33,111 nucleotides of DNA from Eubacteriales bacterium (GTDB lineage: Bacteria; Bacillota; Clostridia; Lachnospirales; Lachnospiraceae): the NCBI GenBank assembly GCA_030524785.1, contig JAUNFZ010000029.1, positions 1-33,111 on the forward strand, in the 5' to 3' direction. This document shows positions 1 through 33,111 of this stretch, piece by piece. Below the pieces are notes generated by a model that saw nothing but the letters and a program-made list of their open reading frames with translations, was not told where the DNA came from and did not search any database. Position 1 is the first letter of the stretch. Every line of letters begins with the position of its first letter. The position numbers and the translations under genes were made by a program.

Positions 1-93
1 TTGGTACTTTGGGATGCTATATTCATTTTGAAATTACATTTTGCGAAAACTCAAGCGTACAAAATTGTGGCATAGTTACCTGAAATAATTTCC

Positions 94-122
94 TTGACTT
101 TTCCAATTGCAGGAAACATAAT
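94..122 (+). promoter_or_regulatory. sigma-A promoter for the first operon
   Basis: A TTGACT -35 box (94-99) and a CATAAT -10 box (117-122) are separated by exactly 17 bases. Transcription would start near 129. This places the upstream in-frame ATG at 129 on or before the transcript start and favours the ATG at 180 as the real start of the first gene. The 1-93 stretch shows no gene I can support. Confidence 0.6.
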
Positions 123-179
123 GGACACATGAGCGGGCTCTGCGTGCGCCGGGAAAAATGCAGGAAGAAGGAGAAAAGT

Positions 180-2057
180 ATGTTGCAGAGAAAAGAACTG
201 AAAGCACGGGCGAAAAAGGTATTAAGGCATCACTACATACTCCTGGTGGCGGTCTGCCTGATGGCTGCGTTTCTGGGCGTTGAATTTACCTCAAGCTTTG
301 ATATTCTGAAGATGGAGACGCCTACTGCGGAGGAAAGCAGTATTTCAGGCGGCGTGGCATCGGCTGGAGAACTGCCGGGGCAGTCGGCGCTTGACGAGGC
401 ACTGGACACAATTCAGGAAAAACAGGCAGAGCTGGAAAAGGAGAGAGCCGACGAATCCGCAGGGAACGAAGAAAATACGGAGAAAAAGAGTGAGATCTTT
501 GGAAGAAGCAGAGGCGTGTTCTCTATGCTTGTCAACGCGGTTTCTTCCGGGGCGATTTTCCTGACGGTTTATAAGACGGTTCAGTCCATATCCGGTTCTG
601 AAAATATTGCCATAGCTATACTGGTGGCGGCAGGTTTTCTGCTGGTAGGAACTGTCTGGTTTTTTATTCAGAATACATACAGGGTCATTTCCGGGCGTAT
701 TTTTCTGGAAAGCCGTACTTATGAAAAAGTGTCCGTACAGCGCTTTATGTTTCTGATGCGTGTGAAGAAGTGGTGCAAAGCGTCGTGGACGATGTTTGTG
801 CTGTTTGTGTTTCAGAGCCTTTGGATACTGACGGTGGTCGGGGCTGTGATAAAGAGGTATTCTTATTACCTAGTGCCCTATATTGTGGCGGAGAACCCGG
901 ATATAAAGGCTCTTGACGCGATCACGCTCTCGCGCCGGATGATGAAGGGCCATAAATGGGAATGTTTTGTGTTTGAATTGTCCTTCTTCGGATGGTATCT
1001 TCTGGAGATGGCGACCTTTGGCCTTGTGGGGGTATTCTTTTCAAATCCCTATCGGTCGGCGGCTTTTGGAGAGTATTATGCGGAGCTTCGGAAGCTGGCA
1101 AAGGAAAACAAAATTGAAGGCTCCGAATTGCTGAATGACAGATACCTGTACGAAAAAGCAGAGACAGGGGTGCTTCAGGAAGCTTATGCGGATGTGATGG
1201 AACGTCTGCAGCAGCCGGAGCCTGAGCTGAAGGGAATTGGAGGTGTGAGAGGCTTCCTGGCAAAATGGTTTGGCATCCTGTTTCTGTATTCCGGGGTGGA
1301 AACGGAATATGAACAGGCCCGTATGGAGAGCATCCGCGTAGAAAAGTACAGAGACGCGGTGGAAGGAAAGTCTTATCCGGGCAGATTGTTCCCGATTTCA
1401 GAGAAGGACAAGCGGAAGAATGTGGAGACGCTGTGCTATGCGCGCAATTACTCCATACCGTCGCTGATTCTGCTGTTTTTCACTTTTTCCGTTATCGGAT
1501 GGCTCTGGGAGGTAAGCCTGCACTTAATTACGGACGGCGAATTTGTAAACCGCGGCGTTCTGCATGGCCCCTGGCTTCCTATCTATGGAACAGGCGCCGT
1601 GATGATTCTTCTGCTTTTGAAGCGTTTCCGGGAGCGCCCTGTCGTGGAGTTTTTTGCAGCAATTGTTCTGTGCGGATGCGTGGAATATTTTACTTCCTGG
1701 TATCTGGAAATGACCCATGGCGGGCAGCGCTGGTGGGATTACAGCGGATATTTTCTGAATCTGAACGGACGTATCTGCGCAGAGGGACTTCTGGTATTCG
1801 GGCTGGGAGGTATGGCTATTGTGTATGTGGCTGCCCCTCTTTTGGATAATATGTATCGAAAGATCAGCCTGAAAATACTTGTGCCGGCCTGTGCGGTTCT
1901 GCTGATTTTTTATATTGCGGATCAGCAATATTCTTCGCGTCATCCCAATGCGGGAAAAGGAATTACAGATTACGCCCGCAGCCAGGAAGAAAGTTTCGTT
2001 GCTCACAGAAATAAAAATGAAAAGGAGAGAAAGCAATGGCAGCAAATCCAATTGTAA
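180..2057 (+). CDS. Membrane protein: DUF975-like N-terminus fused to a CmpB-type ABC-transporter-permease-like domain
   Basis: Protein of about 625 residues. The N-terminal half has a hydrophobic segment near residues 18-35, a charged Glu/Lys-rich extracytoplasmic-looking stretch, then several membrane segments with a phenylalanine/tyrosine-rich pattern typical of DUF975 proteins. The C-terminal part (about residues 430-570) matches the putative ABC transporter permease family often called CmpB, with a run starting [19 protein letters not shown] and the motifs [14 protein letters not shown] and [17 protein letters not shown]. Each half normally occurs as a separate protein, so this is a fusion. 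The start at 180 is chosen because GGAAGAAGGAG lies just upstream and the promoter at 94-122 would begin transcription near 129. The function is unknown; an integral membrane location is clear. The gene overlaps the next one by 22 bases, so the two are probably translationally coupled. Confidence 0.8.
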
Positions 2058-2557
2058 CCATCACCATGGAGAATGGCGACATCATCAAGGCGGAGCTCTA
2101 TCCGGAGATCGCGCCGAACAGTGTAAACAATTTTATCAGTTTGATTAAAAAAGGTTTTTATGACGGCCTGATTTTTCACCGTGTAATTAACGGATTTATG
2201 ATTCAGGGCGGCTGTCCGCAGGGAACGGGAACCGGCGGACCGGGCTACACCATCAAAGGCGAGTTTTCCAATAACCGTTTCCCGAACAGCCTGAAACACA
2301 CGGAGGGAGTTCTTTCTATGGCAAGAGCCATGAATCCCAATTCCGCAGGATCACAGTTCTTTATTATGCATAAGGCGGCGCCGCACCTGGACGGTTCTTA
2401 TGCGGCCTTTGGAAAAGTGATCGAGGGTATGGATGTGGTAAACCGTATCGCGGAGGAAGACACGGATTACAGTGATCGGCCTCTGGACGACCAGAGAATG
2501 AAAGCAGTCACAGTAGATACCTTTGGCGTAGATTATCCGGAACCGGAGAAATGCTGA
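2036..2557 (+). CDS. Peptidyl-prolyl cis-trans isomerase, cyclophilin type
   Basis: A 173-residue single-domain cyclophilin that would isomerise prolyl peptide bonds in the cytoplasm; no signal peptide is visible. Hallmarks are [13 protein letters not shown] with the catalytic arginine at residue 49, the following glycine-rich [15 protein letters not shown], and the [20 protein letters not shown] block that forms the substrate pocket. The length is normal for a bacterial PpiB-like enzyme. The start has AAAGGAGAG just upstream and lies inside the end of the preceding gene. The stop overlaps the start of the GNAT gene by 7 bases, so the three genes form one tight operon. Family assignment is secure; the natural client proteins are unknown. 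Confidence 0.93.
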
Positions 2558-3474
2558 TTCAACTGATAGGTATTGAAAATACGGCGGAACTGAACGGGGC
2601 CATGAAAAAGCCGGAGGGCAGAAAAGAACCTGTTTTTTACTGTACCGCCGTGCCCGGATATGCCAGAGAGCTTTCCGGGGCGGGGCTTCCCTGCATTTTT
2701 GTGGAGAAGACAGGGGCAAAAGCCTGGCCGGGACAGGAAATGAATCCTGAAAGAGAAAAGGGGCCGGAGCAAAAGGATACCGGCGGAAGCGGGGTATACG
2801 GCGTTGACCTCGTATTGTGCCCGGAGGATGCGAATTGGGAAAGCAGCGAAGATAACACCGGAGTTTCCGGTGTATGCAGGGCAGCGGCAGAGCTTGGACA
2901 GGAATTTCTCCTGAAGCTTTGGCAGCGTCATTACCACATTCCTTGGGAGATTGCCGAAACCGGGCGTCTGCTGATTCGCGAGTCGCTGGCGGAGGATTTA
3001 CCGCAACTTCTTCAAATTTACGCCGCCGAAAGGGATAACCCGGACGTAAAACCTTTTTCTGCGGAGCCTGACGGCGAGCTGAAGGCATATATAGAAAACA
3101 GATATCCATTTTATGGATATGGCCTGTGGAGTGTGGTGAAACGTTCGGACGGCAGAGTGATCGGCCGCATTGGCTTTGAGGAGATACAGAGGCCAAAAGG
3201 AGCCGATGGGATGTGCCCGGAAGGAAAAACGGCACAGGAAACCGCCATATTGCCCGAGCTTTCCTATATTATTGCGGAGGGTGAAAGGGGCAAAGGCTAC
3301 GCCAGAGAAGCTGCTGCGGCAGTTCTTACGTATGGCAGGCAGGAACTTGGTTTTACCCGGGCAGCCCTTCGGACGTCCAGTCAGAATGTGGCTTCGAAGC
3401 GTTTGGCCGAAAGCCTGGGATTTCAAAAGGCAGATAAAAATGGAAATTACTATGAAATCTGCTTGACAGGCTGA
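2551..3474 (+). CDS. GNAT family N-acetyltransferase with an extra N-terminal region
   Basis: A 307-residue protein. The C-terminal half (about residues 145-305) is a GNAT acetyltransferase of the RimJ/RimL type: it opens with [22 protein letters not shown], has the acetyl-CoA pyrophosphate-binding signature [10 protein letters not shown], and ends with [20 protein letters not shown]. The N-terminal ~140 residues are not part of the GNAT fold. They contain isolated hydrophobic strands such as GLPCIFVE and [10 protein letters not shown] and recall the degenerate HAD-like or receiver-like leaders seen on some Lachnospiraceae GNAT proteins; that comparison is from memory and uncertain. The middle of this leader, around residues 60-80, is charged and low in complexity. 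The acceptor substrate cannot be told from the sequence. Confidence 0.85.
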
Positions 3475-3491
3475 TGAATCGAGTGTATGAT
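3463..3491 (+). promoter_or_regulatory. Strong sigma-A promoter of metQ
   Basis: A perfect TTGACA -35 box (3463-3468) and TATGAT -10 box (3486-3491) are spaced by 17 bases. The -35 box overlaps the last codons of the GNAT gene. Transcription should begin near 3498, so metQ is transcribed independently of the cyclophilin operon. Confidence 0.75.
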
Positions 3492-3507
3492 ATATAATCA
3501 TATAATA

Positions 3508-3524
3508 CCTACTTAAATAGTAGG
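3508..3524. promoter_or_regulatory. Palindromic operator candidate in the metQ leader
   Basis: CCTACT-TAAAT-AGTAGG is a perfect 6-bp inverted repeat with a 5-base spacer. It lies about 10-26 bases after the predicted transcription start and ahead of the AAGGAGG ribosome binding site, a classical repressor position. The pattern resembles Rrf2-family sites (IscR/CymR type); that family link is inference. No SAM riboswitch or T-box fits in the 72-base leader. Confidence 0.5.
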
Positions 3525-3546
3525 AAATAAAAAGGAGGCAGGAATT

Positions 3547-4359
3547 ATGAAAAAATTAGCAGCAGTAGCAGCGGCGGCGTTGGCTTTTGCACTGGCAGTA
3601 CCGGCGGCGGCAGAGGAAGACAAGACAATCACCGTGGCGGCGTCCCCGACCCCTCATGCGGAGATCCTTGAGAAAGCGAAAGAGATCCTGAAAGAGCAGG
3701 GATGGGAGCTGGAGATAGTGGAGTATACAGATTATGTGCAGCCAAACCTTGTGGTAGATAACGGTGAGATCGACGCCAATTACTTCCAGCACATCCCCTA
3801 TCTGGAGAGCTTTAACGAGGAGCAGGGAACATCTCTGGTAAGTGCGGGCAGCATCCATTATGAGCCCTTTGGCATTTACCCGGGCACGAAGGACAGCCTG
3901 GACGCTCTGGAGGAGGGCGATGTAATCGCAGTGCCGAACGATACGACAAACGAGGCCAGAGCGCTTCTGCTTTTGCAGGACAACGGCGTTTTGAAACTGA
4001 AAGAGGGCGCGGGCCTGACAGCTACGGTAAACGATATCGAGGAAAATCCGCTGAATCTTGAAATTCTGGAACTGGCAGCGGAGCAGGTGTCCCGTTATAC
4101 CAGCGAGACAGCACTGGTCGTACTGAATGGAAACTATGCGTTGGCGGCAGGATTTTCCGTTGCGAAGGATTCGATTGCATTTGAGGCGAGCGATTCTGAG
4201 GCAGCAAAAACTTACGTCAATATAGTTGCAGTTAAAGAGGGAAATGAAGATAACGAAGGCATCAAGGCACTGGTAGATGTGCTGAAGTCCGACGAGATTA
4301 AAGACTTTATTAATGAGACTTACGACGGAGCAGTGGTTCCTTTTGAGGACGCAGAGTAA
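3547..4359 (+). CDS. metQ: MetQ/NlpA-family substrate-binding protein of a methionine-type ABC importer
   Basis: A 270-residue protein of the NlpA/MetQ family, which binds methionine or a related compound outside the membrane and delivers it to MetNI. The mature part begins with TITVAASPTPHAEILE and contains VDNGEIDANYFQHIPYLESF and AVPNDTTNEARALLLLQDNG, all diagnostic for the family. The first ~22 residues form a signal peptide ending in AVPAAA, but there is no lipobox cysteine, which is unusual because this family is normally a lipoprotein in Gram-positive bacteria. The start has AAGGAGG at ideal spacing. metN and metI follow. Substrate preference (L- or D-methionine, or another compound) cannot be read from the sequence. 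Confidence 0.9.
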   Translation: MKKLAAVAAAALAFALAVPAAAEEDKTITVAASPTPHAEILEKAKEILKEQGWELEIVEYTDYVQPNLVVDNGEIDANYFQHIPYLESFNEEQGTSLVSAGSIHYEPFGIYPGTKDSLDALEEGDVIAVPNDTTNEARALLLLQDNGVLKLKEGAGLTATVNDIEENPLNLEILELAAEQVSRYTSETALVVLNGNYALAAGFSVAKDSIAFEASDSEAAKTYVNIVAVKEGNEDNEGIKALVDVLKSDEIKDFINETYDGAVVPFEDAE

Positions 4360-4397
4360 GCGATACAGCCGCTGTTTGTGAATTTGTCGGGAATAGA

Positions 4398-4440
4398 GGG
4401 CCGCTGCAGGAATTTATCTTGCAACGGCTCTGTTTTTGTT
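4398..4440 (+). terminator. Rho-independent terminator between metQ and metN
   Basis: The arms GGGCCGCTGCAG (4398-4409) and TTGCAACGGCTC (4419-4430) pair over 12 positions with one mismatch and two G-U pairs, followed directly by TGTTTTTGTT. It probably stops most metQ transcripts, letting the binding protein be made in excess over MetNI by partial read-through. No convincing separate metN promoter was found. Confidence 0.7.
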
Positions 4441-4511
4441 ATATACTCAAAAGGTCTTATTTTGTGATAAAGCTGGCGCTTGTCAGAACGGCGGCAAAAC
4501 GGAGGAAATCT

Positions 4512-5525
4512 ATGGAACCGATTATCAGAATTGAGCATTTGGACAAGGAATTTAAGCTGAGAGATATGGACGTTCATGCCCTTCGGGACGTCAGTCTTGA
4601 TATTTATAAAGGAAATATTTATGGAATTATTGGAATGTCAGGTGCAGGCAAAAGCACACTTGTGCGCTGCCTGAATTTTCTGGAACGGCCTACCGGCGGA
4701 AAAGTGATTGTGGATGGAAAGGATCTGGCGCAGCTTTCAGAAAAGGAATTGCGGGAAGCCAGAAAAAATATCGGCATGATCTTTCAGCATTTTAATCTCC
4801 TGATGCAGCGCAGCGTAATCGACAATGTGTGTTTTCCGCTGGAGATTGCGGGTGTGAAAAAGCATGAGGCAAGAAAAAAGGCCATGGAATATTTAAAAAT
4901 TGTCGGGCTGGAGGAGAAAGCAGCGGCGTATCCGGTGCAGCTTTCCGGCGGCCAGAAGCAGCGGGTGGCGATTGCCAGGGTGCTGGCCTCAGATCCTAAG
5001 ATTCTTTTGTGCGACGAGGCGACAAGTGCGCTGGATCCTCAAACCACAAAATCCATTCTGCAGCTTTTAAAGGAAATTAACCGAAAGTACGGCATCACAA
5101 TTGTGGTGATTACCCATGAGATGGCGGTAGTGCAGGAGATATGCAGCCACGTGGCGATTATTGACCAGGGCAATCTGGCGGAACACGGCAGGGTGGAAGA
5201 CATTTTCCTGGCGCCGAAGTCCAGGGAGGCAAAACGGCTGATTTATCAGGGATATGAAAAAGTGGCGGAGATGAAGGGAAGGCATTGCGTGCGCATTGTT
5301 TTCTCCGAAAATTCTTCCTTTGAGCCGGTTATCGGAAACATGGTGCTGGCCTTCAAGGCGCCGGTAAATATTCTTTATGCGAACACAAAGGATCTGGACG
5401 GCGTGGCGAAGGGCGAGATGGTACTGCAGCTTCCCGAGGACGAGGAACTGGCGAGAAAAATGATCGCTTATCTGAAAAATGCAAAATTGGCGGTGGAGGA
5501 GCTTAAAGATTATGTTGGACAGTAA
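4512..5525 (+). CDS. metN: Methionine-type ABC importer ATP-binding protein
   Basis: A 337-residue ATPase that powers the MetQ-MetI importer at the inner face of the membrane. Visible are Walker A GMSGAGKST (residues 41-49), the Q-loop region IFQHFNLL, signature [15 protein letters not shown], Walker B ILLCDEATSALDP and the switch histidine in VVITHEM. The C-terminal ~75 residues form a NIL-type domain, the regulatory substrate-binding domain typical of MetN. The start at 4512 is preceded by GGAGG at 4501-4505. An in-frame ATG at 4419 would put the start inside the terminator hairpin and is rejected. The end overlaps metI by 14 bases. Confidence 0.93.
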   Translation: MEPIIRIEHLDKEFKLRDMDVHALRDVSLDIYKGNIYGIIGMSGAGKSTLVRCLNFLERPTGGKVIVDGKDLAQLSEKELREARKNIGMIFQHFNLLMQRSVIDNVCFPLEIAGVKKHEARKKAMEYLKIVGLEEKAAAYPVQLSGGQKQRVAIARVLASDPKILLCDEATSALDPQTTKSILQLLKEINRKYGITIVVITHEMAVVQEICSHVAIIDQGNLAEHGRVEDIFLAPKSREAKRLIYQGYEKVAEMKGRHCVRIVFSENSSFEPVIGNMVLAFKAPVNILYANTKDLDGVAKGEMVLQLPEDEELARKMIAYLKNAKLAVEELKDYVGQ

Positions 5526-6177
5526 AGAGATTGTAATGATTATCGAGGGAATCGGCGGAACGCTCTGGATGACGCTGGCGTCCACCTTTTTTGGTTATAT
5601 TTTCGGCCTGCCTCTGGGAATCCTTTTGACTGTCACCGGGCAGGATGGCATACGTCCGAACGGAGGAGTGTATAAGGTGCTGGACGTGCTGGTGAATGTG
5701 TTCCGCAGTATTCCGTTTATTATACTGATTCTGGTGATACAGCCCCTTACCCGTATGCTTATGGGAAAGAGCTATGGTTCCACGGCAATGATTGTTCCGC
5801 TGACGATTGCCGCCGCGCCATACATTGCCCGTATGGTGGAGTCCTCCTTAAAGGAAGTGGACCATGGGGTGATTGAGGCGGCGCAGAGCATGGGCGCCGA
5901 TCTGAAAACGATTGTATGGAAGGTGCTGCTTACAGAGGCCAGGACGTCTCTGGTGGTAAATGCAACGATTGTTACCACAACGGTGCTGGGATATACAGCT
6001 ATGGCGGGAGCCTGCGGCGGCGGCGGCCTGGGAGACATTGCGATTCGCTACGGCTATAACCGCTGGCGGCCGGATGTGCTTTGGGTGGCGGCGGTGCTGC
6101 TGGTGGTGCTGGCGCAGATTATCCAGATGATCGGTATGTTTATTTCCAGAAAAGTGGACAGGCGGCGCGTAAGCTGA
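5512..6177 (+). CDS. metI: Methionine-type ABC importer permease
   Basis: A 221-residue integral membrane permease with about five transmembrane segments. The cytoplasmic coupling helix is seen in GVIEAAQSMGADLKTIVWKV, matching the EAA motif of MetI-type permeases. NVFRSIPFIILI and the glycine-rich AMAGACGGGGLGDIAIRYGY are also characteristic. The ATG at 5512 follows GGAGGA at 5495-5500 and overlaps the end of metN, indicating translational coupling. An in-frame ATG at 5479 deep inside metN is less likely. The length is normal for the family. Confidence 0.92.
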   Translation: MLDSKEIVMIIEGIGGTLWMTLASTFFGYIFGLPLGILLTVTGQDGIRPNGGVYKVLDVLVNVFRSIPFIILILVIQPLTRMLMGKSYGSTAMIVPLTIAAAPYIARMVESSLKEVDHGVIEAAQSMGADLKTIVWKVLLTEARTSLVVNATIVTTTVLGYTAMAGACGGGGLGDIAIRYGYNRWRPDVLWVAAVLLVVLAQIIQMIGMFISRKVDRRRVS

Positions 6178-6183
6178 CAGCGC

Positions 6184-6240
6184 ATGGCCGGCGCAGGGAA
6201 AACCGCCGGTGCAGTATGGCGCGGGGGAAACTGCCGGTAT
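6184..6240. repeat. Imperfect direct repeat in the metI-malQ gap
   Basis: Two GC-rich units, 6184-6210 and 6215-6240, both start ATGG and end in CNGCCGGT. They share GGGAAAACCGCCGG in the first and GGGGAAACTGCCGG in the second. A 14-base core of the first unit recurs with one change at 11604-11617, another intergenic region. No terminator or promoter is obvious in this 133-base gap. Confidence 0.4.
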
Positions 6241-6310
6241 ACCATGAAGTTTAACAGATTTTTGCGGGAAAGAGGAAACGTATTATTTTAATAGAAATGA
6301 GGAAACAACA

Positions 6311-7795
6311 GTGAGACGAGCAAGTGGAATTTTGCTGCCTGTCAGCAGCCTTCCTTCTCCCTATGGGATTGGGATGTTTTCAAAAAGTGCATATGAATTT
6401 GTAGATTTTCTGGAGAAAGCGGGTCAGACTTATTGGCAGATTCTTCCTCTGGGACCTACCAGCTACGGGGATTCTCCGTACCAATCCTTCTCTACCTTTG
6501 CGGGAAATCCGTATTTTATTGACCTGGAGGCGCTGGTGGAAGAAGGCGTTTTGACAGCGGAGGAATGTAAAAAGGCGGACTGCGGACAGAACAGCCGCTA
6601 TGTGGACTACGGCGCTCTTTATCAGAAGCGGTTTGATCTGCTGCGCAAAGCTTATATGAGAAGCGAGATTTCCAGGGAAGCCGATTTCCTGAAGTATGTG
6701 GATGAAAATCAGTCCTGGCTGAAGGATTATGCGCTTTTTATGGCGGTAAAGAAATGTTTTGACGGGAAATCCTGGCTGGAGTGGGCAGACGATATCCGGC
6801 TGCGCTGGGGAAACGCCATTGACTATTACTACAGGGAATGTGCAGAGGAAATTGAGTTTTACGAATATCTTCAGTATAAATTTGACCAGCACTGGCGGAA
6901 GCTGAAGGAGTACGCCAACAAAAAAGGGATTCGCATTATCGGTGATATTCCAATTTATGTAGCGCTGGACAGCGCGGATGTCTGGGCGCATCCGGATCTG
7001 TTTCAGATGGACAAAGACCGCAGGCCGACATCGGTGGCAGGATGTCCTCCGGATGCATTTTCCGAGACAGGACAGCTCTGGGGCAATCCGCTTTACCGCT
7101 GGGATGTACACAGGAATCAGAAGTATGACTGGTGGGCCCGCCGCATGGAGCACTGCTACAAGCTGTATGATGTGGTGCGTATCGACCATTTTCGTGGATT
7201 TGATGAGTATTTTTCCATTCCCTTTGGGGACGAAGACGCTACCGGAGGTCACTGGGAAAAGGGGCCGGGCATGGATCTTTTCCGTTGCCTGGAACAGAGG
7301 CTTGGCCATAAGGACGTTATTGCGGAGGATCTGGGCCTGATGACAGACTCTGTGCGGAAACTGGTAAAAGACAGCGGATATCCGAATATGAAGGTGCTGG
7401 GATTCGCCTTTGATGTGGACGGCCAGAGCGACCATCTGCCTCACCGCTACGACAAAAACTGTGTGGTTTATACGGGAACGCACGATAACGAAACGCTGAT
7501 GCAGTGGTACGACGGTTTGGACAGAAAACAGCTGGCCTTTGTTCATGATTACATGAATAATGCAAGGAGGCCGCGCAAGGACGTCCGTTGGGATTTCATA
7601 CGTCTGGCAATGCTGAGTACAGCGGACACCTGCATCATTCCGATACAGGACTACCTGGGATATGGAAAGGAAGCCCGGATGAATTTTCCGTCCACCCTGG
7701 GGGATAACTGGAAGTGGAGACTTCTGAAAGAAGATATCACAGAAGAACTTACGGAGCAGATTCTGCACCTTACGAAATTGAGCTGCCGGGGATAA
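6311..7795 (+). CDS. malQ: 4-alpha-glucanotransferase (amylomaltase, GH77)
   Basis: A 494-residue cytoplasmic enzyme that transfers alpha-1,4-glucan segments between maltodextrins, used in glycogen or maltose metabolism. It starts with the family's [20 protein letters not shown]. Catalytic residues are visible: nucleophile Asp292 in VRIDHFRGF, acid/base Glu339 in IAEDLG, and the stabilising Asp392 in GTHDNET. The GH77 signature [12 protein letters not shown] is also present. The start is a GTG preceded by TGAGGAAA at good spacing. The length is typical for bacterial MalQ. It is not followed by other glycogen genes; the ECF operon begins 49 bases later. Confidence 0.95.
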
Positions 7796-7844
7796 AGCAG
7801 CGGCAAAGATCAGACTGTATCTGATAGAAAGGATCTTTGACATC

Positions 7845-8720
7845 ATGGGAATTATTGAGGCCAGGAAACTGATACATGATTACCAGAAGATCGGGGAAGA
7901 CGGCAAGGTGGAAGCCTCTTACCGGGCTGTGGACGGTGTGGATCTGGATGTACAGCCGGGGCAGTTTATTGCGGTTCTGGGACACAATGGATCGGGAAAA
8001 TCGACTCTGGCAAAGCATTTAAATGCAATTCTTGTACCTACCGGAGGAACGGTTTTCGTGGACGGTATGGACACAAAGGATGCTGAAAAACTGAACCGTA
8101 TCCGGCAGACCGCCGGGATGGTATTTCAGAATCCGGACAACCAGATCGTTGGAACCGTGGTGGATGAGGACGTGGGATTCGGCCCGGAAAATATGGGAGT
8201 TCCCACGGAGGAGATTATCAAAAGAGTAGAGGAAAGCCTGAAAACCGTGGGGATGTGGGAATACAGGGATCATTCTCCCAACCGGCTTTCCGGCGGACAG
8301 AAGCAGCGGGTGGCGATTGCCGGCGTTATGGCGATGGAACCAAAATGTATTGTGTTTGACGAACCTACCGCCATGCTGGATCCGGTTGGACGCAAAGAGG
8401 TAATCCGCGCGGCCCAGAAGCTGAACCGGGAAAAGAACGTAACCATCATACTGATTACTCATTATATGGAAGAAGTAATTGAGGCAGACCGGGTAATCGT
8501 GATGGATCAGGGGAAGATTCTGATGCAGGGAACGCCCCGGGAGGTATTTTCCAGAGTAGAGGAGCTTAAGGAACACCGATTGGACGTACCGCAGGTGACA
8601 ATGCTGGCCCATGAGCTCAAAAAGAGCGGACTGGATATACCGGAAGGAATTTTGACGGTGAAAGAACTGGCGGACGCCGTAGAGCGTATTTCAGAGCAGG
8701 AGCAGAAAAATGGCAATTAA
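7845..8720 (+). CDS. ecfA1: Energy-coupling factor transporter ATPase EcfA1
   Basis: A 291-residue ABC ATPase, one of two forming the energising module of vitamin and metal ECF importers. Walker A is GHNGSGKST (residues 46-54), the signature is [15 protein letters not shown], Walker B is [13 protein letters not shown] and the switch histidine is in ILITHYM. The [27 protein letters not shown] stretch is typical of CbiO1/EcfA1. The start has AGAAAGGAT upstream. It overlaps ecfA2 by 11 bases. No substrate-binding S component is encoded nearby, so this is a shared (group II) module. Confidence 0.93.
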
Positions 8721-9585
8721 GATAGAACATCTGAGCTATGTTTATGGAGAGGGAACAGCTTACGAAAAGAAAGCTCTGGATGATATTAATCTTGAGATTC
8801 ATGACGGACAGTTTATCGGCATTATCGGTCATACGGGATCCGGGAAGTCAACGCTGATACAGCATCTGAACGGCCTGGTGAAGGCCACTTCAGGATGCGT
8901 ATATTACAACGGCCAGAGTATTTATGCCGAAGGCTATTCCATGAAAGAACTCAGGAGCAAGGTGGGGATTGTGTTCCAGTATCCCGAGTATCAGCTTTTT
9001 GAGGTTGACGTATTTACAGACGTATGCTTTGGGCCGAAGAATCTGGGGCTTTCGAAAGAGGAAACAGAAAAACGTGCCTATGAAGCACTGCAGCAGGTGG
9101 GATTGAAGGAAAAGTATTATAAGAAATCGCCTTTTGAGCTTTCCGGCGGGCAGAAGCGCCGGGCAGCGATTGCGGGAATCCTTGCCATGCAGCCGGAAGT
9201 GCTGATTTTAGATGAGCCCACAGCGGGGCTGGATCCCCGGGGCAGGGACACGATACTGGATCAGATTGCAAAGCTTCATCGGGAGCGGGGCATTACCGTA
9301 GTGCTGGTTTCCCACAGCATGGAGGACATTGCCCGGTATGTGGACCGTATTATTGTGATGGACAAAGGTCATGTGCGCTTTGACGGCGTTCCCAGGGAAG
9401 TGTTTGAACACTACCAGGAGCTGGAGAAAATTGGGCTGGCAGCGCCCCAGGTAACGTACGTAATGCAGGAACTGAAGCGCAGAGGTATTGTGTCGGACAG
9501 CACGGCCACGACGGTGGAAGAAGCGAAAAACGCGATACTGGCAGCTCTGGGGAACAGGGGCAGGATGGAGACGGAGCATGATTAG
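8710..9585 (+). CDS. ecfA2: Energy-coupling factor transporter ATPase EcfA2
   Basis: A 291-residue ABC ATPase paralogous to ecfA1. Walker A is GHTGSGKST (residues 40-48), the signature [15 protein letters not shown], Walker [14 protein letters not shown], and the switch histidine lies in [31 protein letters not shown] is characteristic of EcfA2. It would pair with EcfA1 and bind the coupling helices of EcfT. The ATG lies inside the end of ecfA1, and its own end overlaps ecfT by 8 bases, so expression should be tightly coupled. Confidence 0.93.
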
Positions 9586-10384
9586 AGATATTACAATCGG
9601 ACAATATTATCCGGCGGATTCTGTGATACACCGCCTGGATCCCCGGACGAAGCTGGTGGGTACGCTGGTATTCATCGTATCCCTGTTTCTGTTTAAATCC
9701 TTTGCGGCTTATGTGGTGGCGACTGTTTTTCTGGCAGGCGTGATAAAGGCGTCAAAAGTGCCCTTTAAATTCATGGTGAAGGGCTTGAAAGCGATTATGG
9801 TGCTGCTGATGATTACCGTAGTGTTTAATCTCTTTCTGATTCCCGGCACGCCGCTGGTGAAAATCTGGAAGCTGACGATCACAAGGGAGGGGCTGGAAAC
9901 GGCAGTCTTTATGGCGATACGCCTGACGTACCTGATCATCGGTTCTTCGGTGATGACCCTCACCACGACGCCGAACCAATTGACGGATGGTATGGAGAAG
10001 GGCCTTCGCCCGTTAAACAAAATACATGTGCCGGTTCACGATATCGCGATGATGATGTCGATTGCCCTTCGGTTTATCCCGATTCTTCTGGAGGAGACGG
10101 ATAAGATTATGAAAGCGCAGATGGCCCGGGGAGCGGATTTTGAAAGCGGCGGCATCATTCAGAAAGCAAAAAGCATGGTTCCGCTTCTGGTTCCGCTGTT
10201 TATTTCAGCCTTTCGCCGGGCAAATGATCTGGCTATGGCGATGGAGGCCAGAGGGTATCACGGCGGAGAGGGGCGCACAAAAATGAAGCCTCTGCACTAC
10301 GAGAAGCGCGATCATGCGGCGTATATAATCATGGCCGTGTACCTTTTTGCCATGTTTGCGGCGAAGAAGATTGCGGGGTTTTAG
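9578..10384 (+). CDS. ecfT: Energy-coupling factor transporter transmembrane protein EcfT
   Basis: A 268-residue membrane protein (CbiQ family) that scaffolds EcfA1A2 and the interchangeable S components. It begins [25 protein letters not shown], the conserved EcfT start. The coupling-helix motif appears as KAQMARGADF and the second as MAMEARGYHGG, both with the Ala-Arg-Gly signature. Several hydrophobic helices occupy the N-terminal half and one closes the C-terminus. The ATG at 9578 overlaps the ecfA2 stop. A longer frame from 9488 lies inside ecfA2 and lacks a family-like sequence. Confidence 0.93.
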   Translation: MIRDITIGQYYPADSVIHRLDPRTKLVGTLVFIVSLFLFKSFAAYVVATVFLAGVIKASKVPFKFMVKGLKAIMVLLMITVVFNLFLIPGTPLVKIWKLTITREGLETAVFMAIRLTYLIIGSSVMTLTTTPNQLTDGMEKGLRPLNKIHVPVHDIAMMMSIALRFIPILLEETDKIMKAQMARGADFESGGIIQKAKSMVPLLVPLFISAFRRANDLAMAMEARGYHGGEGRTKMKPLHYEKRDHAAYIIMAVYLFAMFAAKKIAGF

Positions 10385-10387
10385 GCT

Positions 10388-11140
10388 ATGAAGCGGGTAA
10401 AGATGATTGTCGCCTATGATGGGACAAACTACAGCGGGTGGCAGATACAGCCAAACGGAGTTACCATAGAAGGAATGTTGAATCAGCATTTATCGGAGCT
10501 TTTGAAGGAGCCCATCAAGGTGATCGGCGCCAGCAGAACGGATGCCGGGGTACATGCGCTGGGAAATGTGGCGGTGTTTGACACGTCGGCGCGGATGCCG
10601 GCGGAGAAAATATCCTACGCGATGAATACCAGACTGCCCGCAGATATTCGTATTCAGGATTCCTGTGAGGTGCCCGCAGATTTTCATCCCCGGTTTTGCA
10701 GTACGGTAAAAACTTATGAATACTCAATATTAAACAGGAGATTTCCAGATCCCACGAGGCGCCTGTATTCACTGTTCTATTATTATCCTCTGGATGAACA
10801 GAAAATGCAGGAGGCAGCCGGATACCTTGTGGGCGAACATGACTTTAAAAGCTTCTGCACACATAAGGAGGATGAGCGCAGTACAGTTCGTAGGATCTAT
10901 TCTCTGGAAGTTCTGCGGAAAGCGGATATGATTACTGTCCGGATTCGGGGAAATGGATTTTTATACAACATGGTGCGCATCATTGTGGGCACGCTGCTCA
11001 GAGTGGGAAGCGGTTACTATGAGCCGGAGTACATGAAGGAAATGCTTGAAGCGAGAGATCGGCAGGTTTCCGGAGAAACAGCGCCGCCGCAGGGGCTGAC
11101 GCTGATTGGCATTGAATATGACGCAAAGACTGTGCAGTAA
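10388..11140 (+). CDS. truA: tRNA pseudouridine(38-40) synthase TruA
   Basis: A 250-residue enzyme that converts uridines 38-40 of the tRNA anticodon arm to pseudouridine. The catalytic aspartate is Asp52 in GASRTDAGVHALGN. The N-terminal MIVAYDGTNYSGWQIQPNG and the C-terminal GNGFLYNMVRIIVGTLLRVG are diagnostic. It starts 3 bases after ecfT. The ecfA1-ecfA2-ecfT-truA order is conserved in many Firmicutes, so linkage rather than function explains the neighbours. Confidence 0.95.
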   Translation: MKRVKMIVAYDGTNYSGWQIQPNGVTIEGMLNQHLSELLKEPIKVIGASRTDAGVHALGNVAVFDTSARMPAEKISYAMNTRLPADIRIQDSCEVPADFHPRFCSTVKTYEYSILNRRFPDPTRRLYSLFYYYPLDEQKMQEAAGYLVGEHDFKSFCTHKEDERSTVRRIYSLEVLRKADMITVRIRGNGFLYNMVRIIVGTLLRVGSGYYEPEYMKEMLEARDRQVSGETAPPQGLTLIGIEYDAKTVQ

Positions 11141-11157
11141 GCCTGCGGGAATCCATA

Positions 11158-11583
11158 TCAGAAAGGCCGAAATAGTTTGGAAGCATCCGAAAAAGACGAG
11201 GCGTCTTTTCGAAGGGAGGCATCCTGCATTTCGGTCGTTTTTTGTTTGAGCAGAAGATAGTGGACAAATTCCAGGACCATTTTTCTGAAAACCGGATTCA
11301 GCATATAGAAATCCGTAAGTAAGGGCTCTGTCTCACTGCGGTGCCTGCGGGAAACGTCGGAACAGTCGTCACGTATAAGAAAATCAATATATATGTCGTA
11401 GAAATTTGAAATAGAGACGATGTACGGAAACGTTGGAATACGGCGATCATTTTCATAGTTTGCATAGGCAGCACGTTCCATGTTCAGACAGCGGCTGATT
11501 TGTTCCTGCGTATACTGTCTGCTTAGACGCAGAAAACGAAGTTTTTGTCCAAGCGTTTGCTTTTGACAATTTGGATAACTCAT
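11158..11583 (-). CDS. XRE-family helix-turn-helix transcriptional regulator
   Basis: A 141-residue protein whose first ~65 residues form an XRE/Cro-type HTH: LGQKLRFLRLSRQYTQEQIS then RAAYANYENDRRIPTFPYI, the classical recognition-helix pattern. The remaining part is a short helical tail that ends in a run with three Asp-Ala-Ser units (DASLRKDASSFSDAS). The start is backed by a very strong GGGGAGGAGGGGG site. It lies 54 bases downstream of the CYTH gene on the same strand and is probably co-transcribed from the promoter at 12150-12178. Its target is unknown. Confidence 0.88.
   Translation of the reverse strand: MSYPNCQKQTLGQKLRFLRLSRQYTQEQISRCLNMERAAYANYENDRRIPTFPYIVSISNFYDIYIDFLIRDDCSDVSRRHRSETEPLLTDFYMLNPVFRKMVLEFVHYLLLKQKTTEMQDASLRKDASSFSDASKLFRPF
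11165..11247 (+). terminator. Probable truA terminator lying in the 3' end of the opposing XRE gene
   Basis: GGCCGAAAT (11165-11173) pairs with ATTTCGGTC (11228-11236), one G-U pair, and is followed by GTTTTTTGTTT. A second hairpin, CGAAAA-type arms around GACGAGGCGTC, nests inside the long loop. It would stop plus-strand transcripts from truA. The structure overlaps the coding end of the convergent minus-strand gene. The long loop makes this less certain than a compact terminator. Confidence 0.45.
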
Positions 11584-11637
11584 ACTCCCCCTCCTCCCCT
11601 GTTGGGAAAACCGCTGGCCGGGCAGGACAGCCGCGGA

Positions 11638-12087
11638 TTAAAATTTCATACGGCTCAGATAATTGTTGTGATACCTGCCGTCATAGGTAACATCTTCGCC
11701 AAACCATGAAGGAGGAACAAAAGCCTTTGCGGCTTCTTCGCTGGGAAATTCCACTTCAGCAAGCACAAGGGGCGCAAAAGGCGGATCAAAGACGTCAAGT
11801 TCAATATTCAGCCCCTCAGTAAGAGGCAGCACATACCGTTTTTTCCGGATAAAATGTCCGTCCGCTTTGGCCCGGAGATGCTCATACGCCTGTACATTCA
11901 GGGGCAGATTGTATTCCTCCCGGCTCATCAGACCTGCACCCTTGTACGTTAAGATAAAATCATCATCCTGTCGGCGTATGCGAACAACCGGATCGGTACA
12001 CAAATAGGCCTGTTCAATGATGTGGCAGGGATATACGTCTAAATTTTCCGGCAATCTGTGTATCAGAAATTTTCGCTCGATCTCCAT
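11638..12087 (-). CDS. CYTH domain protein (triphosphate tunnel metalloenzyme family)
   Basis: A 149-residue single-domain protein. It begins MEIERKFL, the ExExK signature that gives metal and triphosphate binding in CYTH/TTM enzymes, followed by the pattern of charged strands expected for the tunnel (VVRIRRQDDDFILTYKG, RKKRYVLPL, NIELDVFD, LAEVEFPSEE). Family members include class IV adenylate cyclases, thiamine triphosphatases and inorganic tripolyphosphatases; for short bacterial forms like this one a tripolyphosphatase activity is most plausible, but that is inference. The start has AAGGAG nearby. It is the first gene of a two-gene minus-strand operon with the XRE regulator. Confidence 0.9.
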   Translation of the reverse strand: MEIERKFLIHRLPENLDVYPCHIIEQAYLCTDPVVRIRRQDDDFILTYKGAGLMSREEYNLPLNVQAYEHLRAKADGHFIRKKRYVLPLTEGLNIELDVFDPPFAPLVLAEVEFPSEEAAKAFVPPSWFGEDVTYDGRYHNNYLSRMKF

Positions 12088-12108
12088 AGCGCTCCTTCCT
12101 ACAATATC

Positions 12109-12137
12109 TTGACGATAAAGACCATATGATATACAAT
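12109..12137 (+). promoter_or_regulatory. Promoter of the DJ-1/PfpI gene
   Basis: TTGACG (12109-12114) and TACAAT (12132-12137) are spaced by 17 bases, giving a start near 12144. The -10 box sits within a 13-base palindrome GATAT-ACA-ATATC (12128-12140). ACAATATCT occurs at 12101-12109 and again at 12133-12141. It faces the minus-strand promoter at 12150-12178. Confidence 0.6.
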
Positions 12138-12149
12138 ATCTATAACTTT

Positions 12150-12178
12150 ATTTTATCAAAGTGAAAATATCGTGTCAA
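12150..12178 (-). promoter_or_regulatory. Promoter of the CYTH-XRE operon
   Basis: On the minus strand, TTGACA (12178-12173) and TAAAAT (12155-12150) are spaced by 17 bases, with a start near 12143. Each of the two facing promoters lies in the initial transcribed region of the other, so two polymerases could not occupy them together. Confidence 0.6.
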
Positions 12179-12197
12179 GGTGAAAGGGGAAATGAAA

Positions 12198-12746
12198 ATG
12201 AGCAAGGTATATATTTTTCTGGCGGATGGTTTTGAAGAAATAGAGGGGCTTACTGTGGTGGATTTGCTTCGCCGGGCAGGCGCCGACGTTGTGATGGTTT
12301 CTGTGAACGGAAAGAGGGAGGTATGCGGCTCTCATAAAATTCGGGTAGGAGCCGATGCACTGTTTGAAGATGTAGATTACCGGGATGCAGACCTTCTGGT
12401 ATTGCCGGGCGGTATGCCGGGCACAAAGCATTTGGGCGCTCACAAAGGACTGACGTCTTTGCTTCAACAGGCCGACGCCGCCGGCACAGGTATCTGTGCA
12501 ATCTGTGCGGCTCCCAGCGTACTGGGAGACCTGGGACTTCTCAAGGGAAGAAAAGCCGCCTGCTATCCTGGCTTTGAGGAACGTCTGACCGGCGCTTTTG
12601 TTACAATGGACAGTGTGGCCACAGATGGACATATCACCACCAGCCGGGGAATGGGAACTGCCATTGACTTTGGACTTGAGCTGGTGCGCAGGTTGTTCGG
12701 ACAGGAAAAGGCAGACGAACTGGCGAAATCAATTATCTATGGCTGA
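12198..12746 (+). CDS. DJ-1/PfpI family protein
   Basis: A 182-residue cytoplasmic protein of the DJ-1 subgroup. The nucleophile-elbow cysteine is Cys103 in AICAAPSVLG, and the partner glutamate is Glu16 in GFEEIEGLTVVD, matching human DJ-1 Glu18/Cys106. Also present are LLVLPGGMPGTKHLG and TSRGMGTAIDFGLELV. Members act as stress-response chaperones, deglycases (disputed) or thiazole-related ThiJ-like proteins; the actual reaction here is not known. The ATG at 12198 is chosen because AAGGGGAA precedes it by about 8 bases; an in-frame GTG at 12180 has no such site. Confidence 0.9.
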   Translation: MSKVYIFLADGFEEIEGLTVVDLLRRAGADVVMVSVNGKREVCGSHKIRVGADALFEDVDYRDADLLVLPGGMPGTKHLGAHKGLTSLLQQADAAGTGICAICAAPSVLGDLGLLKGRKAACYPGFEERLTGAFVTMDSVATDGHITTSRGMGTAIDFGLELVRRLFGQEKADELAKSIIYG

Positions 12747-12750
12747 AAAC

Positions 12751-12770
12751 CGCAGAGATCCGCAGAGATC
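12751..12770. repeat. Two tandem copies of a 10-base unit
   Basis: CGCAGAGATC occurs twice in direct succession just after the DJ-1 gene stop and upstream of the tRNA promoter. Its role is unknown. Confidence 0.6.
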
Positions 12771-12792
12771 GGCTGAGGTGATCGAAAATTGG

Positions 12793-12821
12793 TTGACAAT
12801 CCCCATGATTTATGATATAAA
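12793..12821 (+). promoter_or_regulatory. Near-consensus promoter of the tRNA-Trp gene
   Basis: TTGACA (12793-12798) and TATAAA (12816-12821) are separated by exactly 17 bases. Transcription would start about 12828, some 13 bases before the mature tRNA, as expected for a stand-alone tRNA gene. Confidence 0.75.
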
Positions 12822-12840
12822 CATATGGTGGGCAACACAC

Positions 12841-12911
12841 AGGGGATTGGTCAAATGGTATGACAGAAGTCTCCAAAACTTTTAGCGGGAGTTCGATTCT
12901 CTCATCCCCTG
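12841..12911 (+). tRNA. tRNA-Trp (anticodon CCA)
   Basis: A full cloverleaf can be drawn. The 7-bp acceptor stem is AGGGGAT with ATCCCCT. The D arm is GTCA/TGAC with loop AATGGTA (conserved A14, G18, G19, A21). The anticodon stem is GAAGT/ACTTT around loop CTCCAAA, giving anticodon CCA. The T arm is GGGAG/CTCTC with loop TTCGATT. The discriminator base is G. The 3' CCA is not encoded; the gene is followed by CTCTC, so CCA must be added enzymatically. It has its own promoter and terminator. Confidence 0.93.
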
Positions 12912-12923
12912 CTCTCTTAAGCA

Positions 12924-12962
12924 CCCGAAATTCCTTTAAATAAAGGGAATTTCGGGGTTTTT
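12924..12962 (+). terminator. Rho-independent terminator of tRNA-Trp
   Basis: CCCGAAATTCC (12924-12934) pairs perfectly over 11 bp with GGAATTTCGGG (12946-12956), followed by GTTTTTC. The A/T-rich loop can extend the stem. This is the clearest terminator in the window. Confidence 0.88.
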
Positions 12963-13178
12963 CATTTATGGGGTTAATCGGTAACGGGTAATGTCTTTCC
13001 AATTTGTAGGAAAACCCATCCGGTTAAGAAGCTCATCATTGTCAATATGGACAAGATTTTTTAAAGCAGACACAAACTAATAAAATTCCCCCTAGTAAAC
13101 ACAGAAAAAATCTGATAAAATAAAAATATACCTCAAATTGAGAGACGAATCAGATAAAGATGATGAAAGGGATTTGAC
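12963..13178. other. Noncoding gap between tRNA-Trp and the MmcQ gene
   Basis: This 216-base AT-rich stretch holds no gene I can support. It contains a small inverted repeat, TTGTC-AATATG-GACAA (13039-13054), of possible operator type, and no clear promoter. Confidence 0.4.
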
Positions 13179-13559
13179 ATGAGTCGGGAAGAAGTATTTG
13201 AATATGTCAGAAAGCAATATGGGACGGTGCCCGAATACCTTTGGAAGTCGGATCCTTTCAGCGCTGTTCTCCGGCATCCGAATGGAAAATGGTATGGTAT
13301 TGTGATGAATATTAAAAAATCCGCTCTTGGTTTAAAGGATGATATGATGGCAGATGTCATCAATGTGAAGTGTGAACCGGATATGACGTGTCTGCTTACC
13401 CAGACATACGGCTTCTTTCCGGGATATCACATGAACAAAAAATATTGGGTTACGATATTGCTGGACGAAACGGTGAGTGAGGCAAAAGTATTAAACCTTC
13501 TTGATATGAGCTATGATCTGATTGATAGAAAAGGAAAGCGCCCGAAGGGGCAAAGTTAA
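13179..13559 (+). CDS. MmcQ/YjbR family protein
   Basis: A 126-residue small alpha/beta protein of the MmcQ/YjbR (CyaY-like fold) family. Typical features are EEVFEYVRKQYGTVPEYLW at the start, NGKWYGIVMNIKKSALGL with the conserved Trp, INVKCEPDMTCLL, and GFFPGYHMNKKYWVTILLD near the end, followed by SYDLI. Family members are annotated as possible DNA-binding proteins, but their role is not established. AAAGGGA precedes the ATG. The gene stands at the head of the accessory-looking block downstream of the tRNA. Confidence 0.88.
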   Translation: MSREEVFEYVRKQYGTVPEYLWKSDPFSAVLRHPNGKWYGIVMNIKKSALGLKDDMMADVINVKCEPDMTCLLTQTYGFFPGYHMNKKYWVTILLDETVSEAKVLNLLDMSYDLIDRKGKRPKGQS

Positions 13560-13609
13560 TGGAATCAATGAAGGACGAATGTTAAATCAATAGAAGCGGG
13601 GGTGATGGG

Positions 13610-14644
13610 ATGATCTTTGGCAGTTGCCGTTGGGATAAGCGAAAAATCGTGAACAGAAGATTAGTTATGGTGTGCTTTACCTTTTTATTGCTGCTATGGG
13701 CAAAAACGGCGGAAGCTGCGGATCGCAGCATGCCGATAGAGATGAACCAGGTGGTAAAAATAATCGCAAATTATGATCCTGATATATCCGTATCTGAGGA
13801 TACGGCGTGGCGTGATGATCAAAAGGTTTATTCTCTGGCGGACGGAAGCGGCAATCAGATTGCCTATCTGTCGAGTACCGGTGAAAATGCGGAAGGCATA
13901 TTGTATTTCCTGTTGATGCGTGCAGACGATAGCCCGAGTGAGTTGTATAAAGACGACTGCAGCACCGCGATTAAAGCCGCGGCAGATTTGTATGGCGGCA
14001 CATTGGATGTGGACAAAATATCTGATGATTTTATAAAGGCATACAGCAGCCAAAAGGAAAGTAAGTTCCGGTGGACCGGCACATATCATGACACGAAAAT
14101 CGAGATCAAAAAGAGCCCGTCTGCTTCGGCTGACTTAACGGTTGCCCTTTATAATTCAGAAAAATACAGTCCGGTTTTGAGGGAAGGAAATCCGGACGAC
14201 TATTCGGCAAGCAATCCGGAGATTCAGATCAGTGAGATCTCATATGCACAGTATAGCGAAGCTTCTGGCCTGGAGGGAAAAAGCGCGGATGAGGAACTTG
14301 GGGAGAATCCCGACTATAGATTTTATAAAATAGCGATACGCGATTTTGAGTATCATAAGGAATATAAAATCGACTTAGAGCTGTTTCTGAAATTCGATTT
14401 GAGCAAGGAGAGCCAGACGGCGGAGTATGAATATGTCATTCAAAATAATCCGTCTGATGAATATATTTTTTCTGATATTCGGGGCTATTGCAGGCTTGAG
14501 GGAAATCAGGCGGTGGCGCCTCTGGGGATTCCGGTTGTTGAAAGAATCGCAGGGGGCGAGGTGCAGTACAGGGAAAGATTTCATTACCAGATATCCTTTG
14601 CATTTTCTATAGAGGATCTGGAAACTATTGATATTCTGACATAA
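13610..14644 (+). CDS. Secreted protein of unknown function
   Basis: A 344-residue protein with a long signal peptide: a positively charged start (WDKRKIVNRR), hydrophobic core VMVCFTFLLLLWA and an AEA-A cleavage-like site near residue 36. The rest is soluble, acidic and rich in beta-strand-like segments; no enzyme motif, transmembrane helix or LPXTG anchor is visible. I do not recognise the family. The start has GGGGGTGATGG upstream. The gap to the preceding gene is 50 bases, so the two might share a transcript. It is followed by a long hairpin and a new promoter, so it is probably not in the main downstream operon. Confidence 0.7.
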   Translation: MIFGSCRWDKRKIVNRRLVMVCFTFLLLLWAKTAEAADRSMPIEMNQVVKIIANYDPDISVSEDTAWRDDQKVYSLADGSGNQIAYLSSTGENAEGILYFLLMRADDSPSELYKDDCSTAIKAAADLYGGTLDVDKISDDFIKAYSSQKESKFRWTGTYHDTKIEIKKSPSASADLTVALYNSEKYSPVLREGNPDDYSASNPEIQISEISYAQYSEASGLEGKSADEELGENPDYRFYKIAIRDFEYHKEYKIDLELFLKFDLSKESQTAEYEYVIQNNPSDEYIFSDIRGYCRLEGNQAVAPLGIPVVERIAGGEVQYRERFHYQISFAFSIEDLETIDILT

Positions 14645-14714
14645 AAATAATGGAAAGCAAAAAGCCGATACGGCGTGTGTAATAATGAAAATTGGCGAAA
14701 AAACGTATCAAGTG

Positions 14715-14751
14715 GAATTACCGTATTTGTCACAGACAAATGCGGTAATTC
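14715..14751. promoter_or_regulatory. Long hairpin abutting the promoter of the lipoprotein-peptidase operon
   Basis: A 17-bp stem with a single G-U pair has left arm 14715-14731 and right arm 14735-14751 around loop ACA. Only three T residues follow, so it is a weak terminator for the preceding gene. It touches the -35 box of the next promoter, so an operator role is equally possible. Confidence 0.55.
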
Positions 14752-14752
14752 T

Positions 14753-14781
14753 TTGCGTAGGGGCAGATTATTGTTTATACT
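14753..14781 (+). promoter_or_regulatory. Promoter of the lipoprotein-regulator-peptidase operon
   Basis: TTGCGT (14753-14758) and TATACT (14776-14781) are separated by 17 bases. A transcript would start near 14788, 53 bases ahead of the lipoprotein start codon. Confidence 0.5.
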
Positions 14782-14840
14782 GAAAGCAATAGAAAACCCG
14801 GATAACGGAAAACAACGAAAAAGGGGAACGGGGTGAGAGG

Positions 14841-15281
14841 ATGAGACTCTTTTTGCTGATTCTGATGACCGCCCTGCAGGGATGCACAGCCTCGCCTGCG
14901 CAGGAGAAGGAGGGCAGCCTGCAGGTGGGAGAATATTTATACGAAGCGCTTGGGGATGAAAAACTGGCGGGCATCGGGGATGAACTGCCGGAATGTATAC
15001 GCGTGATCTCGGATGACAATGGCCTGCGGGAAATCGCAAATTTAACCGATACAGAGGAGATCGCGGCGGCGGCAGAGCTATTTAAAGCGGTTCAGATCGG
15101 GAAAAAAACAGATATTTATGTGACGGACAGATATAATTCCGTAAGCTTTACGTTTGCAGACGGGGAAAAGACAGTAATCACATTAAACGACCGGAATCTG
15201 GAATGGAAAAATAATGATACGACGGAGCTTTACGAACTGGAAGGCATGAATGATTTTTGGAAAAGCATATTTCAGGACTGA
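14841..15281 (+). CDS. Small lipoprotein of unknown function
   Basis: A 146-residue predicted lipoprotein. The signal peptide MRLFLLILMTALQGC has a lipobox with the acylated cysteine at residue 15, so the protein should be anchored on the outer face of the membrane. The mature part is acidic and beta-rich, including TDIYVTDRYNSVSFTFADG and KTVITLNDRNLEW; the family is not recognised. GGGTGAGAGG precedes the ATG. It is the first gene of the tight operon that continues to 22368 and might sense an extracellular signal for the regulator encoded next; that is inference from order alone. Confidence 0.75.
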   Translation: MRLFLLILMTALQGCTASPAQEKEGSLQVGEYLYEALGDEKLAGIGDELPECIRVISDDNGLREIANLTDTEEIAAAAELFKAVQIGKKTDIYVTDRYNSVSFTFADGEKTVITLNDRNLEWKNNDTTELYELEGMNDFWKSIFQD

Positions 15282-15302
15282 AAAAGGGAGGTGACAGGTA
15301 CG

Positions 15303-17033
15303 ATGGATTTTCAGGAACGTCTGAACTTATATATTGAAGAAATCCACTGCACGGGGAAAGAACTGGCGGAAAACAGCGGGATTTCAGAAACGGTGCTCAG
15401 CAGATACCGGACTGGAGAGCGCAGCCCCCTTACGGACAGCGGATATCTGGAAAAACTGGCGGAGGGAATCGTAAAGACGGCGAAGCAAAAGGGAATTTCG
15501 GTAACAGATGCTTCGAAAGTTTTGCGGATATTAAAAGATGCATTAAAACCGGAAACGGAGACTGCCGTATTTCTGTATGAAAAACTGGATCTGCTGCTTA
15601 GAGAACTGGATGTCAATGTTTCGCAGATGGCGGCGTTTATGCATTATGACGCGTCTTATATTTCCAAGATCCGCACCGGAAAGAGAACGCCTGCCCGTCC
15701 GCAGGAATTTACGGAGCAGATATGCGGCTATATTGTAAAGAATTTTTCGGGTGAAAAAGAGAGAAGAAACGTGGCGCTGCTGATTGGCTGCGAAGAAGCG
15801 GATCTTGTGCAAAGGGAAAGTTATCTGAAAACGCTGAATGAATGGCTGTGCGACGCGGAATTTGAAAAGACAGATTACATTTCCGGATTTCTGAGAAAAG
15901 TAGATGCATTTGATCTGGACGATTATATCAGGGCAATCCACTTTGACAGTTTTAAAGTGCCGAAAGTACCGTTTCAGCTCCCGGTTTCCAAACATTACTA
16001 CGGGCTGAAAGAAATGCGGGAAGGCGAGATTGATTTCCTGAAGCATACGGTGCTGGCAAAATCAATGGAACCTCTTTATCTGTGCAGCGACATGCCGGTG
16101 GAAGATATGGCGGCGGACGAGGAATTTGCCAAGAAATATATGTTCGGTCTGGCGATGGTGCTGAAAAAGGGTCTGCACATTCACATCATTCATGATGTGG
16201 AGCGGCCGATGAAGGATATGATGCTTGGACTGGAAAACTGGGTGCCGCTGTATATGACGGGACAGATTTCGCCTTATTATCTCAAAGGCGTACAGAATAA
16301 AGTATATTCGCACTTGCATTTCTGTTCCGGACAGGCGGCAATGACGGGCGACTGTATCAGCGGACACCACGATCTGGCGCATTATTATCTGACTAGCCGC
16401 AAAGACGAGGTAAGGTTTTGCCGGAAAAATATGGAATATCTTCTGAAAAAGGCACATCCGCTGATGGATATTTATAGGGAGGAAAGAAGGGAAAAGCTGT
16501 ATGCTTTCCTTAGCGATGATGCAAAGCAGAAGGGTCGGAGACGAAGGATACTGGCGGCGCCTCCGCTGTCTGTGATCCCGCAGGAGATGTTGGAGACGAT
16601 TTTAAACAGGTGTAATACAGACGGAAAACGAAGGAAACAAATTACGGAAAACCGGAAAAGGCAGAAAGAGTGGTTGGATACGGTGCTTTCCCACAGCGCG
16701 GTAGAGGATGAACTCTCTGAGATTCCGGAAGATGAATATGAAAAATATCCGGCATTTCTGCCAATCGCCGAATGTTTTTTTGAAGATGATATCCGGCTGA
16801 CTTATGAGGAGTACCGCGGCTGCGTCAAAGCGGCGCAGGATTATGCCCTTAAATCGGAAAATTACAGTTTCCGGCTTACGCATGTGAAAGGTTTTCACAA
16901 TATCCAGATCACCTGTCATGAGGGAAAATGGTGCATGGTTTCCAAAAACAAAGCACCGGCGATCCATTTTGTGATCCATCACCCGAAGCTGCGGTATGCG
17001 CTGGAAAATGTTGTATTGCCGATCAGGGATTAA
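15303..17033 (+). CDS. Large protein with two HTH-like segments and an unknown C-terminal region
   Basis: A 576-residue cytoplasmic protein. Residues ~1-45 look like an XRE-type HTH (CTGKELAENSGISETVLSRY followed by RTGERSP). Residues ~90-135 hold a second similar unit (LRELDVNVSQMAAFMHYDAS then YISKIRTGKRTPARP). The remaining ~440 residues have no family I can name; notable are KKGLHIHIIHDVERPMKDMM, ENWVPLYMTGQISPYYLKG and GHHDLAHYYLTS, rich in His and aromatic residues. A ligand-sensing role is plausible but unproven. The ATG at 15303 is chosen because AGGGAGGTGA precedes it; the GTG at 15291 lies inside that site. Gaps of about 21 bases on both sides place it in the operon. Confidence 0.75.
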   Translation: MDFQERLNLYIEEIHCTGKELAENSGISETVLSRYRTGERSPLTDSGYLEKLAEGIVKTAKQKGISVTDASKVLRILKDALKPETETAVFLYEKLDLLLRELDVNVSQMAAFMHYDASYISKIRTGKRTPARPQEFTEQICGYIVKNFSGEKERRNVALLIGCEEADLVQRESYLKTLNEWLCDAEFEKTDYISGFLRKVDAFDLDDYIRAIHFDSFKVPKVPFQLPVSKHYYGLKEMREGEIDFLKHTVLAKSMEPLYLCSDMPVEDMAADEEFAKKYMFGLAMVLKKGLHIHIIHDVERPMKDMMLGLENWVPLYMTGQISPYYLKGVQNKVYSHLHFCSGQAAMTGDCISGHHDLAHYYLTSRKDEVRFCRKNMEYLLKKAHPLMDIYREERREKLYAFLSDDAKQKGRRRRILAAPPLSVIPQEMLETILNRCNTDGKRRKQITENRKRQKEWLDTVLSHSAVEDELSEIPEDEYEKYPAFLPIAECFFEDDIRLTYEEYRGCVKAAQDYALKSENYSFRLTHVKGFHNIQITCHEGKWCMVSKNKAPAIHFVIHHPKLRYALENVVLPIRD

Positions 17034-17054
17034 AGAGAAAAGGAGGAAGTGAAA

Positions 17055-18113
17055 GTGAAAAGATTATGGAAAAGGATACTTGCGGCTGCATGTGCGGGAG
17101 CAATGCTGATGACATCCGTTGTTTATGCATCAGACGGGATGTGGGGACTGATGAATTTTACGGATAATATACTGCCGGACGGTTCTCTGATTTATTATTT
17201 CGACGAGGTGGCGATCACGCTTCCGGCGGACTGGAATGGGAAAATCGATCTGAAAACAGACGGAACGACGGCTGTTTTTTATCATAAGGCGAGCAGGGAA
17301 AAGTGGCAGGAGAATTATGGAAGCGACGGCGGAAAGCTGTTTAGTCTGTCCTGCTCTGTGAATGATGATTTTGCGGAACTACCGGATTACAGCTATATTG
17401 GGTTTTGTGAGGAATCCGTGATGAACTATTTTCTGATCTTCCCGACGGATTTTCAGGCATATACGGAGGATGCCGCCGTTGCGGAGGAATACAGCCGGAT
17501 GTACGCGGAAATTGATTTTGTAAGAGACAATGCGCGGATGCTGGGAACAACAGTAGAACAGCCGGAAACGTCCACCGCAGAGGATCTGCAGGAGCGGCTA
17601 ACAGGAAAAGTCGGCGATGCAGACGCCGAAGTGCAGGAATATTGGTTTGATGAGAAAACGGCGGGCTATGAGGGAACATGGGTAACCATGGAAGATGGCT
17701 TTGAAGTGTATCTTCCTTCTGCATGGAACGTGGTGGAAGTATCCGATGACGAGCGAAAGGACGGCATTGCTTATATAGCGGCGTCCGAGGATACAAGCCT
17801 TATCTACACAGTTATGACAATGGCACTGGGGGAAGAGTATACGGCGGAAGAGATTCAGACAGAGCTTGCAAAAAATAATATGACGATGACAGAGTTTTTG
17901 AAGGAACAGCTTATCTCGCATGGTTATATCTGTGAAGCAGAGGTAAACATAAATGGAATTCCCAGTATTATTTACACACAGGATGATTATTGTGGGACGG
18001 TGTTCATGGATCAGAGCGGCATGAGTATGGAAATGACGCTTCTTATGGGAGAGGATCTCACTGAAAATGAAACCGCAGAAGCGATTCTGCATTCGGTAAG
18101 ATGGGTGTCCTGA
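17055..18113 (+). CDS. Secreted protein with a GTWV/LPS-type C-terminal domain
   Basis: A 352-residue exported protein. The signal peptide KRLWKRILAAACAGAMLMTS ends near VVYAS. The N-terminal part (to ~160) contains EVAITLPADWNGKIDL, which looks like an early version of the same strand pattern seen later. The C-terminal domain (~205-350) has GTWVTMEDGFEVYLPSAWNV and NINGIPSIIY, and closely parallels the C-terminus of the protein at 21082-22368. No catalytic motif or anchor is visible. The GTG at 17055 is 8 bases after AGGAGG; the GTG at 17049 is too close to it. It overlaps the start of the M4 peptidase gene by 13 bases. Confidence 0.75.
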   Translation: MKRLWKRILAAACAGAMLMTSVVYASDGMWGLMNFTDNILPDGSLIYYFDEVAITLPADWNGKIDLKTDGTTAVFYHKASREKWQENYGSDGGKLFSLSCSVNDDFAELPDYSYIGFCEESVMNYFLIFPTDFQAYTEDAAVAEEYSRMYAEIDFVRDNARMLGTTVEQPETSTAEDLQERLTGKVGDADAEVQEYWFDEKTAGYEGTWVTMEDGFEVYLPSAWNVVEVSDDERKDGIAYIAASEDTSLIYTVMTMALGEEYTAEEIQTELAKNNMTMTEFLKEQLISHGYICEAEVNINGIPSIIYTQDDYCGTVFMDQSGMSMEMTLLMGEDLTENETAEAILHSVRWVS

Positions 18114-19876
18114 GCAAAGGGCTGCTGACGGTATTTCTTTGCGCGGTTATATGCGCAGGAGCAGAAGAAGCGGCGGCAGAGCATGAGAATTTATCTCTTC
18201 TGGAAGTGTGGAAGCAGAGAACAGAGAATGCAGCGTCAGATGCGGCGGAAAAGATATACAACGAGGCACCGCAGCTTACAGAAAAAGATATTCTGGAAAT
18301 GAACGGCGGCGATGCGGATTTTCTCTACAGCGAGGACGGATATCTGACGTTTTTGCGGGGAAAGTTTTACGAAATGCCGGTTACGGATACAGAGACAGGC
18401 ATAGAATCCCTGCAGGGAATTGCCGGACTTCTGGGATTATCGAAAGGGTCGGAATTTTTCGCGGTATACGGCGAGCGGGATGCGAAAGGGTATACCTATC
18501 TGACTTATCGGCAGCGTTACGGAGAATTGACGTTGGAGAACGCCGTGCTGAAGATCATTCTGGACCCGCAGGGCTATACGGCGGGAGTGGTCAGTTCTTT
18601 TACGCCGAATGTGGGGATCGCGGAGCAGGATGAGCCGTCGGTTACAAAGGAAGAAGCGGAACAGATTGTCAGGGAGGAATTTCCGCAGTATCGTCTGACA
18701 CTGTATACGCAATATACCCGGCAGACTTCCGTGACGATTCAGGGAGTGGCTTATCATGCGTGGGCGGTGTTCAGCAGAGCGCCGGCATCGGCAGGATACC
18801 CGGAGGGCAGGGGATATCTGGAACATCTGGCAGGTTATGAGGGCTCTTATCTTACTTATCTGCCGGTATCTTCACCTGAGGAGCTTGTGCCCGGAGATAA
18901 CGCCCAAACAGAAAACGCGCTCGCTTTTTTCGACGGACTTGCGCAGGATTCCTATACGGCTGTGGTTAAGCTGCAGGACGGAACCGCGGAGAGACTCACC
19001 GTTCCGGTCGCAAGAGACGCGGCGGGTATGCATTATCTTGCGGACACAGAGCGTCATATTCTGTTGGCGGATTATTATTCATATGCTTTTGAGGGAAAAC
19101 TCGTTCCGTGGTCGTCTCTGGACAATACGGGCTGGCCGGAGCATTATCTTCTGGCATATGACCGCTATTGCCGGGTATATGATTTTTATAAAAGCCATGG
19201 AATGGAATCGGTAGACGGATTCGGATGTCCGATACTGATTTTGACAGATTACTGCGATTCTTTAAAGAAACCGGAAAATAACGCTGTATATCTGGGCTTT
19301 TCGGCGGGATGGGCGGTGTTTTCCGCAAGCGCCGTAAATGATTATGGAGAATGTGTGGATGTGGCGGCACATGAATTTACTCACGGGATAACTGATTATA
19401 CGGCGGGAGGCAATCTCTACCAGAATGCTTCCGGGGCGGTAAACGAAGGGCTCAGCGATGTGTGCGGCAATCTGTGCGAGATGCTTTTGAAAGCTACGGA
19501 GGATACAAAATGGCTTCTGGCGGAAAAAAGCGGCGCGCCAGTCCGCAGCATGAGCGAACCCGGCATATACGGGCAGCCTGTGAAGATCGGCGGAATGTAC
19601 TATTATCCCGATTCGGAAGCGCCGGTGATAGAAAATGATTACGGAGGCGTTCACATCAACAGCTCCCTTATCAGCCATACGGCCTACCGGCTCTGTGAAG
19701 AAGGAATGGAACCGGAAGAAGTGTTCCTTTTGTGGCAGGGAGTACAGAAAATGCTGACACCGCGGTCGGGTTATCAGGAGGTGCATATGGCCCTTAAATT
19801 CGCAGCCAAAATACAGAAGTTAGATCTTTTATGGCAGGAAAAGATTGATGAGATCTGCGGGGAAGCAGGATATTGA
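18101..19876 (+). CDS. Secreted thermolysin-family (M4) zinc metallopeptidase
   Basis: A 591-residue preproenzyme. Residues ~1-27 form a signal peptide. The region to ~260 is an FTP/PepSY-like propeptide (for example TYRQRYGELTLENAVLKIIL). The catalytic part carries HEFTH at 424-428 (zinc ligands His424 and His428, general base Glu425), the third ligand Glu449 in GAVNEGLSDVCGN, and His518 in YGGVHINSSLISHTAYRL, equivalent to thermolysin His231. All key residues are present, so it should be active. It would cut extracellular proteins on the N-side of large hydrophobic residues, as known for M4. The ATG overlaps the preceding gene; its own ribosome site is weak, suggesting coupling. There is no cell-wall anchor. 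Confidence 0.9.
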   Translation: MGVLSKGLLTVFLCAVICAGAEEAAAEHENLSLLEVWKQRTENAASDAAEKIYNEAPQLTEKDILEMNGGDADFLYSEDGYLTFLRGKFYEMPVTDTETGIESLQGIAGLLGLSKGSEFFAVYGERDAKGYTYLTYRQRYGELTLENAVLKIILDPQGYTAGVVSSFTPNVGIAEQDEPSVTKEEAEQIVREEFPQYRLTLYTQYTRQTSVTIQGVAYHAWAVFSRAPASAGYPEGRGYLEHLAGYEGSYLTYLPVSSPEELVPGDNAQTENALAFFDGLAQDSYTAVVKLQDGTAERLTVPVARDAAGMHYLADTERHILLADYYSYAFEGKLVPWSSLDNTGWPEHYLLAYDRYCRVYDFYKSHGMESVDGFGCPILILTDYCDSLKKPENNAVYLGFSAGWAVFSASAVNDYGECVDVAAHEFTHGITDYTAGGNLYQNASGAVNEGLSDVCGNLCEMLLKATEDTKWLLAEKSGAPVRSMSEPGIYGQPVKIGGMYYYPDSEAPVIENDYGGVHINSSLISHTAYRLCEEGMEPEEVFLLWQGVQKMLTPRSGYQEVHMALKFAAKIQKLDLLWQEKIDEICGEAGY

Positions 19877-19894
19877 AGAGAACAGGAGGAGAAG

Positions 19895-21055
19895 ATGCGG
19901 GGCGGATATTGGAAACAGAGCAGAAAAATGTGTATTTGCGCAGTGTTGATGTTAGGATGCGGCGTATTTTCCACAGATGCGCGGCTGATCGTGAAAGCGG
20001 AGAATATCCGGTCGTACCGGTATCAGGATATTCTGGATTCCTCTGATGGAAAAGTGGTTGCCCGCTGTCTGGTGCCTTCGGATTATACGGTATCGGGCGA
20101 CGTCATCTGGTGCGGGAAGTGGCAGAGCGCCGGCGCACCCGGACAGGTATATGTGACAGCGCTAAGCCCGGATGAGAATACGGTGATGGGATATTATTCA
20201 TTGGCTTCTTATGAACATTTTCTGGAATATTCTATGGGCGGAGTTTCCTATAACCAGCATCAGGACGGGGCATTTGACAGCCAGACGCTGACGCCTATGC
20301 TGCAGTTCATGGAGGCGGAGGCTTACTGCGATTATATGGCGCAGATGATCCTTTCCGGATATCAGCTTACATTTGCAGAGCAGACGGAAACCGGATCTGA
20401 ACTGCAGCAGCAGATGGATCAAAAAGCGAATGAAATATATCAGGAGATGCTTTCTCTTCTGCAGGGAACCGGTTATACCGTGGACGGAACCTATGCGGGT
20501 ATAGCAGAACGCTCCTATAGTGTTATACTGGACGGGTATCCTTTCCGGCTGAATGTTTTTGCTTCCACAGACGGATGCCGGATATCCTTTACATCGGAGA
20601 TAGTGTACGGCGGCATAGTTCACACATCTTATATCTCGTGGGAAGCGCCGGCGGTTTATTTCATGTTGACCCCGGAAAATGAATACGAGACAAACAGAGA
20701 CATCTATGAACAGTTCATAATGAATACCTGTTTCAGCGATCAGTTTGCGGAGGCGTTTACGCGGGTGAAAGACCAGATCATTCAGCAGATGCTCAATGCC
20801 GGATGCACCAGTATGGAGCAGGCGCGGGATTACTGCGAAAGCAGCGTCAGCTCCTATATGGGATCGGAGGCAACGTACGACGCGGAGAAGTTTTCTGATT
20901 ATATTCTTTCACAGAATGATTACACTATGCCGGACGGGGAGCATGTGAAAATTTCCACATCTTATGATTATGTATACGCGGATGATATGGGAAATATCTA
21001 TGTGTCAAATACAACGGAGCAGCCTGCGGGAACCGCGCAGTTGTATCCTAACTAA
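19895..21055 (+). CDS. Secreted or lipid-anchored protein of unknown function
   Basis: A 386-residue protein with an N-terminal export signal (KMCICAVLMLGCGVFS). A cysteine at residue 22 in MLGC could be a marginal lipobox; otherwise cleavage may occur further on near ARLIVKAEN. The mature sequence is acidic and Tyr-rich, with a helical stretch around residues 170-195 (SELQQQMDQKANEIYQEML). No enzyme motif is seen and I do not recognise the family. GAACAGGAGGAG precedes the ATG and the gap to the peptidase gene is 18 bases. Being between the peptidase and another secreted protein, it may be a partner or substrate of the peptidase; that is inference. Confidence 0.7.
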   Translation: MRGGYWKQSRKMCICAVLMLGCGVFSTDARLIVKAENIRSYRYQDILDSSDGKVVARCLVPSDYTVSGDVIWCGKWQSAGAPGQVYVTALSPDENTVMGYYSLASYEHFLEYSMGGVSYNQHQDGAFDSQTLTPMLQFMEAEAYCDYMAQMILSGYQLTFAEQTETGSELQQQMDQKANEIYQEMLSLLQGTGYTVDGTYAGIAERSYSVILDGYPFRLNVFASTDGCRISFTSEIVYGGIVHTSYISWEAPAVYFMLTPENEYETNRDIYEQFIMNTCFSDQFAEAFTRVKDQIIQQMLNAGCTSMEQARDYCESSVSSYMGSEATYDAEKFSDYILSQNDYTMPDGEHVKISTSYDYVYADDMGNIYVSNTTEQPAGTAQLYPN

Positions 21056-21081
21056 AAATAGAAAAAGGAGGAAAAAAGAAA

Positions 21082-22368
21082 ATGAAAAAACGGAACATGA
21101 AAACAGGACGAAAAATGCTTTCGGCAGTTTTGGCAACGGCAGTGATGGCGGCTGGCGCAGGGCTCTGCGCACAGGCGGAGCTGAAACTGGACGGGCTTGG
21201 CGACGGGCAGAATCAGATCGCGGCGTTGACGGCAGATGTGCAGGGGGATCTGATCGCGCTGGATGATCAGGGGATTTCCGTGCAGCTTTCAGAGTATACT
21301 TCCATTTATCAGGAAGATGGCTTCGTCTATGTGTATATGGATGAGGAAGGTTACATTCCGTATGTGATCATCGGATACTATGACACAGACACGGCGGACT
21401 TTGCAGACCAGTTTACAGAGTATATGAGAGACAGCCACAGCGATCTTCAGGTGACGGCGGAGGCAGCCACGGTGAACCTTGGCGGCAGGAGTTTCACACA
21501 GGTTGTTTATGCTTATGCGGTCAGCGGCTATACGGTTCGTGATACGAGGCTGTTTGCCATGGAAAACGGCAGAACCTATATGTTTGGCGCCAAGGAGATA
21601 CCCCAGCTTTCCTGCTATGTGGGCTCCGCGCTTGAACAGGCTGCGGGAAGCTTTGCTCATCTTGCGGGCGGCGACAGCGATTATCCCAAACATGTGGACA
21701 GTGAACGCTCTGTAAAGGGCGGCGCGAAAGCGGCGGTGGATGATATTGAGCAGGCGGTAGACGACATCGGTCAGAATGTGGGAGACGTTGCAGGGCAGGA
21801 GTCTTCCGATGCGCAGTATGGCTCCGGTGGAACGGTAGGAACGATCGGAACAATGGGCGGTGTCATGGAAAGCGCCGGAAATACGGAAGGATCTTCCGGG
21901 CAGGATACGGAGACGGGCAGCATTGTGTTTGAGGAATCTGTGGCGGATTATGCCGGAACCTGGGTGCCGTTTCAAGATGGTTTTCAGCTATACCTGCCAA
22001 GTGACTGGAGCGTATACGAATTGACAGAGGAGCAGACGCAGCAGGGCGTACTTTATCTGGCGGGCGATGCCTCCGGGGCGGAGTATGCTCCTGCGGTTTC
22101 TGTAGTCTGGGCATACAGCGACGGAGCGGAAACGTTGGAAGATATTGCAGCAGCAATTACTCAGGCCGGCTATCAGGTGGATGGTATCGTAACAATCAAT
22201 GGGATCGGCTGCATCACCTACCGTCTGGAAGCGGAGGACTGCAGCGCGATCATGTTCTTTCACCCGACGAACAGGCAGTATGTATTCTGCGTGACGGGTA
22301 CTCAGTACGCAGAAAATGTGGATACGATCTGTTCGGTTTTGACTTCTTTAAGCCTGTACACCCCATAG
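21082..22368 (+). CDS. Secreted two-domain protein sharing a C-terminal domain with the 17055-18113 product
   Basis: A 428-residue exported protein with signal peptide KTGRKMLSAVLATAVMAAG ending at AQAE. An N-terminal domain (~55-180) has YEDGFVYVYMDEEGY-like strands. A linker (~200-275) is rich in Gly, Ser, Asp and Thr. The C-terminal domain (~280-425) contains GTWVPFQDGFQLYLPSDWSV, a following GVLYLAGD and IVTINGIGCITYRL, aligning by eye with GTWVTMEDGFEVYLPSAWNV and NINGIPSIIY of the gene at 17055. The AAAGGAGGAAAAAAG site is strong. It is the last gene of the operon. The function is unknown; no anchor motif is present. Confidence 0.75.
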   Translation: MKKRNMKTGRKMLSAVLATAVMAAGAGLCAQAELKLDGLGDGQNQIAALTADVQGDLIALDDQGISVQLSEYTSIYQEDGFVYVYMDEEGYIPYVIIGYYDTDTADFADQFTEYMRDSHSDLQVTAEAATVNLGGRSFTQVVYAYAVSGYTVRDTRLFAMENGRTYMFGAKEIPQLSCYVGSALEQAAGSFAHLAGGDSDYPKHVDSERSVKGGAKAAVDDIEQAVDDIGQNVGDVAGQESSDAQYGSGGTVGTIGTMGGVMESAGNTEGSSGQDTETGSIVFEESVADYAGTWVPFQDGFQLYLPSDWSVYELTEEQTQQGVLYLAGDASGAEYAPAVSVVWAYSDGAETLEDIAAAITQAGYQVDGIVTINGIGCITYRLEAEDCSAIMFFHPTNRQYVFCVTGTQYAENVDTICSVLTSLSLYTP

Positions 22369-22389
22369 GCAATGAAGTAAAAATATCCA

Positions 22390-22418
22390 TTGAGCTTTTA
22401 GGCGCTTTGTTATATAAT
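22390..22418 (+). promoter_or_regulatory. Promoter of the phospholipase D-like gene
   Basis: TTGAGC (22390-22395) and a perfect TATAAT (22413-22418) are spaced by 17 bases, 48 bases before the start codon. This separates the gene from the secreted-protein operon. Confidence 0.7.
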
Positions 22419-22465
22419 CAACGAAAGCAGCAGCAAATCAGCCGTTTTACTATGGGTGAGAATTA

Positions 22466-23887
22466 ATGCGAAAAAAGTTGATTGTTTTCGGAACGATTTT
22501 TCTATTTATTGTACTTTATATCTGCCTTGTGTGCCTGCCGTATAAGCGCCAGGGAAGGGTTACTGCAGAAACGGAAGAAGCATTTGCGCTTACAGATTTT
22601 TACAGCAGTCAGAAAAGCGGAGAAAAAGCAAAGATTTTATTTGATAATGAGGAAGCTTTAGAGGAGAGAATCCGTTTGATCTCTAATGCATCCCAGCGAA
22701 TTGTATTGTCTACGTTTGACTTTAGGGCGGATAACAGCGGAAAACAGATGCTGGCCGCCCTTTATGACGCGGCAGAACGAGGAGTACAGGTACAGATTTT
22801 GGTGGATGGGTTTTCCTATTTTCAGAGCATGAGGGGAAAGGCCTGTTTCAGAGCTCTTGGCTGTCTGGAAAATGTGACGGTTAAAGTGTACAATCCTGTA
22901 AATCTCCTGAAACCTGCGAAACTGATGGCCAGGCTCCACGACAAATATTTGATAGTAGACGATACGGCATATATTCTTGGCGGAAGAAATACTTACGACT
23001 ATTTTCTCGGCGACGATACGGACTACCGAAATTATGACTGGGACATTCTTGTGTTTTCAGGCGATCATCCTGATGAGGATTCTTATGGCCGACTGTACGA
23101 ATATTTTCAGTCTGTATGGGAGCTTAAGGAGTGCCGGACAGTGATGGACACATCCTCGCTGCTTCCCTTTGGGAAAAAAAGGGAAAAGGAAGCGGCCCGG
23201 GAGCTGAAAGAGTTGTACAGGAAAATGCAGACAGAGTGCAGCGAATGGTTTGAACAGGAAGACGAAAATGCGGGCACAGTGGAAATCAATAAAATTACGC
23301 TGCTCTGTAATCCGACACAGGCGTCTGTAAAAGAACCGGTTCTCTTTTATATGATGACAGAGCTGATGATAAAGGCCGGGGAGGAGACAACTTTCCATAC
23401 CCCATATATTTTGTGCAACAATTATATGCTGGAACGGTTGTCAAACGTATGCGCTGCGGCAGAAAATGTCAGTATGATGACAAATTCGGTTGCCAATAAT
23501 GGAAATCCTTTTGGAGCCGTAGATTATGAAACACATAAGACGGAGATCCTGAGGACAGGGGTGGAAATTTTAGAATACGATCAGGGGGTGTCTTATCACG
23601 GAAAATGCTTTACCATAGGAGACCGCCTGTCCGGAGTGGGTTCCTTTAACTGGGATATGAGAAGCGCCTATATTGATACCGAGCTGATGCTTGTGGTGGA
23701 CAGCCCTGAGTTAAACCGGGTGATGAAAGCGTATATGGGAAGCTATGAGGCGGACGCTCTGAAGGTAAAGGACGAGGAGGCATATATCCTGAGAGAGGGC
23801 CAGATTCCCCAGAGTATCAGCAGAAAACGGAAAAACAGGATAAAAATGCTGAAACCTCTGGATGGGCTGCTGCGTTTCCTTTTTTAG
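22466..23887 (+). CDS. Membrane-anchored phospholipase D-like protein
   Basis: A 473-residue protein with one N-terminal membrane segment (LIVFGTIFLFIVLYICLVCL) and two PLD-type catalytic regions. The first HKD motif is intact: His158, Lys160, Asp165 in HDKYLIVDD, followed by GGRN. In the second, His378 and Lys380 are present in YHGKCFTIGD, but the canonical Asp position is Gly385, with an Asp one residue later, then GSFN. Such proteins hydrolyse or transfer phosphodiester groups, as in cardiolipin synthases; it is shorter than a typical synthase in membrane anchors (one instead of two), so the substrate is open. The start is an ATG with only a weak GGTGAG site. Confidence 0.85.
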   Translation: MRKKLIVFGTIFLFIVLYICLVCLPYKRQGRVTAETEEAFALTDFYSSQKSGEKAKILFDNEEALEERIRLISNASQRIVLSTFDFRADNSGKQMLAALYDAAERGVQVQILVDGFSYFQSMRGKACFRALGCLENVTVKVYNPVNLLKPAKLMARLHDKYLIVDDTAYILGGRNTYDYFLGDDTDYRNYDWDILVFSGDHPDEDSYGRLYEYFQSVWELKECRTVMDTSSLLPFGKKREKEAARELKELYRKMQTECSEWFEQEDENAGTVEINKITLLCNPTQASVKEPVLFYMMTELMIKAGEETTFHTPYILCNNYMLERLSNVCAAAENVSMMTNSVANNGNPFGAVDYETHKTEILRTGVEILEYDQGVSYHGKCFTIGDRLSGVGSFNWDMRSAYIDTELMLVVDSPELNRVMKAYMGSYEADALKVKDEEAYILREGQIPQSISRKRKNRIKMLKPLDGLLRFLF

Positions 23888-24129
23888 TAGTAAATGTCTA
23901 CAGCTGTGTGGCAGATAAAAAGGCGGAAGAATATTTTCAGCTATACTTTCCTGAGAGTGAAAATCATCTGAAAAATAATCTGGCGGGCAGCATACAGATA
24001 CCTGTGCTTACGGGGCTGCCGGCCATGTCTGTACAGATCCGGTGCCCGGAGCAGGCTTCAGCTTTGCACGGTGCAAACCGGGTATAACCGCAGAAAGTCG
24101 GCTGCGGAAATATAAGGAGGTTTTGCGGT
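23888..24129. other. Gap with a possible coding remnant
   Basis: Between the PLD-like gene and the EamA gene, one plus-strand frame stays open for about 60 codons to a stop near 24087 and reads ADKKAEEYFQLYFPESENHL then LAGSIQIPVLTGLPAMSV, without a start or ribosome site of its own. It may be the 3' remnant of a lost gene or chance. A small inverted repeat TTGCAC/GTGCAA lies near 24064-24076. The AAGGAGG at the end belongs to the next gene. Confidence 0.3.
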
Positions 24130-24996
24130 ATGTGGATATTTTATGCAGTCGGATCTTCCTTTTTTGCGGGAATTACAGCAATTCTGGCAAAGTGCGGAAT
24201 CCGCAGAACAGATTCGGATGTGGCTACGGCAATCCGCACGGTGGTGGTATTGCTATTCTCGTGGCTGATGGTACTGGTGACAGGCACATGGGCGGGACTG
24301 ACACAGATTGAGGGAAGGACACTTTTGTTTCTCGTCCTGTCGGGAATTGCGACAGGCGCCTCATGGCTCTGCTATTTTCGCGCCCTTCAGAAAGGGGATA
24401 TCAATAAGGTTGTTCCGATTGACAAGTCCAGTACCGTGCTTTCAATTCTTCTGGCGCTTATCTTTCTTCAGGAAGGGATTACAGGGCCAAAAATAATAGC
24501 GGTATTGCTGATCGGCACAGGAACCATGCTGATGATCACGAAGAAGGACATAGAAGAAACTTCCGGAAAGAAAAGCGGCGGATGGCTGATTTATGCGGTG
24601 CTGTCGGCAGTTTTTGCCAGTCTGACCGCTATATTGGGAAAAATAGGGATTGCAGGAATTGATTCCAATCTTGGCACGGCAGTCCGCACCACTGTGGTAC
24701 TTCTGATGGCATGGCTGATGGTGTTCGTGAGCGGAAAGCAGGATGAGCTGAGGAAGATAGAGAGAAAAGAACTCGGATTCATCTGCCTGTCGGGACTTGC
24801 AACGGGCGCCTCATGGCTTTGCTACTACCGGGCGCTTCAGGAAGGACCGGCAAGCGTCGTTGTGCCGATTGATAAACTCAGCATGCTGGTAACGATTGCA
24901 TTTTCCCGGATTATCTTTAAGGAAAGGCTGTCAAGGAAAGCGGCAGCCGGCGTACTTCTGATTACGGCAGGAACGGTTTTGCTGGCGGTTGTTTAA
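24130..24996 (+). CDS. EamA-family drug/metabolite (DMT) transporter
   Basis: A 288-residue membrane protein with ten predicted helices arranged as two EamA repeats. The repeats are unusually alike: SGIATGASWLCYFRALQKG in the first half matches SGLATGASWLCYYRALQEG in the second, and VVPIDKSSTVLS matches VVPIDKLSMLVT. Such proteins export or import small metabolites; the substrate is not predictable. TAAGGAGG precedes the ATG at good spacing. It is a single gene, and no regulator is adjacent. Confidence 0.9.
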   Translation: MWIFYAVGSSFFAGITAILAKCGIRRTDSDVATAIRTVVVLLFSWLMVLVTGTWAGLTQIEGRTLLFLVLSGIATGASWLCYFRALQKGDINKVVPIDKSSTVLSILLALIFLQEGITGPKIIAVLLIGTGTMLMITKKDIEETSGKKSGGWLIYAVLSAVFASLTAILGKIGIAGIDSNLGTAVRTTVVLLMAWLMVFVSGKQDELRKIERKELGFICLSGLATGASWLCYYRALQEGPASVVVPIDKLSMLVTIAFSRIIFKERLSRKAAAGVLLITAGTVLLAVV

Positions 24997-25060
24997 TCAG
25001 TGACATCTTTTTTGGAGGACATGGGGCTTTGACTATGGTAGATAATCGACATGAAAAACA

Positions 25061-25072
25061 GAACATATGTTC
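25061..25072. promoter_or_regulatory. LexA (SOS) box
   Basis: GAACATATGTTC is a perfect 12-bp palindrome and matches the core of the Bacillus/Clostridia LexA site (GAAC-N4-GTTC, commonly with ATAT in the centre). It lies 10 bases ahead of a weak promoter (TTGATT 25082-25087, 17-base spacer, TAGCAT 25105-25110). uvrB is a standard SOS gene, but its working start lies about 3.1 kb downstream; the first gene after this box is rhuM. Confidence 0.7.
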
Positions 25073-25081
25073 AAAATGATG

Positions 25082-25110
25082 TTGATTTATAGAGAAATCT
25101 ATGGTAGCAT
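25082..25110 (+). promoter_or_regulatory. Possible SOS promoter in front of the rhuM gene
   Basis: TTGATT and TAGCAT are spaced by 17 bases, just downstream of the LexA box. The -10 match is poor, so this is a tentative call; an alternative TTGACT at 25029-25034 has no good partner. Confidence 0.35.
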
Positions 25111-25208
25111 ATTGTAAAAACAGCGGGATATGGAAAGTAAATCAGGTGTTGGTGAAAGTGATTATAGAGTTTTTAGACAATATAATTGAATCGCGAGGAG
25201 GAGTTTAA

Positions 25209-26201
25209 ATGGAAAACCAGGGTGAGATCATTTTTTATAATACGGATGATGGTTTGACACATATCGAAGTAAAAGTAGAAGATGAAACTGTCTGGTTGAC
25301 AATAAATCAGATGTCAGAATTGTTTGGAAAATCAAGATCAACTATAAATGAGCATATTTTAAATATTTTTTCAGAAGGAGAATTACTCGAATCGGAGTCT
25401 GTGAGAAAAATCGGAAATTCCGATTTTTCTACAAAACCAACAAATTATTATAATCTTGATGTTATAATTTCCGTAGGGTATCGTGTGAAGTCTATTAGAG
25501 GAACACAATTTCGTCGGTGGGCAACAGAACGCTTAAAGGAATATATGATTAAAGGGTTTACGATGGATGATGAGCGGTTAAAAGGAAATGGTGGTGGAAA
25601 CTATTGGAAAGAATTACTTGACCGGATTAGAGATATTCGCTCATCTGAAAAAGTTCTTTATCGTCAGGTACTTGATTTATATGCAACAAGTGTTGATTAC
25701 AATCCTCACAGTGATGAATCAATACATTTTTTCAAAATTGTACAGAACAAATTGCATTTTGCAGCGCATGGTCATACGGCGGCGGAAGTGATATATGAAA
25801 GAGCGGATGCTGAGAAACCTTTTATGGGATTAACTTCTTTTGCAGGTGAGCTGCCGGCATTAAAAGATATAGGTATTGCGAAGAATTATCTTTCGGAAGA
25901 TGAATTGAAGATATTAAATAATCTTGTTTCAGGTTATTTTGACTTAGCTGAAATTAATGCGATTGAGCATAAACCAATGTACATGAATGATTATGTGGAA
26001 CAATTAGATTCCGTACTGTCTTCTGGCAATCGAAAATTACTAACTGGTGCAGGAAAGGTGAGCCACGATCAGGCTGTCAAGAAAGCAAAGGGTGAATATA
26101 GAAAATATCAGGATAAAACAATTTCTCCTGTGGAAAAGGCTTATATAGAGACCATTAAAGAAGCCAATAAAAATGCGAAACAAGGTGCCAGAAGAAGATA
26201 A
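25209..26201 (+). CDS. rhuM: RhuM family protein
   Basis: A 330-residue protein of the virulence RhuM family. The N-terminal part is a winged-helix-like DNA-binding region (ETVWLTINQMSELFGKSRST then INEHILNIF), followed by the signature STKPTNYYNLDVIISVGYRV and SIRGTQFRRWATERLKEYMI, and a C-terminal Fic-like region with HGHTAAEVIYERADAEKPFMGL. The sequence is complete and typical in length. The biological role is unknown; homologues sit in pathogenicity islands and defence-type gene neighbourhoods. GAGGAGG gives a strong start. The gene is visibly AT-rich compared with its flanks and is probably acquired. It lies directly after the LexA box, so SOS control is possible. Confidence 0.9.
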   Translation: MENQGEIIFYNTDDGLTHIEVKVEDETVWLTINQMSELFGKSRSTINEHILNIFSEGELLESESVRKIGNSDFSTKPTNYYNLDVIISVGYRVKSIRGTQFRRWATERLKEYMIKGFTMDDERLKGNGGGNYWKELLDRIRDIRSSEKVLYRQVLDLYATSVDYNPHSDESIHFFKIVQNKLHFAAHGHTAAEVIYERADAEKPFMGLTSFAGELPALKDIGIAKNYLSEDELKILNNLVSGYFDLAEINAIEHKPMYMNDYVEQLDSVLSSGNRKLLTGAGKVSHDQAVKKAKGEYRKYQDKTISPVEKAYIETIKEANKNAKQGARRR

Positions 26202-26231
26202 ATGATGAATGTATTGGTAAGGAAGTGTGTT

Positions 26232-26494
26232 ATGGATCATTTTGAATTAGTATCAGAATACGCCCCCACCGGCGATCAGCCCCAGGCCATTGAAGCTTTA
26301 GTCAAGGGCTTCAAGGAAGGCAATCAGTGCGAAACATTGCTTGGTGTCACCGGCTCCGGAAAGACCTTCACGATGGCAAATGTCATTCAGCAGCTGAACA
26401 AACCGACCTTAATTCTGGCGCATAATAAGACCCTGGCGGCGCAGCTCTATGGGGAGTTTAAGGAATTTTCCCGAACAATGCGGTGGAGTTTGTG
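26232..26494 (+). repeat. Long direct repeat, left copy
   Basis: About 263 bases, starting exactly at the uvrB ATG; pairs with 28210-28476. The two flanking sequences differ completely on both outer sides. Confidence 0.95.
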
Positions 26495-26495
26495 A
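26232..26495 (+). pseudogene. uvrB: Truncated duplicate of the uvrB 5' end
   Basis: This reads the first ~76 residues of UvrB unchanged, including Walker A GVTGSGKT, then loses one T in the run at 26465-26468 (four T instead of five), shifts frame to end ...FSRTMRWSL and stops at TGA 26493-26495. The DNA is nearly identical to 28210-28476: only two silent third-base changes (26282 C for T; 26450 T for C) before the frameshift, then a further 3-base deletion. It cannot make a working protein. An upstream in-frame ATG at 26202, next to the rhuM stop, could add ten residues. Confidence 0.93.
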
Positions 26496-26559
26496 TCTGA
26501 ATTCGTGTAACGGACGAGGTAACATTTATCAGGAAAATGTTTGGGTTAGGGGGATCTAA

Positions 26560-26778
26560 GTGAATCAGGAACATGAAATCGTACTATACCAAATAGAAGA
26601 CAGTAATGTATGCGTAAATGTGGTATCTAAAGAAGAAACCTTTTGGTTAACACAAAAGGCGATGGCAGAGTTATTTGATGTTAAAGTGCCAGCTATTTCA
26701 AAGCATTTATCAAATATATTTGATGAGCAGGAACTTATAAAAGAGTCAACTGTTTCCAAAATGGAAATAGTTCAATAG
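26560..26778 (+). pseudogene. N-terminal fragment of a second, different RhuM-family gene
   Basis: A 72-residue reading frame starting with GTG after AGGGGGA. EETFWLTQKAMAELFDVKVP followed by AISKHLSNIFDEQELIKEST is the RhuM N-terminal DNA-binding signature, different in sequence from the complete rhuM upstream. It stops at TAG 26776-26778 where the family should continue with a YNLDMIIAVGYRV-type block. No continuation in another frame was found, so the rest is deleted, not just frameshifted. If translated, the short product could still bind DNA as a minimal regulator; that is speculation. Confidence 0.75.
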
Positions 26779-26915
26779 GAGATAATTCAAGTGCAAAATA
26801 TAAGCAAATTATATGGGATGCACTACCAATTAAAAATAGAACAGCAAATTTTGAAAAAATAAAAACATTTTATGAGTCGCTTAAAATGGATGGTGGTATT
26901 ATAAAGAATGAATAG
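26766..26915 (+). pseudogene. Orphan 3' coding remnant
   Basis: A frame without a start codon overlaps the end of the RhuM fragment and runs about 49 codons (SSIGDNSSAKYKQIIWDALP then IKNRTANFEKIKTFYESLKM) to TAG. It reads like the C-terminus of a protein I cannot identify, joined to the RhuM fragment by an old deletion or recombination. Confidence 0.45.
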
Positions 26916-27009
26916 AGGATATAGATTATTTGACAGACAAGTAATTGTTTATGAATTAAAGTATACAAATCAAAAAGATACATGTACATTTGTTTTAGAG
27001 AGAATATAA
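26908..27009 (+). CDS. Possible 33-residue small ORF or further remnant
   Basis: ATG 26908 overlaps the preceding stop and encodes MNRGYRLFDRQVIVYELKYT plus 13 residues ending in LERI. No ribosome site is convincing. It may be another C-terminal remnant. Confidence 0.25.
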   Translation: MNRGYRLFDRQVIVYELKYTNQKDTCTFVLERI

Positions 27010-27045
27010 AGTTTAAAATTTGTTAAATAATGAGTCAATTATCAG

Positions 27046-27069
27046 ATTCGCTACACATGTGTAGCGAAT
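27046..27069. promoter_or_regulatory. Perfect 24-bp palindrome ahead of the DUF1016 gene
   Basis: The left half ATTCGCTACACA (27046-27057) is followed with no spacer by its exact reverse complement (27058-27069). It lies 14 bases before the DUF1016 start codon and touches its ribosome binding site. A dimeric repressor site or an element-specific recognition or cleavage site is possible. Confidence 0.6.
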
Positions 27070-27083
27070 TCAAAGGAGGACAG

Positions 27084-28112
27084 ATGAATAAGAAGAATGA
27101 AATGATAAAACAAGAGCTATCTGAAGTTGCTGAAATGGAGGAACAACAATTTTTCGAAGATGTACGTTTGATACTGCAACAAGCTAGAGAACAAGCTTAT
27201 AGCAGTGCCAGCGCAATAATGACATATGCATATTGGAATGTAGGGCGAAGAATTGTCGAACAAGAGCAATTAGGGGAAAAGAAAGCGAAATATGGCTCCT
27301 ATTTAATAAAAAATTTGTCGGTAAAATTATCAGATGAATTTGGCACAGGATTTTCAGTGGCGAATTTAAGAAATTGTCGTCAACTTTATTTGACGTTTCC
27401 GAAGGATTCATATGGGTTTTCAATGGCGGGAAAAGTGTCATGGTCTCATTTGAGAAATATCATGCGTATTTCGGATGAGGAAGAAAGGAATTTTTACTTG
27501 AATGAAGTCGCAAATGAAAATTGGTCGGTAAAAACCTTAGAACGTAATATCAGAAGCGGATATTATAAGAGATTGCTTTCTTCGCAACTGCCGGATAGAA
27601 ATAATGAAACTTTGGAATTTGTGAAAGATCCATTTGTATTGGAATTTATGGGGGTGGGGCAAGACACAAATCAGTTAGAAAGTGATTTAGAAACTGCAAT
27701 TATAAGTAATCTGCAAAAGTTTTTACTGGAGATGGGGAAAGGTTTTTCTTTTGTTGGAAGACAGATGCGTGTTTGCACGGAAACAACAGATTTTTATATT
27801 GATTTAGTATTTTACAATTTCATCTTGAAATGTTTTGTATTAATTGACTTAAAGACTACGAAGTTAACACATCAGGATATTGGACAGATGGATATGTATG
27901 TGAGAATGTTTGACGATTTGAAACGGCGGGAAGATGATAACCCAACAATAGGGATTATATTTTGTACAGATAAGGATGAAACAATAGTTAAATATTCCGT
28001 ATTGCAGGAGAGTCAGCAAATATTTGCATCAAAATATATGACGGTGTTGCCGACTGTAGAAGAATTACAGAGGGAGTTAGAACGTAATCAGTTGATATAT
28101 AATCAAAATTAA
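27084..28112 (+). CDS. DUF1016 / YhcG-type PDDEXK nuclease-like protein
   Basis: A 342-residue protein. The N-terminal DUF1016 domain (~20-170) shows YAYWNVGRRIVEQEQLGEKK, FGTGFSVANLRNCRQLYLTF and LSWSH-like VSWSHLRNIMRI. The C-terminal nuclease-like domain carries FVGRQMRV, Asp240 in FYIDLVFY, and Asp255-Leu-Lys257 in FVLIDLKTTKLTHQDIGQMD, an intact PD-(D/E)xK core. It is predicted to cut or process nucleic acid; the family's cellular role is not established, though it often sits in mobile or defence-type loci. The ATG at 27084 follows AAAGGAGGA; an in-frame ATG at 27030 would read through the palindrome and is less likely. It is AT-rich and forms the cargo between the two uvrB repeats. Confidence 0.88.
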   Translation: MNKKNEMIKQELSEVAEMEEQQFFEDVRLILQQAREQAYSSASAIMTYAYWNVGRRIVEQEQLGEKKAKYGSYLIKNLSVKLSDEFGTGFSVANLRNCRQLYLTFPKDSYGFSMAGKVSWSHLRNIMRISDEEERNFYLNEVANENWSVKTLERNIRSGYYKRLLSSQLPDRNNETLEFVKDPFVLEFMGVGQDTNQLESDLETAIISNLQKFLLEMGKGFSFVGRQMRVCTETTDFYIDLVFYNFILKCFVLIDLKTTKLTHQDIGQMDMYVRMFDDLKRREDDNPTIGIIFCTDKDETIVKYSVLQESQQIFASKYMTVLPTVEELQRELERNQLIYNQN

Positions 28113-28124
28113 TATAAAAACACC

Positions 28125-28151
28125 GATTTGTTAGACAGTGTCTGACAAATC
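28125..28151. promoter_or_regulatory. 13-bp inverted repeat after the DUF1016 gene
   Basis: GATTTGTTAGACA (28125-28137), one central G, and TGTCTGACAAATC (28139-28151) pair with a single G-U. No T run follows (CTAATAATATTTA), so it is not a standard terminator. It may be an operator, an RNA 3' end structure or an element end. Confidence 0.5.
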
Positions 28152-28172
28152 CTAATAATATTTATATTTAAT

Positions 28173-28191
28173 TACCGAGGAATGCTCGGTA
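28173..28191. promoter_or_regulatory. 7-bp inverted repeat in the new uvrB leader
   Basis: TACCGAG-GAATG-CTCGGTA lies 19 bases upstream of the intact uvrB start codon, just before its AGGGAG ribosome site. No LexA box and no convincing promoter are seen between 28113 and 28209. Confidence 0.45.
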
Positions 28192-28209
28192 GTTTAGGGA
28201 GATTTCATC

Positions 28210-28476
28210 ATGGATCATTTTGAATTAGTATCAGAATACGCCCCCACCGGCGATCAGCCTCAGGCCATTGAAGCTTTAGTCAAGGGCTTCAAGGAAGGCA
28301 ATCAGTGCGAAACATTGCTTGGTGTCACCGGCTCCGGAAAGACCTTCACGATGGCAAATGTCATTCAGCAGCTGAACAAACCGACCTTAATTCTGGCGCA
28401 TAATAAGACCCTGGCGGCGCAGCTCTACGGGGAGTTTAAGGAATTTTTCCCGAACAATGCGGTGGAGTATTTTGTG
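28210..28476 (+). repeat. Long direct repeat, right copy (start of intact uvrB)
   Basis: About 267 bases matching 26232-26494 with two substitutions and two small gaps. It starts at the ATG. It is the intact coding version. Confidence 0.95.
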
Positions 28477-30192
28477 TCCTACTACGATTATTATCAGCCG
28501 GAGGCGTATGTTCCCTCCTCTGACACATATATTGCAAAGGATTCCTCGGTTAATGACGAGATTGACAAGCTGCGGCTGTCGGCGACGGCGTCGCTGATAG
28601 AGCGGCGGGACGTTATCATCGTGTCCAGTGTATCCTGTATTTATGGTCTGGGCGAGCCGGAAAACTTTGAGAAGATGATGGTGTCGCTGCGTCCAGGGAT
28701 GGAGAAGGACCGGGACGAGGTGATACGCCAGCTGATCGACATACAGTACGACCGGAGCGAGATGGATTTTCATCGGGGTACTTTCCGGGTACGCGGTGAT
28801 GTTCTGGAAATATTTCCGGCAAGCGCGGATGATTACGCATTTCGGGTGGAGTTTTTTGGAGACGAGATCGACCGTATTACAAAGATTGATGTGCTGACGG
28901 GAGAAATCAGAAGCCGGATGGAGCATATTGCTGTTTTTCCTGCGTCCCATTATGTGGTGCCGATGGAAAAAATTCTGGAGGCAGCGGACAATATTGAAAA
29001 GGAGCTGGAGGAGCGCGTAGCTTATTTTAAGAGTGAGGACAAGCTGATTGAAGCTCAGCGGATTGCGGAGAGAACGAATTTTGACGTTGAAATGATGAAA
29101 GAGACGGGGTTTTGCTCCGGAATTGAAAATTATTCCCGTCATCTGTCGGGGCTGGAGCCGGGAGTGCCGCCTCATACACTGATGGATTATTTTCCTGATG
29201 ATTTTCTGATCATTATCGATGAGTCCCATAAGACGATCCCGCAGATACGGGGAATGTACGCGGGGGATCAGTCCAGAAAGACGACGCTGGTGGATTACGG
29301 CTTCCGCCTGCCTTCGGCGAAGGATAACAGACCCTTGAATTTTGAAGAATTTGAAAGTAAAATAGACCAGATCATGTTTGTCTCTGCGACGCCGGGAGAT
29401 TACGAGGAGCAGCATGAACTTTTGCGGGCGGAACAGATCATCCGGCCTACGGGGCTTTTAGATCCTCATGTGGAGGTGCGGCCTGTAGAGGGACAGATCG
29501 ATGATCTTGTAAGCGAAGTCAACCGGGAAGTGGAAAAGAAAAACAAGGTGCTGATTACAACGCTGACGAAAAAGATGGCGGAAGACTTGACAGACTATAT
29601 GCGGGAGATCGGTATTCGCGTAAGATACCTACATTCGGATATTGATACGCTGGAGCGGACGGAGATCATTCGGGATATGCGCCTGGATGTGTTTGACGTG
29701 CTGGTGGGGATTAATCTTCTGCGGGAAGGACTTGATATTCCGGAGATCACGCTGGTGGCGATTCTGGATGCGGATAAAGAGGGATTTCTGCGTTCCGCCA
29801 CATCTCTGATACAGACCATTGGGCGTGCGGCGCGAAATTCCGACGGCCATGTGATTATGTATGCGGATACCATGACGGATTCCATGAAAATTGCCATTGA
29901 CGAGACGAACCGGAGGCGCAGCGTGCAGGAGGCCTACAATAAAGAACATGGAATTACGCCGCAGACGATACGAAAGTCTGTGCGGGATTTGATCAGCATC
30001 TCCAAAGAGGTTGCCAAGGAGGAAAAGAAGCTGGAGGTTGATCCCGAATCCATGAGCAAGAAAGAATTGACAAAGCTTGTAGCGGAAGTGGAGAAGAAGA
30101 TGCGCAAGGCAGCAGCAGAGCTGAATTTTGAAGCTGCGGCAGAACTTCGCGACAGAATGATTACGCTGAAAAAGCATCTGAACGATCTATAG
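28210..30192 (+). CDS. uvrB: Excinuclease ABC subunit UvrB
   Basis: A 660-residue helicase-like protein that verifies damage in nucleotide excision repair and recruits UvrC. Walker A is GVTGSGKT (residues 38-45). The damage-clamping beta-hairpin region reads [20 protein letters not shown]. Helicase motifs include [28 protein letters not shown] and QTIGRAARN. The C-terminal UVR domain for UvrC/UvrA contact is [21 protein letters not shown]. Length and motifs are complete, so the gene is intact despite the insertion upstream. AGGGAG precedes the ATG. uvrA follows 13 bases later. Its leader is now AT-rich cassette DNA without a LexA box. Confidence 0.97.
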
Positions 30193-30205
30193 AAAGAGGA
30201 TTACG

Positions 30206-33064
30206 ATGGAGACGGAAAATAAAAAGGAGTATATCCGCATCCGCGGAGCGAATGAACATAATCTGAAAAATATTGACCTGGATATTCCAAGAAATAAGCT
30301 GGTGGTACTGACGGGACTCAGCGGTTCCGGAAAATCGTCCCTGGCTTTTGATACGATCTATGCGGAAGGACAGCGGCGGTATATGGAGTCGCTGTCCTCC
30401 TATGCCAGGCAGTTCCTGGGACAGATGGAAAAGCCGGATGTAGAGAGTATCGAAGGCCTGCCGCCGGCTATTTCGATTGACCAGAAGTCTACAAACAGGA
30501 ATCCGCGCTCTACTGTGGGTACAGTGACAGAGATCTACGATTACTTTCGGCTTTTGTATGCCCGCATAGGGATTCCCCATTGCCCGAAATGCGGCAGGGA
30601 GATCCGGAAACAGACGGTGGACCAGATGGTGGACCAGCTGATGGAGCTTCCGGAGCGCACAAAGATACAGCTGCTGGCTCCGGTGGTGCGGGGACGCAAG
30701 GGAGAACACGTCAAGCTTTTTGAGAAAGCAAAACGCAGCGGGTATGTGCGGGTGATTGTGGACGGTAGCATGTATGAGCTGTCGGAGGAAATCAAGTTAG
30801 ACAAAAATAAAAAACATAATATTGAGATTGTGGTGGACCGCCTGATGGTGAAGCCGGGGATTGAAAAGAGACTGACGGATTCTCTGGAGAACGTGATGCA
30901 GCTTTCTGAAGGGCTGGTGGTCGTGGACGTGGACGGTGCAGAGACCATTCGTTTCAGCCAGAGCTTTTCCTGCCCGGACTGTGGAATCAGCATTGAGGAA
31001 ATCGAGCCGCGGAGCTTTTCTTTCAACAACCCCTTTGGCGCCTGCCCGGACTGCTTTGGCTTGGGGTATAAGATGGAGTTCGATGAGGAGCTTATGATTC
31101 CCGATCCATCCCTGAGCCTTTCCGAGGGGGCAATTGCCGTTATGGGCTGGCAATCCAGCAATAAACCCGGTAGCTTTACCCGGGCCACACTGGAAGCTCT
31201 TGCAAAGGAATACAAATTCAGTCTGGACACGCCCTATGAAAAACTGCCGGAGGAGATACGCCATATGCTTCTGCACGGCACAGACGGCAGAAAAGTAAAA
31301 GTGCATTACGCCGGTATGCGCGGTGTTGGGGTTTACGATGTAGCCTTTGAGGGCCTGATTAAGAACGTGGAGAGACGCTACCGGGAGACAGGCTCGGAGT
31401 CATCCCGGCAGGAATATGAAGCGTTTATGCGCATTACGCCCTGCCGCACCTGCGGAGGACAGCGCCTGAAGAAGGAAGCGCTGGCAGTTACAGTGGGCGG
31501 CAAAAATATACATGAGGTGACTTCCATGTCCGTGGACTGTCTGCTGCAGTTTTTGAAGGAATTGAAGCTGACGGAGCAGCAGAAGCTGATCGGACATCAG
31601 ATTTTGAAAGAGATCCGGGCGCGGGTGCAGTTTCTGGCAGACGTGGGGCTGAATTATCTGACTTTGGCCAGGGCCACCGGAAGCCTTTCCGGGGGCGAGG
31701 CTCAGAGAATACGGCTGGCCACCCAGATCGGTTCCGGACTGGTGGGAGTGGCCTATATTCTGGATGAACCGAGTATCGGACTTCATCAGAGGGATAACGA
31801 CAAACTTTTGAATACGCTGAACAGCCTGCGGGATCTGGGAAACACATTGATTGTGGTGGAACATGATGAGGACACCATGATTGCGGCGGATTATCTGGTG
31901 GACATCGGCCCCGGTGCGGGGGAACACGGCGGAGAGGTTATCGCGGCGGGAACTGCGCAGGAGGTAATGAAATGCAAAAATTCCATCACGGGAGATTATC
32001 TGAGCGGCCGGAGGAGCATACCCGTACCGCGGGAGCGCAAGCAGCCTACAGGTTTTTTGAAGGTGATAGGAGCGAGACAGAACAATTTGAAAAATATTGA
32101 CGTGGAAATTCCCCTGGGAGTGATGACCTGCGTGACGGGCGTCTCCGGCTCCGGCAAGAGCTCCCTGGTAAATGAGATTCTCTATAAGAGCCTGGCGAAA
32201 AAGCTGAACCGAGCGCGGACGATCGCGGGAAAGCATGATCGAATTGAGGGCGTGGAGCAGCTGGATAAGGTCATCAACATTGACCAGTCTCCAATCGGAA
32301 GGACGCCCCGCTCCAATCCGGCCACCTATACGGGAGTGTTTGATCAGATCCGCGATCTGTTTGCGGCAACGGCGGACGCGAAGGCGAGGGGCTATAAAAA
32401 GGGACGTTTCAGCTTTAATGTGAAAGGGGGACGCTGCGAAGCCTGCAGCGGCGACGGAATTCTCAAAATTGAGATGAATTTTCTGCCGGATGTTTATGTG
32501 CCCTGCGAGGTTTGTCACGGAAAGCGTTACAACCGCGAGACGCTGGAGGTAAAATATAAGGGAAAAAGCATCTATGATGTTTTGGACATGACGGTGGAGG
32601 AAGCTCTGAAATTTTTTGAACATCTTCCGTCCATCCGCAGGAAAATCGAGACGCTTTACGATGTGGGTCTATCCTATATCCGTCTGGGACAGCCGTCTAC
32701 AACGCTTTCCGGCGGAGAGGCCCAGCGTATCAAGCTGGCCACGGAGTTGAGCCGCCGCAGCACCGGAAATACGATTTATATTTTGGATGAGCCTACAACG
32801 GGGCTGCATTTTGCAGACGTGCATAAGCTCATTGAAATATTGCAGCGCCTGGCGGAAGGCGGAAATACGGTGATCGTGATTGAGCATAATCTGGATGTGA
32901 TTAAGACGGCGGATTATCTGATCGATATGGGGCCTGAGGGCGGCGACGGCGGCGGAACTGTGATTGCCAGGGGAACGCCGGAGGAAGTGGCGGCGATGCC
33001 CTGGTCCTACACAGGACAGTATGTGAAAAAATATCTTGAGAGGGAAAAGACGCCGCAGGCTTAG
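30206..33064 (+). CDS. uvrA: Excinuclease ABC subunit UvrA
   Basis: A 952-residue ABC-type ATPase that first recognises DNA damage and loads UvrB. Two ATPase modules are complete: Walker [10 protein letters not shown] at residues 37-45 and GVSGSGKSS near residue 645, signatures [16 protein letters not shown] and [16 protein letters not shown], and Walker [15 protein letters not shown] and [14 protein letters not shown]. Zinc-binding cysteine pairs are seen in CPDCG with CPDCFGLG and in CEACSGDG with CEVCHGKRY; a further CPKCG lies near the start. It is slightly longer than the E. coli enzyme (940). A GAAAGAGGA site precedes the ATG. It forms an operon with uvrB. Confidence 0.97.
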
Positions 33065-33070
33065 AAAGCG

Positions 33071-33110
33071 GCTGCTCCGCCCGGGAAAACGCTGATTCTG
33101 CCCGGAAAAC
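33071..33110. repeat. Imperfect 20-base tandem repeat at the window edge
   Basis: GCTGCTCCGCCCGGGAAAAC is followed directly by GCTGATTCTGCCCGGAAAAC (15 of 20 positions equal). It may continue beyond the window and shares the GGGAAAAC core with repeats at 6196-6209 and 11604-11617. Confidence 0.4.
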
Positions 33111-33111
33111 G

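Follow-up and report, generated by a model that had tools for sequence, protein, structure and literature searches.

Two copies of the start of uvrB

The window analysed here, a 33,111-nucleotide stretch of DNA from a member of the Lachnospiraceae (contig JAUNFZ010000029.1), contains an intact uvrB gene of 660 codons whose first ~258 bases are present twice. Comparison of the window sequences places the copies at 26232–26489 and 28210–28468, each beginning at an ATG. The two are 99.2% identical, differing by two silent substitutions and a 1-base gap. The deleted base is missing from the left copy, which is frameshifted, and the right copy continues into the intact gene. Identity begins exactly at the ATG, which the reading proposed below does not account for in detail, and the sequences upstream of the two copies are unrelated. 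The intervening DNA is AT-rich (33.0% G+C versus 50.0% in the remainder of uvrB). The features of the locus are as follows.

25051–25111 (+): uvrB-type promoter region, displaced, whose LexA/SOS box (GAACATATGTTC, 25061–25072) is perfect; now ahead of a RhuM gene, not uvrB
25209–26201 (+): intact RhuM-family gene, 330 aa (Pfam PF13310, E 1.7e-104; PADLOC candidate-defence model PDC-S05)
26232–26489 (+): left uvrB 5' copy, truncated and frameshifted
26482–26542 (+): element left-end remnant, fused to the uvrB fragment at GGTGGAGT (nhmmer match to the left-end profile at 26483–26542, E 7e-4)
26560–26778 (+): truncated RhuM gene encoding 72 aa, a relic of cargo (84% amino acid identity to the N-terminal end of the G197 element's longer RhuM)
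27084–28112 (+): intact DUF1016_N + YhcG_C (PDDEXK) gene, cargo (Pfam PF06250, PF17761)
28132–28161 (+): weak promoter-like hexamers ahead of the functional uvrB (consensus scan; region total not above shuffles)
28210–28468 (+): right uvrB 5' copy, the current gene start
28462–28481 (+): recombination core in uvrB, GTGGAGTATTTTGTGTCCTA, codons 85–91
28210–30192 (+): intact uvrB, 660 aa

Much of this had been foreseen from the sequence alone. The original prediction described a frameshifted left copy, a right copy entering an intact uvrB and, between them, AT-rich DNA with a broken RhuM gene and a DUF1016/PDDEXK gene, all of which is borne out by the coordinates, base composition and Pfam matches. 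It put the repeat at ~265 bases from the ATG, with two silent substitutions, a 1-base deletion and a 3-base deletion; the repeat (at ~258 bases), the substitutions and the 1-base deletion stand, but the 3-base deletion is more probably a junction, described below. The feature also extends further to the left than was first described, taking in the intact RhuM gene and the displaced promoter.

The displaced promoter region is 91.8% identical to the segment lying 98–38 bp upstream of the single-copy uvrB gene of a genus mate (G001, locus L022) and shows 88% identity to G005. A pattern search found no SOS box within 450 bp upstream of the window's functional uvrB. The 72-residue RhuM fragment alone gives no Pfam match. 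The G158 element, likewise situated immediately upstream of uvrB, has a YhcG region whose DNA matches the window's YhcG gene at 78.5% identity. We read the intact RhuM gene as cargo remaining from an earlier insertion and the left uvrB copy as the displaced previous start of the gene; the right copy, by comparison with the chimeric uvrB genes of relatives, would be a replacement brought by an element.

At the left junction, uvrB homology ends at GGTGGAGT (26482–26489). Beyond it the DNA matches a mobile-element end: blastn aligns 36–56 bp of it, at 82–89% identity, with the equivalent position in six other loci. The supposed 3-base deletion makes better sense as a deletion between two copies of GGTGGAGT that would have fused the uvrB fragment (uvrB') to the element end. 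Such a deletion would have taken out ~129 bp, and with them most of the recombination core, between the octamer in uvrB and that in the element end; in L107, L100 and L087 the octamer lies 108 bp beyond the core. Scored without the core, the window's left end reaches 11.2 bits against the left-end profile, the best of 100 whole-window shuffles reaching 12.2, and the case at this end rests on position and pairwise matches, the profile score being modest. Loss of the core through the 8-bp repeat probably makes the window copy immobile.

No transposase or integrase had been noticed in the window, and within the scope of the recombinases seen beside uvrB in relatives this holds: tblastn (E 1e-4) finds neither a copy nor a relic of them. 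With no recombinase relic detected, the assignment of this locus to the element family depends on the scrap at the junction, on the doubled uvrB start and on comparison with relatives. A recombinase acting in trans from the window's own genome was considered and rejected, a recombinase profile finding weak matches only (best 74 bits).

Truncated starts and recombinases in related genomes

Other genomes related to this one repeatedly contain truncated uvrB starts. When fragments were sought with the full protein, 45 were detected, and 39 of these end at codons 86–94, a figure that includes L030, which duplicates another locus, and L116, a stretch of Ns. By hand count, 39 of 397 genomes have two uvrB matches, an upper figure that includes single genes split in two (G136, G146). 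These surveys were made by protein after a DNA search with the G005 left end had returned mostly the uvrB part of the query. Four loci were removed from the left-end set: L116, rejected as a disrupted uvrB because its gap consists of Ns, L027, where a complete copy had been misread, L030, which duplicates L024, and L078, whose end is degenerate. At the core the 36 uvrB' junctions align, 26 with the exact sequence TTTGTSTCCTA and 10 with a variant. The left ends beyond are conserved too: 34 of 36 score at least 10 bits against a profile of the other 35, close relatives being kept in, and two (L094, L080) give no match. Structured RNA was rejected as an explanation of this conservation, Rfam giving no match at E 0.5 in window positions 25000–30500 and, at the gathering threshold, an unrelated tRNA only in eight relative loci.

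Not all relatives carry two copies, single-copy uvrB loci being present in G001, G003 and G004, and the doubled start is not in general an assembly artefact, since it occurs in the single-contig genomes G042, G325 and G329. In a set of 18 copy pairs, 17 were measured and 14 of these are 72–91% identical (that is, they differ by 9–28%). In G325 and G316 the copies are at least 95% identical, and the DNA upstream of them is identical too.

A tyrosine recombinase lying upstream of uvrB served as query in a scan for relatives. Among the best 80 of 207, a uvrB start lies 265–1517 bp downstream in 76; three of the four exceptions run off their contigs (with room for 310, 23 and 1 bp) and one, L131, is a true exception. 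A second recombinase is found upstream in 66 of the 72 loci with at least 1 kb of upstream sequence, and in the L102 pair both members belong to PF00589. A dedicated site-specific recombinase is found at the element end in relatives and was not detected in the window. The recombinase falls far below the NCBIfam integron-integrase cut-off (27.1 versus 265). A phage or plasmid origin was rejected, as 1404 phage and 168 plasmid records yielded only matches below 60% identity (26–33% among the 16 matches listed).

In G032 a single contig encodes VirD4/TraG (PF02534) between uvrB' and uvrB; in G005 the gene lies downstream of uvrB', the right end being on another contig. It is not found between uvrB' and uvrB in G042, G329, G316 or G229, suggesting that several members are small or not conjugative, and G000 has none. 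A RhuM or YhcG match is present in only 12 of the 40 loci bearing a uvrB' fragment; these genes are leftover cargo.

Chimeric genes and the origin of the replacement start

The uvrB genes of Coprococcus catus and Eubacterium ramulus are 100% identical over the 240 bp before the core and 73.2% identical over the 600 bp after it, and the 240 bp of DNA upstream is also 100% identical. Loci L132, L136, L144 and L149 show the same break, with 97–99% identity before the core versus 66–70% after it. Near-identity before the core and divergence beyond it point to insertion within uvrB by elements that supply a new start of ~90 codons, and between species sharing an element the start is accordingly the element's own. 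In the window, where the pair is 99.2% identical, the 5' part of uvrB is no more foreign than the rest (83.8% and 82.0% identity to G001).

The locus is, very probably, a decayed, integrase-less remnant of integrative elements that enter one core inside uvrB and bring a replacement start. Integration and replacement are read from sequence comparison, and the recombination step is predicted. Tyrosine recombinases, usually a tandem pair, would integrate the element at a core at codons ~85–91. The family appears to be integrative, with at least one large form apparently conjugative. In relatives the right end comprises the recombinases, in many cases a LexA-box promoter, and the element's own first ~90 codons of uvrB. 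There the element's start is joined in frame to the rest of the host gene, and the old start is left as a dead fragment, uvrB', on the far side, followed by the element left end. The fused gene again holds a core, so that elements can stack. In the window there would have been at least two rounds, as suggested by the SOS promoter stranded ahead of the first RhuM gene. The first may have left the old promoter and the intact RhuM gene, and the second uvrB', the left-end scrap, the broken RhuM gene and YhcG. Deletions would then have removed the remaining element genes, the right-end promoter and, via the 8-bp GGTGGAGT repeat, the left-junction core, uvrB surviving because selection keeps a working start. 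The earlier idea that uvrB was invaded by foreign DNA and had its beginning rebuilt, so that an intact gene was kept, is retained, but not its account of a nuclease cassette with a long target duplication. That the right copy came from another strain fits this mechanism, though the sequences in the window itself fall short of proof.

The 99.2% identity of the window's copies, despite 14 of 17 pairs at 72–91%, could reflect either re-insertion of an element of the same lineage or gene conversion. Homogenisation of the second copy by conversion between uvrB' and uvrB after foreign insertion is a real possibility, though not the one we favour: the identity runs from the ATG to the point where homology stops, and the sequence upstream is unrelated, but the G325 and G316 pairs, with their identical upstream DNA, are explained by same-lineage re-insertion without any conversion.

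Several genera have small inserts that lack an integrase (the one in single-contig G042 measures 3.1 kb); these form arrays and carry varied cargo resembling defence or toxin–antitoxin genes, mostly co-directional with uvrB (the ORFs of L090–L094 were covered in part). They would suit an integron-like arrangement in which larger elements supply, in trans, the recombinases that mobilise integrase-less cassettes, each made up of a left end, cargo and a uvrB start, and the cassettes collect at uvrB. This we consider unlikely, since several such inserts hold ParA and IntB relics that point to deletion from larger elements (ParA adjoins an IntB C-terminus in G120, and an IntB C-terminal relic lies just upstream of uvrB in G035), several, including the one in the window, appear by eye to have no right-end motif, and the window has also lost its left core.

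The original proposal, insertion of a nuclease cassette with long target duplication as for Helicobacter restriction-modification genes, accounts for near-identical 258-bp direct repeats flanking nuclease-bearing AT-rich DNA with no family recombinase in the window, whose pair taken alone is compatible with duplication of the recipient's own target, but is very improbable, since it predicts initially identical copies and varied break points, whereas the break point is fixed across genera and followed by a related element end, most pairs have diverged, a dedicated recombinase sits beside uvrB in relatives, the functional 5' part shares its ancestry with the element and not with the rest of the host's gene, and few uvrB' loci match RhuM or YhcG.

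Relation to known elements and implications

Islands and prophages at dusA offer a close parallel: their integrase targets a conserved 5' site of a housekeeping gene, and the island swaps the 5' end, leaving the remnant 5' end opposite (PMC4482086). The uvrB family shares the recurrent insertion at one fixed site in the 5' part of a gene, the exchanged 5' end and the remnant on the other side, but differs in its target, in its usually two tandem recombinases and in replacing ~90 codons, frequently along with a LexA-box promoter; the stacking of successive elements and remnants devoid of an integrase are found here in addition. The ~90 replaced codons presumably include the ATP-binding loop of UvrB. 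SpyCI islands in mutL of Streptococcus pyogenes likewise place a mobile element in a DNA-repair gene, at its 5' end (PMC3430984, PMC4689407, PMC4129442), and in a strain with a defective SpyCI a promoter inside the remnant rescues that gene (PMC3430984). SpyCI switches mutL off and on, whereas the uvrB element rebuilds coding sequence.

CIMEs are integrase-less derivatives of ICEs flanked by att sites, and the remnants described here resemble them in lacking recombination and conjugation genes beside larger elements at the same site. The window differs in that its left junction has lost the core, which remains in uvrB only, and mobility in cis is unlikely. Restriction-modification genes in Helicobacter are reportedly inserted with long target duplication, and share with the window a gene cassette between direct repeats of a piece of a host gene; here, by contrast, the break point is fixed and apparently recombinase-made, and in relatives the repeat is element-borne.

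Our literature search found no report of uvrB as a target of such elements, and the family looks to be large and unreported, in Lachnospiraceae and related Clostridia. Its integration site, dedicated and always at one point, lies in a repair gene that is nearly universal; recombinases, core and left end are identified. The family also offers a reason for the accumulation of RhuM, YhcG and other defence- or toxin–antitoxin-like genes ahead of uvrB. Horizontal transfer of the first 90 codons, which makes chimeras of uvrB genes, also bears on uvrB gene trees and on the evolution of SOS control of excision repair. Rather speculatively, a widespread family of elements in gut Clostridia might take over the front of uvrB, replacing the LexA-controlled promoter and the ATP-binding UvrB N-terminus at each arrival and leaving UvrB mosaic across the Lachnospiraceae, with the successive remnants behind the displaced SOS promoter forming a defence/toxin–antitoxin operon that may be damage-induced together with uvrB. 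The recombinases themselves are possible integration tools for poorly tractable Lachnospiraceae.

The doubled start of uvrB

As the original prediction claimed, the start of uvrB is present twice in the window, at 26232-26489 and 28210-28468. The 258 aligned bases differ by two silent substitutions and a single gap, a direct repeat far beyond chance. The left copy is indeed frameshifted and the right copy forms the start of an intact 660-amino acid UvrB. The DNA separating the two copies is 33.0% G+C, compared with 50.0% for the remainder of uvrB. The predicted extent of the feature misses an intact RhuM gene to the left. The genes concerned are:

25209-26201: second RhuM gene (RhuM1), intact, directly left of the repeat
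Between the two uvrB copies: RhuM fragment, named from its match to another RhuM
Between the two uvrB copies: DUF1016_N/YhcG_C gene (YhcG), intact

Just 5′ of YhcG, at 27046-27069, lies a 24-bp self-complementary stretch containing CGCTACACATGTGTAGCG, and a comparable CTACACGTGTGTAG stretch precedes YhcG at locus L078; these are possible regulator sites of YhcG. The window's own genome (G000) encodes a further YhcG/DUF1016 gene (43% amino acid identity), with a degraded neighbouring copy, away from uvrB (L029, G000:C76:34237-34619).

Truncated uvrB starts and recombinases in relatives

Within the genus (eight genomes, G000 included), extra truncated uvrB starts were found in G000, G002, G005 and G007; G001, G003 and G004 have one uvrB only and the G006 copy is cut off at a contig end. 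By hand count, 39 of 397 genomes in the family sample have at least two matches to the first 92 UvrB residues, a figure that takes in G136 and G146, each with a single uvrB gene split in two. Comparison of the full UvrB protein with all collected loci gave 45 fragments other than full copies (L030 duplicating L024, and L116 terminating in Ns), 39 of which end at codons 86-94. Three end earlier (L020, L120 and the window, where the frameshift interrupts the match) and three later (L094, the long, frameshifted L093, and L086, with its DNA junction at codon 91). Because loci were collected by the N-terminal 92 residues or by recombinase, pieces of other parts of uvrB would be under-sampled here.

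The common end point of these displaced fragments (uvrB′), taken from the DNA alignment, is a TTTGTSTCCTA core, exact in 26 of 36 aligned junctions and with one to several changes in ten. After it comes ~150 bp of non-coding sequence, the left end (LE) of a mobile element, scoring at least 10 bits in 34 of the 36 when each is compared with a profile of the other 35; L094 (0) and L080 (5.6) fall below this, and L098, L099, L086 and L069 lie between 10 and 20.

In the single-contig genome G053, two tandem uvrB′ copies with left ends, ParA/ParB close by (L092, C1 5,447,000-5,456,000), lie by coordinate ~4 Mb from the full uvrB (1.457 Mb). At L064 (G142 C222, ~position 160, minus strand) and L063 (G144 C1 ~262,650), just the final few uvrB codons precede LE-type sequence, with no uvrB′ copy; these would be either secondary-site insertions or trimmed relics. 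That in G142 is, by eye, near ORFs resembling rpsB and tsf.

Two intact tandem tyrosine recombinases (IntA and IntB, both PF00589) lie directly 5′ of full uvrB in G032 (L102). The same pair is found in G020 (L089), with a broken first member and a shortened second one, and G329 has recombinase pieces directly 5′ of uvrB (L084) and a whole pair within the element (L085). Judged by eye against the HxxR consensus, the histidine is apparently missing from the first L085 recombinase (QDLRDMYAE), whereas its partner has RxxR; this pair is perhaps degenerate or non-standard. A search of genome contigs with an alignment of the second recombinase gave 207 recombinase relatives, of which the best 80 were retained; the query derived from uvrB-adjacent loci, with matches selected on recombinase similarity alone. 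A uvrB start lay 265-1517 bp 3′ of the recombinase in 76 of these 80; three of the others reach a contig end and L131 is a true exception. Another recombinase is found just 5′ in 66 of the 72 loci from this set with room for one.

A VirD4/TraG gene lies between uvrB′ (~205 kb) and uvrB (~77 kb) on a single contig in G032. In G005 such a gene shares a contig with uvrB′ and lies 3′ of it, the element's right end being on a different contig. The genomes of G042, G329, G316 and G229 also contain this family, though outside the uvrB′-uvrB interval; no member was found in G000.

Replacement of the uvrB start and a proposed history of the window

If a uvrB start travels with the element, species with a common element are expected to be alike before the core and not after it, and this pattern is seen among element-sharing species. 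Coprococcus catus and Eubacterium ramulus, whose recombinases are identical over the query, share 240/240 bases ahead of the core along with 240 bases of upstream DNA, compared with 73.2% identity over 600 bases after it; L132, L136, L144 and L149 show 97-99% before and 66-70% after. Over 3486 pairs the mean difference is 4.3 points. Within genomes (18 pairs tried, 17 measured, L021 giving no result), identity between left and right copies is 72-91% for 14 pairs and reaches 95% or more for the other three: the window, G325 and G316.

Three features connect the window with this family: an LE remnant, the junction and a displaced promoter. The remnant, at 26483-26542 (nhmmer E 7e-4), has pairwise matches of 82-89% at the corresponding place in L087, L140, L159, L100, L107 and L076. 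With the core left out, the window's score against the profile is 11.2 bits, and among 100 shuffled windows a score of 12.2 was reached at least once, so it is the placement exactly at the uvrB′ end that makes the remnant convincing. At the left junction the last uvrB homology is GGTGGAGT, found also inside the LE of L107, L100 and L087, 108 bp beyond the core; since it occurs in both, a ~129-bp deletion between the two 8-mers accounts better for what was originally read as a 3-base deletion between copies. Finally, 25051-25111 is a 91.8% match to the G001 uvrB promoter, SOS box intact, with RhuM1 coming next. A similar LE is found in the G158 element, where a YhcG with 85% amino acid identity occupies the same place ahead of uvrB. 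No recombinase relic was detected in the window.

The first of two insertions would have split the promoter from uvrB, leaving RhuM1 behind; uvrB′, the LE scrap, the RhuM fragment and YhcG would date from the second. From the ATG onward the window's two copies share 99.2% identity, with unrelated upstream DNA, which would reflect either re-insertion by the same lineage together with deletions or gene conversion. Compared with G001, the window uvrB is 83.8% identical before the core and 82.0% after, with no detectable sign that its start is foreign.

uvrB expression and element cargo

A perfect GAACnnnnGTTC, the LexA/SOS motif of Firmicutes, occurs no more than 450 bp 5′ of 53 of 91 full uvrB copies, commonly at 245-350 bp in recombinase-bearing loci and at 77-88 bp in G003 and G001, the genus mates with one uvrB. 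None is found within 450 bp 5′ of the window's functional uvrB, a promoter-like pair at 28132-28161 does not exceed chance expectation and no plus-strand terminator-like site was found in 24985-28300. Either transcription of uvrB would start at the displaced SOS promoter and take in the RhuM and YhcG genes on the way, or SOS control would have been lost.

An inverted-repeat-like stretch (GTGACYT..ATTCGTGTAA ... TTACACGAAT), resembling the LE tail by eye, lies ahead of the uvrB start, 5′ of uvrB′ in L024 (G005) and 5′ of uvrB in L106, L082 and L081; it possibly represents recombinase arm sites or a uvrB leader.

PMC3430984 places SpyCI elements in mutL, with a rescue promoter supplied by a defective SpyCI. 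For uvrB as an integration target, nothing relevant was found in the open-licence literature, and it may be described elsewhere. PMC7466150 lists UvrB among ICE cargo, PMC12892991 reports uvrB transposon mutants from a mycoplasma ICE-acquisition screen, and in PMC11773190 the name UvrB was wrongly given to a small ORF on an island.

Small inserts appear to have arisen from larger elements by internal deletion, with the left-end cargo and uvrB start spared, since recombinase and ParA pieces persist: ParA residues 17-89 adjoin IntB residues 308-411 in G120, the IntB C-terminus is retained just 5′ of uvrB in G035 and additional IntB pieces are retained at other loci. The cargo includes RhuM, YhcG, MNT-HEPN, an IrrE-like peptidase with HTH, AAA_21 with RloB, a metallophosphatase and DUF3990. 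Eight of nine hand-picked cargo proteins match known or mostly candidate defence models in PADLOC, the HEPN protein having no match. RhuM or YhcG matches occur in 12 of 40 uvrB′-bearing loci, some of which span less than the whole element, and among the small inserts listed the main cargo genes are, by eye, co-directional with uvrB.
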